A stretch of DNA of 64,000 nt from Terriglobus aquaticus (GTDB taxonomy: Bacteria > Acidobacteriota > Terriglobia > Terriglobales > Acidobacteriaceae): positions 868,001 to 932,000 of the forward strand of contig NZ_JAGSYB010000001.1 of the NCBI RefSeq assembly GCF_025685415.1, given 5' to 3'. The stretch's first letter is position 1, and the number at the start of each line of letters is the position of its first letter. The notes under the pieces were generated by a model. It saw nothing but the letters and a program-made list of their open reading frames with translations, was not told where the DNA came from and did not search any database. Made by a program: the position numbers and the translations under genes. This document shows, piece by piece, positions 1 to 64,000 of the stretch.

Positions 1-1380
1 ATCTTCGCAACGGCTGCGTGGCAATATACCCACCATGTGCTTCCGGGTCTGCGATCGCACAAGGGATCGATCCTTACGGTCGCGAACTGGTCAGGGCAGT
101 GGCCGGGCTTAGTCGGTTTGCTGAACCTGAATGGATCGCTGGTGAAGGCGGGCGTGCCGTTCTCCAGCCTGTGGAGCGAAAAGTTCGACGACGAGTTCTT
201 TTTGCGCGGTCTGGATGAGTGGCTTGCAACGGGCGAGATCACGCACGACCTGTCGCAGGTCCGCAGCTTCGATCCCGCTGGCGTACAGCTAGAGGTGAAG
301 AAGGTCGCACAGACGCTCGCGGACGACGTGCTGCGCCGGAAGGCGATCCTTGGTGTCTTCGACGAAGGCTGCATGGGTATGTACAACGCCATCTTGGATG
401 ACGAACTGCTGAATCCGATGGGCTTGTACAAAGAGCGGCTCAGCCAGTCGGCGCTGCTTGCGGCGATGCAGCATGTGTCACAGAAGGAGGCGGACGGTGT
501 GTATGCCTGGTTGCGCAATGCCGGCGTGACCTTTCACTTCGGTGACGATGCCGCCCAGCACTTGACCCCGGAGCAGGTGCTGAACCAGTGTCGGATGTAC
601 ATCGCCGCGGTACGCATCGCGGACGAATTCCACTGCGACGCGATCGGCATTCAATACCAGCAGGGCCTGAAGGACATGGCCTCTGCCTCGGACCTTCCCG
701 AAGGCTTGCTGAACAATCCGGAGCGTCCTCCGGTCTACTCGCCCGACGGTCGCGAGCTGTACGCGGGCAAGGCGCTGCCGCACTTCAACGAGGTGGACGA
801 GTGCGCGGGCGTGGACGCCCTGCTGACAAATCGCGTCTGGGAAAGGCTTGGCCTGGATCCTTCGACCACGCTGCACGACCTTCGTTGGGGAGAGCTTTAC
901 CCTCGAAATTCAGCGATTCCAGAGGACTTTGTGTGGCTGCTGCAGATCTCCGGTGCGGCGCCGGCTTCGCACTTTGTGGGCGGCTACTCCGGCGCTTCCA
1001 GCATGCGTCAGCCTGCGATGTATTTTCCGCAAGGCGGTGGTTCGCTGCGTGGCGTTAGCAGGCCGGGCGAGATTGTGTGGAGCCGCGTGTTCCAGGAAGG
1101 CGGTCGGCTCCACATGGACATCGGTCGCGGCTCTATTCTTGAACTGCCGGATGCGGAGACGCAGCGGCGCTGGAACAATGTCACCTACGAGTGGCCGATC
1201 GTTCACGCGAAGCTGCACGGCATGACGCGCGATCGGTTGATGGCGCGGCATCGTGCAAACCACATGAACATTGCGTACGCTCCGACAGCGCAAGAGGCAG
1301 ACCACGCGCTCGCGTGCAAGGCCGCGCTGTTTGAACAGCTCGGCGGTAAAGTACACCTGTGTGGGCGGGTACAGCTATAG
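1..1380 (+). CDS. L-fucose isomerase-like protein, 5' end outside window
   Basis: The frame is open from the first base, so the start lies left of the window; about 459 C-terminal residues are visible. The protein resembles the fucose-isomerase-like family, cytoplasmic metal-dependent aldose-ketose isomerases. Visible signs are the stretch AAWQYTHHVLPGLRSHKG, the acidic motif DEGCMGMYNAILDDE, which probably supplies metal ligands, and the C-terminal RANHMNIAYA with a conserved His. The downstream oxidative L-fucose genes support a 6-deoxy-sugar substrate, but family members act on several aldoses and some have no proven isomerase activity. The first in-frame Met-like codon at position 37 is internal and should not be used as the start. 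Confidence 0.8.
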   Translation: MFATAAWQYTHHVLPGLRSHKGSILTVANWSGQWPGLVGLLNLNGSLVKAGVPFSSLWSEKFDDEFFLRGLDEWLATGEITHDLSQVRSFDPAGVQLEVKKVAQTLADDVLRRKAILGVFDEGCMGMYNAILDDELLNPMGLYKERLSQSALLAAMQHVSQKEADGVYAWLRNAGVTFHFGDDAAQHLTPEQVLNQCRMYIAAVRIADEFHCDAIGIQYQQGLKDMASASDLPEGLLNNPERPPVYSPDGRELYAGKALPHFNEVDECAGVDALLTNRVWERLGLDPSTTLHDLRWGELYPRNSAIPEDFVWLLQISGAAPASHFVGGYSGASSMRQPAMYFPQGGGSLRGVSRPGEIVWSRVFQEGGRLHMDIGRGSILELPDAETQRRWNNVTYEWPIVHAKLHGMTRDRLMARHRANHMNIAYAPTAQEADHALACKAALFEQLGGKVHLCGRVQL

Positions 1381-2088
1381 GTGATACTCATTCATGGGTG
1401 CGCTGGAGCTCTTCTCGAAGAGCGCTTGGTCGACGATTCATCGGTTTAGGCTGCCGCCCTGAAGGGGTCGTGTGCCATAGTTCCTTCTCTCAGTGCAGCA
1501 ATTCGAAGACCGAGTGCGGTTTAGGGGAGCGGTGCCCCGATGTGACTGGATCTCACAAATCCGACGGGTGATGCCACGGCTGACAGGTCGACCTGGGAGC
1601 AAAGGCAGCACGAGGTCCAGCCCCTTCGCATAGATCCGTCGCGAGTGCAACGAAGATCACGGAATCCAGGACCACCTTGGAACTGCGCCGGAGTCAGTGT
1701 CGGCATTTTCGGCTATCCGAGAGATCTAACCGTTCCAAGGCTTCCAGGTGTTTTCAGAAGACGAAAGCGATAAGTCGAAACGCCGTGCATTGCCCGGATC
1801 GAGCTGCATAGCCAGAGCAAGCCAGCGCGAGCGCTGGGTAAGTCGCCATTTGAGATTGGGGCGCGGCCCTCCCGCAGGCGGCTCTGAATGCGGGGCGGGA
1901 GTAGCAGTAGAGCCGGCTGGGCGTGAGGGGTGCCGGCGAGGGACGCCGTTGCCACGATGCAGGCAGCGAAGCGGAGGGAGCGGCAGGTGTTCCTCGGTTC
2001 TGAGGCGGAGCTGGCGCGAGGTCCTGGAGTCAGTCTGCGGAGCGTTCGCTGGAGGCGCGCACGTGAGTGCCAGCCGCGGGCAGTTCTT
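1381..2088. other. Non-coding or decayed stretch, no gene supported
   Basis: Roughly 700 bases follow the isomerase-like gene without a convincing gene. All open frames are short, mutually overlapping and without recognisable family motifs. Given the LacI relic immediately to the right, some of this may be the remains of the rest of that regulator, but I could not recognise any LacI effector-binding sequence in it. I also looked for tRNA-like and hairpin structures and saw none worth calling. Confidence 0.5.
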
Positions 2089-2177
2089 GCTGATGTCTTC
2101 GTGATTGCGCAAGACCTTGGAGATGGTGACCGCTGAAAGGCCCAGGTCTTTTGCGATTTCCTTAAGGTGACTGCCAT
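2089..2177 (-). pseudogene. LacI-family regulator relic (N-terminal helix-turn-helix only)
   Basis: On the minus strand an ATG at 2177 is followed, after a one-base frame slip near 2163, by LKEIAKDLGLSAVTISKVL and then RNHEDIS, which is the DNA-binding helix-turn-helix of LacI-family repressors. After DIS the normal hinge and effector domain are absent and the frame becomes low-complexity Pro/Arg-rich sequence. A full family member is about 340 residues, so this is a decayed fragment of about 30 codons. It lies between sugar-catabolism genes, so the lost protein probably regulated the fucose/rhamnose locus (inference). Confidence 0.75.
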
Positions 2178-2291
2178 TGCTTGTGCCTGTACTGGCTTGT
2201 TTGGAGGCTGGCTATCCCGATCGGTAGAAGGTGCACGCTTGCTTTCAGATGTACATGCTCAAGGACGCGCCGTGGAGGCCGGCTAGTGCAA

Positions 2292-2611
2292 CTAATAGAT
2301 CTTCCGCATGGGTTGAGACTTCGGGGTCAGGTCACTGCCCTCGTTTACCTCTGGAACCTTGTCATCAGGCTCTCCCTCTCGAGGACCTTGGGATCGCTGG
2401 CATCCAAGGCGGTCTTGGCTTCCATGGTGAAGCTGTCCTCAGCTTTCAGGATCATGCAGAGGTGAGTGCCAAGCAGGTAGATCTGTATGTCCGTAACGCC
2501 GGCTTTGCGGACGCTGCTTGATCTAGGGCCAAACGTTCTGGTGCAGGTGTAAGTACTCGCGACGAGGGTCGGGTCGGGCCGCAGGTCAAGGTAGAGGCAG
2601 AAGCGCTGAAT
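2292..2611 (-). pseudogene. rhaM: L-rhamnose mutarotase pseudogene
   Basis: The minus strand encodes RFCLYLDLRPDPTLVA, then in another frame EYLHLHQNVWP followed by an in-frame stop, then SSVRKAGVTDIQIYLLGT, a long conserved block ending in LMTRFQR, a stop, and finally PMRKIY with a stop at 2292-2294. Read together these reproduce a roughly 105-residue L-rhamnose mutarotase (DUF718/RhaM family, interconverts anomers of 6-deoxy-sugars) broken by at least two frameshifts and two stops. The expected initiation codon reads ATT at 2609-2611. The wild-type-looking residues on both sides of each lesion suggest recent decay. Confidence 0.85.
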
Positions 2612-2881
2612 GGAACTCCCGGGTTGCGAGACGCGCCAGGCCCCTATCGTAGAGCAGAAAATACCGGAGTACGCGTTGTCTGTAACGTTGACGCGGTGGT
2701 ACGCTGCCGCCCAAGGAAGTTGCCTGAGGAGAGGCCATGCGGTGCGGTCGCTCGAAGAGCCGATTCCGGATGCTGTGCTGGCCGGGGTTCGCGCCCATCC
2801 TGTCGCCGGTGGCGAATGTAGTGTGGCCGTCCGGCTTGCCTGAGAACCAGGACTTGCCGCAGAGCCGTCAGGAAGCTGCCT
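2612..2881. other. Leader region upstream of the lactonase gene
   Basis: About 270 bases between the mutarotase pseudogene and the divergent lactonase gene. It must carry the promoter of the fucose operon if that starts here. I could not identify convincing -35/-10 elements or an operator. A ribosome-binding-like GGAAGCTGCCT precedes the ATG at 2882. Short open frames here resemble nothing I know. Confidence 0.4.
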
Positions 2882-3748
2882 ATGTTTCGCATTGATGCGC
2901 ACCATCACCTGTGGCACTACGACGCCGACGAGTACGCGTGGATTACGGATGACCTTGCTCCGTTGCGGCGCGACTTTGTGGCTGCGGACCTGATCGCGAC
3001 ACTGGCGGATGCAGGTCTGCAAGGTGCGATCACGGTACAGGCGCGGCAAAACGTAAAGGAGACAGAATGGCTACTGCAGGTTGCGGCCGTGACGCCGCCG
3101 GTGCTTGGAGTCGTAGGCTGGCTGCCGTTGCGGGATCCGGCACTGCCTGAGCTGCTGGAGCGGTTCTCACAAGTTGCACTGCTCAAGGGCTTGCGGCACG
3201 TGGTGCAGGCCGAGCCCGCTGGCTTTATGGACGACGCGGCCTTTCGTGAAGGGCTGGCGCATGTCGCAGCCGCCGGGCTCACGTACGACCTCCTGATTGT
3301 GGAACAGCAACTGGAAGAGGCGACGCGTCTGGTCGACGCATTTCCGCAGATCTCGTTTGTGCTGGATCACATTGCTAAGCCGCGCATGGGCGATGGCGAT
3401 ATGACTGAGTGGTCGCGGGGCATTGTGGAACTTGCACGACGTCCGAATACGGTTTGTAAGGTGTCTGGCATTGTCACGGAGGCGAGCAGTGGCGCCTGGT
3501 CCGCTAAATCGTTGCGTCCGTATTACGAGGTGGTGCTGGACGCATTCACGCCGAAGCGCCTGCTATTTGGCAGCGACTGGCCGGTGGTGCTGGCGCGGTG
3601 CAGCTACGTGGATTGGTTCCGGATCGTGCAGGGTTGGACCGCCGACCTATCTGCGATGGAGCAAGCGGCGATCTTCGGCGAGAACGCTGTGCGCGTGTAC
3701 GGCGTTGCCAAGCGTGAGGCAGCGACGCAACAGGGAGAAAGGGCGTGA
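2882..3748 (+). CDS. Amidohydrolase-family lactonase, probable L-fuconolactonase
   Basis: The 288-residue protein belongs to the amidohydrolase-2 / COG3618 family that includes L-fucono-, L-rhamnono- and 2-pyrone-4,6-dicarboxylate lactonases, TIM-barrel hydrolases that open sugar lactones in the cytoplasm. It shows the N-terminal DAHHHLWHYD motif, a central LDHIAKP with the family His, and the C-terminal FGSDWPV with the catalytic Asp. There is no signal peptide. Its stop overlaps the GTG start of the dehydrogenase gene by four bases, so the two are translationally coupled. With FucP and L-fuconate dehydratase nearby, hydrolysis of L-fucono-lactone is the best guess; the exact sugar is inference. 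Confidence 0.85.
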   Translation: MFRIDAHHHLWHYDADEYAWITDDLAPLRRDFVAADLIATLADAGLQGAITVQARQNVKETEWLLQVAAVTPPVLGVVGWLPLRDPALPELLERFSQVALLKGLRHVVQAEPAGFMDDAAFREGLAHVAAAGLTYDLLIVEQQLEEATRLVDAFPQISFVLDHIAKPRMGDGDMTEWSRGIVELARRPNTVCKVSGIVTEASSGAWSAKSLRPYYEVVLDAFTPKRLLFGSDWPVVLARCSYVDWFRIVQGWTADLSAMEQAAIFGENAVRVYGVAKREAATQQGERA

Positions 3749-4749
3749 AAGCGGTGGCACTGTTGGCACCCGGGCAGGCGACTGTGACGGAGGTGCCAGA
3801 GCCCGAGCGCCGCGAAGGGGATCTGCTGCTGCGGGTGGAGATGGTTGGTTTGTGCGGGACCGATCTGAATAGCTTTCGCGGTCGCAATCCCATGGTCAGC
3901 TTTCCGCGTGTGATCGGGCATGAGATTGCCGCGACGGTGCTGGAAGGGAACGCTGAAGTGCCTTCCGGCACCAGAGTCACGGTCTTGCCGTATACCGCCT
4001 GTGGCACGTGTGCGGCCTGCCGGGCGGGGCGGTTCAACGCGTGCCAGGTCAACCAGACCTTAGGTGTGCAGCGCGACGGTGGGATGACGGAGCTGCTGAG
4101 TGTGCCGGCAGATAAGGTCTACCCGTCCGATCTGTCGCTCCAGGAGCTTTGCTTAGTGGAGCCGCTTACAGTTGGTATGCACGCGGTTTCGCGAGCGCGG
4201 GTTCAGGCCGGGGAGGCCGTTGCGGTGTACGGTTGCGGCGGCGTTGGACTGGGTGCGATTGCGGGCGCAGCGTTTTGCGGAGCGACGATCATTGCGATCG
4301 ACGTCGATGACGAGAAGCTGGCGATTGCGGCCGCGGCTGGAGCGAAGCACTGCATCCACTCCCGCCGCGAGTCCGTGCACGACCGGCTGCAGGAGATCAC
4401 GGGCGGTGAGGGTCCCGCCGTTGTGATCGAAGCGATCGGCCTGCCCGAGACGTTTCGTGCCGCTGTGGAGGAGGTCTCCTTCGCCGGACGGGTGGCCTAC
4501 ATTGGCTACGCGAAGGAGCCCGTGAGTTATGAGACCAAGCTGTTTGTGCAGAAGGAACTCGACATCCTGGGTTCTCGCAACGCCCTGCCAGCCGATTTCA
4601 GGGAAGTGATTGCGCTGCTGCGGAGAGGGGTGTTCCCGACAGAACGAGCCATCTCCGCAGTGGTTTCGATTGACGAAGCTCCTGCGATGCTGGCACGCTG
4701 GTCGGACGATCCAGCCAGCTTTACCAAGATTGTGGTCCGGATTCGGTAG
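3745..4749 (+). CDS. Zinc-dependent alcohol dehydrogenase (MDR family), sugar dehydrogenase
   Basis: A 334-residue medium-chain dehydrogenase. It has GLCGTDLNSF and GHE (GHEIAATV) of the catalytic zinc site, the four structural-zinc cysteines in CGTCAACRAGRFNAC, and a Rossmann motif VYGCGGVGLGAI. It starts with GTG at 3745 behind GGGAGAAAGGGC, overlapping the lactonase stop. In this context it may oxidise L-fucose to the lactone, or a later hydroxyl in the pathway; the SDR at 7611 is the other candidate for each step. No odd features. Confidence 0.85.
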   Translation: MKAVALLAPGQATVTEVPEPERREGDLLLRVEMVGLCGTDLNSFRGRNPMVSFPRVIGHEIAATVLEGNAEVPSGTRVTVLPYTACGTCAACRAGRFNACQVNQTLGVQRDGGMTELLSVPADKVYPSDLSLQELCLVEPLTVGMHAVSRARVQAGEAVAVYGCGGVGLGAIAGAAFCGATIIAIDVDDEKLAIAAAAGAKHCIHSRRESVHDRLQEITGGEGPAVVIEAIGLPETFRAAVEEVSFAGRVAYIGYAKEPVSYETKLFVQKELDILGSRNALPADFREVIALLRRGVFPTERAISAVVSIDEAPAMLARWSDDPASFTKIVVRIR

Positions 4750-4763
4750 TCCCAGGAGCACGC

Positions 4764-6080
4764 ATGATTGCCTCGACATCGACACGCCCGCAACGCGCGG
4801 GAGCGGTGCTCCTGCCCCAGGGAACTGCGGGCATCTTCTCGCTGGTTGCCGGCCTGTTCTTCTTGTGGGGCATTCCCAACAACCTGAATGATGTGCTGAT
4901 CCGGCAGTTCATGAAGTCGTTCGCGATTACGCGATTCGAAGCTGGGCTGGTGCAGTCCGCTTTCTACCTTGGATACTTCTTGCTGGCCTTGCCCGCCGGG
5001 TTGCTGATGGCCAAGAAGGGCTACAAGGCGGGATTTCTGACAGGTTTGCTGCTGTTCAGCACGGGCTGCTTTCTGTTCTGGCCGGCGGCACACTCGGGGC
5101 ATTATCTGGCATTTCTGATTGCATTGTTCGTGGTGGCCAGCGGTCTCGCATTTCTGGAGACTGCGGCCAATCCCTTCGTTGCGCAACTGGGGCCGACCGA
5201 CAGCTCTGAAGCCAGACTTAATCTGGCGCAGGCGTTCAATCCCATCGGTTCAATTGCCGGCGTGCTGCTAGGCGTTCGCTTCATCTTTTCTGGCGTGGAG
5301 CTAACGCCTGCCCAGGTGAGCAGCATGAGGGCAGCGGGCACGTACACCAACTACCTGCACGCGGAGACGTTTCGCGTGGTCGTTCCGTACCTGGTGTTGG
5401 GTGGCCTGGCCCTGCTGTGGGCGGTGATGATTGCGCTTACTAGATTTCCCGCGTTCATCCATCAGCGCGAACACGTGGCTGAGGTGGAGACCGACTGGAA
5501 GGCGCTGTTTCGCAAGAAGCACTTTGTGTTCGCGCTCTTTGCGCAGTTTATGTACGTGGCAGCGCAGGTTGGCACGTGGAGCTTCTTCATTCAATACGCG
5601 CAGCAATACGGGCACACGGACGAGCGGACGGCGGGCTTCTTTCTTACCGGTACGCTTGCGGCGTTCGGTGCTGGCCGGTTCTTGTCGTCGTTGCTGATGC
5701 GGCGGGTGCGTGCGGATCGCGTGATGGTCTGGTACGCGGCGATGAACATTGTGCTGCTTGCCGTGGGCATCACCATGCCCGGTTGGGCGGGGCTAATCGC
5801 GGTGCTGCTGACCAGCTTCTTTATGTCGATCATGTTTCCCACGATCTTTGCGCTGGGATTGAAGGACCTGGGCGGCAACACGAACCTGGGTGGCTCGTTC
5901 CTGGTGATGACGATCATTGGTGGAGCGGTCGGCACACCGTTGATGGGTCGTTTGGGAGAACACAGCACCGCTCTGTCGTATCTGATCCCACTGCTTGGGT
6001 ATGTGGTGGTGGCAGCCTACGCGTTGTACATGCGGCGTTACACCTCGACGCGATTGCAGGTTTCTAACTTCGACATCTAA
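4764..6080 (+). CDS. fucP: L-fucose:H+ symporter (MFS)
   Basis: The 438-residue protein is an inner-membrane major facilitator with 12 predicted helices. It closely follows FucP, including FFLWGIPNNLNDVLIRQF (the Asp is the proton-coupling residue described for FucP), GLVQSAFYLGYFLLALPAG, and LAFLETAANPFVAQLGP, whose Glu corresponds to the second essential acidic residue. It is 14 bases behind the dehydrogenase gene with a clear AGGAG before the ATG, so it is in the same operon. FucP homologues also import L-galactose, arabinose or other sugars, so substrate range is open. Confidence 0.88.
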   Translation: MIASTSTRPQRAGAVLLPQGTAGIFSLVAGLFFLWGIPNNLNDVLIRQFMKSFAITRFEAGLVQSAFYLGYFLLALPAGLLMAKKGYKAGFLTGLLLFSTGCFLFWPAAHSGHYLAFLIALFVVASGLAFLETAANPFVAQLGPTDSSEARLNLAQAFNPIGSIAGVLLGVRFIFSGVELTPAQVSSMRAAGTYTNYLHAETFRVVVPYLVLGGLALLWAVMIALTRFPAFIHQREHVAEVETDWKALFRKKHFVFALFAQFMYVAAQVGTWSFFIQYAQQYGHTDERTAGFFLTGTLAAFGAGRFLSSLLMRRVRADRVMVWYAAMNIVLLAVGITMPGWAGLIAVLLTSFFMSIMFPTIFALGLKDLGGNTNLGGSFLVMTIIGGAVGTPLMGRLGEHSTALSYLIPLLGYVVVAAYALYMRRYTSTRLQVSNFDI

Positions 6081-6507
6081 GCGCGGGTGTGCGCCGCAAG
6101 CGGTCGCATCCGCTTTCGCCTGATCCGCGCCTTCGCGTCAGCCACGGCACATGCTCCGCGTGTACCATGCAGTCATCGTTAACGTAGCTGACGACTGTAC
6201 AGCGTGAGGTTGGTCAAGGACCGGACTCGAGGCATACCGGCTGTTCGCTCGGCTTATGTGAGTGAGCTACTGCGGGAGGGTGAGGCATCTTCGACACAAC
6301 CGCGCTCCGCTGGACTCGGGCAGTTCGAAAGTTGAGGTTAAGCGTAACGGGCGCTCTGGTATCGCAGATGAAATGGACTGTATTCTGTTTGCCAGCTGGC
6401 TCGTCTTGTCGGCGTTTCCGTGGATCACTCGTGAAGCAAGTTCGATGGGCTGCGGAGTCGTTCCTCTATCGCCCCGATAGCACACACCAACGTATCGAGA
6501 GCCTTGT
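6081..6507. other. Intergenic gap, no gene supported
   Basis: About 430 bases between fucP and the oxidoreductase. No open frame has recognisable motifs. A perfect 8-base palindrome CGTTAACG at 6177-6184 resembles the centre of many LacI-family operators, which is suggestive because a LacI relic lies at 2089, but one 8-mer is weak evidence. A separate promoter for the downstream three-gene block probably lies here. Confidence 0.4.
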
Positions 6508-7614
6508 GTGATCTCACCCGTTCGATCTGAGCAAACCTCCGTTCGCGGCACCAGTCGCCCGATCGTCATCGTGGGTGCGGGCAGCATTGTGAATGATGCG
6601 CATCTGCCGGCGTATCGCGCCACGGGTTTGGAAGTGATCGCCATCGCGGACATGGACCAACGCCGTGCCGAGCGGGTTGCTGCCCAGTTCGGAATCCCGC
6701 GGAGCTTTGGCAGCGTGGAGGAAGCGGTGCAGAACGCGCCGCGCGATTGCGTGTTCGACGTCGCAGTCCCGGCACCTGCATTAGTACGCGTGCTTTCGGT
6801 CTTGCCTGAGGGGTCGGCCGTGCTGATGCAGAAGCCCATGGGCGAAACGCTCGAGGAAGCACGAACGATTGTGGAGCTGTGCCGGGCGCGCAGGTTTACA
6901 GCGGCCGTGAACTTTCAACTTCGCTTTGCTCCGAACATGGCAAAGGCACTTGCTCTGCGCGCTGTGGGAGACCTTGGTCAACTGCACGACTTTCAGGTGG
7001 ACGTGAGCTGCCACATGCCGTGGGAGACGTGGAGTTTTCTGGCCAAAGCACCGCGGCTCGAGATTCTGTACCACTCGATTCACTACCTGGATCTGGCGCG
7101 CGCCTGGATGGGTGAACCCGCAGCCGTTCAGGCGCGCACGGTGCGGAGTCCTGTGACGCCGGATCTGAGCGCAACCAAGAGTTCGATCGTGTTGGATTAC
7201 GGTGACTGGACCCGGGCGCTGATCGCAACCAACCACAGCAATGGGTTCGGAATGGGTAACCAGCGGTCGTTTGTGCAGGTGGAGGGCACGCTGGGCGCGG
7301 TGCATGCGCAGATGGGTGTCAATCTGGACTATCCACGTGGTCTGCCAGATACGCTGGATGTAAGCCTGGGCCAAGCCGGGTGGCAACCGGTGCCCCTGGG
7401 TGGCAACTGGTTCCCGGAGGCATTCGCCGGCTCGATGAACTCGCTGCAGAACTTTCTTGCTTCCACAACGGATGTGCTGCCCACACGTGTCGACGATGCC
7501 TTTCGCACGATGGCACTTGTTGAGGCTTGTTATGAATCGAGCAGGACCGGGCGGGCGATTGCACCGAACGATCTGCTGCTGCCCCACGAACTAGAGAGGT
7601 ACGACGCGCAATGA
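6508..7614 (+). CDS. Gfo/Idh/MocA-family oxidoreductase
   Basis: A 368-residue cytoplasmic NAD(P)-dependent dehydrogenase. An N-terminal Rossmann domain carries IVIVGAGSIVNDAHLPAY, then QKPMG in the position of the family EKP motif (the first residue is Gln instead of Glu), then the C-terminal domain with YHSIHYLDLAR, whose His is the likely catalytic residue. It starts with GTG; an alternative start inside the first 20 residues is possible. Its last codons overlap the ATG of the SDR gene by four bases. The substrate is unknown; a sugar or sugar acid oxidation in L-fucose use is the natural reading of the neighbourhood. Confidence 0.82.
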   Translation: MISPVRSEQTSVRGTSRPIVIVGAGSIVNDAHLPAYRATGLEVIAIADMDQRRAERVAAQFGIPRSFGSVEEAVQNAPRDCVFDVAVPAPALVRVLSVLPEGSAVLMQKPMGETLEEARTIVELCRARRFTAAVNFQLRFAPNMAKALALRAVGDLGQLHDFQVDVSCHMPWETWSFLAKAPRLEILYHSIHYLDLARAWMGEPAAVQARTVRSPVTPDLSATKSSIVLDYGDWTRALIATNHSNGFGMGNQRSFVQVEGTLGAVHAQMGVNLDYPRGLPDTLDVSLGQAGWQPVPLGGNWFPEAFAGSMNSLQNFLASTTDVLPTRVDDAFRTMALVEACYESSRTGRAIAPNDLLLPHELERYDAQ

Positions 7615-8372
7615 TCGGGAACGAAGAGAACTCTGGTGTGCTTACAGGGAAAACTGCGCTGGTTACGGGCGCAGGCAGCGGCATTGGCGCGGCCATTGCG
7701 ACGGCACTCGCGGGCGCCGGTGCAGAAGTTGTGCTTGCAGATATTCGACTGCAAGCTGCGGAGGCTGTGGCGAAGGACCTGCCTGGTGCGCGAGCGCTGG
7801 AGCTGGATGTGTGTGACGCGAAGGCGATCGAAGCCGCTGCCGCGAAGTTCGATACGCTCGACATCCTGGTGAACAACGCGGGAATCGGATTGGTTGGAGA
7901 TATTGCGGCGACCGAGCAGGAGGACTTTGCTCGTGTCATGCACGTGAACGTGGATTCCGTGTTCCTGGTGACGAAGGCCTTTCTGCCGCACTTGATGAAA
8001 CGTCGCGGGTCGATCGTCAACATCGCTTCTGTCGCAGGATTGGTGGGCATTCGTCAGCGCTTTGCTTACTGTGCTTCCAAGGGAGCGGTGGTGGCCATGT
8101 CCCGCCAGCTCGCGGTGGAGTATCCTCAGCAGCTTCGGGTGAACTGTGTGTGTCCGGGCACGATCGATTCGCCGTTCGTCGCCGGCTTTCTGGAGAAGTA
8201 TCACGCAGGTCAAGAAGAAGAAGTGCGCGAGCAACTGCGGGTGCGACAGCCCGTGGGCAGGCTTGGGAGGCCGGATGAAGTTGCTTCTTTGGTGCTGTAC
8301 CTGTGCTCGCCGGCTGCCGACTTCATGCACGGCAGCGTGATCACCCTGGACGGAGGGTGGACCGCGGCATGA
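7611..8372 (+). CDS. SDR-family dehydrogenase, probable 2-keto-3-deoxy-L-fuconate dehydrogenase
   Basis: A classical 253-residue short-chain dehydrogenase: TGAGSGIGAAIA glycine motif, NNAG (LVNNAGIG), the Ser in NIASVAG, the YCASKG catalytic Tyr/Lys, and CPGTIDSPF. Family and position, coupled by four-base overlaps on both sides with the Gfo/Idh gene and L-fuconate dehydratase, point to 2-keto-3-deoxy-L-fuconate dehydrogenase, the step after the dehydratase in the non-phosphorylative L-fucose pathway. L-fucose dehydrogenase is the alternative; sequence alone does not decide. Confidence 0.82.
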   Translation: MIGNEENSGVLTGKTALVTGAGSGIGAAIATALAGAGAEVVLADIRLQAAEAVAKDLPGARALELDVCDAKAIEAAAAKFDTLDILVNNAGIGLVGDIAATEQEDFARVMHVNVDSVFLVTKAFLPHLMKRRGSIVNIASVAGLVGIRQRFAYCASKGAVVAMSRQLAVEYPQQLRVNCVCPGTIDSPFVAGFLEKYHAGQEEEVREQLRVRQPVGRLGRPDEVASLVLYLCSPAADFMHGSVITLDGGWTAA

Positions 8373-9709
8373 GCACTCCTACACTGGCTGAATTGCAATT
8401 AACGCGCGATGTGACGATCCGGGATGTTCAGGTCGTCGATGTGCGGTTTCCCACGTCGCTGTTCCGCATCGGCTCCGATGCGGTGAATACCGACCCCGAC
8501 TACTCGGCCGCTTACATCACCCTTGTCACCGATACGGAGGAGCAGGGGTATGGTCTGACCTTCACTCTTGGTCGCGGGACAGAGGTGTGCGTGCTGGCGA
8601 TTCAGTTCCTTGCCGGATTTGTGCGAGGACGGAAGCTGAGCGCTATCGTTAGTGACTTCGGTGTGTTTGTGCGGGAGTTGGTGCGCGATACCCAGTTTCG
8701 CTGGCTCGGACCGGAAAAGGGTGTGGTTCACTTGGCGGCGGCCGCGCTGATCAATGCTGTGTGGGATCTGTATGCACGTGTTGCTGGCAAGCCTGTGTGG
8801 CAGCTGCTGGCGGAGATGCCTAGCGAACACCTGGTGCGCCTGATGGACTTTTCGTACATCACTGACGCGCTAACGCCGGCGGAGGCGTACGAGATCCTTC
8901 AGGCGGGCCAAGTTGGCCTAGCGGAGCGCCTTGCAGAACTGAAGCGCACGGGTGTGCCAGCGTACACGACGTCGCCCGGCTGGATTGGCCTGAGGGACGA
9001 TGAGGTGCGCACCTTGTGCACTCAGGCGGCCGCGCAAGGGTTCCGCCACGTGAAGATGAAGGTGGGCGGCGCGCACGAAGAAGACATGCGGCGTGCCGCG
9101 CTGATTCGTTCCACCCTGCCCCCGTATATGCGCCTGATGATGGATGCCAACCAGCGATGGGACGTGGGTGAGGCGATCGAACGCACCCGCGCCTTGAGCG
9201 TCTTCGATCCATGGTGGATGGAAGAGCCGACGAGTCCGGATGACATCCTGGGGCATGCGGCGATCCGCCGCGAGACCGGAGTGCGTATCGCGACAGGCGA
9301 GCATTGTCAAAATCGCGTGATCTTCAAACAACTGCTGCAGGCGGGGGCTACCGATGTGGTCCAAATTGACAGCTGCCGTCTCGCGGGCGTGAACGAAAAT
9401 GTGACGGTGCTTTTGCTGGCTGCGAAGTTTGGCGTGCCTGTGTGTGCGCATGCGGGTGGCGTCGGCCTGTGCGAGTATGTGCAACACCTGGCGGCTTTCG
9501 ATTACCTGCGGGTTGCATGCACGTTCGAGAACCGGGTGACGGAATTTGTCGACCACCTCCACGAGCATTTCACCGACCCTGTGGAGATGGTGAACGGTCA
9601 CTATCGCCTGCCGATCGCGCCGGGATATAGCGCACAGATGTGGGACGCATCGGTCGCGGAGTTCCAGTTTCCGCACGGCCGAGCATGGGCCGATCACGAA
9701 TCGGTATGA
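8369..9709 (+). CDS. L-fuconate dehydratase (enolase superfamily)
   Basis: A 446-residue enolase-superfamily enzyme that dehydrates L-fuconate to 2-keto-3-deoxy-L-fuconate. It has the KMKVG lysine pair, MDANQRW and MEEPTSPDD metal ligands, IATGEHCQNR, and the His of CAHAGGVGLCEYVQH, all matching the characterised FucD type rather than generic mandelate racemases. I use the ATG at 8369, which overlaps the SDR stop in ATGA; a longer frame from 8303 lies inside the SDR gene and is spurious. This is the best-supported enzyme assignment in the locus and anchors the L-fucose reading of the neighbours. Confidence 0.92.
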   Translation: MSTPTLAELQLTRDVTIRDVQVVDVRFPTSLFRIGSDAVNTDPDYSAAYITLVTDTEEQGYGLTFTLGRGTEVCVLAIQFLAGFVRGRKLSAIVSDFGVFVRELVRDTQFRWLGPEKGVVHLAAAALINAVWDLYARVAGKPVWQLLAEMPSEHLVRLMDFSYITDALTPAEAYEILQAGQVGLAERLAELKRTGVPAYTTSPGWIGLRDDEVRTLCTQAAAQGFRHVKMKVGGAHEEDMRRAALIRSTLPPYMRLMMDANQRWDVGEAIERTRALSVFDPWWMEEPTSPDDILGHAAIRRETGVRIATGEHCQNRVIFKQLLQAGATDVVQIDSCRLAGVNENVTVLLLAAKFGVPVCAHAGGVGLCEYVQHLAAFDYLRVACTFENRVTEFVDHLHEHFTDPVEMVNGHYRLPIAPGYSAQMWDASVAEFQFPHGRAWADHESV

Positions 9710-10075
9710 CCGCTGGCCGGACGGACGAAGAGAGTGTGCTGTGACCACTGGGCAAGGTAGCCACCGCTTGGGTAGCTTGAACCTTGGCGAGCTCATCTGC
9801 GGTTGCTGTGATGCCGGGCGAGAGCGGAGAGGGTAGATCACCCCGGCAACGTCGCAGTAGCACCTTGCACTGACAAGAAGGCTACAACGGTCTGGCATGG
9901 TCAACTGCGAGCTCGTTCAGACTTGGTACGGGTCTGAGCGCCGCAATGTGCCTCGGTTTGCAATCTGATTCGCGTTCCTGTAACACAGACTGAACACCGC
10001 AAAACTTAGCAGACAATCAGGACCCGTATGGAGTTCTTTGCCTCTGTCCCCGCCACTCTGACCTGGAGGACGTAG
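9710..10075. other. Intergenic gap before TonB receptor
   Basis: About 365 bases with no supportable gene. The receptor gene's ribosome binding site, CTGGAGGACGTAG, is clear just before 10076. I found no convincing operator or riboswitch. Short minus-strand frames near 9600-9860 overlap the end of the dehydratase gene and have no motif. Confidence 0.5.
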
Positions 10076-13000
10076 ATGAGACGAATCTGTGCCCATGCTC
10101 CCGCAGTTGTTGTGCTCGCTGTGGCGGCAACGACGCTTGCCCAGAACGCAACCACATCGCTGCGCGGAGTTGTGCGCGATCCAAGCGGAGCTGTTGTCGC
10201 TGGAGCTACCGTTCAGTTGAGCAACCCGGCGAACGGGCAAACGTTCAGCACTACTTCCAAGTCAAGCGGCGATTATCAGATCCAGCAGATTCCGCCAGCC
10301 AAGTACGACATCACGGTGAGCTTCAGCGGCTTCGGCAGTCAGACTAAGCGTGCCGAGTTGCTGGTCAACCAGCCTGCCACCGTGGACTTTGAATTGGCGC
10401 CTCAGGGCACGGACGTTGTGGTCAACGTGAGCACTGCCGCGCAGACGTTGAATACAACGGATGCGTCGATCGGCAACTCGACGAGCAATGCGACCATTCA
10501 GGCGCTGCCAAGCGAGACGCGCAATATCCCCGATCTGCTTTCGTTGAATGCAGGCGTCTTCTTCGTGCCCATTCCGGCCGGCTCGGACCCAGCGTTGCAG
10601 GACAGCCGCAGTGGCGCGGTGAACGGCGGACGTTCCGACCAAAGCAACGTCACGCTGGATGGTGTGGACGACAACGACCAGATTCGAGGTCTCGCGTTTA
10701 CCGGCGTGCTGCGCGCAACGCAGGACTCTACGGAGGAGTTTCGTGTCACGACGAGCAATGCGAATGCAGACGCGGGTCGCTCCTCGGGTGCGCAGGTCAG
10801 CCTGGTGACCAAGTCGGGCACGAACAGCTTTCACGGTGCGGTGTATGAGTACAACAGGCCGACGATCACGGTGGCGAACGACTTCTTCTTGAAGGCTTCG
10901 CAGCTTGCGTCCGGTCTGCCGAATCGTCCGCCCAAGCTGATCCGCAACATCTTCGGTGGAGACCTGGGCGGTCCCATCAAGAAGGACAAGCTCTTCTTCT
11001 TCGCCAATTACGAAGGTCAGCGCCAGGCGGAGAGCTCGATTCAGCAGCGTACTGTGCCTACGGCGTCATACCAGCAAGGCAATCTGAAGTACAAAGATGC
11101 AAATGGAAACGTGGTCACCCTGTCGCCCGCACAGGTGACTGCGCTCGATGCGGCGAACGGTTGCAACGTCTGTGGAACGGCTGCTTACAGCGCAGGTCCA
11201 GGGCCGAACCCGAACATCCTCACCCTGCTGAATCAGTATCCGGCGGCGAACGGCACACAGCTTGGTGACGGACTGAACACCGGCTCGTACACGTTCTCCT
11301 CCCCGCACCCGATCTCGCTGAACACGACGATCGTCAAGCTGGACTGGGTGCCTTCTGACCGTCAGCGGCTGTTTGCGCGCGGCAATCTGCAGAAGGACAC
11401 TACCGGAGGCGTAGAGCAGTTTCCGGGACAGGGGCCATCGTTCCTGCTGGTGGACAACAGCAAAGGCATGACGTTTGGCGACACATGGACGATATCGCCC
11501 TCGCTGGTAAACGATGTGCGTTATGGGTATGTGCGCCAAGGGTATGGCAACAGTGGTGTCGGCACCGGGGATTATGTCAGCTTCCGGTTTATCGATCCGC
11601 CGACTGCACAGACACGCACGACTGTTGTCAGTGCGCCGGTGCACAACATCATCGACAACCTGAACTGGACACGAGGCAATCACAACTTTCAGTTCGGTGG
11701 CAACTGGCGACAGGTGCATCAGAACCGCCGGTCCGATGCAAACTCCTATTCGTACGCGTCGACCAATCCTTATTACCTGAGCGGCTCGCCGCCGGATCCG
11801 TCGCTGATCGGTCAGAACGGGGTGGATTCAGGCTTCACGAACTCATACGTGGTTGCCCTGGCGAACCTGTTGGGCACGATTCCCAGTGTGACGAATCTGT
11901 ACAATTATCAGGTGTCCAGCGCCACCACGGGAACCCTGCTGGCGGATGGCACCCCAATCAGCCGGAACTTCAAAGCCAACGAGTTCGAGTACTACTTGCA
12001 GGACTCCTGGCGGGCCACCCCGAACCTGACATTCACGTTTGGTATCCGGCACACGATCCTGCAGACGCCATACGACGTGAACGGACAGCAGGTAGCGCCG
12101 ACCATCGATACCCACGCATGGTTTGCGCAACGCGAGGCCGCGGCGCAAGTGGGCCAGATCTATGAGCCCGATCTGCAGTTCGCGCCCAACGGTCCGTACT
12201 ACGGAAAGCCCGGATACTGGCCGAAGCAGAAGTTGAACATCGCACCGCGCTTCGCAGTGGTGTACGCGCCGAACGCGAAGACCTCGATTCGGGCCGGTGC
12301 CGGTCAGTACTTCGACCACTTCGGCGAAGGGCTGGTGAACACGTTCGATCAGAATGGATCGTTCGGGCTTTCTTCGACTCTGACGAATCAGCCCGGAACC
12401 TACAGCTACAGTTCGGCGCCGCGGTTTACGAGCCGTCGCTCGTTCCCGTTCAACAATGGTGCGCCGGCCGCGTCCGTGCAGTTTCCGTATACGGCACCTG
12501 AGGGCTTGTTCAACATCACGTGGGGGCTGGATAACCGTCTGAAGACGCCGTACACCGAAGCGTTCGACTTTTCCGTTCAGCGCGAGCTCCCGGGCGGGTT
12601 CACCCTGGAGACCGCATACGTTGGTCGGCTTGGCCGCCACCTGCTGCAGAGTCTCGACCTTGCCGAGCCGGTTGACTTCGTTGACCCGCAGGGTGGGGGA
12701 GACTACTTCAGCGCGGGCGCCCAACTGTCCAAGGTCGTGGATCAGAATGCGGGCGACAACAATGCGCAGGTGGCTGCGATCCCGTATTTTGAACACCTGT
12801 TCCCATACATGGCCGGATACGACTACCCCGGCGAAAGCGCGACGCAGGCGATCTACACAAATGAGTGGGCTCCATATCGCTCCAATCTTGGCGCGACGAC
12901 CGCTCTAGCAGACATCGACTTCTATTGCGTCTATGGTTGCCCGGCGAACCATGTTCCGCGCTTCTGGCAGAACCAGTTCTCTTCGCTTTACGCTCTGTCG

Positions 13001-13801
13001 ACGATCGGCATGAGCTATTACAACGCGGCCCAGTTCACTTTGCGCCACCCGATGGCTCACGGCCTGCAGATGGACCTGAGTTATACGTACTCCCGCTCGA
13101 TCGATATGGGATCGGACACGGAGCGCACCTCGGAGTTCGCGAATAATGTTGCGTTCAATGCCAGCAGCATCATCAACAGCTGGAAGCCTTACCTGAACCG
13201 TTCCGTATCGGACTTCGACACAACGCACATCATTACCGTCAACTACGTGTACCAACTCCCGTTTGGGCGAGGGCGACACTTCTTGAACGGTGGCGGCGGC
13301 TTGATGAATGCTTTGCTTGGAGGTTGGCAGAACACGGGCATCCTGCGCAGCACGAGCGGTTTGCCGTTCTCGTTGTTTGAGCCGGGCTACACCACCAATT
13401 GGCAGCAACCCGGGTTTGGTGTGGTAGTGGACAAGAAGGGCGCGGCGATCAAGCGCCACTTCGATAGCAGTGGAAATCCGCAGTTCTTTGCGAATGTCGA
13501 CGCGATCAATCCAGGCACCACTACGGGAGGCCCGGTTCGTCTGCCTTATGCAGGCGAAGCAGGGCAGCGCAACAACTTCAGAGGCGACGGATACTTTTCA
13601 CTGGATAGCGGCCTGAACAAGTCCTGGACGATTGAGAAAGGAACCCTGCGGTTCGCGTGGGAGGTCTACAACGTGACGAACACATTCCGTTTCGATCCGC
13701 AGTCCATCACGTCGCAGCTCACCAACAATACGCTCGGTATCGCTACGGCGCAGTTGGGAACGCCTCGCCGCATGCAGTTCTCGCTTCGTTACGATTTCTG
13801 A
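10076..13801 (+). CDS. TonB-dependent receptor with carboxypeptidase-regulatory-like domain
   Basis: A 1241-residue outer-membrane protein. A Sec signal peptide ends near TTLAQ, followed by a CarboxypepD_reg-like beta-sandwich (about residues 28-110, SLRGVVRDPSGAVVAGATV), a plug region (about 120-240, GGRSDQSNVTLDGVDDND) and a long beta-barrel ending in SLRYDF, whose terminal Phe is the usual outer-membrane insertion signal. This is the Oar-like receptor type expanded in Acidobacteriota. It is followed by a strong hairpin and then exported peptidases, so peptides are a plausible ligand; the upstream L-fucose genes make a fucose-containing glycan another. It is a single-gene transcript or the head of region 2. 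Confidence 0.9.
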   Translation: MRRICAHAPAVVVLAVAATTLAQNATTSLRGVVRDPSGAVVAGATVQLSNPANGQTFSTTSKSSGDYQIQQIPPAKYDITVSFSGFGSQTKRAELLVNQPATVDFELAPQGTDVVVNVSTAAQTLNTTDASIGNSTSNATIQALPSETRNIPDLLSLNAGVFFVPIPAGSDPALQDSRSGAVNGGRSDQSNVTLDGVDDNDQIRGLAFTGVLRATQDSTEEFRVTTSNANADAGRSSGAQVSLVTKSGTNSFHGAVYEYNRPTITVANDFFLKASQLASGLPNRPPKLIRNIFGGDLGGPIKKDKLFFFANYEGQRQAESSIQQRTVPTASYQQGNLKYKDANGNVVTLSPAQVTALDAANGCNVCGTAAYSAGPGPNPNILTLLNQYPAANGTQLGDGLNTGSYTFSSPHPISLNTTIVKLDWVPSDRQRLFARGNLQKDTTGGVEQFPGQGPSFLLVDNSKGMTFGDTWTISPSLVNDVRYGYVRQGYGNSGVGTGDYVSFRFIDPPTAQTRTTVVSAPVHNIIDNLNWTRGNHNFQFGGNWRQVHQNRRSDANSYSYASTNPYYLSGSPPDPSLIGQNGVDSGFTNSYVVALANLLGTIPSVTNLYNYQVSSATTGTLLADGTPISRNFKANEFEYYLQDSWRATPNLTFTFGIRHTILQTPYDVNGQQVAPTIDTHAWFAQREAAAQVGQIYEPDLQFAPNGPYYGKPGYWPKQKLNIAPRFAVVYAPNAKTSIRAGAGQYFDHFGEGLVNTFDQNGSFGLSSTLTNQPGTYSYSSAPRFTSRRSFPFNNGAPAASVQFPYTAPEGLFNITWGLDNRLKTPYTEAFDFSVQRELPGGFTLETAYVGRLGRHLLQSLDLAEPVDFVDPQGGGDYFSAGAQLSKVVDQNAGDNNAQVAAIPYFEHLFPYMAGYDYPGESATQAIYTNEWAPYRSNLGATTALADIDFYCVYGCPANHVPRFWQNQFSSLYALSTIGMSYYNAAQFTLRHPMAHGLQMDLSYTYSRSIDMGSDTERTSEFANNVAFNASSIINSWKPYLNRSVSDFDTTHIITVNYVYQLPFGRGRHFLNGGGGLMNALLGGWQNTGILRSTSGLPFSLFEPGYTTNWQQPGFGVVVDKKGAAIKRHFDSSGNPQFFANVDAINPGTTTGGPVRLPYAGEAGQRNNFRGDGYFSLDSGLNKSWTIEKGTLRFAWEVYNVTNTFRFDPQSITSQLTNNTLGIATAQLGTPRRMQFSLRYDF

Positions 13802-13809
13802 TTTTCTAC

Positions 13810-13857
13810 ACCGATGAGATCGCCGTGGTGCACGGTTGATCTCATCGGTATGGTTTT
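13810..13857 (+). terminator. Strong hairpin with T-tract after the TonB receptor gene
   Basis: ACCGATGAGATC at 13810-13821 pairs perfectly with GATCTCATCGGT at 13838-13849. Inside, CCGTG and CACGG can pair again, and TTTTT follows at 13853-13857. It begins 9 bases after the receptor stop codon and fits a rho-independent terminator or attenuator before the peptidase genes. Confidence 0.75.
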
Positions 13858-13897
13858 TGCCTTTGGGCAGCGCTGCATATCGATACCAAGGATTTCT

Positions 13898-16021
13898 ATG
13901 AGACTCATCCGGACGCGAGCCTCGCTTGCTGCACTTGCGGCAGGCCTTCTTTTTGCGACGCCTTACCGGTCCTTAGCGCAGAGTGCGGCTGCCGGCCTGC
14001 CTCCAATCACGCTTGACGAGTACCTGAACACCACGGAGATTGTCGCGGCCGAGTTGTCGCCGGATGGCTCTGCCGCGGTGTTCGGCACGAACAGTCCCGA
14101 TTGGTCGCACGACCGGTTCGAAAAGAGGCTTTGGTTGTGGCGTCGCGGTGCCAGGCCACTTATGCCTTTGACCAGCGCGGGCGATGATGGGCAGCCAGAG
14201 TGGTCGCCGGACGGCCAATACGTTGCATTCGTTTCCGACCGGCCGCTACCAGCGACGCAGAAGCCCGCCGGCGATGGCAATGATAAGGACAAGACCGGCC
14301 GCATTTGGATCTTGCCAGTTCATGGTGGCGAAGCCTTTCCGCTGTATCGTGAGCCGCTGCGCCTGCACGCTTTCTCGTGGGCGCCCAAAGGCAACGTTGT
14401 CGTCTTCTCCGTGATGGAACCTCTCTCGAAGAATGCTGACGAAGCCTACAAGAAGGAATGGAAAGACACCGTTGAGTGGCGCAATAAGGATCGCGGCGAC
14501 ACCCTGCTGGCCCTGGCTGTAGACGCCGCGGAGCATGTCAATCAGCAGACACCGATGGCGCATGAAGACCCCAAGGTCCCTGCGGATCAGCCAGCTTATC
14601 CGCAGGGATCCAAGGTCATCGCACATAGCACCCTCGGCATTGGCGACATCGCCGTCTCGCCGGCCGGAGACCAGGTTGCGTTCGAGACTGGCCCTGTCGC
14701 GGATCGGCTGGAAGATCCCGCGAACACGGAACTCTTCACGGTCGCATTCAGCGGTGGCACGCCGCACCAGGTGACGCATAACGAGGGTCTCGAAGGTCAG
14801 TTGGCATGGGATCCCGCAGGAAAGACGATCTATGTGCTGGTGCGTGCCGCGGGAGGTTCGATCGACGGGCCGTACCAGGATGTGCAGGGGCGCGTGTACG
14901 GGATCGATGCAGCTTCTGGCACTAGTCATAGGCTCGGCTCCAAATTTGACGGCTCATGGGAGAATCTGACGATCAGCCGGGATGGCCGGATCTTTGCGAT
15001 TGGCCTGAAGGGCACAAACCGCCTCGTCTACCAACTACACGGAGACGAAGCCAAGCTCGTCGCACAGACTCCAGGCGCGTACGGGCGGTTGAGCATCGCG
15101 GATCATGGTGGCTCCATGCTGTTCACCCACTCGGCCATCGGTGAGCCGACTCAGGTGTACCTCGCCGCACAGCCTGGCAGTATGGACAAGCCGGAGGCGA
15201 TCACGGCATTCAATCTCGTTTTTGCGCAACGAGCGAAGCCTGAATGGCAGCCGTTTACATGGAAGGGAGAAGACGGGACGCCTGTAGAAGGCGTGCTTAT
15301 CTATCCGCCAGGCGTGAAGAACGCGAAGCGACTGCGCATGCTCACTCTGATCCATGGTGGGCCCGCGGATGCCGACGGCAACCGGTTTGGTGCCAACTGG
15401 TACGACTGGGCCGGTCTGGCAGCCGCCCAGGGCTGGCTGGTCTTTCGGCCCAACTATCGTGGGAGCACAGGATATGGGGACACGTTCCAACTTGGCATTC
15501 GGCCACACCTGGTAAGCGCGCCCGGCAAGGACATCCTGAGTGGCGTGGATGCGCTAGTGCAGCAGGGAATCGCAGACCCCGACCATCTGGCGATCGGCGG
15601 ATATAGCTATGGCGGCTATATGACGAATTGGATCATTACGCAGACCACACGCTTCAAAGCTGCGGTGACCGGTGCCGGCGCAGTCGAACATGCTGCGAAC
15701 TGGGGCTTCGACGATCTGACGTTTGATGATGCCTGGTATCTGTCAGGTTCGCCATGGGAAAAGCCGGAGTTGTATGAGAGTGAGGCCGCCCTGTTTCAGA
15801 TGAACAAGGTGAAGACGCCAACGCACATGGTCGGCGGAGACGTGGACAACCGCGTCAGCTTTTTTGAGCAGATTGTCTTCGAGCGGGCACTTGCGCGGCT
15901 GAACGTGCCGCGCGCGCTGTTGCAGTTTCCGGGCGAGAATCACCCGTTAGGCAATAATCCCTGGCATGGGTACATCAAGGTCAGGGAAGAACTGAAGTGG
16001 CTCGACAAATACGCCAAGTAA
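13898..16021 (+). CDS. Exported S9-family peptidase (prolyl oligopeptidase / acylaminoacyl-peptidase type)
   Basis: A 707-residue serine peptidase. The ATG at 13898 has AAGGATTTCT before it and starts a Sec signal peptide ending near YRSLAQ; a longer frame from 13814 would begin inside the terminator hairpin and is rejected. The N-terminal part is a beta-propeller with LSPDGSAAVFG and WSPDGQYVAFVSDRP repeats. The C-terminal hydrolase domain shows HGGPADADG, GGYSYGGYM with the catalytic Ser, GGDVDNRVS with the Asp and GENHPLG with the His. It likely cleaves oligopeptides in the periplasm. The next gene starts 6 bases downstream. Confidence 0.9.
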   Translation: MRLIRTRASLAALAAGLLFATPYRSLAQSAAAGLPPITLDEYLNTTEIVAAELSPDGSAAVFGTNSPDWSHDRFEKRLWLWRRGARPLMPLTSAGDDGQPEWSPDGQYVAFVSDRPLPATQKPAGDGNDKDKTGRIWILPVHGGEAFPLYREPLRLHAFSWAPKGNVVVFSVMEPLSKNADEAYKKEWKDTVEWRNKDRGDTLLALAVDAAEHVNQQTPMAHEDPKVPADQPAYPQGSKVIAHSTLGIGDIAVSPAGDQVAFETGPVADRLEDPANTELFTVAFSGGTPHQVTHNEGLEGQLAWDPAGKTIYVLVRAAGGSIDGPYQDVQGRVYGIDAASGTSHRLGSKFDGSWENLTISRDGRIFAIGLKGTNRLVYQLHGDEAKLVAQTPGAYGRLSIADHGGSMLFTHSAIGEPTQVYLAAQPGSMDKPEAITAFNLVFAQRAKPEWQPFTWKGEDGTPVEGVLIYPPGVKNAKRLRMLTLIHGGPADADGNRFGANWYDWAGLAAAQGWLVFRPNYRGSTGYGDTFQLGIRPHLVSAPGKDILSGVDALVQQGIADPDHLAIGGYSYGGYMTNWIITQTTRFKAAVTGAGAVEHAANWGFDDLTFDDAWYLSGSPWEKPELYESEAALFQMNKVKTPTHMVGGDVDNRVSFFEQIVFERALARLNVPRALLQFPGENHPLGNNPWHGYIKVREELKWLDKYAK

Positions 16022-16027
16022 TCAAGG

Positions 16028-17392
16028 ATGGAGATTCCGTTGATCCAGCAGCATCGTCCACACGTCGTAGCGGTCGGGCTGGCGCTGCTCGCCGTCCTTT
16101 CGATTGCGAAGCCGTTTCAGGCGCAAGCTGTTCAGCCCGGGACTCAACCGATAGTGGAGACCGTGGAATACATCAAGGCCGGTAAGCTGTTTGACAGTGT
16201 GGCTGGCCGCTACGTGGATGGTGCAGTGCTTGTGGTCGAAGGAGCGCGCATCCGAAGTGTGGAAGGGAAGGGTTTTCCGATTCCTGATGGTGCAAAGGTC
16301 ATCGATTTGTCAGATGACTATGTGTTGCCAGGTCTGATCGATTGCCACACTCACCTGACCGCTCGCGCGGACAAGTACGACGAAATCAATGCGTTTCGCG
16401 AGACGCCGTTCATCGCCGCGATCAATGGCGTGGTGAATGCGAAGAAGACACTTGATGCTGGGTTCACCACGGTACGTGACGTGGGTTCCCCGCCGTTTGC
16501 CGCGGTCGATCTGCGAAACAACATCAACGAGGGGTACATCCCAGGACCTCGTATCGTCGCGTCGGGTCCGGCAATCTCGATTACTGGCGGGCATGGCGAC
16601 CTGAATAACTTCTCGCCTGAAGTGCGACCCATGCTGTACCCCAACGATCGCGACTTCCAGATTGCGGACGGAGAGCAGCAGGTGCAACAAACCGTTCGAG
16701 CGCAGGTGAAATACAACGTCGACGTGATCAAGATTCTGGCAAGCGGGGGCGTGTTGAGCAAAGGGGATCAGCCCGGAGCGCCGCAGTACACATTGTCGGA
16801 ATTGAAGATGGCGGCGGACACCGCGCACCAGGCTGGCCGCAAAATCGCGGCGCACGCCCATGGGGCGCTGAGCATCAAGTGGTCCATCCTTGCGGGTATC
16901 GACTCCATTGAGCACGCATCGCTGGCGGACGATGAAGACATTCGTCTCGCTAAAGAGCACGGTACGTATTTCGTGATGGACATCTACGATGACGACTACA
17001 TTCTGCAGGAAGCACCCAAGTTTGGTTTGCCGAAAGAGCAGATCGAGAAGGAGAGGGGTGTCGGACAGAAGCAGCGGGAGACCTTTCGCCGGGCGTGGAA
17101 GGCTGGAGTAAAGATGGCGTTTGGCACGGATGAAGGTGTCTACCCGCACGGTGACAACGCGAAGCAGTTCCACTACATGGTGCAGTTCGGTATGACCCCG
17201 ACTGAAGCTATTCAGGCTGCCACAGTGCATGCTGCTGATCTGATCGGGCGTTCGGACGATGTAGGTCAGCTGACCGCCGGTCACTACGCGGACCTAATCG
17301 CCTTGAAAGCTGATCCTCTACAGAAGATAGAGGTGTTGACGTCAGTCCCGTTTGTGATGAAGGGCGGAGCGGTGACGAAAGATACTCGCTAA
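16028..17392 (+). CDS. Exported amidohydrolase, dipeptidase-like
   Basis: A 454-residue metal-dependent amidohydrolase with a signal peptide (hydrophobic residues about 12-30, cleavage near FQAQA). Metal-site motifs are DCHTHL (His107, His109), the Lys of VIKILASGG that is usually carboxylated, AHAHG, EHAS and the Asp of GTDEG. It belongs to the imidazolonepropionase / Xaa-Pro or Xaa-Arg dipeptidase-like branch. It is 6 bases behind the S9 peptidase gene, so both are in one operon, and it probably hydrolyses the short peptides the S9 enzyme releases. The exact bond it cuts is not visible. Confidence 0.85.
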   Translation: MEIPLIQQHRPHVVAVGLALLAVLSIAKPFQAQAVQPGTQPIVETVEYIKAGKLFDSVAGRYVDGAVLVVEGARIRSVEGKGFPIPDGAKVIDLSDDYVLPGLIDCHTHLTARADKYDEINAFRETPFIAAINGVVNAKKTLDAGFTTVRDVGSPPFAAVDLRNNINEGYIPGPRIVASGPAISITGGHGDLNNFSPEVRPMLYPNDRDFQIADGEQQVQQTVRAQVKYNVDVIKILASGGVLSKGDQPGAPQYTLSELKMAADTAHQAGRKIAAHAHGALSIKWSILAGIDSIEHASLADDEDIRLAKEHGTYFVMDIYDDDYILQEAPKFGLPKEQIEKERGVGQKQRETFRRAWKAGVKMAFGTDEGVYPHGDNAKQFHYMVQFGMTPTEAIQAATVHAADLIGRSDDVGQLTAGHYADLIALKADPLQKIEVLTSVPFVMKGGAVTKDTR

Positions 17393-17465
17393 CCCTAGGG
17401 GATGCGCGGAGTTTGTCTGCGCATCACTTCTTACGCTGACAGCTTGGCAGTGTAGTGTGGAAACC

Positions 17466-18623
17466 ATGCGCCTTCCTTTACTTGCCCTCGCCGCGCTCGG
17501 CCTGCACCTGGTTGTCCCTGCTTGCTCGCAAGCGCAAACGGTCAATGATTCGACCGTACGCCTACTGCAGCAACTTGCCGATGCCGCGGGGCCTCCCGGA
17601 GCGGAGGAGCCGGTACGAGCCATCATGGTGCCGCTCATGAAGCAGAGCAGCGACTCGTTGCGCTTTGACGGCCTTGGTTCTGTGATTGCGCAGCAGGGGA
17701 CCAGCGGACCTCGCGTGATGGTCGACGCACATATGGACGAACTGGGCGGCATGGTGCGACGCGTCACTCCCAATGGTTTCCTCACTATGCAGATGCTTGG
17801 AGGGTGGCTGGACCAGGCGCTGCCTGACCAGCGATGGATCATTCTGGGCAGCAAGGGCCCGGTGCACGCGGTCACCGGTATCCGCGACATCCATGTGGTG
17901 CCGACTGATGAGCGTTCCCGCGTCTTCAGCCGCGACAGCCTGATGCTGGACGTGGGTGCGACGACCGCCGCCGAGGTCGCCGCGCTTGGCCTGGAGCCAG
18001 GTGACCCGGTCGTGCCCGACTCACCGTTCCTGGTGATGAATGGCGGCAACTACCTTGGTAAGGGTTGGGATGATCGGATTGGATGTGCCGCACTTCTGCT
18101 GGCTATGCAGCGCACCGCGCACGAGGCCCACGCGAACCAGATCTTCTATGTCGCAACCGTGCAGGAAGAGATCGGTTTGCGGGGCGCGCGTACGGCGGCG
18201 CAGGTGGTTAAGCCAGACATCGGCATCGCCCTGGAAGGCGGAATCGTCGGGGATACGCCCGGATCGCACCCTGAGGAAACGCAGGCAAAGCTAGGCGGCG
18301 GCCCAGGTATTTTCCTGTATGACTCCAGCGCTCTGGCCAACCGGAAGGTCGTTGCCTTTGTACGGCGCACAGCCGCAGCAAGCAAGATTCCCCTGCAACT
18401 CGATCTGGTCCAGGGCTACGGCGATGACTCTGCCGAGATGCAACTGTCCAATGGCGGTACGCCTACGGTGAACATTGTCGTTCCAGTTCGCTACACCCAT
18501 TCGCACAACGGGATCGTGAATCGCAAGGACTTCGATGAGACGGTCGATCTGCTCGTGGCATTGCTAAAGTCGCTGGATGCATCTACTGTTCAGCAACTGC
18601 GTGACTTCACACCTTCGCCGTAG
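17466..18623 (+). CDS. Exported M42-family aminopeptidase
   Basis: A 385-residue dinuclear-metal peptidase. I use ATG at 17466, which begins a compact signal sequence (MRLPLLALAALGLHL) ending near ACSQAQ; GTG at 17457 would add three residues. Metal and catalytic motifs are VDAHMDELG, GWDDRIG, VQEEIGLRGA, ALEGG and the C-terminal YTHSHNGI. M42 enzymes are normally cytoplasmic, so the signal peptide is notable. The cysteine in VVPAC could be a lipid anchor but the -2 Pro makes a poor lipobox. It lies 73 bases after the amidohydrolase and completes the peptide cassette. Confidence 0.88.
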   Translation: MRLPLLALAALGLHLVVPACSQAQTVNDSTVRLLQQLADAAGPPGAEEPVRAIMVPLMKQSSDSLRFDGLGSVIAQQGTSGPRVMVDAHMDELGGMVRRVTPNGFLTMQMLGGWLDQALPDQRWIILGSKGPVHAVTGIRDIHVVPTDERSRVFSRDSLMLDVGATTAAEVAALGLEPGDPVVPDSPFLVMNGGNYLGKGWDDRIGCAALLLAMQRTAHEAHANQIFYVATVQEEIGLRGARTAAQVVKPDIGIALEGGIVGDTPGSHPEETQAKLGGGPGIFLYDSSALANRKVVAFVRRTAAASKIPLQLDLVQGYGDDSAEMQLSNGGTPTVNIVVPVRYTHSHNGIVNRKDFDETVDLLVALLKSLDASTVQQLRDFTPSP

Positions 18624-18765
18624 GCGGGAAAGCCAGACGAAGGCTTGATGCTTCCACGATCCGGATGGGGGCACGGCACTGATGGGCGCGATTCAGTCCA
18701 TGTCTAGTCGTGGACATGTGTCGCCATCACGATTGGCGAATACTTCCTAAGCTAAGGGCGACGCC

Positions 18766-21700
18766 TTACTCTTTGGCGACGTCCGTCATGTTGTCGTCGG
18801 AGATGCGATCGATCAGCTTGTTGAAGGGATCGATGCCGGCTCGTGTGGGCTGCTGGTCGACGACGAACGAATAGGTGGCGTGTTCTGCAGTCATGCGTTC
18901 GCGGCGGACGCTCAGGGTTTTCTCTTCGTCCTTCTTGCCGGTGAACACGCCCACTTCGATGACATCGTTGAGCGCCATGGGCGACTCTACACCGTTGCCG
19001 TCCGCCTGCGTCTTGCGTGCCTGCACGTCCAGCGTGACGTCGTACTTGCCATCAGTGCGTTTCTTCCACTTCGCACTGAGCGCCTTGTTGTCATACAGGA
19101 CGATGCGGTTGAAGCCGTCGTCGATGAGGTATTGCAGGTCAGGTGGAGTCTGCTCGCGCAGGGCCGCGACAAGCAAGCGTGTGTCCGGATACATCTGCGA
19201 CGCCGCAGCAATGCCGGTGGTGTGACCGGCGGCATCCACCTGATTGTTTGCATTGGCGTACCGGTACTGCATCAGAAAGTTCTTGAGCGCCAGATTGATC
19301 TTGTCCTCGCCCACGTAGTCGGCCAGCGTGTACATGATCTGGCCGCCCTTCTCGTACCAGACATACGGCTCGCGCTGCACAAGAGCCAGCGGTGGCTCAT
19401 GCCGAATCTCGCCCGCCCTGCCGCGCAGGTAGCGATCCAGAAAGTGCCGGAAAACTCGATGCATGTAGTCATCGCCATACTTGCGCCGCATGATCTGGTA
19501 CGCGGTGTACTCAGCGTAGGTCTCCGACATCATGTTGGACCCTTGCACCATGCCGCCGATCAACTGGTGTCCCCACCATTGGTGACCGAGCTCGTGCGCA
19601 GTGACGAAATATGTGAGGTCCACGTCTGTTGGCTTTTCAACGCGGTTGATAAAGCCGATCGCTTCGGAGTAGGGAATCGTGTTTGGAAACGACTGCGCGA
19701 AGCCGCGATAACGGGGGAACTCAATCACGCGATACTGAGTGAACTGGTAGGGGCTGAAGAACTGCTGATCGTACGCGAGGCCCGCCTTGGAGGAGGCGAT
19801 CATCGTATCCACGTCGTAGGGATGATGCTCGTCGTAGTAGACCTCGATGTTCACGGGCCCGTTCGGCCCTTGATACACGTCGCGTTTCACCTGGTAGCGG
19901 CCGCTGATGTAATTGAAGAAATCCTGAACGTGCGTGGACCCCATGCTGTATTCGAAGTAGCGCCGCCCATTCGCTTGCCACTCCCGTTGCAAATAGCCGG
20001 GCGACAGCGCGATCTGGTCCGGGCTGGTTGAGACGACGGTGTGGTACGTGATCCAGTCTGCCTGTTGTCCGGTGAAATGGTTCTGACGCCCGTAAACGGG
20101 ATCGCCGCGCTCTGCCATCTCGTGCAGAGGGCCGAGCTTTTCTTCTCGACGGCGACGCGGGTCGGCCAGTTCGTTGCCATCCTGGTAGCCAATCGCCGGA
20201 AAAATGCCGTTGTCGAAAAATGTACCGTTGAAGGCGTACTGTGCCGGCTCGTTGCCATCGCGGAAGCCTCGCGTCACATGCCGCATATCTGCGGTCATGG
20301 TCACCACGTCACCGGGAGCGACTGGCGTGGCAAACCGGTAGATCGTGTACTGGTTCAGCGGCGCAGTCAACGTGGTCTGTGCCGGACGATCGAAGCGGAC
20401 GTTCTGATCCACATCCCAGTCACCGGTGAGATGGATCTCCTGGATTGGCTGACCTGTTTTGTTCTGTAACGTGAATACGCCAACCGCGTGCACGGAGCGC
20501 TGGTACGGGTCGATGTCTACCCTGGTGTCGACTGCCGTGACCTTCAACTGCGGCACACCGCGATACTGGCGGAAGTTCGTCTCGTAGAGCGCCTGCTCAT
20601 GCCGGCGCATCTTCGCGGTGGTGTAGCGGTTCAGCACGTGCGAGTTGTAGTAGAACCAACCGCCCGAGGCTATGGCCAACAGGGCAAACACTGCAAACGC
20701 GGGAGCAAGGCGCGCAGCGCGCATCCGCGCCAGGTGTGTGCGTGCCTTAAGTGAGATGTCAGAACCGCGGCGCGTATAGGCAATGGACACGACTCCGAGT
20801 GCGGCGAAGATACTGACCCAGTACAGGATTGCGGTTGCGAGCGCTGGTACAAAATGCCCGAAGCCATTCATATCGCTGAGCATGTACACGGGTGTTTGGC
20901 CGGGCAGCACCAGCGTGTTCTCTATGCCGAAGTTGTAAAGGATCGGCACGATTACAAAGATGCCAATCACGATGCCGTGCCCGATGAACTTGTTGGACAC
21001 AATCGTCTGCACAAACATCGCAAGGATCGCAAAGCCGACCAGTTGCGGGAAGGTGACCAGATACAGTTCCTTGAAGTACATGGGAAAGTCGTACTGGTGA
21101 AAGCCGGCGATCGTCTGCATGAGCACGCCGCATAGCAGGGTGACGGTCAGCAGCACCAACTCCACCGCTGCGATGGCAGTCAGTTTGGCAAGCCAGTCCA
21201 CAGTTTCGCTCATGGGCAGCGCGTCGTGGATACCGTCGAAGTGGTTGTCCCGCTCGCGCCAGACCAGCTCCGCGGCATACAGGGTAGCGACGATGTAAAA
21301 GAAGAGCTGGGCCGATCCTTCTACTGCATTCAGCATGAGGTAGGTAACCGGCCAGACGTTTTCACCACCGACTTGGCCGGCAAAGCGGCCGTTGTTGATG
21401 GCGAAGACGATTAGCAGACCAACGATGGCCCAGAACGGAATCTCGCGAAAGATCGTGCGCAACCGGAGCCGCGCCATGGATAGGAATTGTGCCCACGTCG
21501 TGCTGGTCCCGAAGACCTGGCGGACGCGAGGCAGTGCGGTTACCACGAGCGAGCGCACAGGCTTCTGCTCTTCGTGCTCGGCGGTACGCTGACGGGCCGC
21601 GCGCTTGCTTTGCGACTTCGCGGTGAGCGCCTCCGCGCTCATGGGGAACAGCTTCCATAAGAGAAGAAGCGCAAGAAGCCCGACCCCGGACCAGAGCAGA

Positions 21701-22464
21701 CGGTTGTACACAAACACGCCGGGGGAGTAGCCGCTGTGCAGGTCCCAGGGCAGAAGCAGGGTGTTCTTTTCGGCCACTGTCCAATATCGGGCTACGTTGT
21801 CCAGGGTGATATTGCCGAGAGGATCGAGGATGCCGGACCAGAAGTGTTCCAATGAGCGCGTGGAACCGTACACCGTAACGCCGATGATCCAAGCCATGAA
21901 GACCGCGACGCCCTGCAGATAGACCACGAAGATCTTGCGGGTGAGCGCAGCAACGGTGAAGAAGAGCGAGCCGAGGAAGAAGATCTGGAGGACGATAAGG
22001 CTGAAGAACGGCTGAAGATACCACCAGAGGTGATTGGGGCCGATACGCGCATGGTCTGCCCACGGAGCGAACGTGCCCAGGAAGGTGCCGACCATCATGC
22101 CGCTAAACGCAAAGACGGTGGTGACGAAAGAGCCGAGCCAGCGACCGCCGAGATAGGCTCCCTTGCTCACGGGTTTGGTGAAGAGGATCTGCACCGTGTC
22201 GCGCTGGAAGTCGCGCAGAACGGATGTGCCAAAGATTGCGGCCATGATAATCGTGCCAAACATGCACGAACCGACGTCGTTCATGCTGATGGCATACGGT
22301 CCGTTCAGCAGCACTTTGCCGTTGCTGTTGCTTACGGGGCCGAAGCTCTCTGAAGCCACGCAAAGAAAGCTGAATGTCACCCACAGAAGGAAGTAGACAT
22401 AGGTGGCGATGCTCTTGAAGCGAAGCTTCAGTTCAAAGGTGAAGAACTCCCAAAACTGTGTCAT
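18766..22464 (-). CDS. ABC-2 permease fused to M1-family metallopeptidase
   Basis: About 1232 residues in one frame. Residues 1-600 are two ABC-2-type membrane blocks with many helices (for example VYFLLWVTFSFLCVASESF and FSLIVLQIFFLGSLFF) separated by a soluble linker near residue 290. A final helix is near residue 610, and after it comes an extracytoplasmic M1 gluzincin domain with HELGHQWWGHQ near residue 955 followed by MSETYAEYTAY, giving the HExxH plus downstream Glu zinc site. ATG at 22464 is 6 bases after AAGGAT; GTG at 22467 is the alternative. The ABC ATPase gene lies 84 bases upstream, so both form one transporter. Such fusions are known in Bacteroidota and Acidobacteriota but their substrate is not. 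Confidence 0.9.
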   Translation of the reverse strand: MTQFWEFFTFELKLRFKSIATYVYFLLWVTFSFLCVASESFGPVSNSNGKVLLNGPYAISMNDVGSCMFGTIIMAAIFGTSVLRDFQRDTVQILFTKPVSKGAYLGGRWLGSFVTTVFAFSGMMVGTFLGTFAPWADHARIGPNHLWWYLQPFFSLIVLQIFFLGSLFFTVAALTRKIFVVYLQGVAVFMAWIIGVTVYGSTRSLEHFWSGILDPLGNITLDNVARYWTVAEKNTLLLPWDLHSGYSPGVFVYNRLLWSGVGLLALLLLWKLFPMSAEALTAKSQSKRAARQRTAEHEEQKPVRSLVVTALPRVRQVFGTSTTWAQFLSMARLRLRTIFREIPFWAIVGLLIVFAINNGRFAGQVGGENVWPVTYLMLNAVEGSAQLFFYIVATLYAAELVWRERDNHFDGIHDALPMSETVDWLAKLTAIAAVELVLLTVTLLCGVLMQTIAGFHQYDFPMYFKELYLVTFPQLVGFAILAMFVQTIVSNKFIGHGIVIGIFVIVPILYNFGIENTLVLPGQTPVYMLSDMNGFGHFVPALATAILYWVSIFAALGVVSIAYTRRGSDISLKARTHLARMRAARLAPAFAVFALLAIASGGWFYYNSHVLNRYTTAKMRRHEQALYETNFRQYRGVPQLKVTAVDTRVDIDPYQRSVHAVGVFTLQNKTGQPIQEIHLTGDWDVDQNVRFDRPAQTTLTAPLNQYTIYRFATPVAPGDVVTMTADMRHVTRGFRDGNEPAQYAFNGTFFDNGIFPAIGYQDGNELADPRRRREEKLGPLHEMAERGDPVYGRQNHFTGQQADWITYHTVVSTSPDQIALSPGYLQREWQANGRRYFEYSMGSTHVQDFFNYISGRYQVKRDVYQGPNGPVNIEVYYDEHHPYDVDTMIASSKAGLAYDQQFFSPYQFTQYRVIEFPRYRGFAQSFPNTIPYSEAIGFINRVEKPTDVDLTYFVTAHELGHQWWGHQLIGGMVQGSNMMSETYAEYTAYQIMRRKYGDDYMHRVFRHFLDRYLRGRAGEIRHEPPLALVQREPYVWYEKGGQIMYTLADYVGEDKINLALKNFLMQYRYANANNQVDAAGHTTGIAAASQMYPDTRLLVAALREQTPPDLQYLIDDGFNRIVLYDNKALSAKWKKRTDGKYDVTLDVQARKTQADGNGVESPMALNDVIEVGVFTGKKDEEKTLSVRRERMTAEHATYSFVVDQQPTRAGIDPFNKLIDRISDDNMTDVAKE

Positions 22465-22548
22465 CACTCGATCCTTGCGGTCTGGCCGTCGGCGTAGGAA
22501 AACGAAATCGCGCTTTGCTTGGTGCTGCAGCAGGGCAGGACGTGGCGG

Positions 22549-23445
22549 TCAGGCTGCTGCGGGAATCCGGCGTCCGTGCTCGGAGAGGTTGAGGAAGTAC
22601 ACGTCCTCAAGATGGCTTGGCACTGGCTCGAATCCGCTGCCTGGTGACGCCGCGCTGAATACGCGGACTTCGTGCTGTCCGCTCACCAAGTGTGTGCTGA
22701 TGACGTGCATCGTGGCTTCGAGTTCTTTCAACTCTGCGTCGCTCGGCACAATGCGGCTCCAGATCTGGCCTTCGAGCGCGCGCAGCGTCTCGCTGGGAGA
22801 ACCCTCCAGTAGCACCTCACCTGCTGCGATGATTGCCATGCGCGGGCACAGCTCCCGGACGTCCTCGACAATGTGCGTCGAAAGGATGACCGTCACATCG
22901 CGACCGATGGATGCAAGCAGATTCAAGAAGCGGTTCCGCTCCGCAGGGTCCAGACCTGCGGTCGGTTCGTCCACGATGATGAGTCGCGGATTTGCGAGGA
23001 GCGCCTGCGCGATGCCAAAGCGCTGTTTCATGCCGCCGGAGTAGGTGCTGAGCGACTTTTTGCCCGCGTCCCAGAGATTGGTCTGGTGTAACAGAGCGTC
23101 GACCATCTCGCGCCGCTCGCCGGCTGCGGTGATTCCCTTGAGCACGGCCAGATGATGCAGCATGTCGAGGGCGCTCATGCGCGGATAAACACCGAACTCC
23201 TGCGGCAGGTAACCGAGGATGCGACGGACTTCATTCTTCTGCTTGACGACATCGATGCCGTCCAGCGTCACGGAACCAGAATCGGGATCCTGCAGCGTGG
23301 CGATGGTGCGCATAAGCGAACTCTTGCCCGCGCCGTTCGGCCCGAGCAGGCCGAACATGTTATTGCCGATCGAGAGCGTCAGGTTTTTCAGAGCTTTTAC
23401 GCCGTTGCCATAGGTCTTCGACACTCCCACAATCTCGAGCGACAT
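22549..23445 (-). CDS. ABC transporter ATP-binding protein
   Basis: A 298-residue ATPase with Walker A GPNGAGKSS, Q-loop region YLPQEFGVYPRM, signature STYSGGMKQR, Walker B LIIVDEPTAGLDP and the switch His in LSTHIVED. The last 80 residues form the C-terminal extension common in ATPases that pair with ABC-2 permeases. It is the first gene of a two-gene minus-strand operon with the permease/M1 fusion. Energising that permease is the direct inference. Confidence 0.92.
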   Translation of the reverse strand: MSLEIVGVSKTYGNGVKALKNLTLSIGNNMFGLLGPNGAGKSSLMRTIATLQDPDSGSVTLDGIDVVKQKNEVRRILGYLPQEFGVYPRMSALDMLHHLAVLKGITAAGERREMVDALLHQTNLWDAGKKSLSTYSGGMKQRFGIAQALLANPRLIIVDEPTAGLDPAERNRFLNLLASIGRDVTVILSTHIVEDVRELCPRMAIIAAGEVLLEGSPSETLRALEGQIWSRIVPSDAELKELEATMHVISTHLVSGQHEVRVFSAASPGSGFEPVPSHLEDVYFLNLSEHGRRIPAAA

Positions 23446-23599
23446 GCGCCTTCTCCGTTTCCAAATTTCTGTGTAACGGAACTCTAGCAGCGCATGGGCT
23501 GACCTTGACAGGTTTTTCTAAGTAGGATCGAGCCGATGTGAGAGGGCCGGACTAGCAAAGCCCCGAGATACTGATCCCTGGCGTCTCTATCTGTTGGGA

Positions 23600-23621
23600 A
23601 AGGCTTCTCTCGGTAAGCCTT
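23600..23621 (-). terminator. Hairpin downstream of the lipoprotein gene
   Basis: AAGGCTT and AAGCCTT form a perfect 7-bp stem with an 8-base loop, 26 bases past the lipoprotein stop codon on the minus strand. Only three T follow, so it is a weak candidate terminator. Confidence 0.4.
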
Positions 23622-23647
23622 GGATGGCCGGAGTCGTGAGCCTCAGC

Positions 23648-25282
23648 TCATCCACCTACAGACTCACAAAGCCTGGTGCCGGGCGGATCGATTCTTGTGA
23701 GTTGCTTTTCGTAGATGGTCTTGACCGTGTTGCCGAGACCCTGACCAAAGGCCTGAGCTGAGGCACCGACCTTTCCCCAAAGATGAATGTCATGCCGGGT
23801 ACACGGCACGATGGCAGAGATTCCGGTGAAGCTCATACCTGCACTGGAGACCATTTCGAAGTAAGCAGTGGCGTCGCTACTGGTTGCCATCTCCGCCGCT
23901 TTACTGACGGTCATACTTCCTACGGGCGAAGCTTTGAAGGCAGCATATTGGTCTGGCGTTAGGGCCTTCTCTGCCAGGATGTTGGCGATCATGTCGACTT
24001 TTTCCGCGGCGCCCTGAATATCCGAAAAGGGGAGGATCTTACTGATTCCGAAGCTCAACTCGATGCGCGGGGCCGCGAAAGCGACCACCATACCCATGGG
24101 CGCCAGCGCCGAGATGTTTTGCCCTTCCAGGAACTTGATGTCTCCACTTATGTTGCCGTCGGAGTCGATGTTTCCTTTGCCGCCGGTGAAGCTGTTGTAG
24201 CCCTGGAAGCCAATGTGGAAAGCTCCGCGGCTGTACTCTTTGCCCCCGGACAGCGCGGGCTTGATGATCAATGCCGAGCTGATCTCCAGGTACAGCGGCA
24301 ATCCATCGAGGTAGCGGTAGAGAGGAATCGAGATCGCTGCGGGCAGCTTGATGCGGTCATCGCCCGTGTGCGCACCGGGCGTGTCGGTGGCAACTTCCCA
24401 CTTGAAGTTCATGCCGCCGTTCAGATTCTTGAGCCCTGATTGTATCTTCTCGAGCTTGCCCTGCTGTACGTCGATGTCACCCGAAAAGTCGAAGTTGGAG
24501 ACCGATCCTTCTCCATTGATGGTCGCCAGCATCCCGCCGATGGATTTCTTCATGCTGAGCGTGATGTTGAGCTTTCCGTTCCCGGGCGAGGTGGCGAAGT
24601 CCGTGGTCCAACCCTCGATGACGAGGCCTTTCACGCCACTGAGTACATTCCCCATAGCGTCTTTGGTGCCCTGCGACTCGGCCTTGTTGAGTCCCTCACT
24701 GCCCATACTCTGCGCGTAAACGACCGGAGACAGCCGGTCCCAGAAGCGAGGACCGCCGGCGGACGCAGCCTCGGATGGCGCCGCAGAGCCGAAGCGGATC
24801 GGCGCTGCCACTTGGATATGGCCGTCCTGGATAGCGTCGGTGAGCTGAGCCTGCTGAGTGAGGATGAGAAGCTGGTTTCCCTCCTGCATCTCGGACGCAA
24901 CCACTTTCTTCGCAAGAAGGCCCTTGATCACCAGGACGTCGCCAGGTTTAAGCGAGGCGATCTTCGGGTCTGAAGCATCCAGCAGGAAGGCTGCTCCGTT
25001 GGTGCTGATTCCACGAATCTTCTTTGTGCCTGAGTCTTGATCGAGTACGTGGGTTGTGGGTTTGTAGGTCACGCTTGCTGAGCCCGAACCCTTCGAGAGC
25101 ATCGGGCCATTGGTTGCAGTCGACTTGGCTTCGAGGTGTCCGGAATGGCAGCCGCCCACCAAGGCGGCAACGAGAAGCCAACCGGCTAAGAGAACGAGTG
25201 ACCTCGCCACGCGGTGGCCTTTCTGAGGCGTGTGACCGCAAGGAGGTTTTGTTCGTAACGCTTTCGAGAGTCTTGTCTTCAA
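23648..25282 (-). CDS. Predicted lipoprotein of unknown function
   Basis: A 544-residue protein that I do not recognise. The N-terminus has a long basic segment, a hydrophobic core (SLVLLAGWLLVAALVGGC) and an LVGGC lipobox, so it should be lipid-anchored. Residues about 70-180 contain a compact domain with ISTNGAAFLLDASDPKI and LKPGDVLVIKGLLAKKVV, suggesting a small beta-domain. The remainder is Gly/Ser-rich and beta-predicted, without repeats I can define. It lies downstream of and on the same strand as the winged-helix/TPR regulator, 238 bases away. A homology search would be needed for any function. Confidence 0.7.
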   Translation of the reverse strand: MKTRLSKALRTKPPCGHTPQKGHRVARSLVLLAGWLLVAALVGGCHSGHLEAKSTATNGPMLSKGSGSASVTYKPTTHVLDQDSGTKKIRGISTNGAAFLLDASDPKIASLKPGDVLVIKGLLAKKVVASEMQEGNQLLILTQQAQLTDAIQDGHIQVAAPIRFGSAAPSEAASAGGPRFWDRLSPVVYAQSMGSEGLNKAESQGTKDAMGNVLSGVKGLVIEGWTTDFATSPGNGKLNITLSMKKSIGGMLATINGEGSVSNFDFSGDIDVQQGKLEKIQSGLKNLNGGMNFKWEVATDTPGAHTGDDRIKLPAAISIPLYRYLDGLPLYLEISSALIIKPALSGGKEYSRGAFHIGFQGYNSFTGGKGNIDSDGNISGDIKFLEGQNISALAPMGMVVAFAAPRIELSFGISKILPFSDIQGAAEKVDMIANILAEKALTPDQYAAFKASPVGSMTVSKAAEMATSSDATAYFEMVSSAGMSFTGISAIVPCTRHDIHLWGKVGASAQAFGQGLGNTVKTIYEKQLTRIDPPGTRLCESVGG

Positions 25283-25520
25283 CTACCGTGCCTCCGTCGA
25301 TTTGGGCCGCTTCCAACTCGGATCGGCGTCAGAATCCCGCAAAGGCTTCTACTGGTCAATGGGACGGCGATGAAGCGCGTCTGAACTCTTAAGTCACTAA
25401 AGATGAGTGAGCTGCAGGCTCACCTCAAGATCGTCGGTAAGCGTTCTTTGGACCTGCGAAGTGCATCCTGCATGGACGCTCGCTCAAACGCGAGGTGGCG
25501 CGGAACTGAAGTCGGCTGTT

Positions 25521-27920
25521 CTAGTTGGAGGGAGCCGCGACCCCAAGGCTCTGGTATTCCGCTTGCACCCGGCGCAGCAATGGCAAGTCCACATCGCCGC
25601 CTCTCCATCGCTGAAGGAAGGTAGCGTACTCGCCGCGAGACTGTTTCAGGTCGCCGATGAGACGCCAACCGCGGGCCATGCCGAGATGCGCGAGAGGAAT
25701 GTAGGGAGAGATCGGGCAGAGGGAACGCAGTTGTTCCAAGCGCGCGAACTCTTTCTCCGCTTCCAGACCCCGACCTGCTGACAGCAGCGCTTGAGCGCGG
25801 TCGTAGATCGACACAAGCTCGATGACGCGAGATCGATCGAAGGTCTGTACCGGCCGCAGTTGATCCACGGCAGCTTCCGGATGCCTACTAACCCGGCTTA
25901 AACGGGACTCCGTGATCGGCAGGATCATTTTCACGAAGATCGTGTTCTGTGGCGCAGCAGACCGCACCGCTTCCGCGAGAGTCGACGCCTGCGTCGGCTC
26001 GCCTGCGACGGCCAGGACCATCGCCGCGAACGCCTTTACGTTCAGCACGTCCGGGGCAAGGCGAAGCGAGTGGCCTACCTCAGTTCGCGCCTCTTGGATC
26101 TGACCAATGTCAGCCTCAAACTGGGCCAATTCCAGTCCTGCGTCGGCTGCGGACTCCTTGAGTCCGTTGTTGAGCGCGACCTCCTGAGCCCGGTGGAATA
26201 AGGTTTGCGCAGCACGTAGCCGTCCTTCCGCGACGCACACCCAACCTTCCAACATCAGCATCTCGGCCTGACGAGGATTTCCGGCGGCCCACTCCTCCTG
26301 TTGCTGAATCAGTGCCGCATCACCTTGCGCAACGCCGACCCGGAACATCGCCATGCGCGAGATGATCGAGTCATCCAACTTCTTTACCGACGCGTCGTGC
26401 CATACGCTACGTGCTTCCTCGTAGAGGCCCAGGCGCTGATCGGCCTGGAGCAAACCCGCGTAAGGGAACGCGTTGTTCGGCGCGATGCGCACCGCCTCGC
26501 GCGCCATTGCGCGAGCCAACTCGGGCTCGCCAAGTGTTTCATACAGATCGGCCAGATTGTTTGGTGCGATCAGGTCTTCCGGATATAGTTGCCGCCATAA
26601 GTTGTAGACCTCCTCTGCTCGTTCAGCGTCTCCCAACGCTGAGCTGTAATAGTGGGCGGTCAGGTAAAGGCGCTCCCGTTCCGTAGTGTGGAGGCGCAGA
26701 TCGAAGGCCTTCTGATACACAGCGCGGGAAAGCTCGGTCTCGTTCTCATTGCCATACACTGTGCCGAGCCGGGCATAGGCCAGCGCGAACTCCGGGTCCA
26801 GATCGGTCGCAAGCTTATAGTCCGCAATGGTCTCGTGGTCCTGCCCGCGCGCCCGCTTTTGCTCGCCCGAGGCGAACGCTTGCAGGGCCGGCAGGGAGGA
26901 GGTCGTCGCCTGCAGAATGGGTGTGCCAAAGCGCTTCACGGAGCTTTCCGGCTCGCCCAGGTCACGGCGCAGACGATCGGCCGTGTCACCCAGCGTCAAG
27001 AGCAAGGCATTCGTCGATGGGGAAAAGGCCTCTTCTTGTACCAGCGCTCCACCGTTACATAATTCGGCTTGGAGTTGCACTCGCAAGCCATCCCTGATGG
27101 GAGCGACCGTACCGTGCACGATCGCTTTCGCGTGCAACGTCCCGCAAATGCGCTGGGCATCCTGGAGAGAGACACGGCCGGTGCCTTGGACTCCCCCTTG
27201 CTCCAGCGCGGCCTGGGTGGCCTTGGCCGAGGTCAGGGCGAAATAGGGTGACTCTTCCAACTTGATCCGCAAGGCGCTCAAGAGCGTTTCCGTAAAGACT
27301 ACGTTTCCCGTTGTATTGTCGAAATCGGTCAGCAGTATCTGGTCGTTGGCGCGCAGCGGAGTCTGCACCTTCGAGGGCCGCAGAAGAAATAAGGCGCCAC
27401 CGGCGAGCAGAAGAAGAGCGGCCGCGGCGAACCACCGCAAATGATCCGAGAAGCGCCTTCCGACTCGAGGTTCCGGGATGATCGATTGCTCAGCGGTGGT
27501 GGCAACCGAGAGTTCCTCGTGCGGCGGTGGAGTTAGTGACTGAAGTTCAGGCTTTGCCGGCGCGGAGAGGGCAGGCGATTCCTGCATGACTGGTGCAATG
27601 AAACGATAACCCCGGCGAGGCACCGTCTCAATAAAGCGGGGATTATCCGCGACATCTCCCAAGGCCTGGCGGAGCTTCGCGACAGCCGTACTTAGCCCTT
27701 GGTCGAACTCGACGAACACATCCTGCGGCCAAAGCTGTTTTGCCAAGACATCTCGCGGGACGATCTGTCCATGCTGTTCGAGCAGTGTCACCAACACTCG
27801 AAACGGCAGTTCCTGGATCCTGACGCGCTGACCACGCCGGTACAACTCGCCGGCTTCGGGCATGACCTCGAAATGACCGAAGCGGTAAATCAGCACCGGA
27901 GCGTATCTCGTCTCTGCCAT
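25521..27920 (-). CDS. Membrane-anchored winged-helix (OmpR/CadC-type) regulator with TPR domain
   Basis: A 799-residue protein. Residues about 10-110 are a Trans_reg_C winged helix (YRFGHFEVMPEAGELYRRGQ at the start, ETVPRRGYRFIAP at the end). One membrane helix lies near residues 175-195 (FAAAALLLLAGGALFLL). Then comes a TolB/FlgO-like segment (ILLTDFDNTTGNVVFTETLL) and a C-terminal array of tetratricopeptide repeats (for example EFALAYARLGTVYG). The architecture places DNA binding in the cytoplasm and TPRs outside, like CadC. It is divergent from the operon starting at 28095, which is its likely target. Confidence 0.9.
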   Translation of the reverse strand: MAETRYAPVLIYRFGHFEVMPEAGELYRRGQRVRIQELPFRVLVTLLEQHGQIVPRDVLAKQLWPQDVFVEFDQGLSTAVAKLRQALGDVADNPRFIETVPRRGYRFIAPVMQESPALSAPAKPELQSLTPPPHEELSVATTAEQSIIPEPRVGRRFSDHLRWFAAAALLLLAGGALFLLRPSKVQTPLRANDQILLTDFDNTTGNVVFTETLLSALRIKLEESPYFALTSAKATQAALEQGGVQGTGRVSLQDAQRICGTLHAKAIVHGTVAPIRDGLRVQLQAELCNGGALVQEEAFSPSTNALLLTLGDTADRLRRDLGEPESSVKRFGTPILQATTSSLPALQAFASGEQKRARGQDHETIADYKLATDLDPEFALAYARLGTVYGNENETELSRAVYQKAFDLRLHTTERERLYLTAHYYSSALGDAERAEEVYNLWRQLYPEDLIAPNNLADLYETLGEPELARAMAREAVRIAPNNAFPYAGLLQADQRLGLYEEARSVWHDASVKKLDDSIISRMAMFRVGVAQGDAALIQQQEEWAAGNPRQAEMLMLEGWVCVAEGRLRAAQTLFHRAQEVALNNGLKESAADAGLELAQFEADIGQIQEARTEVGHSLRLAPDVLNVKAFAAMVLAVAGEPTQASTLAEAVRSAAPQNTIFVKMILPITESRLSRVSRHPEAAVDQLRPVQTFDRSRVIELVSIYDRAQALLSAGRGLEAEKEFARLEQLRSLCPISPYIPLAHLGMARGWRLIGDLKQSRGEYATFLQRWRGGDVDLPLLRRVQAEYQSLGVAAPSN

Positions 27921-28094
27921 GCCGGCGAGCCTTCATGGTTTGGGATGCAAGGATGTCGGCAATTCTAGCATTCCGACTCCTCAGGACGGAGCATAGAAGC
28001 TTGCAAGCTCCACAAAGGGAGGGGTTTGTCGGTTCAGGTCAAGTTCAGCTACAGCATGTTGACCTGCACAGTATGAGGAGCGAAGTTCACATCC

Positions 28095-28871
28095 ATGCAA
28101 GTGATGGTGGAGCAAGCATGGAGTTGGAAGCGAGCGGCTCGAGCGCGCCATGGTTTTTCGTTCCTGGGCCTGGCAGTTGGCACGCTGCTCCTCGTGTCGA
28201 GGCCCGCAAACCTCGGGGCTGAAGACACGCCCGCAGCGGTTTTGGATCATGCGCGCTCGGTGTACGCAGCCCTCGGCAGCTACGCCGATACGGGCACAGT
28301 CCTGAAGGAGTACGGTCCAAGTAGCCGCGACAGCCAAAGCTTCTCCACTTATTTCACCCGAGCGCCCCGGCATTTCCTATTCGATTTCCGCCGGCCGGAA
28401 GGCGACCGCCTGGTGGTCTGGGGAGATCCCGAGGCTTTCCATGTGTGGTGGAAGGCCACTGCTCAGGTGACTGCTTATCCCAATCCGGATAATGCCCGGG
28501 CCATCACCCTGAACGATTACCCAACGAGCAATACAGTCACCAAGATTCCACCGTTGCTTTATTCCAAGGCGAATCTGCCGGGCGCTTTACAACACTTTGA
28601 GCCGAAGCAGATGACGTCCTCGGATGACGGGATAGGCCACCGGTGCTACCGGCTGGACGGTGTCACCAGTGATTCCTATGGCGGGACTGGGAACCGGGTG
28701 AACGTACACGACCTGACGTTGTGGATCGATGTAAGCAGTTACCTGGTGCGGAAGATCGTTGAGCAGTCACCCGCGCCGCCAGGATCAATCAACCGAATCA
28801 CTGTCGTGTTCGAACCCAGAGCGAATCCTACGCTCGACGACCAGCTCTTTCGGTTCGCTGTTCCCAAATAA
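28095..28871 (+). CDS. Exported protein, LolA/DUF2092-like fold suspected
   Basis: A 258-residue protein with an N-terminal hydrophobic signal (FSFLGLAVGTLLLVSRPANL). The mature part shows YAALGSYADTGTV near its start and alternating beta-strand segments such as HFLFDFRRPEGDRLVVWG and LTLWIDVSSYLVRKIVEQ. That pattern resembles DUF2092 / outer-membrane lipoprotein-sorting-like proteins, but this is a fold impression rather than a firm family match. It is the first gene of a four-gene operon with short gaps (25, 2 and 41 bases) opposite the winged-helix/TPR regulator. Confidence 0.75.
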   Translation: MQVMVEQAWSWKRAARARHGFSFLGLAVGTLLLVSRPANLGAEDTPAAVLDHARSVYAALGSYADTGTVLKEYGPSSRDSQSFSTYFTRAPRHFLFDFRRPEGDRLVVWGDPEAFHVWWKATAQVTAYPNPDNARAITLNDYPTSNTVTKIPPLLYSKANLPGALQHFEPKQMTSSDDGIGHRCYRLDGVTSDSYGGTGNRVNVHDLTLWIDVSSYLVRKIVEQSPAPPGSINRITVVFEPRANPTLDDQLFRFAVPK

Positions 28872-28896
28872 GGCACCTACAAACAGGAGAATGATC

Positions 28897-29991
28897 GTGC
28901 CAGTAAACGGGAACGACACACTGATTGAACCAGCGGTGCTGCTCGGACAAATAGCCGCTGCTGTGTTTGGACTGCTGCTCATCCTGATTGGCGTCGCCGT
29001 CCTCTACACCATCGCCCAGTGGGCTTGCCGAGGGCGAAAAGTTGATGGTGTCGTTGTCGGCGTGCGCCGGCGGGGCACGCAGTTCTATAGCGTGTACCGG
29101 TATGCCCTGGAGGAAGGCGGTTGGGGTGAGGCCAACGCAGTCCAAGGCAGCGGCAGCCTTGCGGGCAGAGGCACCGGCACGCGCAAGCTGATCCGTGTCA
29201 CCCCTGAGCGCCCGGATGAGGCCCGTGAGGCAGCGGCACCGGTGGTGTGGTCGTTGGCCTTCGGATTCCTGCTGGGCGGTGGTTGGCTTACCTGGTCCAG
29301 CCTCGGCACCCTGAAGTACTCCCTCGTCACATGGATTGTTGCGGCACTTCTCGCCGTTGTGGTGGGACGCATGTTACGGCCAAGGCTCAAGCTCTTTCTC
29401 AAAGCTGGATCGGCACTGGCGATCCGAAATCAAGGTTTGCAATCCACGCCCGTCGAGAGTGCGGAGAGTCTCGGGTTGCCGTATAGGCGTCCAGGTGTGC
29501 AGGTTTCGAGCAGAAAGTCGGGCCGAGTAGGGCCGGTGTTTTGTCTGGCGGGCCTGGTGGTACTTGCGACCGCTGCGATACCCGTCCGCAAGTTGATCGA
29601 ACTGCAGAAGGGGACGCGAACAGAAGGCGTCGTCCTTTGGCTGGAGATAAACCCGAGCAACAACCATCGCAACATCAGATTCCCGGAGGTGCAGTTTACG
29701 GCCGTGGACGGCGCGGCGGTTCGCTTTCTCGACCGCGCCGGAGCAAACCCTTCGCCCTACAAGGTTGGCGACCGCGTGACCGTGCTGTATCTGCCCGCGA
29801 AGCAAGGCACCGCCATGATCGATCGCGGCTGGCGCAACTGGGAGCCTGTCGCGGCTCTGATGGTGCTCGGAACGACGCTGCTGACGCTAGGCGTGATGAC
29901 GCTGCGAGGCAATCTTCTCTCGGCACAGTCAGGCTCAGACAAATCGCTTTTGTGGACAGAGACAACGATGCGATCAGGACTGAGGAGATAA
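28897..29991 (+). CDS. DUF3592-like membrane protein
   Basis: About 364 residues with four to five hydrophobic helices (one near 20-42, a pair near 110-150, later ones near 205-225 and 325-345). Two extramembrane segments resemble DUF3592 domains: VDGVVVGVRRRGTQFYSVYR and TEGVVLWLEINPSNNHRNIR, the latter followed by VGDRVTVLYLP. I choose GTG at 28897 because AGGAG ends 7 bases before it; the ATG at 28891 is too close to that site, and the longer frame from 28759 lies inside the previous gene. Role unknown. Confidence 0.75.
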   Translation: MPVNGNDTLIEPAVLLGQIAAAVFGLLLILIGVAVLYTIAQWACRGRKVDGVVVGVRRRGTQFYSVYRYALEEGGWGEANAVQGSGSLAGRGTGTRKLIRVTPERPDEAREAAAPVVWSLAFGFLLGGGWLTWSSLGTLKYSLVTWIVAALLAVVVGRMLRPRLKLFLKAGSALAIRNQGLQSTPVESAESLGLPYRRPGVQVSSRKSGRVGPVFCLAGLVVLATAAIPVRKLIELQKGTRTEGVVLWLEINPSNNHRNIRFPEVQFTAVDGAAVRFLDRAGANPSPYKVGDRVTVLYLPAKQGTAMIDRGWRNWEPVAALMVLGTTLLTLGVMTLRGNLLSAQSGSDKSLLWTETTMRSGLRR

Positions 29992-29993
29992 GC

Positions 29994-31400
29994 GTGACCA
30001 ACTGTATTCGATGTAAAGCTCCTATGATTGGCGCCTACTGCACGGCTTGCAGCAGCCCTTCGTCGGCAACCCATCCCACCGTCACCAAGGAGCAGGAAGA
30101 TCGCAGCGGTCCTCGCGGATTACTCTTCGCCGGCTTAGCCGTGGTGATGGCCGCGATCTTGGCGATTACTGCATCCGCGTATGCGATGCACCAGGCAAGA
30201 CTCAAGGCGAAGCAGCTTGTGCGCGACGCCGAGTCCGTACCAGTCACCGTCGAGCCGGTCGCACTCTCGTCTCCTGTCGCCGGGACGGAACAGAGTGATG
30301 CGACAACCGCCGCCTTCCCGGCGTGGCAGTCGTCCTCCGCCTCTCCGAATCCAGCCCCACCGCGGAGCGGCATGTTGGTCGTTACGGCGATTGATGATCC
30401 CCAAGGCGATTACGAATCGATGAAGCAAATCCGTTCCATCGATGCGAAGGGAATTACGCTCGCCTATCACGGAGCCAAGCCAACTGAGAAGGGGCAAGAC
30501 ATCACCGATCTCGAACGTCTCGTGCTCGCACAGGATCTGGACAAGGCACACGACTACGCCCAACTGTTCAGTCGTAACCAACCGCAATCCATTCCTGGAA
30601 CCACGGCGATCACCGTTTCCAGGGAAGTGTTCACGGACCTTTCGCAGAACCGAAGTTCTGCATTCACTTTTCAGCCGGAGGGGATCAGGGGAGCAATCAG
30701 CAACATGGTCAACGTTCTCTCGGGCTTTGGTGTGAGCAGCGAGCACCTAGGCGGTGACGCCGAGCTGAACAAGGTCTCCAAAGTTCAATGCACTTTGCAC
30801 CGCGAGGGATCGGCACTGGTCGCGTTTCCTGTACTGCTCGACGATCAGCCGACCACGCTTCCAGCGCTGCGTGCTGGATGTTCCACCGACGATGGCCCGG
30901 CGGAGTTCTACATCCTGAATCAACCTAACTACCCACTGATGCTGGCGTGGAAATTCGGCGCAGGTTCGCAGTTGCAGGTCACCAAGATCTCCTACCCCCC
31001 AACCGCCAAAGCGGCCGATGATCTGCCCTCTAGCCATATCGAGCAGCAGCTCAAGGAGAACAAGAAGGTTGAGATCTATGGCATCTACTTCGACTTCGGG
31101 AGCGATCATCTCAAACCTGAATCAGAACCCGTTCTGAGAGAGATTGGTGCGGTGCTTGCGGCACATCCTGATTGGAAGTTGAAGGTAAGCGGCCACACCG
31201 ACAACATCGGCGGAGACGATTACAACCTCGATCTGTCGACCCGCCGCTCCGCAGCGGTGAAGGCAGAGCTGGTCTCTAAGTACCACGTGCCCGCGGCTGC
31301 TTTGGATACGAGTGGTTTCGGTGCCGCACAGCCCATTGACACGAATGCGACCTTAGCTGGGCGTGCGCGGAACCGGCGCGTCGAGTTGGTCCGCGAGTAA
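29994..31400 (+). CDS. Zinc-ribbon, transmembrane, OmpA-domain protein
   Basis: A 468-residue protein starting at GTG 29994, two bases after the previous stop, behind GAGGAGATAAGC. The N-terminus is a four-cysteine zinc ribbon (CIRC and CTAC at residues 4-7 and 16-19). A single helix follows at about 43-66 (LLFAGLAVVMAAILAITASA), then about 290 residues of unassigned periplasmic sequence, then an OmpA C-terminal domain at 361-468 with IYFDFGSDHLKPES, SGHTDNIGG and LDLSTRRSAAV, the last holding the peptidoglycan-binding Asp and Arg. It would tether the inner membrane to peptidoglycan. The cytoplasmic zinc ribbon is unusual for OmpA proteins. Confidence 0.85.
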   Translation: MTNCIRCKAPMIGAYCTACSSPSSATHPTVTKEQEDRSGPRGLLFAGLAVVMAAILAITASAYAMHQARLKAKQLVRDAESVPVTVEPVALSSPVAGTEQSDATTAAFPAWQSSSASPNPAPPRSGMLVVTAIDDPQGDYESMKQIRSIDAKGITLAYHGAKPTEKGQDITDLERLVLAQDLDKAHDYAQLFSRNQPQSIPGTTAITVSREVFTDLSQNRSSAFTFQPEGIRGAISNMVNVLSGFGVSSEHLGGDAELNKVSKVQCTLHREGSALVAFPVLLDDQPTTLPALRAGCSTDDGPAEFYILNQPNYPLMLAWKFGAGSQLQVTKISYPPTAKAADDLPSSHIEQQLKENKKVEIYGIYFDFGSDHLKPESEPVLREIGAVLAAHPDWKLKVSGHTDNIGGDDYNLDLSTRRSAAVKAELVSKYHVPAAALDTSGFGAAQPIDTNATLAGRARNRRVELVRE

Positions 31401-31441
31401 TAACACTTTCGAGCGAACACAGAAACAGCAAAGGAGACATC

Positions 31442-32572
31442 ATGCTTACCAATCGATCGGCCACACGCTCTTTACCACTTGCCGCTGCGCTTCTTGGCAA
31501 CGTTCTACAACCTGTCCTGGCTCATGCAGACGTGAGCTACCAGGAGACCATGCAGATTACGGGCGGAACCGTGGTGGGCATGCTGAAGATGGCTGGAGCG
31601 TTTAGTTCACAAGTCAGGCAGCTCAGTGGTCCCATGACCTTCAAGGTGATGATTCACGGGAACCGTATGGTTCGTGCGGGCCTGCATACGACCCAGATCA
31701 TCGATCTTGATCGGCAGACGATCACGATGGTGGATCACGACAAGCGCTCTTACTCCGTAGTCACCTTTCAGCAGATGGAACAGCAGATGGCGAAGGTAGT
31801 GAGCCAGGCAAAGGGAACAACCGCCGCTGGATCCACCGGTGACCAAGTCGCTTTCAACGCACACATCACCAGCAATGGCACCACGCGCCAGGTTGACGGG
31901 CGGAGCGCGGCTGAATCGCTTCTCACTGTCACCTTCACGCAGCCAGACGCGAGTAAGTCTGCGATGGCTGCCACGAGTGAGATCTGGTCCGTTGCGGATT
32001 GTCCAGGGCTTAGCGAGTTGCGGGCATTTCGAGAGCGCCTCAGCAAAGAGTTGTCCGTTCAGATCGAATCGGCATCGATGGCCTCGCTGTTGTCTTCACA
32101 GCCAGGGGGAGCACAGGCACTCGCGGAGCTACAGAAAGAGTCGGCGAAGATGACGGGTTTTCCAGTGCTGCAGGTAACCCGGGTAGGATTCACCGCGAAT
32201 GGTGAGCCCCTGCCGCCTCCATCTGCTGTGCCTTTGGCACACAACGAAAATCAAGGATCATCCGAAGCTGCTTCCATCGCGAAGGAAACAGCCACTGCCA
32301 CTGCAACTCAAACCGCAAGCGATCAGATGAGCAAGCTTGGCACGTTCGGGCGAGCGCTCTCTGGAGCAACGATGGGATCTCTGCTGCACCACACGCAGAA
32401 GGCATCCCCTGCTGCGGGTAAGTCCGGATCCGGGACAGCCGATGCCGCTGCTGCCGTGTTGATGGAGGCGCAAACGCAAGCTTCGTCTTTTTCCGTTGCA
32501 CCGGTGGAGCTCTCGGGATTCGACGTGCCAACCGGCTACAAGGCCGTGTCGTCACCGCTCAACAGCAGGTAA
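31442..32572 (+). CDS. Exported DUF4412-like protein
   Basis: A 376-residue protein behind AAAGGAGACATC. It has a signal peptide ending near VLAHA and a mature part opening with VSYQETMQITGG. The blocks MTFKVMIHGNRMVRAG and IIDLDRQTITMVDHDKRSYS resemble DUF4412 / LolA-type beta-sheet proteins. The C-terminal 120 residues are Ala/Ser/Thr-rich and probably disordered, ending in SGFDVPTGYKAV. It is the last gene of the operon; two hairpins follow. No function assigned. Confidence 0.78.
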   Translation: MLTNRSATRSLPLAAALLGNVLQPVLAHADVSYQETMQITGGTVVGMLKMAGAFSSQVRQLSGPMTFKVMIHGNRMVRAGLHTTQIIDLDRQTITMVDHDKRSYSVVTFQQMEQQMAKVVSQAKGTTAAGSTGDQVAFNAHITSNGTTRQVDGRSAAESLLTVTFTQPDASKSAMAATSEIWSVADCPGLSELRAFRERLSKELSVQIESASMASLLSSQPGGAQALAELQKESAKMTGFPVLQVTRVGFTANGEPLPPPSAVPLAHNENQGSSEAASIAKETATATATQTASDQMSKLGTFGRALSGATMGSLLHHTQKASPAAGKSGSGTADAAAAVLMEAQTQASSFSVAPVELSGFDVPTGYKAVSSPLNSR

Positions 32573-32652
32573 CTCAGCTTTCCTACAAGCTGAGGGCGTT
32601 GGTGGAGCGATGATGATGTGCTCGTGCGGCATTGGATTCGCAGCCGCACGAG
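32573..32652. terminator. Two hairpins between convergent genes
   Basis: CTCAGCTT (32573-32580) pairs with AAGCTGAG (32587-32594) over a 6-base loop directly after the stop codon. CTCGTGCGGC (32621-32630) pairs perfectly with GCCGCACGAG (32643-32652). Neither has a T-tract. They sit between the convergent DUF4412-like and GH3 genes and may serve both directions. Confidence 0.5.
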
Positions 32653-32710
32653 AATCAACACTAAAGGCCAGCAGGGATGTAAGTAATCCGAGCAATCGTT
32701 GAAAGTGATA

Positions 32711-35365
32711 TCACTCCGGCAGCGCAACCGTATCGGTCACGTGCAACGTTGTATTGACGTCCGAAGCTCCATCTCCGGGTTGTCCGCCTCCGACGAAGAC
32801 TGTGTAATCGCCCTGTGCAACGATCGGGTTGCCGAGTTCGGTGACCATACCGAGGTCTCGTGGGTTCAGGTGAAATGACACTTTGCGGCTTACTCCTGGA
32901 TCTACGTTCACGCGGGTAAAGCTGCGAAGCGCCAACAGCGGTGCGCCCTTTACGCTTGGGAACTTCAGGTAGAGCTGGACGACTTCGTCGCCCGCAACCT
33001 TGCCAGTGTTTGTGACGGTCACGTCGGCATCGACCGGCTGGCCGGCAGCGATGCTGTTGCTGGAGAGGTGCAGGTCGCGATAGGCAAAGCTCGTGTAGCT
33101 GAGTCCGTAACCAAAGTTGTACAGCGGCTTGCCCGTGAAATAGCGATACGTGCGGTTTGCCATGCCGTAGTCTTCGAAGTTCGGCAACTGGTCTGTGCCC
33201 CTATAGAAGGTGACCGGCAGACGGCCGGCGGGGTTGTTCTTGCCGGACAACGTGTCCGCAATTGCGGCGCCACCCTCTTCGCCCGGGTACCAGGCCTCGA
33301 CGATCGCGTTCGCGTGATCGTGGATCCAGTTCACCGATAGGGCGCTGCCGTTCATCAGCACAACGCACAGCGGCTTACCAGTTCCGGCCACTGCTTCCAC
33401 CAGGTCTTCTTCAGGTTGCGGCAAGTTCAAGCTGGTCCGATCACCGCCGCTGAATCCAGCTTCGGTCACCGGCATCTCCTCACCCTCAAGCTGGCTGGTG
33501 ATGCCGACCACTGCGATGACGGCGTCGGCACTCCTGGCTGCAGCCACTGCCTTTGCGTCTACCGCGTAGTTGACCGGACTCCAGATCAGTTCCGCTCCCG
33601 GGTCTCCGTTCTGCACGCCATTCTCGATACCCACGGTAACCTTGCGGCCCTTTTCTAACTCGACTTTGCCCATGGTCGATTCGACATTGCGTCCGCCGTA
33701 GGAAGTGGCGATCTGCTTACCATCGACCACGAAACGAACTGAACCGCGCGTGCGCATGCCGATCTGGTACAGCCCGGAGGCTGTGGGGGTGAGGAAGCCC
33801 GTCCAGCGAACTCCGTAGTTCTTCCGCCCAGCTATCTCTGCGGGCAGGTTCGATCCCGAAAGGTTCGCCGTCGGTTCGTTGCGACTCAGGAGCAATTTGG
33901 GTTTATCGTCGAAGGCTTTGTGAGCTTCGTTGTATTCGGCGTGCAAGCCGGGCTTGCCATCAGGCGTGGTGAGCAGGGCTATCGGCAGCGGCGTGCCTTC
34001 CGCGTGCAAGAACTGCGTTCCCGGCACAAAGGTGATCGAAGCGTTCGGGAACTGCGCATGCAGACCCTCCATGACCGACACGATGTGAGTAGGCTGCCCC
34101 GCGTAGTTGCCGATGAGTGGCGTGGTCTGGTCGGCAAGCGGACCGACCACCGCGATGCTCCGAATGCCATTACGCAGCGGCAGCATGCCATCATTTTTCA
34201 GCAGCACCATGGATTCGTCTGCCAGCTTGCGGGCGTGCGCACGGTGTTCCGCGCTGTCCAGTTCCTTCTCGTCGATCTTCGTGTACGGCACCTGGTCCGG
34301 CGGATCGAACATGCCGAGCTTGATGCGGGCGGTGAATAGCCGAATGAGCGCTGTGTCCAGTGAGCTTTCCGGCAGATAGCCCTGCTGCACGGCGTCGACG
34401 TATGCCTTGTCTACCGGTTCGCCAAAACGAGAAGAGAACGTGACGCACTCGTTGTCCATGCCGCGGAGCACCGAGATCGCCGCCCCCTGCGCCTGCGTGG
34501 GACGGTAACGGTGGTTGGCCGCAACGTCGCGTACGGCGTCGCAGTCGGAGACCACATATCCCTGAAAGCCCCAGTGGCCGCGCAGCTGCTCCTGCAGCAG
34601 GTGCTGGTTGGCGCAGGCAGGCTCGCCGTTGATTGCGTTGTAGGCGCACATTACGGAGCCAGCCTTTGCCTCGGTAATCGCGGCGCGAAAAGCAGGCTCG
34701 TAGGTGTCGACTTCGTCGTGGCGGCTCACGTCAACGTCGGCGAAGTGGCGGGTCGGCTCGGGTCCACTGTGCACCGCGAAGTGTTTCGGGGTCGCGATGC
34801 CAAGGTAGTACCTGGGATTGTCACCCTGCAGGCCGGTGATGTAGGCCACGCCCATGCGTCCCGTGAGGTACGGGTCTTCGCCATAGGTCTCCTGCCCGCG
34901 ACCCCAGCGCGGATCGCGAAAGATGTTCAGGTTTGGCGACCAGAAATCCAGACCGCCCATGATGCCGGTGTGATGTTCGCGCAGGTTCTGCACGTGCTTA
35001 ATGCGGCCTTCGATTCCGATCTGGCCGGCCATGGTGTGTATGCCCGCAGTGTCAAAGGTCGCAGCCAAACCAATTGGCTCTGGATACTCCGTGACGCCGT
35101 CATTGATGACACCGTGCAGGGCCTCGCTCCACCATTGGTAAGCAGGGATGTTGAGGCGGGGAACCGCAGCAGAGTTGTTCTGCATCTGCGAAGCTTTCTC
35201 GGCCATAGTCATGCGATGCACCAGGTCTGTCGCGCGCGCTTCCGGAGAGAGCTGCGTATTCAGAAACGCGGCACCGCTGGCGTCCTGTGCCAGAGCGGAG
35301 GGCTGTAGCAGAGCAGCGAGAACGAGAGCAGAGAGTGAGGCAGACGCTACGGTGTTGCGCTTCAT
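32711..35365 (-). CDS. GH3 family beta-xylosidase/glucosidase with PA14 domain
   Basis: An 884-residue exported glycoside hydrolase. The signal peptide ends near PSALAQ. The N-terminal TIM-barrel shows WGRGQETYGEDPYL, PKHFAVHSGPE and YVVSDCDAV, whose Asp274 is the nucleophile. A PA14 insert follows (about 420-560, PTASGLYQIGMRTRGSVRF), then the second GH3 domain with ITSQLEGEEMPV holding the acid/base Glu, and a fibronectin-like C-terminus. I use ATG at 35365, which overlaps the esterase stop in ATGA; the upstream extension is antisense to the esterase frame. The xylan context favours beta-xylosidase, releasing xylose from oligosaccharides. Confidence 0.9.
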   Translation of the reverse strand: MKRNTVASASLSALVLAALLQPSALAQDASGAAFLNTQLSPEARATDLVHRMTMAEKASQMQNNSAAVPRLNIPAYQWWSEALHGVINDGVTEYPEPIGLAATFDTAGIHTMAGQIGIEGRIKHVQNLREHHTGIMGGLDFWSPNLNIFRDPRWGRGQETYGEDPYLTGRMGVAYITGLQGDNPRYYLGIATPKHFAVHSGPEPTRHFADVDVSRHDEVDTYEPAFRAAITEAKAGSVMCAYNAINGEPACANQHLLQEQLRGHWGFQGYVVSDCDAVRDVAANHRYRPTQAQGAAISVLRGMDNECVTFSSRFGEPVDKAYVDAVQQGYLPESSLDTALIRLFTARIKLGMFDPPDQVPYTKIDEKELDSAEHRAHARKLADESMVLLKNDGMLPLRNGIRSIAVVGPLADQTTPLIGNYAGQPTHIVSVMEGLHAQFPNASITFVPGTQFLHAEGTPLPIALLTTPDGKPGLHAEYNEAHKAFDDKPKLLLSRNEPTANLSGSNLPAEIAGRKNYGVRWTGFLTPTASGLYQIGMRTRGSVRFVVDGKQIATSYGGRNVESTMGKVELEKGRKVTVGIENGVQNGDPGAELIWSPVNYAVDAKAVAAARSADAVIAVVGITSQLEGEEMPVTEAGFSGGDRTSLNLPQPEEDLVEAVAGTGKPLCVVLMNGSALSVNWIHDHANAIVEAWYPGEEGGAAIADTLSGKNNPAGRLPVTFYRGTDQLPNFEDYGMANRTYRYFTGKPLYNFGYGLSYTSFAYRDLHLSSNSIAAGQPVDADVTVTNTGKVAGDEVVQLYLKFPSVKGAPLLALRSFTRVNVDPGVSRKVSFHLNPRDLGMVTELGNPIVAQGDYTVFVGGGQPGDGASDVNTTLHVTDTVALPE

Positions 35366-36498
35366 TTGATATCTCCGGCTGAGGCTGTGGTGCAGTGTGT
35401 AGCGAAGCATAAGTGCTGGCTGAAGAAAGGCACAACGTAGTTCTGAAAGCGTTGGGCTATGGCGCTGGTGTGCGTTCCGGGATAGATCGTGAAGCTGTTC
35501 TGGACACCGTAGTTGTCGAGCACCTGATGGAGCTTGCCGGTATCCTCGCGCAGGCCGTCCTGATCGCCCACATCCAGCGCGATGGCGCTGTACTGTTTCA
35601 GAGCGTCGATGTACTGGTCCACAAACGCCAGCGGAGCGTTGGCTGCATACTTTGCGGCAATGTTCGACTGCACCACGCCGTCTTTGGTGAGGAGGTCGAA
35701 GTACAGCGGCGGCTTCTTTGGGTTGGGTGACCACGCGGCGGCCGTCGCATACTGGGCCGCGGCAAAGCCCGGCGATTGAGCGGCGAGTTGCGCCGGAGAC
35801 GTGGCCGCTTCGGCTTTCTTCTCACCAGCGATGGCACGCTCGGTCGCCTGGTCTGCGGGACCCGGCCCGCCTGCTGTCATGGGCGAGAGACAGCATGGGC
35901 TCATTAGGTAGAGGGCGCCGAAGACGTCAGCGTGCTTCATGCCGATGCGCGCCGCGCCATAACCGCCCATGGAGTGGCCGACCAGACCGCGACTCTGGCG
36001 ATCGGGCAGCGTGCGGTAGTGCGCGTCGATGTACTGAACCAGATCGTGCGAGATGAATCGCTCGTAGTCACCGGTGGTCGCCGAACTCGAGTACATGGAG
36101 CCGTTGTAGACCGTCTTGGAGTCCGGCAGCACCACGATCATCTCGCGACTGCCCTGGGCAAAGGCGCCTTCTATGGTCTGCGGCACGTGGATTTCGTGAG
36201 TCCATTGCTCCGCTCCGATGAAGTAGCCGTGTAGGGCGTAGAGGACCGGATAGTGTCGCGTGGGCTGCTGCTGATACGTGGCTGGCAGAAACACGATCAC
36301 GTCGCGGTCGGCCGGGTCGCCTTCAAGATTGCCTTCGAGCGCGGCACTGTGCACCTTGATGTGTTGCGCGGTGAGTGGCTTGGCACCGGGGACAGGCACC
36401 GGGACCAATGTTTCTACCTGCGCACGAGCCGCAAGGAAGGATGCGAGCAGTCCGCACACCATTGCGACGGGGACAATACCGAAACACGTTCTTTTCAT
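35362..36498 (-). CDS. Exported esterase (CE1/esterase-D-like)
   Basis: A 378-residue alpha/beta hydrolase with a signal peptide ending near FLAARA. It shows YPVLYALHGYFIGAEQW (oxyanion region), GHSMGGYGAARIG with the catalytic Ser, and a C-terminal GTHTSAIAQRF that can supply the His. It belongs to the putative esterase / FrmB / feruloyl-esterase group. Located between GH43 and GH3 genes and translationally coupled to GH3, it probably removes acetyl or feruloyl side groups from arabinoxylan fragments. The precise acyl group is inference. Confidence 0.85.
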   Translation of the reverse strand: MKRTCFGIVPVAMVCGLLASFLAARAQVETLVPVPVPGAKPLTAQHIKVHSAALEGNLEGDPADRDVIVFLPATYQQQPTRHYPVLYALHGYFIGAEQWTHEIHVPQTIEGAFAQGSREMIVVLPDSKTVYNGSMYSSSATTGDYERFISHDLVQYIDAHYRTLPDRQSRGLVGHSMGGYGAARIGMKHADVFGALYLMSPCCLSPMTAGGPGPADQATERAIAGEKKAEAATSPAQLAAQSPGFAAAQYATAAAWSPNPKKPPLYFDLLTKDGVVQSNIAAKYAANAPLAFVDQYIDALKQYSAIALDVGDQDGLREDTGKLHQVLDNYGVQNSFTIYPGTHTSAIAQRFQNYVVPFFSQHLCFATHCTTASAGDIK

Positions 36499-36551
36499 CG
36501 TGCACCTTGCGGTTGGGAGACTGTGACTATGTTGGGCGTCGGCAGCTTGAG

Positions 36552-37613
36552 CTAGGGGAGGAACGGGTCGATGGTCTGGATGTGGCCTTGGGCGTCGAAC
36601 GAGAGAGGCGTGACCTTGACGTTCCGCAGGTGGTTCTTATTGGAGAGCTGCGTGTCCGCGTAGAACAGCAGCCACTGACCCTCCCATTCGACAATGGAGT
36701 GGTGAGTCGTCCAGCCCTGCACTGGCAGAAGGAAGTGACCCTGGTAGGTGAACGGGCCTAGCGGGGAGGAGCCGATGGCGTATGCCAGGAAGTGCGTGTC
36801 ACCTGTGGAGTAGGTGAAATAGTACCGGCCCTGCCGCTTGAACATCCATGCAGCCTCGAAGAAGCGGCGGTCGTGATCGCCGCCAAGTAAGGGCTTGCCG
36901 TTCGCGTCGACGATCACCGCATCCTGCGCCGGTGCGGCGAGGTGCATCATGTCGGCGCTCAATCTGGCTACTTTCGGCATGAGTGCAGGTGCCGCGTCCT
37001 GATGAAGGTCCGTGCTGGAGCGTTGGCTGAAGTGGCCGTCCACCCAGTTCTGTAGCTGTCCGCCCCAGATGCCCCCGAAGTACATGTAGCTCTGGCCATC
37101 GGTGTCGGTGAAGACGGCTGGATCGATGCTGTAGGTCCCCGCGATGGGCTCAGGCTCTGCATGGAACGGACCCATCGGATCGGTCCCAGTCGCCACACCA
37201 ATGCGGAAGTGGTCCTGTTTATCCCTTGCAGGAAAGTACAGGAAGTAACGGCCGTTCTTGTATGCAGCATCCGGGGCCCACATCTGCTTGCTTGCCCACG
37301 GCACGTCTTTCACATCCAGAGCGACAGGGCCGATGGTCACCGGACCATTCAGGCGATCCATCCGAAGCACGCGATAGTCGTGCATCGCGTACTCACTGCC
37401 CAGGTCATCGTCCGGGATGTTGGTGGGGACGTCGTGCGACGGGTAGATGTACAGGCGATCGCCAAAGACGTGGGCAGATGGGTCTGCGGTGAAGATCTCC
37501 CGAGTCAAAGGTTGCGAGAGGTAGTGTCGCCCATTCGGCGCAAGCGGGGCGCCAGCCTGACCGGCGGCAGCGGCCGCAACGAAAACTGCAGTGCAGAGGT
37601 GTAGCGATCTCAT
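36552..37613 (-). CDS. GH43 family glycoside hydrolase
   Basis: A 353-residue exported five-bladed beta-propeller hydrolase with a signal peptide (MRSLHLCTAVFVAAAAAG). Catalytic motifs of GH43 are present: TADPSAHVFGDRLY (base Asp), YSIDPAVFTDTDG (pKa-tuning Asp) and FFEAAWMFKR (acid Glu), with WAPDAAYKNGRYFLYFPA typical of the family. Arabinofuranosidase or beta-xylosidase activity on xylan side chains is likely. It is the first gene of the GH43-esterase-GH3 operon, divergent from the TonB receptor. Confidence 0.88.
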   Translation of the reverse strand: MRSLHLCTAVFVAAAAAGQAGAPLAPNGRHYLSQPLTREIFTADPSAHVFGDRLYIYPSHDVPTNIPDDDLGSEYAMHDYRVLRMDRLNGPVTIGPVALDVKDVPWASKQMWAPDAAYKNGRYFLYFPARDKQDHFRIGVATGTDPMGPFHAEPEPIAGTYSIDPAVFTDTDGQSYMYFGGIWGGQLQNWVDGHFSQRSSTDLHQDAAPALMPKVARLSADMMHLAAPAQDAVIVDANGKPLLGGDHDRRFFEAAWMFKRQGRYYFTYSTGDTHFLAYAIGSSPLGPFTYQGHFLLPVQGWTTHHSIVEWEGQWLLFYADTQLSNKNHLRNVKVTPLSFDAQGHIQTIDPFLP

Positions 37614-37696
37614 GAGTGCGATTCCGCCGCATAGCGTACCAGTTCTCTCGTAAGTCTGTCTTTTCCTTCATCGCAAAAAATAAAGACTGGGTCTGC

Positions 37697-37732
37697 TTGA
37701 CAGGTTCGTGAAAGCCGGCGTAAAAACCGGCT
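37697..37732 (+). promoter_or_regulatory. Candidate promoter with inverted repeat over the -10 region
   Basis: TTGACA at 37697-37702 is followed after 18 bases by TAAAAA at 37721-37726, a plausible sigma-70 promoter for the TonB receptor gene. AGCCGG (37713-37718) and CCGGCT (37727-37732) flank the -10 box as a perfect 6-bp inverted repeat, a position expected for a repressor site. Confidence 0.4.
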
Positions 37733-37851
37733 GCACGCTTGTTGAGGGTTTTATTAGCGACAAAGAAAGAAGCCCAGGCATCACGGCTGAGCGCGTTGAA
37801 GGCGCGCCAAAGAGAATGCCTGACCCAACCCCATTTGCAACGGAGAGCCCT

Positions 37852-40800
37852 ATGATTTACAAGTCGAAGTCCGCAAAAAACCGCGTCATCACGAGCAAAA
37901 CATTCCTGCGGAGCGTAGGCCCCACCTGTCTCCTGGCGGTAAGCTGCGTGTCCGCAAACCTGGTTGCGCAAACCACAACCGCAACCCTGGGCGGAACCGT
38001 TGCTGATGCCGGCGGCGCGATTATTCCAAGAGCCGAAATCACGCTGAAGAACGAAGCAACGGGTGATCTGCGGAAGGCCACGGCGAACGGCTCTGGGGTT
38101 TTCAACTTCTCCGCAGTTCCGACGGGAGACTACGACGTAACGATCTCCGCACCGGGCTTCCGCACCTATGCGCAGACTGGCATTCACCTAAATCCCGGCG
38201 ACCAGCAGTCGGTGCGTGACATTCGCCTGTCTGCTGGCGATGTGTCGCAAACGGTCGAGGTGCAGAGCGCTAACGAGACCATTCCGCTTGACTCCGGAGA
38301 ACAAAGCTCCCTGATCTCCTCGGAGGAGATCAAGCACTTGTCGGTGCAGGGCCGCGATGTGACGGAGCTGCTGAAGATCCTGCCCGGCTTCGCGATCTCC
38401 AAGGGTGGTGCGGGAAGTTTCGACAATGCCAGCTACGATCCGTCGCAGGTAAACCCGACGGGCGCCCTGGGCCAGTATGCCGCGAACGGTACGCCGGTGA
38501 ACGGTCAGGCTCTGCTGTCAGATGGCGTGGACATCACCGATCCGGGTGCCTTTGGCGGAGCCCTGCAGAACGTGAACTATGAGCAGGTGGCGGAGGTAAA
38601 GATCTCCACTTCCAGTTTCACCGCCGACCAGGCACACGGTCCCATTGTGATCAATGCCGTGGGCAAATCCGGCGCGAACAAGTTTCATGGCTCCCTGTAT
38701 ACGTTCGCGCGCACCTCACAGTTGAATTCCATCGACTGGATCGCGAAGTACAGTCAACAGGGCAAGCCGCCCGACCGCTACATCTACCCCGGCTTCACCC
38801 TTGGCGGCCCCATCCTGATTCCGGGCACCGGCTTCAACAAGCAGCGCACGCTCACCTTTTTTGTGGGTGGCGAAGAATATGCGCAGCGGAATGCCTACGC
38901 GTACGGTAGCGCTTCGGCAGCGACGCTGAACGCACTGGTCCCGACGCTTGGGATGCGTGCGGGCGATTTCAGTCAGGCGCAGTTGCAGCAGTACCTTGGT
39001 TCGGCATATGGTGTCGATCCGAATGGTGGCGCGTGCAGCTACAACGGCTCGACCACCGGCTACATTCCGAACCAGAACATCTGCCGCGTGCCGGTCACCG
39101 CGCCGAATGGTGCCGCGGTGGTGAATGGCAACATCTCGCAATACATGGATCCGCTCAGCAAGATCATCCTGAACCAGATGCCGGTTCCGAATGTGGCAAG
39201 CAACGGCACCTACAACTGGATCACCACGAACCTGATCAATAACAACCTGTGGCAGGGGCGCGGCCGAGTGGACTACGGCGGAGATCGGGACAAGATCTTC
39301 GGCACCTACAGCATCGAGAAGGGAACGTCTGGCGTTCCGCAGAATGAGTACTATTCCGCGCGCGGCAATCTGGGTGGCGTCAACGTACCGGGTGGCGGCC
39401 TGCTGAGTCCTGTCAGCTCGCACATTGCCAGCATCAACTACACACACATCTTCAACTCCACGCTGACGAACGAGTTCTACATCTCTGGCGCTTACTTCAA
39501 TCAGAGCTTCGTCAACAAGAACTTTTCTGCAGTGGCGAACAATCCGTACCAGGGCGTGTTTGCCAATGGCAGCAAGGTGCAGCCGACGCTTGAGGATTAC
39601 GGCAACGACGGCCTGCCGCTGCTCCGGACCCCGGACACCAGTTTCGGCGGCATCTTCGCAAAGAAGCAGGTGCGCACGGCCGGCGACAACCTGACCAAGG
39701 TGCTGGGCCAGCACACCTTCCGCGCGGGGGTGTTTTACCAGTGGGATTCAAACCCGCAGGCAGCGCCGTTCATCAACACCAATGGCACGATCAACCTGTA
39801 CTACTTCGGTGAAACCTTTACCGACCCGCTGAAGGGCACCGTTCACTCGACGGGGCCGGTCGGGAGCGGCAATGGCGGAAATTACCTAGCGAACTTCGCC
39901 GAAGGCGGCATCTTCCAGTACAACCAAACCAATCTTCTGCCGAAGCCAAACCTATATTTCTGGAACCTGGCGGGCTATGTGCAGGATCACTGGCGCGTGA
40001 CAAGTCGTTTGACGCTGGATGCAGGCATTCGACTGGAGCACATCACGCCATGGGAAGACAGCCACGGCCAGGGTCTGGCTGTATTTACTGCGGCTGCTTA
40101 CGCCGCGAACTCGAACCCAACGCTGCCCGGCATCACGTATCACGGCATGGACAAGTCGGTTCCGAATGGCGGCCGTCCTACTCGCTGGGCCTTCACGAAT
40201 CCGCGCGTCGGCTTTGCATGGGACACGTATGGCCATGGCGATACGATCGTGCGCGGTGGTTTCGGCATCTTCCGCGCGCATGATGCGTACAACAGCGCTC
40301 AGTCGCAAAACCAGACGGTGCTCGGACTTCGCCAGTACACGGTGAGCGGCCCGCTGTTGCTGTCGTCTGTGAGTTCGTACCAAAGCGCCGCGACGACTTC
40401 GACCGGCTTCACGCCCGACTCGAACGTGTATGCCTCCAATCCCAATGACGACGAGGAGCCGCGCGTCTTCACCTACAACGTCTCTGTCGATCAGCGGCTG
40501 CCAGGCCACATGCTCCTTGAGGTGGCGTATGTCGGCAACAAGAGCGATCACTTGTTGAACGATGGATCCACGCAGAACACCACACTTAGCAACATCAACT
40601 CGCTACCGATCGGGGCATTGTTCAATCCGTATCCGAACACGCGGCCAGACACCGGCGTGGCTCCGGGCACACGGTTTCCGCTCTTCGCTCCGGCTGGTGC
40701 CTCGGGCAACAATACCAATGTCGGCGGGCTACAGCAGGGCGTAATCGACGCGTACAAGCCGTTCCCGCTGTACAACCACCTGTATGTGCCAGTGCATAAC

Positions 40801-41697
40801 ACTTATGCCAACTACAACGGCCTGCAGGTGGGCCTGGTTCGCCAAACCGGCAAGGCGCACTACAGCGTGAACTACACCTGGTCCAAGGCTCTGGGTATTC
40901 AGGGGCTAGGTGGGTCGGCTACCTACAGCACACCGGCGGACCCTTTCAATTACCGCAACAACTACTACAACCTGCCGTTTGATCGGCGCAGCATCTTCAA
41001 CGCTGCGTATTCCTACCAGCTTGGTACGGTCGTACATCAGCGCTTGATCGGTGGAGTTACGAACGGCTGGGAGGTTTCCGGCATCGTCAACTATCAGAGC
41101 GGTGCCAATCTGCCCAGCGTCATCAGTTCCAACTTCGGCCTGACCGGTTCCATCCAGGTTCCGGTGGGCGCGACAGCAACCGTGGGAGGCAACAGCAGCA
41201 CCTGCACCACAACCAGTGGCACGGGAACCTGCACGGTGTCGGTCAGCAACACCAACATCCTGGGCACGCCTGACGTAACGTTGCAGCCGGCGATCATCGG
41301 TGCACCGAACCAGGTAACCCGTTCGGCGAAGCAGTTCATCAACGCTTCGGCATTTGGCCTGCCTACCCTGGGCACCAACGGCGCTTACAAATATGGGTAC
41401 CTGCCCGGTCCTAACTTCTTCGACACGGACATCACCGCGGCGAAGACGTTCCGCGTGAAAGAATCGCAAAGCTTCCAGTTGCGCGTGGCTGCCTTCAATT
41501 TCATAAACCGAGCCAATAACTCCTTTACTCAGGTGAACCAGCAGAACTACACCCTCAACTTCAGCCAAACGAGCAATGTCACCAACTTTAACCAGGCGCT
41601 CAGCAGCGCAAACGCGGCCGCTAATCCGCAGTTTGGATTTGCTCCGCTGAAGGAAGGTCGTCGCATCATGGAGGTCGCGATTCGCTACGACTTCTAA
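37852..41697 (+). CDS. TonB-dependent receptor, xylan-locus
   Basis: A 1281-residue Oar-like outer-membrane receptor. I choose ATG at 37852, preceded by CGGAGAGCCCT; it begins a basic leader and signal sequence ending near NLVAQ. A CarboxypepD_reg-like domain (ATLGGTVADAGGAIIPRAEI) is followed by a plug (LSVQGRDVTELLKILPGF) and a long barrel ending in VAIRYDF. A longer frame from 37708 adds 48 residues without a signal peptide pattern. Its position between two xylan-degradation operons points to uptake of xylo-oligosaccharides (inference). Confidence 0.9.
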   Translation: MIYKSKSAKNRVITSKTFLRSVGPTCLLAVSCVSANLVAQTTTATLGGTVADAGGAIIPRAEITLKNEATGDLRKATANGSGVFNFSAVPTGDYDVTISAPGFRTYAQTGIHLNPGDQQSVRDIRLSAGDVSQTVEVQSANETIPLDSGEQSSLISSEEIKHLSVQGRDVTELLKILPGFAISKGGAGSFDNASYDPSQVNPTGALGQYAANGTPVNGQALLSDGVDITDPGAFGGALQNVNYEQVAEVKISTSSFTADQAHGPIVINAVGKSGANKFHGSLYTFARTSQLNSIDWIAKYSQQGKPPDRYIYPGFTLGGPILIPGTGFNKQRTLTFFVGGEEYAQRNAYAYGSASAATLNALVPTLGMRAGDFSQAQLQQYLGSAYGVDPNGGACSYNGSTTGYIPNQNICRVPVTAPNGAAVVNGNISQYMDPLSKIILNQMPVPNVASNGTYNWITTNLINNNLWQGRGRVDYGGDRDKIFGTYSIEKGTSGVPQNEYYSARGNLGGVNVPGGGLLSPVSSHIASINYTHIFNSTLTNEFYISGAYFNQSFVNKNFSAVANNPYQGVFANGSKVQPTLEDYGNDGLPLLRTPDTSFGGIFAKKQVRTAGDNLTKVLGQHTFRAGVFYQWDSNPQAAPFINTNGTINLYYFGETFTDPLKGTVHSTGPVGSGNGGNYLANFAEGGIFQYNQTNLLPKPNLYFWNLAGYVQDHWRVTSRLTLDAGIRLEHITPWEDSHGQGLAVFTAAAYAANSNPTLPGITYHGMDKSVPNGGRPTRWAFTNPRVGFAWDTYGHGDTIVRGGFGIFRAHDAYNSAQSQNQTVLGLRQYTVSGPLLLSSVSSYQSAATTSTGFTPDSNVYASNPNDDEEPRVFTYNVSVDQRLPGHMLLEVAYVGNKSDHLLNDGSTQNTTLSNINSLPIGALFNPYPNTRPDTGVAPGTRFPLFAPAGASGNNTNVGGLQQGVIDAYKPFPLYNHLYVPVHNTYANYNGLQVGLVRQTGKAHYSVNYTWSKALGIQGLGGSATYSTPADPFNYRNNYYNLPFDRRSIFNAAYSYQLGTVVHQRLIGGVTNGWEVSGIVNYQSGANLPSVISSNFGLTGSIQVPVGATATVGGNSSTCTTTSGTGTCTVSVSNTNILGTPDVTLQPAIIGAPNQVTRSAKQFINASAFGLPTLGTNGAYKYGYLPGPNFFDTDITAAKTFRVKESQSFQLRVAAFNFINRANNSFTQVNQQNYTLNFSQTSNVTNFNQALSSANAAANPQFGFAPLKEGRRIMEVAIRYDF

Positions 41698-41712
41698 CCG
41701 GTACCAGACATT

Positions 41713-41747
41713 GCAAAGCGGGGACGCTTCATGCGTCCCCGCTTTGC
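41713..41747. terminator. Perfect 15-bp bidirectional terminator hairpin
   Basis: GCAAAGCGGGGACGC at 41713-41727 and its exact reverse complement at 41733-41747 enclose a 5-base loop. It separates the convergent TonB receptor and GH8 genes and has AAAG/CTTT near the stem ends in both directions, so it can end transcription from either side. Confidence 0.85.
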
Positions 41748-41789
41748 TCTTAGCGATGCTGTCTTGCTTTGTTCGGGAGCGAGCTGTCC

Positions 41790-43154
41790 CTACTTGCCGC
41801 TGGCATCGGGCATCCAAATGCGAAAGTTGCCGGTGGTGTGCAGCATGCTGATGAAGTACAGAAGACCGTCGTAGTAGCGCTGCTCGCCACTAGGTACGGA
41901 CGTGTTCCATAGCTCAGCGAGGAAGGCGGCGCGCGCTGCTGTGTGGCTTGCCGCAAGGCCGCTGGTTGCCGTCGTGGCGACCATACCGGGCGAGTGCCTG
42001 GTGGAGAGGGGAGTGCCGCTCAATGTGTACTGGTCGGCGAAGGTGTGGATGCCCTGCGAGGTGAGGAACGACTGAATTCTGTCGCTCAGGACCTGCGCAT
42101 TCGGATTCGCCTCGAACCAGGCCTGGTCCACCGCCCAGTTGCTTGCAGTGCGCCAGGAATCGTAGCTGAAGTCGGCAGAGTGCGGATTGAATGGCGTCCG
42201 GTGTGGGCTGCCGTCAAAGTTGGTGTAGTCCGCGGAAAGACCGGTGTTGGGTCCTGTTACCGCGACGAAGTAGTTGCGGCTCACGGTAGCAGCGCGCCGC
42301 CAGAACTCGCGGTCTTCCGGCGGTCCCCACATGGCCCACAACTGGTAGAAGTGCGGCAGGTGATAGCTGGGATCGCTGAACGTGTTGCCGCCCGCGCTGG
42401 GAACGAAGACGATCATGCTGTGAGCTTCGTCGACCATGGGTCCTACTGTGGTGGAGCGTGGCGGGAACGGCTTGCCATCTCTGCCGCGCGGCACAAACGG
42501 CGGGTCCGCTGGATGAATGCGGAATGGACCGGTGGCGGTCACGACCGGATGATGCCGCATGATGCGAAGGATGCGCTCGGCTTGAGCCTGGTAGTCGTAC
42601 AGACCAGAGCCGTTGCCCCAGCGGTGCGCCGCAAACAGGAGCGACATGGCAAAGTACTCCTCGCCATCCGGGGCAGGCCCGTCCGAGCGTGGAGTGCCGT
42701 CGCTGTTCATGGACCAGGCATAGTACCCGGCGGACGGATTGGCCGGATCGGTGATGAGCATGTAGGTGTTGGCCCAGTTCCAGATGGCGTCGAACTCAGC
42801 CTTGCGGTTCATTTGTACGGCGGCCATCATGCCGTAACTCATGCCCTCGGTGCGAACGTCGTGGTTCGCCACGTCGGTGATGTAGGCCAGCGGGCCGTCG
42901 CTGTTGCGCCCGGCTTCGTAGTAGATGGCTTGCGTCTGCTTGTCGCCGTGGAAGAGTTGCTCGAAGGCGGAGTTGAGGCGTGCCTGAATCTCCGCTTCAC
43001 TGTGGCCGGCTTCGGCCATCAGGTTGGGATGGCGACCTGTCGCGAAGGCGCCCTGCGCACGCGTGACGGGCGCGGTCGACGGTGCCGGTTGCGCGCCTGC
43101 CTGCGCGGTAGCGACACAGCCCAGGAGCAAGCCAAGAGAGAAGCGGCACGGCAT
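41790..43154 (-). CDS. GH8 reducing-end xylose-releasing exo-oligoxylanase
   Basis: About 454 residues with a signal peptide (SLGLLLGCVATAQAGAQ). GH8 signs are HDVRTEGMSYGMM with the acid Glu at about 103, APDGEEYFAMSLLFAAHRWG, and FSYDSWRTASNWAVDQ, whose Asp corresponds to the base of characterised Rex enzymes. It would remove xylose from the reducing end of xylo-oligosaccharides (EC 3.2.1.156 type). ATG at 43154 has AGGAG seven bases upstream and is preferred to ATG at 43160. It follows xylA by 29 bases in the same operon. Well-known Rex enzymes are cytoplasmic, so the signal peptide is notable. Confidence 0.88.
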   Translation of the reverse strand: MPCRFSLGLLLGCVATAQAGAQPAPSTAPVTRAQGAFATGRHPNLMAEAGHSEAEIQARLNSAFEQLFHGDKQTQAIYYEAGRNSDGPLAYITDVANHDVRTEGMSYGMMAAVQMNRKAEFDAIWNWANTYMLITDPANPSAGYYAWSMNSDGTPRSDGPAPDGEEYFAMSLLFAAHRWGNGSGLYDYQAQAERILRIMRHHPVVTATGPFRIHPADPPFVPRGRDGKPFPPRSTTVGPMVDEAHSMIVFVPSAGGNTFSDPSYHLPHFYQLWAMWGPPEDREFWRRAATVSRNYFVAVTGPNTGLSADYTNFDGSPHRTPFNPHSADFSYDSWRTASNWAVDQAWFEANPNAQVLSDRIQSFLTSQGIHTFADQYTLSGTPLSTRHSPGMVATTATSGLAASHTAARAAFLAELWNTSVPSGEQRYYDGLLYFISMLHTTGNFRIWMPDASGK

Positions 43155-43183
43155 GGTCATGCTCCTGAGCGTGTTGTAGATCG

Positions 43184-44518
43184 TTACAGCTTGTCGGTGT
43201 AGATGGCTCGGGCGAGTAGGTTTTCGATCTGTTCCTGTCGGCCGGAGCGGGGCTTGGGGTTCAGGTTGTTCTGCAGGGCGTGCTGCTCGATCTGTTCCAG
43301 CGACAGCTTGCCCTGGAACATGTCGGCAGCGGTGCCGCTCTGCCAGCCCTGGTAGCGGTCGGTGAGGATCTTGTCGTACTTACGGTCTTCGATCAGCTTG
43401 GCCGCAGTGAGGAAGGCGCGGGCGCAGAGGTCGGCGCCGCCCACGTGGGCGTAGATCATGTCTTCGGGGGTGAAGCTCTGGCGGCGGACCTTGGCGTCAA
43501 AGTTGCAGCCACCCTTGCCCAGGCCGCCCGCCTTGATCACGTGGTACATGCTCATGGTCATGGTCCACAGGTCGTTGGGGAACTGGTCGGTGTCCCAGCC
43601 GAGGAGGGCGTCACCACGGTTGATGTCGAGCGATCCCAGGATGCCGAAGGCGCCGGCGCTCGCGATCTCATGCTCGAACGAGTGGCCGGCCAGCGTGGCG
43701 TGGTTGGCCTCGATGTTGACGCGCACCTCGTTCTCCAGGCCGTAGGTCTTCAGGAAGCCATAGACCGTCGCCACGTCGAAGTCGTACTGGTGGCTGGTGG
43801 GTTCCTTGGGCTTGGGCTCGATCAGGATCTGGCCGTTGAAGCCGATCTTGTGCTTGTAGTCGACCACGAGCGAAAGGAAGCGGCCCATCTGGTCGAGCTC
43901 TTGCTTCAGGTTGGTGTTGAGCAGGGTCTCGTAGCCCTCGCGGCCGCCCCACAGAACGTAGTTCGACCCGCCCAGCCGTTTGGTCGCGTCCATGCAGTTC
44001 TTTACTGTGGCGGCGCACCAGGCAAAGACTTCGGGATCCGGGTTGGTCGAGGCACCGGCCATGAACCGCGGGTGACTGAACAGGTTGGCCGTGCCCCACA
44101 GGAGCTTCGTCTTGTACTGCCCCTGCTTCTCTTCCAGGTAGTCGACCAGGGTGTGGAAGTTCTTCAGCGTCTCGGCGAGCGTGTCGGCGGGCGGCGCGAT
44201 GTCGGCGTCATGGAAGCAGTAGAAGGGCAGGTCGAGCACGCGGAAGAGCTCGAAGGCCGCGTCCGCCTTCACCTTGGCCTGCGCGATCGGGTCACCGGGC
44301 TCCATCCAGGGCCGAAAGATCGTCGGCCCGCCAAATGGGTCCGATCCCGACATCGCCAGCGAATGCCAGTACGCCACGGCAAAGCGCAAATGCTCTTTGA
44401 GCGGCTTGCCCAGCACCACCCGCTCCGCGTCATACCAGCGATAGGCCAGTTCGTTTTCGCTGCTCGGGCCTTCAAAGGCGACAGTGGGAAAGCTGCTGAA
44501 GATCGTCTCGTTGCTCAT
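43184..44518 (-). CDS. xylA: Xylose isomerase
   Basis: About 444 residues, the length of group II xylose isomerases; converts D-xylose to D-xylulose in the cytoplasm. Key motifs are [11 protein letters not shown] with the active-site His, [28 protein letters not shown] with the metal-ligand Glu, and [20 protein letters not shown] at 44518 has AAGG six bases upstream; ATG at 44524 directly abuts that site. It heads the operon with GH8 and is divergent from the ROK regulator gene, with candidate operators between them. Confidence 0.95.
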
Positions 44519-44615
44519 CGGCATCCTTGTTCAAAAAGTTTCGAGGAAGCAATCCACCCCAAGCTGCGGACTTATTTCGTCCACAATCAGAAACGCGAGG
44601 ATTTGCTTCCGAGCT

Positions 44616-44706
44616 GACGAACAAACCATAGAATGCCGCACGATCAACGGTCAACTCCAGTCGCCTTGCTCTGCAGCGGACAAACGGGCTTAGCCGTTTG
44701 TTTGTC
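44616..44706. promoter_or_regulatory. Candidate XylR (ROK) operator in the xylA-regulator intergenic region
   Basis: GACGAACAAAC at 44616-44626 reappears in inverted orientation, 10 of 11 bases identical, as GTTTGTTTGTC at 44696-44706. The second copy belongs to the perfect palindrome ACAAACGG-GCTTAG-CCGTTTGT at 44680-44701. Repeated (A)AACAAAC / GTTTGTT half-sites are the hallmark of XylR operators in Firmicutes. The location between divergent xylA and the ROK gene supports xylose-controlled repression of both. Confidence 0.6.
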
Positions 44707-44799
44707 AGGACCAAAGAAGCGCATCTGCGTCGGCTTACGGTCGATGTTGAACTCCAGCAGGCTATCCTGGCAGGCGAAGCCGGTACACTGAACGCGCTC

Positions 44800-46065
44800 A
44801 TGAAAGCGAAAAAGAACAGTCCCCAAGCGACCTCTGTGGCTGAGCGAGAGGCGAGAGGAAAGCGTTCCGTTCGTGAGTTCGCATGGGTAGAAGCGGCCTC
44901 CAGCGAGCTGACGCGAGACATCAATCGCGACTTGATCCTGGAGCAGATCCGTTCACGGCAGCCAATCTCGCGCGTCGCTCTTGCGCGGCACACCGGCCTG
45001 CAGCCCAGCACCGTTTCCTCCATCGTGGAACAGCTGAAGCAGGAACGATGGATCAAGGAAGGCCCAGCGGTTCAGACTCCCCGCGGGCGCCGGCCCACGA
45101 TGGTGACATTGAACGATGACCTGCTGATGCTGGTGGCAGACGTGCGGCCGTCCCAAGCGGTGCTGGCCGTTGTGGACCTAAATGGCCGGTTTCTCTCGCG
45201 ACGTGTTGTCCCATTGCCTACCGCTCCAGAAGGAGCCGTGATGGCGATTGCGAGTGGCTTTCAGGCTCTTCGTGACGGCCACCCTGGGAAGGTTTTCGAG
45301 GGCGTTGGTATCAGCGTGCCAGGGCGGGTCAACCCTGAAACAAACGCATTGATGCTGATTCCAAATCTGAACTGGATGAACTACGACGTTAGCGGCAAAC
45401 TGTCGGAGATCCTCGGTCTCACGGTCGAAATAGAGAATGACGCAAATGCCTGCCTGCTGAGCGAGTTGTGGTTTGGGAATCTGGATGGGCTGCGCAATGT
45501 GGTCCTGCTGGCCATTTCAGAGGGACTGGGGGCAGCGCTGCTGGTGGAAGGCCGGCTTGTGAGCGGAAGCAATGGCCTCGCAGGAGAGTTTGGACACGTG
45601 ACCGTGGATGCCGACGGGCCAAAGTGCGGGTGCGGCAAACAGGGCTGCTGGGAGGTATTTGCTTCCTCGCAGGCTGCGCAACGCTACTACGCGGAGCAGC
45701 GGGGGCACACCGGAAAGATCTCGATGCGTGAACTGGTCTCCCTCGCGCTGGACGATGACGAAGCAGCAAAGGCGGCACTGCGGCAACAGTGCGAACACAT
45801 CGGAAGTGGCTTACGCGTCGTCAACGCTTCGCTTGCCCCAGAGGCGATCCTCTTCGCCGGAGAGATCACAACGTTTTGGTCCTTGGCCTCTCCCATCATC
45901 GAAGCGGAATGTAAGCGCGGTCTGCTGGCCGAAACTGGGCCCCGGCTCATTTCTACAGGCGACGGCGAGCTAGCCCTTTTGCGAGGAGCTGCCGCTGTGG
46001 TGCTCCACCGCCACTCCGGGTATTACCGAGCTTCCTCGGTCCGGAACAGGAAGGCGAGCTCCTGA
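44800..46065 (+). CDS. xylR: ROK-family transcriptional regulator, XylR-like
   Basis: About 421 residues from ATG 44800. The frame is open further upstream to a TTG at 44698, but that codon lies inside the operator palindrome. The N-terminal winged helix reads SRVALARHTGLQPSTVSSIV. The ROK sugar-binding domain has VGISVPGRVNPETN, ENDANACLLSELWFG, GEFGHVTVD with the sugar/zinc His, and the zinc motif CGCGKQGCWE. ROK regulators of this layout repress xylose genes and release DNA on xylose binding. The divergent xylA makes that role very likely here. Confidence 0.85.
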   Translation: MKAKKNSPQATSVAEREARGKRSVREFAWVEAASSELTRDINRDLILEQIRSRQPISRVALARHTGLQPSTVSSIVEQLKQERWIKEGPAVQTPRGRRPTMVTLNDDLLMLVADVRPSQAVLAVVDLNGRFLSRRVVPLPTAPEGAVMAIASGFQALRDGHPGKVFEGVGISVPGRVNPETNALMLIPNLNWMNYDVSGKLSEILGLTVEIENDANACLLSELWFGNLDGLRNVVLLAISEGLGAALLVEGRLVSGSNGLAGEFGHVTVDADGPKCGCGKQGCWEVFASSQAAQRYYAEQRGHTGKISMRELVSLALDDDEAAKAALRQQCEHIGSGLRVVNASLAPEAILFAGEITTFWSLASPIIEAECKRGLLAETGPRLISTGDGELALLRGAAAVVLHRHSGYYRASSVRNRKASS

Positions 46066-46539
46066 GGGCCACGCTCGCCCTGACGCTTCGTCCAGCTTTC
46101 TCTTCGATTTGGGCAAGTTCATCCGCGTCCACCTTGGGAAACGATGCCTTAAGCCTTCGCTTATAAGATCATCCGGTCGCTCTCTGGACGCCGGTACACA
46201 ACTGTCCCCTTTGTCGGTCAAATCTTAATCAGCTAGCGTACGGACGAGTGCGCTCTGCGTCTAGCCGAAGGCATAGGTGCTCAAAAGCCTCGCGCGTTTG
46301 ACGGCAGACCGGGATAGTTCCGGAACGAACACTCTGGGGACGGGAGATCAGAATCCGGCTGACCCGACAGGGTGACCACCCTGTTGGGAAGCAAAGCTCC
46401 TCCGCTTTTTCAGGTGAGGAGGCATGTGGTTGGTGCGAGGCAATCCTTCACGTTATCACCGGATCAACGAACTTGCCACGTATTATCGTTATGTCAAATC
46501 ACCCGCTGGAAGAGCAGCGGAGGAAGGGAGGAGTCTGCC
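46066..46539. other. Intergenic gap before the histidine kinase gene
   Basis: About 470 bases. A frame open from 46372 runs into the kinase gene but its first 56 codons have no family similarity I can see, whereas a good GGGAGGAG site precedes TTG at 46540. A short minus-strand frame around 46080-46150 reads FPKVDADELAQIEEKAGRSV, which looks protein-like but has no start, partner or known family; I do not call it. Confidence 0.45.
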
Positions 46540-48036
46540 TTGGATTTGATTCAGCCGAACACCTTCCGGGATGATGCGAAGAGCCTTCTTCAGTCGATCA
46601 TCGCTTCGTCCGAAGACGCAATCGTCACCAAGAATCTCGATGGCATCGTCACAAGTTGGAACTCGGGTGCGCAGCGCATCTTTGGCTACGAGCCGCACGA
46701 GATGATCGGTGAGTCGATCATCCGCTTGATTCCAGATGAGTTGAAGCACGAGGAGGATCAGATCCTCGCAAAGCTGCGCGCCGGTCAACGAATCGACCAC
46801 TTCGAGACCATCCGCGTCCGCAAGAATGGCGAGCGCTTTCCAATCTCAGTGACCATCTCCCCAGTAAAGGACGAAACAGGGACGATCATCGGAGCTTCCA
46901 AGATCGCTCGTGACATCTCCGACCGTCGCAGAGCCGAGGAGAGCCGGGCGCGCCTCGCCGCCATTGTCGACTCCGCAGACGACGCCATCATCAGCAAAGA
47001 CTTAAACGGGATCATCACCAGCTGGAATCCAGGTGCATGCAGGCTCTTCGGCTACCAGGCAGAGGAGATTGTGGGAGAGTCGATCCTCCGCCTGATTCCA
47101 GACGAGCTAAAGCACGAAGAGGAAGAAATCCTACGGACGCTTCGAGCGGGTGGGAAGATTGAGCACTACGAGACGACGCGCCTCAGCAAGACGGGTGAAC
47201 TTCGCGAAGTCTCGGTCACCATCTCTCCCATTCGTGACAGCTCTGGCCGCGTCATCGGGGCGTCAAAGATCGCCCGCAACATAGCCGATCGGAAGAAGGT
47301 GGAGCGACTCGCCATCCAAGCAGAAAAGCTGGGCGCTACGGGTCGAATGGCAGCAACGATCGCGCACGAGATCAACAATCCGCTCGCATCCGTGATGAAC
47401 CTCATCTATCTGGCGCAGCAGGACGACGTAAGCAGGGAAGAGCAGAAGAGCTATCTGAGAATCGCTGAGAACGAGTTGGAGCGGATCTCGCACATCGCTC
47501 GCCAAACCCTCGGCTACTACAGAGACACAGTCGGCCCCGTTTCCGTTCACCTGCACGACCTGGTCAACACGGTGTTAACTGTGTACGGAAACAAGCTCTC
47601 TGGTCAGGGCATCACTGTGAGCACGGCCTTCAACGACATGAAGAAGATCTGCGTCAGCTCAGGCGAGATCATTCAGGTCTTTTCGAATGTCGTCGCCAAT
47701 GCAATCGATGCCATGCCCAAAGGCGGAACACTGAACATCTCCGTGTCCCGCACGATGAGGTTGGGGAAAGACGGCCTGGTAAGTACCTTTAGTGACACCG
47801 GCCGCGGCATCAGTCGCGATCACGTGAGCCAGGTCTTCGAGCCGTTCTTCACGACCAAAGGTAGCTTAGGTACCGGCATTGGTCTGTGGGTCGCCAAGCA
47901 GATTGTTGAAAGGCACGGCGGACAGATTTCGTTAGCGAGCAGCACGGAAACCGCCAACAGTGGGACGACGATAACAATCCATCTTCCTTTCATCAGCGAA
48001 GTCTCTCAAGGGAGGGTGGAACAGGATGCACTTTAA
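46540..48036 (+). CDS. PAS-PAS sensor histidine kinase
   Basis: About 498 residues, no membrane helix, so cytoplasmic. Start TTG at 46540 is six bases after GGGAGGAG. Two PAS domains in tandem (about 15-130 and 140-255) are near copies sharing RLIPDELKHEE and IGASKIAR. HisKA follows with the phospho-acceptor in TIAHEINNPLASVMN, then HATPase_c with NVVANAIDAMPKGG, FSDTGRGIS and GTGIGLWVAKQIV. It phosphorylates itself and presumably the receiver protein encoded in the overlapping next gene. Signal unknown; no haem or flavin ligand motif is obvious. Confidence 0.9.
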   Translation: MDLIQPNTFRDDAKSLLQSIIASSEDAIVTKNLDGIVTSWNSGAQRIFGYEPHEMIGESIIRLIPDELKHEEDQILAKLRAGQRIDHFETIRVRKNGERFPISVTISPVKDETGTIIGASKIARDISDRRRAEESRARLAAIVDSADDAIISKDLNGIITSWNPGACRLFGYQAEEIVGESILRLIPDELKHEEEEILRTLRAGGKIEHYETTRLSKTGELREVSVTISPIRDSSGRVIGASKIARNIADRKKVERLAIQAEKLGATGRMAATIAHEINNPLASVMNLIYLAQQDDVSREEQKSYLRIAENELERISHIARQTLGYYRDTVGPVSVHLHDLVNTVLTVYGNKLSGQGITVSTAFNDMKKICVSSGEIIQVFSNVVANAIDAMPKGGTLNISVSRTMRLGKDGLVSTFSDTGRGISRDHVSQVFEPFFTTKGSLGTGIGLWVAKQIVERHGGQISLASSTETANSGTTITIHLPFISEVSQGRVEQDAL

Positions 48037-48529
48037 TGTTGAGCACAAGACCCTTGTAGCGGACGACCTCCCGCAACTGTCGAGCTCGGGTGAGTTCGAT
48101 CCAGACGAGAGCGTGGCGCAAGGGTCTGAAAGACGAGCCGGGGAGGAGTCGCTGTCTCGACGTCGGGTCCTCGTGGTCGATGACGAAAGATTGCTGGCCG
48201 ACACCACTGCTGCCATTCTCCGCAGAGCTGGTTTTGAGGCGCGAACGGCGTATGGCGGCTGGGAAGCTCTCGAAATCGTCAAGGGCTATAACCCTGACTA
48301 CCTTTTGACAGATGTGATGATGCCCATGATGAACGGCATGGAACTGGCGATGGCGGTGAGCAAGATGTCCCCATCTACCGCGATCCTGCTCTCTTCGGGC
48401 CAAGCTGGTGTCGCGCCCATCCTGGAAGATGCAAAAGCGAAAGGCTACGAGTTCCCGCTCTTAGCTAAGCCGGTTCACCCGTCGAAAGTCGTGGAGCGCC
48501 TGCGCGAGCTCGGCTCCGCTAGTCACTGA
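48026..48529 (+). CDS. Single-domain response regulator
   Basis: A 167-residue protein that overlaps the kinase gene by 11 bases. After a 45-residue acidic leader without motif, a receiver domain spans about 46-163: VLVVDDERLLAD with the acidic pocket, LLTDVMMPMMNG with the phospho-acceptor Asp, LLSSGQAG and LLAKPVHP with the conserved Lys. No output domain is present, so it acts by protein interaction or in a phosphorelay. Pairing with the upstream kinase is inferred from the overlap. Confidence 0.9.
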   Translation: MHFNVEHKTLVADDLPQLSSSGEFDPDESVAQGSERRAGEESLSRRRVLVVDDERLLADTTAAILRRAGFEARTAYGGWEALEIVKGYNPDYLLTDVMMPMMNGMELAMAVSKMSPSTAILLSSGQAGVAPILEDAKAKGYEFPLLAKPVHPSKVVERLRELGSASH

Positions 48530-48827
48530 TGGGCGATTTGGCTGGACGCTTTGTTGGTGCACGGAGTGCGCTGAGAAGCTCCGTCGTGGGTAGCGTGACG
48601 AATATGCGCCGCGCGGCGACCTCAGACGCTTGCGACGAGCGGTTCTTTCCGCTACGACTTGCGTAAAGTCTGCGTTCCTCCAAGAATCTCCATGGATCGG
48701 ATGCGAGGCTTCATCCAGCACTCGATGTGCTGGCCTCACCCACGCATCTCTTCTCTGTAGTAGCCCGCGTCGTTTTCGTTGCTGTCTCTCCTGACAACGG
48801 CGTGTCACATAGGTTGCAGCACGAGCC
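48530..48827. other. Convergent intergenic region
   Basis: About 300 bases between the response regulator and the permease gene. It holds a 12-base self-complementary CGCCGCGCGGCG at 48607-48618 and a small AGCGG/CCGCT hairpin just after it; either could slow transcription. No gene seen. Confidence 0.4.
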
Positions 48828-50084
48828 TTATCCGCGCAAGCCATCCGCCAGCGAAGTCCGATACGCACGCCAGGCAGGAACAAGCCCGACTACGGCCGAG
48901 AGTGCAATGGTTGCTGCGCCGTAGAGCAGTACGCGTTGCGATGGCCTGGTGATCATCAGCGGGATCCCCGTTGCACGCTCCACCGCGCCATGCGCCAGTA
49001 ACAGACCGACGTATACCGCGACAAATCCGAGCACCGTCGCGACGGTCGCAATCACAACTGCCTCCGCCACAAACAGCAGCAGGATCTGTGAGCTTGGCAT
49101 GCCCACCGCTCGCAGGATCGCTACTTCGTGACGCCGCTCGTTCACGGCGGTGTACAGCGCGACCAGCATCGTCAACAGGCCGACCACCAGCACCGCCGCG
49201 CTCACCAAGGACAGCGCCTCGTCCGCGTAGTCCAGCAGCACCCAGAGCTCCTGCAGCGTGTAGGCCGGGATGATCGCGGAGAGCGGCTCGGGCTTGTAGG
49301 TGTTGATCTCGCGCTGCAGGTATAGCGTGCTCATGCGCGACCGCGCTCCCAGCAGAAACGACGTGATCTGATCCACATGCAGCTGGCTCACGTCCAGCTT
49401 GGGCGCCGCCTCGCCGATAGCGGGTGGCGTTCCGCCTTCCCATCCGAAGTGCATGGCTTCTTCGCCCAGTAGCGTGATGAACACGGATCGATCGATCGGA
49501 GTTCCCGTTTGTGCAAGCACGCCGGCGACGGTGAACGGCGTCGCATCGTGTTTCAGAATGGACCGCTCCTCGATGCCGTGCGACAGCGTCAGCCTATCGC
49601 CCAAGCCCAAGTGCAACTGGTTCGCCACAGATGCGCCGAGCGTGGCTTCGAAGATGCTTTGGGGCGAGTGCCCAGTAGCGAAGCTCAGACTGTGATCGCC
49701 GCGATACTTATAATGCGCGTACAGGTTGTCGTCCGTTGCGATCACGCGGAAGCCGTGGAACGAATCGCCCATGCTGATCGGGATCGTCCACGCGACTGCA
49801 GGGTGATGGGCAAAGTGCTCGTAGCTCTGCCAGGAGATGTTGTTGGATGCCGTGCCCACGTGAAAGATCGTGGACAAGAGCAGAGGCAGCTCGCCACCGC
49901 GTGCACCCACAACCAAGTCTGTATGTGAGACAGTGCCCGCAAAGCCGGCCTTGGTGCCGGCGCGCAACGCATCCACTGCGGTCAGCAACGCGATCGACAG
50001 AGCGATGGAGCACACCGTCAGCGTGGTTGTCAGCGCGCGCGAACGCAGCGACGCCAGCGCCAGCCTAAGCAGCCGCACGGCCAC
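48828..50084 (-). CDS. FtsX/MacB-like ABC transporter permease
   Basis: A 418-residue permease with one N-terminal helix (about 16-38), a roughly 220-residue periplasmic domain, and three C-terminal helices (about 285-405) containing ERRHEVAILRAVGM, the typical FtsX motif. It overlaps the ATPase gene by 20 bases. The family handles lipoproteins, metals or peptides by mechanotransmission rather than classical import. With the DUF3299 protein it forms a three-gene operon; the cargo is not visible. Confidence 0.9.
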   Translation of the reverse strand: MAVRLLRLALASLRSRALTTTLTVCSIALSIALLTAVDALRAGTKAGFAGTVSHTDLVVGARGGELPLLLSTIFHVGTASNNISWQSYEHFAHHPAVAWTIPISMGDSFHGFRVIATDDNLYAHYKYRGDHSLSFATGHSPQSIFEATLGASVANQLHLGLGDRLTLSHGIEERSILKHDATPFTVAGVLAQTGTPIDRSVFITLLGEEAMHFGWEGGTPPAIGEAAPKLDVSQLHVDQITSFLLGARSRMSTLYLQREINTYKPEPLSAIIPAYTLQELWVLLDYADEALSLVSAAVLVVGLLTMLVALYTAVNERRHEVAILRAVGMPSSQILLLFVAEAVVIATVATVLGFVAVYVGLLLAHGAVERATGIPLMITRPSQRVLLYGAATIALSAVVGLVPAWRAYRTSLADGLRG

Positions 50085-50832
50085 CCTCCGGTTGCGATGC
50101 CTGGTTGATCTCCGACAGGCTCAGCGTTCTGCTGAAGTGCGATGCCAGACCCATGTCATGCGACACATACAGCAGCGTCGTCGCGTTTCCTTGCTGCCGC
50201 GCTTCTTCGACCATCTCCAGCAGCAGCGCGACAAATTCATCGCGCCGGTTCGCATCCAGCGAACTCGTCGGCTCGTCCGCAATCAGCAGCGCGGGGTAGC
50301 CGATCAGCGCGCGCGCAATCGCCACGCGCTGCTGCTGGCCTACGGACAGGGTGCTCGGTCTTTCGTCCAGAAGCGCGGAGATGTCGAGCCGCTGTGCAAG
50401 GCGTTCTACCTCGGCATGTAGCGAGCCCTCACGCATGTGGCGCAGCCGTTCGCGATACAGCTCGCACGGCAGCAAGATGTTCTGCCGAACCGAAAGATAA
50501 GGGATCAAATTGAAACTCTGAAACACATAACCCATGCGGCTGCCGCGAACACGGTCGCGCGTGGCGGCGGAAGCTTTGTCAAAGGCCTGGTCGAGCACCT
50601 GCACGGTACCGGCAGTCGATTGCAGCACACCGGCAACCAGCGACAGCAGTGTGCTCTTGCCGCTGCCCGAGGGGCCATACAGAAAGACACTCTCGCCCAG
50701 GCCGATCCGCAGCTCCGGAATTCGCAGCACCGGCTCGCGCTTGCCGTAGCGAAACACCACATCCCGCAGCAGCACTGCATCTCGGACGCGTGAAGGCGAA
50801 AGGTCGCCTTGTAATTCCGCGTCACTGCTCAT
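50065..50832 (-). CDS. LolD/MacB-like ABC ATPase
   Basis: A 255-residue ATPase with GPSGSGKSTLLSLVAG (Walker A), YVFQSFNLIPYL (Q-loop), STLSVGQQQRVAIARAL (signature; Val replaces the second Ser-Gly position seen in most), LLIADEPTSSLD (Walker B) and YVSHDMGLA (switch His). It belongs to the type VII ABC group paired with FtsX-like permeases. It overlaps both neighbours, so the operon is translationally coupled. Confidence 0.92.
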   Translation of the reverse strand: MSSDAELQGDLSPSRVRDAVLLRDVVFRYGKREPVLRIPELRIGLGESVFLYGPSGSGKSTLLSLVAGVLQSTAGTVQVLDQAFDKASAATRDRVRGSRMGYVFQSFNLIPYLSVRQNILLPCELYRERLRHMREGSLHAEVERLAQRLDISALLDERPSTLSVGQQQRVAIARALIGYPALLIADEPTSSLDANRRDEFVALLLEMVEEARQQGNATTLLYVSHDMGLASHFSRTLSLSEINQASQPEGGRAAA

Positions 50833-51283
50833 ACGGCTTCACGGAGTCGCCATCCATATTGAACGACACATCGCCATACGGGCTCTGGACCGTGCTCACA
50901 TGTAATTGGCCGGACACGATGATGGGCTGCGTAAAGCTCATGGCTGCCTTTTTGCCGCCGCGCAACTTCACATAGACCATCTGGTTGGGTGGAGGTGGCG
51001 GAACGTGAATGCATGCACCGGAGAACGGCACCAGCAGGAACTCCGTGACCTGCTCGGCATCATCCTCCAGCGGCACCATGAAGCCGGGGATCGCAACCGT
51101 CTTGCGATCCAGCGCCTTGGCGGGTGAAGGCTTCGCGTCGGCCGTCAGCGTCTTCAACGTCGACCACGACACCTGGGGCACGCCGGCCGTGGGTGTCGCC
51201 GCGCGTGCTGCGCCGCCCTGCAATGAAAACGATGCCAGCAGGAGCATGCTGCATGCGATACCTTTTGGGCGTATCCGCTTCAT
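50822..51283 (-). CDS. DUF3299-containing exported protein
   Basis: A 153-residue protein with a signal peptide (SMLLLASFSLQGGAARA). The mature part carries VAIPGFMVPLEDDAEQVTEF and VPFSGACIHVPPPPPNQMVY, the signature of DUF3299 with its conserved Cys and His. The gene overlaps the LolD-like ATPase gene by 11 bases. DUF3299 proteins recur next to this kind of ABC pair, and a periplasmic metal-related role has been suggested for similar clusters; the Cys-Ile-His motif is compatible, but nothing here proves it. Confidence 0.85.
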   Translation of the reverse strand: MKRIRPKGIACSMLLLASFSLQGGAARAATPTAGVPQVSWSTLKTLTADAKPSPAKALDRKTVAIPGFMVPLEDDAEQVTEFLLVPFSGACIHVPPPPPNQMVYVKLRGGKKAAMSFTQPIIVSGQLHVSTVQSPYGDVSFNMDGDSVKPYEQ

Positions 51284-51328
51284 GAAGCCTCCTGCTCTGT
51301 TGGACGCGCTTTGGACTCATTCAGGAGT

Positions 51329-51356
51329 CAGGCCGCCATCAATCGATGGCGGCCTG
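51329..51356 (-). terminator. 12-bp hairpin ending the exported-enzyme operon
   Basis: CAGGCCGCCATC (51329-51340) and GATGGCGGCCTG (51345-51356) pair perfectly over a 4-base loop, 20 bases past the amidohydrolase stop on the minus strand. No T-tract follows. It likely ends the region 7 operon before the DUF3299 gene. Confidence 0.65.
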
Positions 51357-51375
51357 AGTCTGTATACCGCTCTTG

Positions 51376-52818
51376 CTACTTCTTCGGGATCGCCTTGTCC
51401 TGCACCTGCGGCGGCGCGTTCACCGGCGTCGAGGTGGGGAACCGCTGTCCGCGAGTGGCGCCAAAGGGCCGTTCGCTGAACACTGTCCAACGCCTCGCCT
51501 GCCGCTCGTCCGCGCTGTGCTTCGTAGCGTCCCACATGTCTGCGGAAAGACCGTTCAGGTCGTACACGATCTTGCCGTCTTTCACGGTCATCTGACACAC
51601 CAGCTTCTGTGTGCCCATCATCTTGGTGTTGTACATATCCACGAACCCGAAGTTGCCGTGATCGACGGATAGCACAGCCACGTCGGCAATGCCGCCGACG
51701 GAGAGGTTGCCGTACTGCTCCTGCCGGATCTCATGCGCCGGATGCGAGGTCATCTGCGCGATCACTTCTGGGACCGTCTCGCCCAGCACCAGCAGCTTGT
51801 CTGCCACGTTCAGCAGGTCCTTCATTCCATTGTTCATCGACCCAACGTGCAGGTCGGTCGAGATGGAATCCGGCTTGTAGCCTGACGCTACGATCGGCTT
51901 CGCTACCGTCCAGGCAAAGCTGCCGCCCCCGTGGCCCACGTCGCAGTAAATGCCACGCTGCCGCATGACCAGCAACGCTTTGGACGGGCCGCCGGTCTGC
52001 GGGTCCTGCTCGTTGCGCAGACCGCTGAAGCAGTGGGTGTAGATGTCGCTGGGGCGCAGATGGCTCTCGACCAATTGCAGCAGGGGACGCTCAATGCGGT
52101 TCGCACCAAAGTCGATCATCACAGGGATGTGCGCGATGTCCTCGGCGATCTGCGCTTGGTCGTACGGCTTCCATTCCGGCCCGGTGAAGTGCGCGCTTTT
52201 GATGCCGACGATCACGCCCGGAAATTTCAGCGCCTTTTCGCCGGTCAGCTTGCCGTCCATGTCGTCCAGGTTGTCTTCGTACTTGGCGCCACGCATGCCC
52301 GAGCCGACGATGTTCAGTTCGGCGAGAACGCGGGTGCGGCTGCGGTCGATGATGCGGTCTTTGAAGTCGTCGAAGTTGCGCCAGCCAGAGCTGCCCGCGT
52401 CCACGATCGTGGTCACGCCATTGCGCAGCGTAAAGCCATCGGGCATCACAGACAGGTCGCCGGCGTAGGAGTTCTTCTCGCCGGTACCGGTGTACACGTG
52501 CGTGTGCAGGTCGATGAGGCCGGGCGTGATGTAGTAGCCCTGGACATCAACAGTCTTCAGCGCGTCCTTCGGATTCAGGTGTGCGCCTATGGCGGCGATC
52601 TTGCCGTCCTTGATGCCAACATCGCCACTCATGTCGACGTGGTTCTTGTCATCCAGCACGTGGCCATTAGTCAGGAGGAGATCGTAGGGCAGGGGATTCG
52701 GCGGCAGAGCCGGACCGCGAACCGGGCCTTCCTGCGCTCGCACCGCCGCAGCGCTCAACAGCAGCGCTGCACACATCCACTTGCCAACCACGCCACACAC
52801 CGAACGCATCAAGCTCAC
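51376..52818 (-). CDS. Exported amidohydrolase/deacetylase-family metallohydrolase
   Basis: A 480-residue amidohydrolase with a Sec signal (WMCAALLLSAAAVRAQ). Metal-site residues are visible in LIDLHTHVY (His105, His107), GIKSAHFTG (Lys), IYTHCFSG, DVGHGGGSF and the Asp of STDLHVG. It belongs to the COG3964 branch, whose cytoplasmic members occur beside DgaE-type ammonia-lyases and are thought to deacylate or open amide rings. Here it follows an exported DgaE/SelA-like enzyme by 58 bases, and both are exported. Substrate unknown; an N-acyl or cyclic amide of an amino acid or amino-sugar acid is a reasonable guess. Confidence 0.85.
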   Translation of the reverse strand: MSLMRSVCGVVGKWMCAALLLSAAAVRAQEGPVRGPALPPNPLPYDLLLTNGHVLDDKNHVDMSGDVGIKDGKIAAIGAHLNPKDALKTVDVQGYYITPGLIDLHTHVYTGTGEKNSYAGDLSVMPDGFTLRNGVTTIVDAGSSGWRNFDDFKDRIIDRSRTRVLAELNIVGSGMRGAKYEDNLDDMDGKLTGEKALKFPGVIVGIKSAHFTGPEWKPYDQAQIAEDIAHIPVMIDFGANRIERPLLQLVESHLRPSDIYTHCFSGLRNEQDPQTGGPSKALLVMRQRGIYCDVGHGGGSFAWTVAKPIVASGYKPDSISTDLHVGSMNNGMKDLLNVADKLLVLGETVPEVIAQMTSHPAHEIRQEQYGNLSVGGIADVAVLSVDHGNFGFVDMYNTKMMGTQKLVCQMTVKDGKIVYDLNGLSADMWDATKHSADERQARRWTVFSERPFGATRGQRFPTSTPVNAPPQVQDKAIPKK

Positions 52819-52876
52819 TCCCAGTTCTGTCTCTTACCGTTCTACGCCTTTGCCTTGGGCCTTTGCAGGCGACGCG

Positions 52877-54514
52877 TTACGCCCGCGTCGCCGTGAAGGT
52901 CGCCTTGCCGTACTCACCCAGGTTCACGTCGCCGGAGAAGGTGTTGCCGCTCACCGCCCCGCTGAAACTAAAGCGCACATCCTGCCCGTTCGCCTTCATC
53001 ACCGAGTTCAGGAAGGCGTGATCGCCCTTCACCTCGCCCGCGATCTTCGTGGTGTAGATCTCGCCCTTCTGCTCGCCGGTGATCTTATCGCCCTGCTGCT
53101 GCAGCGTGAAGACCTGATGGCCCACACCCAGGTTGTAATGAACCTCCACGTTCCAGCGGCCGTCCAGCTTGGCCGCCGGTCCGCCGTACACGGGCACCTT
53201 CGGCACCTCGCCCGGGTTCTTCAGGTAGTGAGCGATCGTCTCCGCCACCACCTTGTACTCACCTGGCTGCAGCATGTACGGCATGATGCCGACGGACGAT
53301 TCCATGTGGTCCGGCCGCATGCCCGACCCGCCATCCACCAAGATGCGGGGCGTGCCCTTGTCCAGCTTCTCCACCAGCTCGGTGCCGGTGATGCCTACCT
53401 TGCTGCCGTCCCACTTGATGCGCAGCGTTGGCGCGCGGTTCGACAGATCTTCGGACGGCATCTTGATTTCGGTCGTCACGGTCGGAATGCTCTTGACCGC
53501 GTCGGCGATGGCCTGGTCCCACTGCAGCCACTGCTTCTGCTCGGCGTCGTGATCGCGCTTGTACCACATGCGCACAGCGGCCAGCATACCCATGGCTTCT
53601 TCCTTGCCCACCTTCAGCGCGCGGCCCCAGTTGTGGTGCGGCGCAGCGTTCCAGAACGCGGCGGCGACCAGATCCTTGGGCCCCAGCAGAACGCCGGCAG
53701 TCTGCGGCCCACGCATGCACTTGCCGCCCGAGTAGCCAACGAATGTTGCGCCCGCGGCCAGGTGAATGTTAGGCACGACAGGCTCTTCAGCGGCGGCATC
53801 CACAAACACCGGCACGCCTTTTTCCTTCGCAATCGCGCACACTGTCTTGACCGACAGCGGCTCCTGGAACATGCGTGGACCGGAGTACAGGTAGATCATG
53901 GCGGTGCGCTCGCTCAGCTTCGAGCGCAGCTCGTCGTCGCTCTCCACCTCCACAATTTCAGGGCCCGACATGCGCGTGCCGAAGTCGTACGGGTTGCGCG
54001 AATACTTCGGGATAATCACCTGGTCCTTCTTGCGGATGTAGGGAAACGCCTGCGACTCTTCGGGATCGGTGCCGCACATGCAGGCAACCGTGGCGAGTGC
54101 AATGGCCGCTTCGCAGCCGCAGGTGACGATAGCCGAAGGCGCACCCATCAGCTTCGCGATCTCCGATCCCACGGCAGGCATCAACTCGTCCAGGTGAACG
54201 TAGTAGCGCGAAGCCTCAAACATCGCCTGCTTCACCTCCGGCAGCGACTGTGAGCCGGTGATGATGGTGAACGTGCCACGCGCGTTGATGATGGGCCGCA
54301 CGCCGATCTGCGTGTACAGGTTGTCGGTCGGCGTTCCTTTCGCCGTCAGCGTAGTGACGGTTTGTGGCTCCACCACTCCGCCGCTCTGCGCATCCATGGC
54401 AATGGGCGCGAGCATCGCCGTGGCGGAAAAGATGCCGGAGTTCTTCAGCATCTGGCGGCGCGACAGGCGCCCTGCAGTAAGACCGTTGACCAAGGACACG
54501 CGAAGACTCCTCAT
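52877..54514 (-). CDS. Tat-exported SelA/DgaE-like PLP enzyme with extra C-terminal domain
   Basis: A 545-residue fold-type I PLP protein. The N-terminus has GRLSRRQMLKNSG, a twin-arginine signal (Arg19-Arg20), and a hydrophobic stretch ending near AMDAQ. The PLP domain covers about 65-440: TCGCEAAIALATVA, FVDAAAEE with Asp239 for the pyridine nitrogen, and YSGGKCMRGPQTAG with the Schiff-base Lys265. Relatives are D-glucosaminate-6-phosphate ammonia-lyase and SelA. About 100 residues (440-545) after the family's usual end form a beta-rich domain (LDGRWNVEVHYNLGVGHQVF). Tat export suits an enzyme that folds round PLP in the cytoplasm. Reaction unknown, probably amine elimination. Confidence 0.85.
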   Translation of the reverse strand: MRSLRVSLVNGLTAGRLSRRQMLKNSGIFSATAMLAPIAMDAQSGGVVEPQTVTTLTAKGTPTDNLYTQIGVRPIINARGTFTIITGSQSLPEVKQAMFEASRYYVHLDELMPAVGSEIAKLMGAPSAIVTCGCEAAIALATVACMCGTDPEESQAFPYIRKKDQVIIPKYSRNPYDFGTRMSGPEIVEVESDDELRSKLSERTAMIYLYSGPRMFQEPLSVKTVCAIAKEKGVPVFVDAAAEEPVVPNIHLAAGATFVGYSGGKCMRGPQTAGVLLGPKDLVAAAFWNAAPHHNWGRALKVGKEEAMGMLAAVRMWYKRDHDAEQKQWLQWDQAIADAVKSIPTVTTEIKMPSEDLSNRAPTLRIKWDGSKVGITGTELVEKLDKGTPRILVDGGSGMRPDHMESSVGIMPYMLQPGEYKVVAETIAHYLKNPGEVPKVPVYGGPAAKLDGRWNVEVHYNLGVGHQVFTLQQQGDKITGEQKGEIYTTKIAGEVKGDHAFLNSVMKANGQDVRFSFSGAVSGNTFSGDVNLGEYGKATFTATRA

Positions 54515-54543
54515 CTTTCTTCATGAATGCAGCGGGAAAGCAT

Positions 54544-54573
54544 GAACCCTGCCGGCACATACCCGCAGGGTTC
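54544..54573 (-). other. Intercistronic hairpin between RidA and PLP-enzyme genes
   Basis: GAACCCTGC (54544-54552) and GCAGGGTTC (54565-54573) form a perfect 9-bp stem, starting 8 bases past the RidA stop on the minus strand. It lacks a T-tract and lies inside the operon, so mRNA processing or stabilisation is more likely than full termination. Confidence 0.5.
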
Positions 54574-54580
54574 CTGAACA

Positions 54581-55093
54581 CTACAGGGCAGCGATACAGT
54601 CGATCTCGACGAGCGAATCGCCGGGTACGCCGTTGACGACAGCGACGGTAGTGCGAACCGGCGGCTCCGCACCGAAGCGTCCCAGGAACACCGAATTCAT
54701 GCGTTGGTAGTTCGCCAGGTCGCTCAGGTACACGTTAACCTTTAGAACCTTCTCCATCGACGAGCCAGCGGCCTTCAGGTTCTCTTCCAGCTCATCCAGG
54801 ACGTGCTTGGTGTGCTCTTCAATGGTGCCCTTGAAGTGCGCTCCCACCCCGGCCAGAAATACCAGGTTGCCAAAGGTGACGATGCTGTTGAACAGCGGCG
54901 GCTTCGCAGCCGAGGGGGCAGGCTTCTGGTCCTGGGCCGAGGCCGGCGGTCCGCCCTTGTGCACAATCTTCTTGATCCACTCCACGTTGGGGGACTGCGC
55001 CTCGGCACTTGGCTCAACCTTCGCCATGGCTGCTACGCCGGCGGTTGCCGCCGCTGCGCCTTTCAACAGATTCCTGCGGCTCTGCTTCTGCAT
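54581..55093 (-). CDS. Tat-exported RidA-family protein
   Basis: A 170-residue protein starting at ATG 55093 behind GAGGGAGCGAGCACC. It has QSRRNLLKGAAAATAG, a textbook twin-arginine signal (Arg6-Arg7), and a mature RidA domain from about residue 65. The catalytic Arg of RidA corresponds to Arg147 in PPVRTTVAV and the Glu to Glu163 in VEIDCIAAL. RidA hydrolyses reactive enamines/imines such as 2-aminoacrylate produced by PLP lyases. Its position between two exported PLP enzymes suggests it clears their imine products in the periplasm. About 130 residues is usual; the excess is signal plus a Pro/Ala linker. Confidence 0.9.
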   Translation of the reverse strand: MQKQSRRNLLKGAAAATAGVAAMAKVEPSAEAQSPNVEWIKKIVHKGGPPASAQDQKPAPSAAKPPLFNSIVTFGNLVFLAGVGAHFKGTIEEHTKHVLDELEENLKAAGSSMEKVLKVNVYLSDLANYQRMNSVFLGRFGAEPPVRTTVAVVNGVPGDSLVEIDCIAAL

Positions 55094-55137
55094 GGTGCTC
55101 GCTCCCTCTAGGTTGCGTGATCGTTTTGCGGTTGAGT

Positions 55138-56499
55138 TCAGGCCTTCGTCGGTTGGCTGTTTCCAAGCAGGGCAGTGCGCAATGCTCTGCCCACCACTCT
55201 GTCTTCGCCGGGCTGCAGCATCCACACGCCCACCACTAAGGTATTCGCGTCGGACGGGATACCCTGGTTCGCGGGCCGGCAACTGTTCGGGTTTAACTCG
55301 ATCGACGGTGTTCCTGCGCGCACGGCTGTGAGCACCGCTGACGCAGGCACCCGCGACACCGCCGGGTCCACGCGAACGAGCAGGTGCGGCACGTGGTTCG
55401 CGATGTGGGGGGTCACTGTTTCTGTGCGGACTCCAGGCAGGCCGCGCAGCGTCGACGCAATCAGGTCGGCGCGCTCCTGGTAGTTGCCCTGCATCTGCTC
55501 TTCCGTATGCGACAGGACCCAGTCGACCGCCGCAACCATGCCGACAATCTGTTCCTTCGCCACCTTCATGCCTCGGCACACACCATCGTTGGGATTGTTG
55601 TTGGCGTGCGCCAGGTCGGTCAATCGCTTCTTGCCCAGCAAGACACCGGCGTTCTGTGGACCGCGGATGCCTTTACCGCCGGAGAACGAGACCAGGTCGA
55701 ACCCCATGCCGGTGTACTTCCACAGGTTTGAGATTGGCGGCATGTCTGCCGCGGCGTCGATGTGGCACGGAATCCCGTAATCGTGCGCCACGCGCAGCCA
55801 TTCCTCGCGGCCGATCTGGGCCGGACCTTCCGGGCCAATCTCATCTTCGGCGGCGTTGAAGAAGTTCGTCATCACCGCATCGCCTGCACCGCAGGCGCGC
55901 TTGTAGTCGTCCATGGTCAGTACTTCGGTGATGCGAGCGCCCGGCGTGAAGATCGCGTGATCGTAGCCGTAGCGATGCGCCCGCTGCACGATCACCTGCT
56001 TCTTCGCGGTGCCAAGATTTTGCGGCATATCTGTAATCTGCAGCTTCGGGTTCGCCGCCTGCAAACAGGCTGCCGTCGCCAGCGTGATTGCGCTGCTGGC
56101 TCCGCAGGTAACCACCGCACCTTCGCACCGCAGCCGCTGCGCAAGGTACTCGCCGGCCTTCTGCTGCAGGTCGTGCAACCTGACCGGGTGCAGTGCCGCC
56201 ACGCGAACGGCTTCGACCACCTCGGGCGGCATGCACGCCGCGGTCAACGCCGTGTATGTTCCAGCGGCGTTAATGATCTTTGTGACTCCGAGCTCGTCGT
56301 AGTAATCCACGCCGGCGGGCGCAATGGCTGCAGCAGGCGCGGTCTGCGCCGCTGCACCTGCTGACCTGAGCGAAGCGGCTAGGGCGCCAAGCGCGCCCAC
56401 AAAGCCGCGCCGCGTTACCGGGTGCAAACGAAATGACGGGAACGAACGCACAGTGGTCCAACCTGACAATTCGGGGAAGAAACGAGCGGCCGGCCGCAT
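55138..56499 (-). CDS. Second exported SelA/DgaE-like PLP enzyme
   Basis: A 453-residue protein. A twin-arginine-like PVTRRGFVGALGALAAS lies at about residues 28-44; GTG at 56451 (residue 17) would place it closer to the N-terminus and may be the true start. The PLP domain has TCGASSAITLATAACL, CHIDAAADMPP (Asp248) and SFSGGKGIRGPQNAG with the Schiff-base Lys276. It lacks the extra C-terminal domain of the first enzyme. The pair may act on two epimers or sequential substrates, or form a mixed oligomer; the sequence does not tell. It is 44 bases upstream of the RidA gene. Confidence 0.83.
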   Translation of the reverse strand: MRPAARFFPELSGWTTVRSFPSFRLHPVTRRGFVGALGALAASLRSAGAAAQTAPAAAIAPAGVDYYDELGVTKIINAAGTYTALTAACMPPEVVEAVRVAALHPVRLHDLQQKAGEYLAQRLRCEGAVVTCGASSAITLATAACLQAANPKLQITDMPQNLGTAKKQVIVQRAHRYGYDHAIFTPGARITEVLTMDDYKRACGAGDAVMTNFFNAAEDEIGPEGPAQIGREEWLRVAHDYGIPCHIDAAADMPPISNLWKYTGMGFDLVSFSGGKGIRGPQNAGVLLGKKRLTDLAHANNNPNDGVCRGMKVAKEQIVGMVAAVDWVLSHTEEQMQGNYQERADLIASTLRGLPGVRTETVTPHIANHVPHLLVRVDPAVSRVPASAVLTAVRAGTPSIELNPNSCRPANQGIPSDANTLVVGVWMLQPGEDRVVGRALRTALLGNSQPTKA

Positions 56500-56521
56500 G
56501 GGCAGACAAACCGCTCAAGGC

Positions 56522-56541
56522 AAAAGGCTGTTACGCCTTTG
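56522..56541 (-). other. Small intercistronic hairpin
   Basis: AAAGGC and GCCTTT pair over a 6-base loop in the 147-base gap between the RraA-like gene and the second PLP-enzyme gene, upstream of the latter. Function unknown; weak. Confidence 0.3.
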
Positions 56542-56646
56542 TAATCGAAGCGAGGGAACCCTTGCACAGGGCATCTGTCCTAGTTGGCCAGATAACCCCG
56601 GACAGTCCCCCGACACGGACAACTCTCGCCCGGAAAAGCGCCGCCG

Positions 56647-57411
56647 CTAGATCCGCCCGAACTGCTTCACCGCTTCCACGATCGAGTGGAACTTTTCGAT
56701 GTACGGGTACATGCTGTGTTCGCTGAAGTCGAGCTGCTGCGCCTTCACCAGAATTTCTGCCGCGTGCGACCGCGGCACAACTACCACGCCGTCCTGGTCG
56801 GCCACGATGATGTCGTTTGCTTCCACGTGCGTGCCCGCTACGTCCAGCGGGATGTTCTTGCCGCCGAACCGATAGTGCCCCACGGATGTGGAAGGCACCG
56901 GCCCCGTCGCAAACACAGGGAAGCCGATCTTCGTCAGTTGTGGGATATCGCGCACACCACCGTCGACCACCGCGCCGGTAAAGCCGCGATTGAACATCGC
57001 CGTGCCCATCAGTCCACCCATGCCCGCGATGTCCGCTCCGTCTTCCACCTTCATCACGTACACCGAACCCGGACCGCCGCTATCGATCGCCTCCAGCATG
57101 CCGCTCAACGCGTTTGGATCCTTGTTCTCTTCTTTCTTCAGCAGCACCGTCAGCGCAACGCCCGCAAACTTCGCCGGGAAGATCGCGCGCTCGGTGTGGC
57201 TCATGTAGTGCTTCTCATGCAGGATCTGCTCTTCCGCATCGCTCACGGACGCGGCCTCCACATGCTTGTACGCGTCCAGCATGCGCGGCAGGTCCTTCGC
57301 ATAGTCCGCCGCGGTCAGCGGAGTGTCCGCGTGCAGCGCCACCGTTCCAGCAGCCGCCAGCAACACTGCCGCGCTCAGGCACGCCCACGTCATCGATCGC
57401 ACGTTCTTCAA
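56647..57411 (-). CDS. Exported RraA-family protein (aldolase/decarboxylase-like)
   Basis: A 254-residue protein with a Sec signal (WACLSAAVLLAAAGTVALHA). The RraA/HMG-aldolase fold signature is clear: GGLMGTAMFNRGFTGAVVDG at about 132-151, directly followed by GVRDI with the Arg-Asp pair (154-155) that binds the pyruvate end of the substrate and metal. Enzymes of this family cleave 4-hydroxy-2-oxo acids or decarboxylate oxaloacetate; RraA itself only inhibits RNase E. An exported member next to exported PLP enzymes could process the 2-oxo acid that deamination gives. About 40 residues precede the usual domain start. Confidence 0.85.
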   Translation of the reverse strand: MKNVRSMTWACLSAAVLLAAAGTVALHADTPLTAADYAKDLPRMLDAYKHVEAASVSDAEEQILHEKHYMSHTERAIFPAKFAGVALTVLLKKEENKDPNALSGMLEAIDSGGPGSVYVMKVEDGADIAGMGGLMGTAMFNRGFTGAVVDGGVRDIPQLTKIGFPVFATGPVPSTSVGHYRFGGKNIPLDVAGTHVEANDIIVADQDGVVVVPRSHAAEILVKAQQLDFSEHSMYPYIEKFHSIVEAVKQFGRI

Positions 57412-57466
57412 AGCTCTACCTCAAACCTTTCAGTCGCAACCATGCTCGCACAACACCCTCAGAAAC

Positions 57467-57503
57467 GGTTCAGCCGCCATCGTAAGCGGAGGGCGGCTGA
57501 ACC
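57467..57503 (-). terminator. 12-bp hairpin between TonB receptor and RraA-like genes
   Basis: GGTTCAGCCGCC (57467-57478) pairs exactly with GGCGGCTGAACC (57492-57503), 23 bases past the receptor stop on the minus strand, with only GTTTCT after it. It may partly terminate transcription so that receptor mRNA exceeds enzyme mRNA. Confidence 0.6.
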
Positions 57504-57526
57504 AGTTCGACGTGTAAAGAACGCGT

Positions 57527-60500
57527 TTAGAAGTTGATCTTGCCCGCCAGTTGCAGCGTGCGTGGCGTGTAGCCGGTGGCTGTGCTGGTGATCGTACCGA
57601 AGTTCGAACTGGCGAAGTTCGGCGTCGTCGAGAGCACACCGTTTACCGGCGCAAACGCATTGGGTAGCGTCGCGTTCGGGTTGCCGGGGTTGGAGGAGTT
57701 GAACAGGTTGAACGTCTCGGCGCGCAACTGGATCTTCAGCCGCTCATAGATCTGGAAATCCTTGAACAGCGAGAAGTTCACGTTGCGGAATCCGGGTCCT
57801 TTCAGGTCGTTGCGGTGCAGGTTGCCAAAAGTACCAGCCAGCGGGATGGAATACGCCGAACGATCAATGCAGGTTGTTCCGTTGATGCGGGTACCGATGC
57901 CGCAGTTCGCCGTACCGATCTTTACGGCGTTCGGTCGCTGGGTTCCAATGCCGAGGACGTGCGCGCGATCATCGCTGATCGACACGTTGAACGGGATGCC
58001 GCTTTGCAATGTCACGATCGCGTTTGCGTGCCATCCGCCTAGCAGCGAGTTGCCGATCGAGCCAAACTTGTGGAAGTCCGGCATAGCGTATGTCACGGTT
58101 CCCACGAAACGGTTGCGGATATCCCAGTTCGAGTTGCCGTAATCCGCGCGCAGGTTGTTCTGGATCATAGCCGTACCGCCGCCATTGGCGTCGTTGGACG
58201 TGTCCATGTTGTGCGCCCACGTGTAACCGATCTGCGCATCCAACCCCTTGTAGGTGCGCTGGCGGAAGATTGCGGTCAGGCCGTGGTATGTGGAAAAGCT
58301 GTCGTTGTTGATCGAACGAATCTGACCGAACAACTGATAGGGACGGTTCGCATTGCTGGTCGCCCCTACTGCTGGGGCCGGCTGGTTCGGGTAGTACGAG
58401 CGATCCAGGTAGATGCCCTTGGAGCCCAGGTACTGCAGTTCAAACGCGCCGCCGTTCCACAGCTCCACACCGGTGTCGGCATTCCACTGATACAGGCGTG
58501 GTGTGGGCAGGTACTTGTTGTCCGTGAACGCACTCACGTACGTTCCGGGAATGCCCGCGATCGCTGGCCCAGTAGACTGGCCGCCGGTGGGGTTCGCAAA
58601 CGTCAGGTTGCCGGTCGCGCTGTTGTTGCGCGTGTACACCACCGAAGCCGCAAGCGGGAAGTTGGTCGACGCCAGCGTGAAGGCATTCATGTGATTCGGG
58701 TTGTAGTAAATGCCGCCGCCGCCGCGGAAGACAATTTTTTCATTTGCGCGGTAAGCAACGCCCAGGCGCGGCGAGACCAGGTTCAGGTTCGAGTCGTGGA
58801 ACTTGAAGCCGGGCGTGGGAACGAAAGTCGCGCCGGTTGTCGCGTTGCTGGTCGGAATGAGCGCCGTGTAGCTGGAGTTCAGAATGCGGGCGTAACCGTT
58901 CAGCGAGTAGGGAACCAGCGGCAGTTCATAGCGCACGCCATACTGAACCGTCAGCTTCTGGCTAGCCTGCCAGTTGTCCTGGATGAAGAAGCCGTTGCGC
59001 CACTCGGCTACGGAACCCTTCACCTGGAAGACCGGCGTCGTGGTCTGGAACACATAGCCCGCGATGAAGTCTGCTGCCGCGTCACCCGTCACGCCACCGT
59101 TGAAGTTGAATTGTCCGCGCGGCGTGTTGCCCGCGGCACGGCCGATGGACATCTTGCGAATGTCTGCGCCAGCCATCACGTTGTGTTTGCCGAACATGTA
59201 ACTGATCTGGTCGTAGCCGTGCAGAGTGCGGTCGTCCTGGAACCAGTTCGTACCTTCCGCACCAAAGCCCTGGTAGGTGCCGATTAGCACTGTCGGAATA
59301 CCGGGGTTGTTGTTTGCGGTGTCTGCGTTGAATCCCGGGATGCCCAGGTTGGTTCCGGCCTGGGTCAGGCCGTTGTTATAGAAGTAGTTCAGCGTGTTCG
59401 AGTTGAAGCGGTTGAAACCGAGCCGCAGGTCGTTGATCAGCCTTGGGGTGATCAGGTAAGTGAGACCCAGAACGCCGTTGCGGTTGCGGGTGGGCGTGGT
59501 ACTGCCGGAGGTGGCAACAATGTTGCCATTTACACCGTCAATCTTTTGCCAATCGTAACGGCCGAAAATGCGCAGCTTCTCGCTGAATGCATAGTCCACG
59601 CGATCCAACGTCTGGTCCTGGTTGAATTGCGTCGCCACGTTCTGAGTGATGTTGTTTGTGTTGCCGCCCACGGTTGGATTCGCGTAGTACTGCAGGAATC
59701 TCGTTGCAAACGGCGAAACCGGAACCTGGTTATTCGGGTAGGGCTGGCCAGTCGCCGGGTTGGTCAACGGCTTGCCAAGACTGGAGAAGTCGCCGTTGCG
59801 GAAGGCCGTTGGAATCAACGTCGCGACGACCGGGCTCTGCTGATTCGAACGAATGCCTTCGTACGATCCCATGAAGAACAGCTTGTCCTTGAGGATGGGA
59901 CCGCCGATCTCGCCGCCAAATTGGTTGAAGCGCACACGCGGCTTGGCCTGGGTCGGGCTGGCGAGGAAGCTGCGCGCATTGAACGCATCGTTCTGCACGT
60001 AATCGAACACCGTTCCGTGGAACTGGTTCGTTCCGGCCTTGGTGTCCACGTTGATGTGAACGCCCATGTAGGCGCCGTACTGCGCGGTGTAGTTGCCAGT
60101 CTGGGTCTGCACTGCGCCCACCGCGTCCGCGTTCGGCGTCACGGGCGAGCTGGAGATCAGCGAGTTCATGATCGTGATGCCGTCCAGCGTCAGCGAATTC
60201 GTCACTTCGCGCGTACCGGCGCCGATGAAGTTGGCTCCCGGCGGTGTTCCGGTATAACTGGTTTTGGGTCCGACGATGATGCTCGGGTTGGTCGCCGCCA
60301 ACTCCAGCACACGGCGCCCGGCGATGGGCAGGTTGGCTACCTGATCCGCGCGCAGAGTTTCGCCAACCACAGCATCGTCCGTCGAAAGGGCGGGGGTGTC
60401 CGCGCTCACGGTCACCTCGGTCGACTCGCTGCCTGCCTTCAGCTCCACGTCCGTACGCACGGCCAGGTTCAGCGTTACCAGCACGCCGCTGGCCAGGGTC

Positions 60501-60760
60501 CTGCTGTAGCCGGACTTCTCCACGGTCACGTCGTAGGTTCCTGGCTGCACGAACTGGATGTTGTAGAACCCTCCGTTGTTGGTCGTGCCGGGGTACGCGA
60601 CCTTGGTGGCGCGATCGACGGCGACTACCTTGGCACCCGCGACCACGCCGCCGCTGGCGTCGGTTACGGTTCCAACCAGGGCGGTATTGTTGGCGACCTG
60701 CGCACTACACGCAGAAACGGCGAGCAGGACCGGGATGCTGCGAAGAAATTTGTGGTTCAC
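57527..60760 (-). CDS. TonB-dependent receptor of the exported-enzyme operon
   Basis: A 1077-residue receptor starting at GTG 60760 behind AAGGAAGTTTCC. The signal peptide ends near SACSAQ. A CarboxypepD_reg-like domain (ALVGTVTDASGGVVAGAKVV) precedes the plug (LPIAGRRVLELAATNPSI, NSLTLDGITIMNS) and a barrel; the C-terminus reads LQLAGKINF with terminal Phe. It lies between the response-regulator gene and the exported enzymes, and so should bring their substrate into the periplasm. A 26-base palindrome lies 138 bases before its start. Confidence 0.9.
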   Translation of the reverse strand: MNHKFLRSIPVLLAVSACSAQVANNTALVGTVTDASGGVVAGAKVVAVDRATKVAYPGTTNNGGFYNIQFVQPGTYDVTVEKSGYSRTLASGVLVTLNLAVRTDVELKAGSESTEVTVSADTPALSTDDAVVGETLRADQVANLPIAGRRVLELAATNPSIIVGPKTSYTGTPPGANFIGAGTREVTNSLTLDGITIMNSLISSSPVTPNADAVGAVQTQTGNYTAQYGAYMGVHINVDTKAGTNQFHGTVFDYVQNDAFNARSFLASPTQAKPRVRFNQFGGEIGGPILKDKLFFMGSYEGIRSNQQSPVVATLIPTAFRNGDFSSLGKPLTNPATGQPYPNNQVPVSPFATRFLQYYANPTVGGNTNNITQNVATQFNQDQTLDRVDYAFSEKLRIFGRYDWQKIDGVNGNIVATSGSTTPTRNRNGVLGLTYLITPRLINDLRLGFNRFNSNTLNYFYNNGLTQAGTNLGIPGFNADTANNNPGIPTVLIGTYQGFGAEGTNWFQDDRTLHGYDQISYMFGKHNVMAGADIRKMSIGRAAGNTPRGQFNFNGGVTGDAAADFIAGYVFQTTTPVFQVKGSVAEWRNGFFIQDNWQASQKLTVQYGVRYELPLVPYSLNGYARILNSSYTALIPTSNATTGATFVPTPGFKFHDSNLNLVSPRLGVAYRANEKIVFRGGGGIYYNPNHMNAFTLASTNFPLAASVVYTRNNSATGNLTFANPTGGQSTGPAIAGIPGTYVSAFTDNKYLPTPRLYQWNADTGVELWNGGAFELQYLGSKGIYLDRSYYPNQPAPAVGATSNANRPYQLFGQIRSINNDSFSTYHGLTAIFRQRTYKGLDAQIGYTWAHNMDTSNDANGGGTAMIQNNLRADYGNSNWDIRNRFVGTVTYAMPDFHKFGSIGNSLLGGWHANAIVTLQSGIPFNVSISDDRAHVLGIGTQRPNAVKIGTANCGIGTRINGTTCIDRSAYSIPLAGTFGNLHRNDLKGPGFRNVNFSLFKDFQIYERLKIQLRAETFNLFNSSNPGNPNATLPNAFAPVNGVLSTTPNFASSNFGTITSTATGYTPRTLQLAGKINF

Positions 60761-60897
60761 GGAAACTTCCTTTCAGCGCAAGTCGTCTCTTGAACGCGAA
60801 GTCTTCTCGCGCCGCAATGAGCGATTCTGCGGTGTCGTACGGATACCGCAATGTCACCTGAATTTCACGCCGCTGTCATCGGCCCCATGCCCCGCCT

Positions 60898-60923
60898 CGT
60901 TGTAGGTCATATGGCCTACAACG
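60898..60923. promoter_or_regulatory. 26-bp near-perfect palindrome, candidate operator
   Basis: CGTTGTAGG at 60898-60906 and CCTACAACG at 60915-60923 are exact reverse complements, with the self-complementary CATATG in the centre; only one base pair (T907/G914) breaks the symmetry. It lies between the response-regulator stop and the TonB receptor start, with no T-tract on either side, so an activator or repressor site for the receptor operon is more likely than a terminator. Confidence 0.65.
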
Positions 60924-60939
60924 ACGCTCCTGCTGAAAC

Positions 60940-61647
60940 CTATGCGGGATCCAGGTGCACCAGGCCGCGCTGCAAGGCGTAGATCGTCGCCTGTGTGCGA
61001 TCCCGCGCTCCTAGTTTGTCGAGCACCGCACTTACGTGAATCCTCACTGTTTTCTCGGCAATGCCGAGCTCTTCCGCAATCTCGCGATTGGAAAAGCCGC
61101 GCGTCACGCATTGCAGCACCTGCGATTCGCGTGGTGTGAGCGATACGCCGGGCATGCGCTCCGCCAACCGGTGCAGCGCGACCTGTGGCAGGTAACGGGT
61201 CCCACGATGCACGCTCTGTAGCGCCTGGATCACCTGCTCACCGCTGGCGTCTTTCGCCAGGTAGCCCATGGCACCAGCCTGCATCGCGCGATAGATGTCT
61301 TCCGAGCCCTGGTAGTTCGACAAGACTACGATGCGCGCACGGTATTGCTCGCGTAGCCGACTAATCACCTCAAAGCCGCTCATCTGCGGCAGCCGCAGAT
61401 CCAGCACCACTACGTCCGGCCGCAAGAGGGCGTACTGCTCAATGCCCGTTTCGCCGTCCGGCGCTTCGCCCACAATCTGGATGGAGCTGTGCTTCGACAG
61501 TACGGAGTGCAACGCCATGCGCGCCAGGAAATGATCCTCCACCAGGAGAACGCGAATGGAGTTCTTCGCGGTGTTCGCCTTTTGCGCCGTGGTGGCGTGA
61601 TCGAGGTCATTGCCTCCCGAATGCGATCGTCCATTCCACATCGTCAT
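60940..61647 (-). CDS. NarL/LuxR-family response regulator
   Basis: About 235 residues from ATG 61647, which has AGGAG five bases upstream and lies 11 bases after the kinase stop; ATG at 61674 would overlap the kinase gene. The receiver domain has VLLVEDHFLARM, VVVLDLRLPQMSG with the phospho-acceptor Asp, LSNYQGS and AKDASGEQV. The LuxR-type helix-turn-helix reads LTPRESQVLQCVTRGFSNRE and then IAEELGIAEKTVRIHVS. It should be activated by the adjacent Y_Y_Y kinase and control the TonB-receptor operon, possibly through the palindrome just downstream. Confidence 0.9.
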   Translation of the reverse strand: MTMWNGRSHSGGNDLDHATTAQKANTAKNSIRVLLVEDHFLARMALHSVLSKHSSIQIVGEAPDGETGIEQYALLRPDVVVLDLRLPQMSGFEVISRLREQYRARIVVLSNYQGSEDIYRAMQAGAMGYLAKDASGEQVIQALQSVHRGTRYLPQVALHRLAERMPGVSLTPRESQVLQCVTRGFSNREIAEELGIAEKTVRIHVSAVLDKLGARDRTQATIYALQRGLVHLDPA

Positions 61648-61658
61648 CTCTGCTCCTG

Positions 61659-62849
61659 TCACACACCGATCCATCGAACCACGGCGGGCTGCTGCACCGA
61701 GGGTTGCTGAATCCCTCGAAACTTGACAGTGACCACCACCTCGGTTCCTTTGTTGACGGCGCTCGTCAGCCGCAGTTGTCCACCCAATTTGCGGGTACGT
61801 TCTTCCATAACGGAGATGCCGAAGTGCCCGGCGCGCACCTGCCGGTCCTGCACCACGAAGCCGCAGCCATCATCGCGCACGCTCAGCGATAACGAATCTG
61901 CGCTGTACTCCAACTCCACCTGAATTGACGACCCTCCCGCATGCCGCAGCGCGTTCGTCATCGCCTCCTGACCGATGCAGGTGAGGTGGTGCACTGCTGA
62001 CGGCGACAGGTTTACTTCTTCGCCCACCACGGTCAGCGAGGCCTGCAGGTCGTCACGCATGCGGTGCGCATCCATGGCATCCGCTAATGACTCCGACAGC
62101 AGATTCGTAATGCGGTCGGAGTTGCGCAGGTCCCAAATGATGCGTCGCGCCTCGGCCTGGCAGTGCCCCATCATGCTGCGCGCCAGTTCCAGCGACTGCA
62201 ATGCCTCGCGTTGCTCCGGCGCATCGTTGCTCATCTGCTGCGACGTAGCCTCTAACTGCCAGCTCACCGCCGCGAATCCGGCCATGAGCGTGTCATGGCA
62301 CTCGCTGGCGATGCGGTTGCGCTCGTCTAGCACCATGGCCATCTGCCCCTTCAGCAACTGGTCGCGTTGCCGCAGCAGTTGCACGCACACCGCGATCAGG
62401 AAGGCACAGACCATGACTGCCGCGTACCAGGTCTGGTAGAAGAACGGTTTCTGCACTACGTGCAATGTCGCCATCTGGGATGGCCACCCACCGCCCGGCA
62501 GCGCAGCCTGCACCTGAAACTGATAATCGCCCGGCGACAGCATCCAGAAGTGCGCCGAGCTGGAGCGCGTCTCCGTCCAGTCGTCGGATAATCCCGTCAG
62601 GCGGTATCGGAAGATCTGCGGCCGCAGCAGCGCCTGCTGTCCACCGCCGGCATGGAAAAACACAATCAGTTCCGGATGCCCGGGCTGCAATGTCAGTGTG
62701 TCTTTGCCAGACTCAGTTGGCGCCAGTTCACTACCAAACGACCAGCCATCGATGCTCGCCGCTCCCGGAGCATTACCCTGCGCATGCAGGCAGGGTAGTG
62801 CCTCCAGCGATAGCAGCAGCAATAACAGCGTTCGGACAAACCTGGTCAC
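61659..62849 (-). CDS. Y_Y_Y-domain sensor histidine kinase (HisKA_3)
   Basis: About 396 residues. GTG at 62849 starts a signal/anchor sequence (LLLLLLSLEALPCLHAQ); ATG at 62888 would overlap the transporter gene. The periplasmic part (about 25-150) is a Y_Y_Y-like beta-domain (FRYRLTGLSDDWTETRSS, LSPGDYQFQVQAAL). One helix near 155-175 leads to a dimerisation domain with ERNRIASECHDTLMAG (phospho-acceptor His) and an ATPase domain with EAMTNALRHAGG, RDDGCGF and GHFGISVMEERT. Unlike most Y_Y_Y kinases it has no beta-propeller. It probably senses a ligand of region 7. Confidence 0.88.
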   Translation of the reverse strand: MTRFVRTLLLLLLSLEALPCLHAQGNAPGAASIDGWSFGSELAPTESGKDTLTLQPGHPELIVFFHAGGGQQALLRPQIFRYRLTGLSDDWTETRSSSAHFWMLSPGDYQFQVQAALPGGGWPSQMATLHVVQKPFFYQTWYAAVMVCAFLIAVCVQLLRQRDQLLKGQMAMVLDERNRIASECHDTLMAGFAAVSWQLEATSQQMSNDAPEQREALQSLELARSMMGHCQAEARRIIWDLRNSDRITNLLSESLADAMDAHRMRDDLQASLTVVGEEVNLSPSAVHHLTCIGQEAMTNALRHAGGSSIQVELEYSADSLSLSVRDDGCGFVVQDRQVRAGHFGISVMEERTRKLGGQLRLTSAVNKGTEVVVTVKFRGIQQPSVQQPAVVRWIGV

Positions 62850-62856
62850 GGTGCAA

Positions 62857-64000
62857 TTAGCGCACCACACTCCCGGCAGGGTTGGCAAGGCTTCTCAGCT
62901 CTGGCATCGCTTCGGGAGCCGGATTTTCCAATGCGCGCTCAGGGTGCACGACGAACCAGCACAAAGCTCCGACAACCGCCATGACCGCCGCGACGCCGAA
63001 CGAACTGGTCCATCCAAATCGCTGCGCGATCCACGGCGTCAGCGATGCTGTCAACGCGCCGCCAAGCTGGCCGCCCATGTTGACCAGCGACGAGAACACG
63101 CCCGAACTCTTACCTGCGATGTCTACCGAAACCGACCAGAACGTGCTCTGCGACACGTACAGCGCACCTGCTCCACCGGCCAGGATAATGCCCGCAAACA
63201 CGGGGCTGGCCACTTGCGACCCAAGCACCAGGAACAGCGCAGTGACCAGCATGGCAGCCGAAGCGAGATAGCAGCGGCCCACACGCAAGCCGCGAGTGCT
63301 CGTGAGCCGGTCGCTGAGCACACCCCCAACCAAGCTGAAGATCGTCATGCACAGGAAGGGCAGCATTGCGTAGCGCGCACTCGACTTCAGGTCAAAGCCC
63401 CGCACCTGGGCCATGTAGAGAAAAAACCAGCTAAAGAACACCCACGCGATGTACCCGAAACTGAAATAGCCGACCATCAATGCGGCCAAATCTTTGCGGT
63501 GGAAGATCGCGCGCCAGGAGATGGTAGGTGCCTTTTCCTCGGCCCGTCCCTGCTGGGGCAAGTCGTACGACAGCCCCTCCTGGATCTCCTGCAACTCCTT
63601 GCGCGAAACACCCAGGTGTTGCTCCGGTGTGTCCCGCGCGAAGACCCACCAAACCGTTCCGGCGATCGCGCCCACGCCCGCACTGAACCAGAAGGCCGAG
63701 CGCCATCCGTGCTCGGTGATCATCCACGTGAGCAGCGGCGGGGTAAGGCCGCTACCCGCGCCGACGCCGGCAAAGATGAGGCCGTTGACAAAGCCGCGTT
63801 CGCGCTGCGGAACCCAGCGAGCAACAAATTGATTAGCCGCGGGATACACCACGGCCTCCCCTGCGCCCAAGAGAAACCGAATCGCGATCAGCCACAGCAA
63901 GGTGTGCGGGATTGTCGTCGGCAGCATCGCCGTGAGTGCCGTTGCGATGCACCACCACAGCACGCCCATGGTCAGCACCACGCGCGGACCGAAGCGCGCA
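62857..64000 (-). CDS. MFS transporter (anion:cation symporter-like), 5' end outside window
   Basis: The frame runs off the right edge of the window, reading ARFGPRVVLTMGVLWW at its visible start, which is the loop 2-3 motif of major facilitators; about 380 residues are visible. Helices such as LLWLIAIRFLLGAGEAVVYP and the RWVPQRERGFVNGLIFAG segment match the ACS group (hexuronate, glucarate and related organic-acid importers). It is the first visible gene of the region 7 transcription unit, with the kinase starting 7 bases after its stop. It could import the final carboxylate product of the periplasmic enzymes. Confidence 0.85.
   Translation of the reverse strand, partial: ARFGPRVVLTMGVLWWCIATALTAMLPTTIPHTLLWLIAIRFLLGAGEAVVYPAANQFVARWVPQRERGFVNGLIFAGVGAGSGLTPPLLTWMITEHGWRSAFWFSAGVGAIAGTVWWVFARDTPEQHLGVSRKELQEIQEGLSYDLPQQGRAEEKAPTISWRAIFHRKDLAALMVGYFSFGYIAWVFFSWFFLYMAQVRGFDLKSSARYAMLPFLCMTIFSLVGGVLSDRLTSTRGLRVGRCYLASAAMLVTALFLVLGSQVASPVFAGIILAGGAGALYVSQSTFWSVSVDIAGKSSGVFSSLVNMGGQLGGALTASLTPWIAQRFGWTSSFGVAAVMAVVGALCWFVVHPERALENPAPEAMPELRSLANPAGSVVR

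Follow-up and report, generated by a model that had tools for sequence, protein, structure and literature searches.

A conserved cluster of DgaE-like enzymes with export leaders in Acidobacteriota and a candidate extracytoplasmic route for N-acetylated hexosamines

DgaE works in the cytoplasm, and periplasmic direct oxidation is established for glucose, which is converted to gluconate and keto-gluconates. PLP enzymes are also found in the periplasm: the pseudomonad proteins PvdN and PtaA are folded with their cofactor and carried there by the Tat system (PMC6206403). The N-acetyl-D-hexosamine oxidase published from Ralstonia prefers GlcNAc and GalNAc, and its physiological role is called unclear (PMC9299179). 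FlDet, which has the RraA fold, is a 2-keto-3-deoxy-glucarate dehydratase/decarboxylase and shows that this fold offers a different mode of action on 2-keto-3-deoxy sugar acids (PMC8563752). Here, a gene cluster of Terriglobus aquaticus is compared with these systems.

Gene content and conservation of the cluster

The window, by which the whole 64,000-nt stretch of analyzed DNA is meant, spans positions 868,001–932,000 of the forward strand of NZ_JAGSYB010000001.1 in the T. aquaticus assembly GCF_025685415.1. Nine genes, all on the − strand, run from its end down to position 51376 (51376–64000), in the order MFS transporter, histidine kinase, response regulator, outer-membrane barrel, RraA-like protein, PLP1, RidA, PLP2 and amidohydrolase (Table 1). 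The open reading frames named in a first-pass annotation of this DNA were all recovered on this strand, at or near the coordinates assigned to them there. The MFS and kinase genes overlap, as do the kinase and regulator genes, and the later intergenic gaps measure 45 to 180 bases with RidA read from the ATG at 55093. Upstream of the run, a divergent alpha-L-fucosidase gene starts 348 bases beyond the window end. The MFS protein scores 145.6 bits against TIGR00893, below the cutoff of 395. The histidine kinases of relatives have a median length of 1029 aa, and some of these are short too. In the outer-membrane barrel, the domain search found CarboxypepD_reg and reported no plug domain. The RraA-like gene is a single copy in the T. 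aquaticus genome.

Table 1 Genes of the run, in order of transcription
Feature	Position in window	Strand	Evidence
MFS transporter, first gene of run, continues past window end	62857..64000	−	PF07690 181.9 bits; overlaps kinase gene
Sensor histidine kinase, Y_Y_Y domain, short form without propeller	61659..62888	−	Domain search
LuxR/NarL-type response regulator	60940..61674	−	PF00072, PF00196
Outer-membrane beta-barrel, CarboxypepD_reg domain, TonB-receptor-like	57527..60760	−	PF25183 680.5 bits
RraA-like protein, Sec-type leader or membrane anchor	56647..57411	−	PF03737 115.2 bits
PLP1, DgaE/SelA-like PLP enzyme, Tat leader (TRRGF)	55138..56499	−	TIGR01437; Lys276 aligned with DgaE lysine
RidA-family protein, Tat leader (SRRNLLK)	54581..55093	−	PF01042, PF10518 over cutoff
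PLP2, DgaE/SelA-like PLP enzyme, Tat leader (SRRQMLK), extra C-terminal domain of ~100 aa	52877..54514	−	TIGR01437
cog3964-type amidohydrolase/deacetylase, Sec-type leader	51376..52818	−	NF006689 387.6 bits, cutoff 371

Of 300 genomes of the taxonomic family, 80 have matches to the PLP1 family, and a profile search with a stricter limit gives such matches in 38 of 347 genomes of a sample of the phylum, 25 of them outside the taxonomic family. To describe the gene context, 40 PLP1 neighborhoods from 38 genomes of the same family were used; these were hand-picked, are mostly the best matches, and include many loci from related genera, so that the counts are not independent. All five enzymes (RraA, PLP1, RidA, PLP2 and the amidohydrolase) lie within ~20 kb of one another in 20 of the 40 neighborhoods, and at least four do so in 25. 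None of the five was found in 20 control regions taken at arbitrary places in related genomes, and the barrel type is present in four of these. The same gene order occurs in Granulicella, Edaphobacter, Acidicapsa and others. Cultured, sequenced strains that carry the cluster include Granulicella tundricola MP5ACTX9, on a plasmid, and strains of Edaphobacter, Granulicella, Acidicapsa and Terriglobus. The expectation that the set would be kept together in other Acidobacteriota is thus borne out. A very improbable reading, in our estimate, is that these are ordinary exported enzymes, loosely linked and sharing no pathway: export of enzymes is common in Acidobacteriota (the Tat rule given below is passed by 13 of 280 control ORFs) and half of the PLP1 loci miss at least one of the five, but neither the joint occurrence against empty control regions nor the identical order across genera would be expected of such a grouping.

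A second module adjoins the first in locus L040 and, within the stretches covered, also in L050, L091 and L095; it is composed of an MFS gene, a further RidA of Tat type, a third PLP paralogue (28–30% to PLP1) and an amidohydrolase. A version of the module without leaders was sought on plasmids, and the amidohydrolase regions of Thermomicrobium, Mesorhizobium and Rhizobium hold no DgaE-like neighbor within 6 kb. In Sinorhizobium, the PLP protein sits in a phosphonate-type operon. In Haladaptatus, genes for a PLP protein, a PIG-L protein and a mannonate dehydratase lie close together.

Active-site residues and leaders of the five enzymes

By sequence, the nearest relative of PLP1 and PLP2 is DgaE, the D-glucosaminate-6-phosphate ammonia lyase. 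Against the DgaE family model TIGR01437 (cutoff 385.3) the two proteins score 151.5 and 148.2 bits, and against NF047797 (cutoff 600) 132.7 and 112.1 bits; because these scores fall under the cutoffs of both models, the proteins are termed DgaE-like here and not DgaE. In the PLP1 profile, a lysine aligns with the Schiff-base lysine of 7lc0. The C-terminal domain of PLP2 was considered as a mark of exported proteins and discarded, as homologues on rhizobial plasmids span it (query residues 65–544), one of them without a leader. RidA matches PF01042 at 70.5 bits (cutoff 27.3), and its R149, which we take to be the substrate-binding Arg, does not vary among the 12 aligned members. Six residues of the amidohydrolase, which is of the cog3964/PRK09237 type (H105, H107, K207, H210, H262 and D322), presumably the metal-ligand pattern, are invariant in 16 of 16.

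The RraA-like protein differs from this picture of intact sites. Among class II pyruvate aldolases with the RraA fold, the metal motif is D-X20-R-D or G-X20-R-D-X2-E/D. Most homologues carry one of two motifs (PMC5065237). In the cluster protein, the residue 21 positions before the Arg-Asp pair is Gly in 12 of 12 aligned members, compared with Asp in the solved aldolase 3noj, and the motif reads G-X20-R-D-X2-Q in 11 of the 12 and ends in Y in the other, which departs from the class II pyruvate aldolase motif. The first-pass annotation had described the catalytic residues of all families as intact, and this fails for RraA, where Gly replaces the metal Asp of 3noj. Because RraA is without an intact aldolase site, the periplasmic cleavage of an oxo acid that had been assigned to it is doubtful, and a role as a plain pyruvate aldolase is weakened by the deviating metal-site motif.

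In the window, the N-termini of PLP1 (VTRRGF), PLP2 (LSRRQML) and RidA (QSRRNLL) are of Tat type, and those of RraA and the amidohydrolase are of Sec type. The Tat-signal model PF10518 exceeds its cutoff for RidA only (22.9 bits, cutoff 22.7). Leaders of orthologues were scored by a motif-plus-hydrophobicity rule, applied to segments of at most 75 in-frame residues before the domain with no start codon chosen. In a comparison with control ORFs from random regions that is, for this reason, not strictly like for like, the Tat rule is passed by 46 of 47 PLP1-family proteins, 24 of 24 PLP2 and 28 of 29 RidA proteins versus 13 of 280 controls, and the weaker rule of a hydrophobic N-terminus by 27 of 27 RraA and 30 of 31 amidohydrolase proteins versus 122 of 280. 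These sets include the window proteins and several loci of one genome, and matches cut at the domain start had been dropped beforehand; the PLP1 set of 47 also takes in 28–40% paralogues, and one 36% match had been excluded from the PLP2 set. When the start codons annotated in Granulicella tundricola are used, the leader motifs fall inside the proteins. A second collection, which overlaps with the first, comprises 80 named loci, two of them cut by contig ends; 67 of the other 78 PLP1 proteins pass the Tat rule, and an RR pair is visible by eye in all 11 misses, several of which are shortened by the segment window. Elsewhere in the phylum, in families other than this one, 13 of 18 loci pass as well, and four of the five misses show RR by eye, with none in L169. 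A TatC gene is present in the T. aquaticus genome, and the homologues read outside the phylum begin at the catalytic domain, leaderless. The earlier assignment of export signals to all five enzymes, Tat for PLP1, PLP2 and RidA and Sec for RraA and the amidohydrolase, is therefore upheld in the orthologues by this rule.

These leaders bear on whether deamination takes place outside the inner membrane. Alternatively, only the oxidized, deacetylated acid would be made there, with the PLP and RidA leaders inefficient or used for membrane attachment and with deamination mainly cytoplasmic. We judge this unlikely in view of the retention of the Tat motif in nearly every orthologue relative to the control ORFs, the passes and visible RR pairs of the second collection, the occurrence of leaderless homologues outside the phylum, and the precedent of PvdN and PtaA, which show PLP enzymes working after Tat export (PMC6206403), even though the oxidase described below is leaderless and a periplasmic PLP supply would hinge on Tat export of loaded enzyme.

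Oxidase, lactonases and the candidate substrate

In relatives, an FAD/BBE oxidase is found beside the cluster. Among solved structures, it best matches that of N-acetyl-D-hexosamine oxidase (7zzk), at 498.9 bits over residues 4–516 of 516, compared with 271.2 bits for the next best structure. The oxidase lies near PLP1 in 11 of 40 loci versus 0 of 20 control regions, and in the other 29 loci the stretch read is without one. By position, at least 26 of the 45 oxidase copies have a PLP-family gene no more than 20 kb away. By hand count, the PLP family is present in 36 of 38 oxidase genomes versus 80 of 300 overall (Fisher p = 8e-22, a statistic that ignores kinship), and the two oxidase genomes without a match are G263 and G066. 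Exported 7-bladed lactonases are found beside the oxidase, LacA in 10 and LacB in 9 of the 40 loci and neither in the 20 controls; their leaders are mostly of Tat type, with a few of Sec type. These oxidase and lactonase neighbors point to N-acetylhexosamines oxidized at C1. Amino-sugar acids had been listed among the candidate substrates from the start, and that suggestion is here supported and sharpened.

In T. aquaticus itself, a barrel–oxidase–lactonase run lies ~750 kb from the cluster, and its oxidase is a relative at 54% identity. An encoding of the C1 oxidation step in the window was therefore rejected, as no oxidase or lactonase is among the genes of the run. No leader was seen in the 20 oxidase entries read, some of which are one gene fetched twice; being leaderless, the oxidase may be cytoplasmic, which would break the proposed topology unless it is co-exported, and the idea that every enzyme of the route is exported was given up.

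On the Granulicella tundricola plasmid pACIX902, the whole set is on one strand in the order alpha-L-fucosidase, GH125, MFS, kinase, regulator, barrel, RraA, PLP1, RidA, PLP2, amidohydrolase, lactonase, BBE oxidase, hypothetical protein and beta-galactosidase. With its fucosidase, GH125 and beta-galactosidase genes, it resembles a glycan-use locus. Seven locus entries, two of which are one contig, have a PIG-L deacetylase of Tat type in the vicinity of PLP1. In other lineages, PQQ dehydrogenases and SMP-30 lactonases are found near PLP1, and locus L054 holds a mannonate dehydratase gene.

Alternatively, the exported enzymes would form a real periplasmic PLP pathway with a different N-acyl amino acid or amino-sugar acid as substrate, such as a hexosaminuronic acid, a muramic-acid derivative, a D-amino acid or a hydroxy-amino acid, in which case the oxidase and lactonase would serve a separate sugar-acid function. 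The 29 loci without a nearby oxidase, the distance of the T. aquaticus copy, the DgaE-like, sub-cutoff match of the PLP family, and the mannonate dehydratase, PQQ dehydrogenase and SMP-30 lactonase genes are all consistent with such a substrate. We regard it as possible but doubtful, given that the PLP family is so much more frequent in oxidase genomes than overall, that most copies of the oxidase gene are no more than 20 kb away from it, and that PIG-L deacetylases recur beside PLP1.

For the cytoplasmic end of a route, KDPG aldolase and KDG-kinase-like genes adjoin the cluster in two of 40 loci (L056 and L053) and in none of the 20 controls. The T. aquaticus genome has KDG-kinase-like and KDPG aldolase genes beside a uronate isomerase gene, and this pair may serve uronates. 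Two NagA genes and no NagB were found over cutoff in the same genome. A cytoplasmic GlcNAc route may coexist, NagA being present twice; two NagA genes without an over-cutoff NagB neither demand nor exclude another GlcNAc route.

Proposed route and comparison with known systems

On balance, we favor the reading that the cluster supplies the envelope steps of a route that handles N-acetylated hexosamines oxidatively and is non-phosphorylating. From the gene order, protein families, conserved leaders, conserved clustering and neighbor families observed here, we infer its substrate, each reaction, the reaction order and the MFS specificity. The outer-membrane barrel would take in a sugar or glycan fragment, and the N-acetylhexosamine oxidase, distant in T. 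aquaticus and adjoining in some relatives, would convert the sugar to an aldonolactone, which an exported lactonase would open to N-acetyl-hexosaminate. The exported amidohydrolase would then strip the acetyl group. PLP1 and PLP2, which would acquire PLP in the cytoplasm and cross the membrane via Tat in folded form, would dehydrate the free 2-amino-3-hydroxy acid by elimination. RidA would hydrolyze the resulting enamine/imine, giving ammonia and 2-keto-3-deoxy-gluconate or -galactonate. The keto-deoxy acid would be imported by the MFS carrier and finished in the cytoplasm by KDG kinase and KDPG aldolase. A signal in the envelope would be detected by the kinase and its regulator. The presence of two PLP enzymes perhaps reflects gluco and galacto epimers or a single complex. 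Against this route, DgaE, by name, uses a phosphorylated substrate and PLP1 and PLP2 lie far below the DgaE cutoffs; we know of no proof that the cog3964-type amidohydrolase family deacetylates N-acetyl-hexosaminate. The first-pass annotation had envisaged a complete extracytoplasmic route, and of this the conserved exported set behind a barrel, with an MFS transporter and a two-component system, stands, and the periplasmic RraA cleavage does not, owing to its aldolase site. Import with later processing by kinase and KDPG aldolase completes the route at least as well.

The wider claim, that Acidobacteriota have an extracytoplasmic HexNAc route in which deacetylation and PLP-dependent deamination are periplasmic and a nitrogen-free keto-deoxy acid and ammonia are imported in place of an amino sugar, is put forward more tentatively, as a reasonable possibility. 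Periplasmic PLP-dependent catabolism had been flagged as undescribed; PLP enzymes as such are known in the periplasm from PvdN and PtaA (PMC6206403), and it is their catabolic use that would be new. In the open-licence PMC literature, no paper was found on a periplasmic PLP-dependent breakdown route or on the cluster, which is weak evidence of absence, and a catabolic periplasmic PLP set looks new. If the proposal is correct, common soil bacteria have a whole PLP-requiring deamination pathway in their periplasm, which would change where amino-sugar nitrogen is freed and how carbon from chitin, fungal and plant glycans enters cells. The N-acetylhexosamine oxidase, its role called unclear in PMC9299179, would gain its missing physiological role, and the question would become testable.

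Among known systems, DgaE (7lc0; TIGR01437, NF047797) shares with PLP1 and PLP2 the SelA-like PLP fold, the aligned lysine and, as proposed here, elimination from a 2-amino-3-hydroxy sugar acid. In contrast to DgaE and its phosphorylated substrate, the cluster has two diverged copies with Tat leaders that score below the family cutoffs. PvdN and PtaA are likewise Tat-exported PLP enzymes, but they tailor pyoverdine and belong to no degradation route. The N-acetyl-D-hexosamine oxidase 7zzk is the closest solved structure to the neighboring oxidase, which differs in the candidate pathway proposed for it here. The cog3964/EF_0837-type amidohydrolases (2ogj, 8je0, 8wzy and 2ics) share family and aligned metal-site residues with the cluster enzyme; unlike it, the two relatives read outside the phylum are leaderless, and an N-acetyl-aldonate is no established substrate of the type. 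HMG/CHA aldolase (3noj) and FlDet have the fold of the cluster RraA, which is set apart by its export and by the Gly that replaces the metal Asp. Finally, as in periplasmic glucose oxidation, sugar acids would be formed outside the inner membrane and then imported, whereas the cluster would add deacetylation and PLP-dependent deamination on the outside. The cluster would thus represent periplasmic sugar oxidation extended by these two steps.

NagA and NagB in the host genome

Two NagA genes of the host genome score above their cutoff. In contrast, no NagB over the TIGR00502 cutoff was found in this genome, where the region G000:C1:33590-34306 reaches 26.5 bits versus the 236.9 bits of the cutoff.

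Sensor kinase and neighboring genes

In relatives, the group to which the sensor kinase of the window belongs has a median length of 1029 aa and a propeller-type sensor region, and short forms are also found in several of them. The trio of DUF3299 protein, ABC ATPase and permease adjoins the amidohydrolase or the MFS gene in several relatives (for example, loci L035 and L045). The second module (MFS, Tat-type RidA, third PLP paralogue and amidohydrolase), which adjoins the first in locus L040, is also next to it in the stretches covered of loci L050, L091 and L095.

Features of the window and of loci from other genomes
Feature	Coordinates	Strand	Remark
Sensor kinase, short form	61659-62888	-	409 aa
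DUF3299 protein and ABC ATPase/permease pair	48828-51283		after amidohydrolase gene
Second module (MFS, Tat-type RidA, third PLP paralogue, amidohydrolase)	L040:1963-5475		beside first module
PLP2-related protein, Sinorhizobium plasmid	L211:5932-7536		leaderless; PLP2 C-terminal domain included
Leaderless DgaE-like gene region, Haladaptatus plasmid	L210:5983-9345		PIG-L deacetylase and mannonate dehydratase nearby

Plasmid copies and homologues outside the phylum

In Granulicella tundricola, the entire cluster, together with glycosidases, is borne on plasmid pACIX902 (L206, NC_015065.1), whose mobility type is non-mobilizable. PLP1 relatives of 52-57% identity are present in MAGs labelled Alphaproteobacteria or Hyphomicrobiales (L135, L138 and L149), a distribution that may reflect mis-binning or transfer. 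The operon that holds the Sinorhizobium relative of PLP2 also encodes a phosphoenolpyruvate mutase and includes a gene of the phosphocholine cytidylyltransferase type. Finally, the Haladaptatus plasmid set is perhaps a cytoplasmic counterpart.
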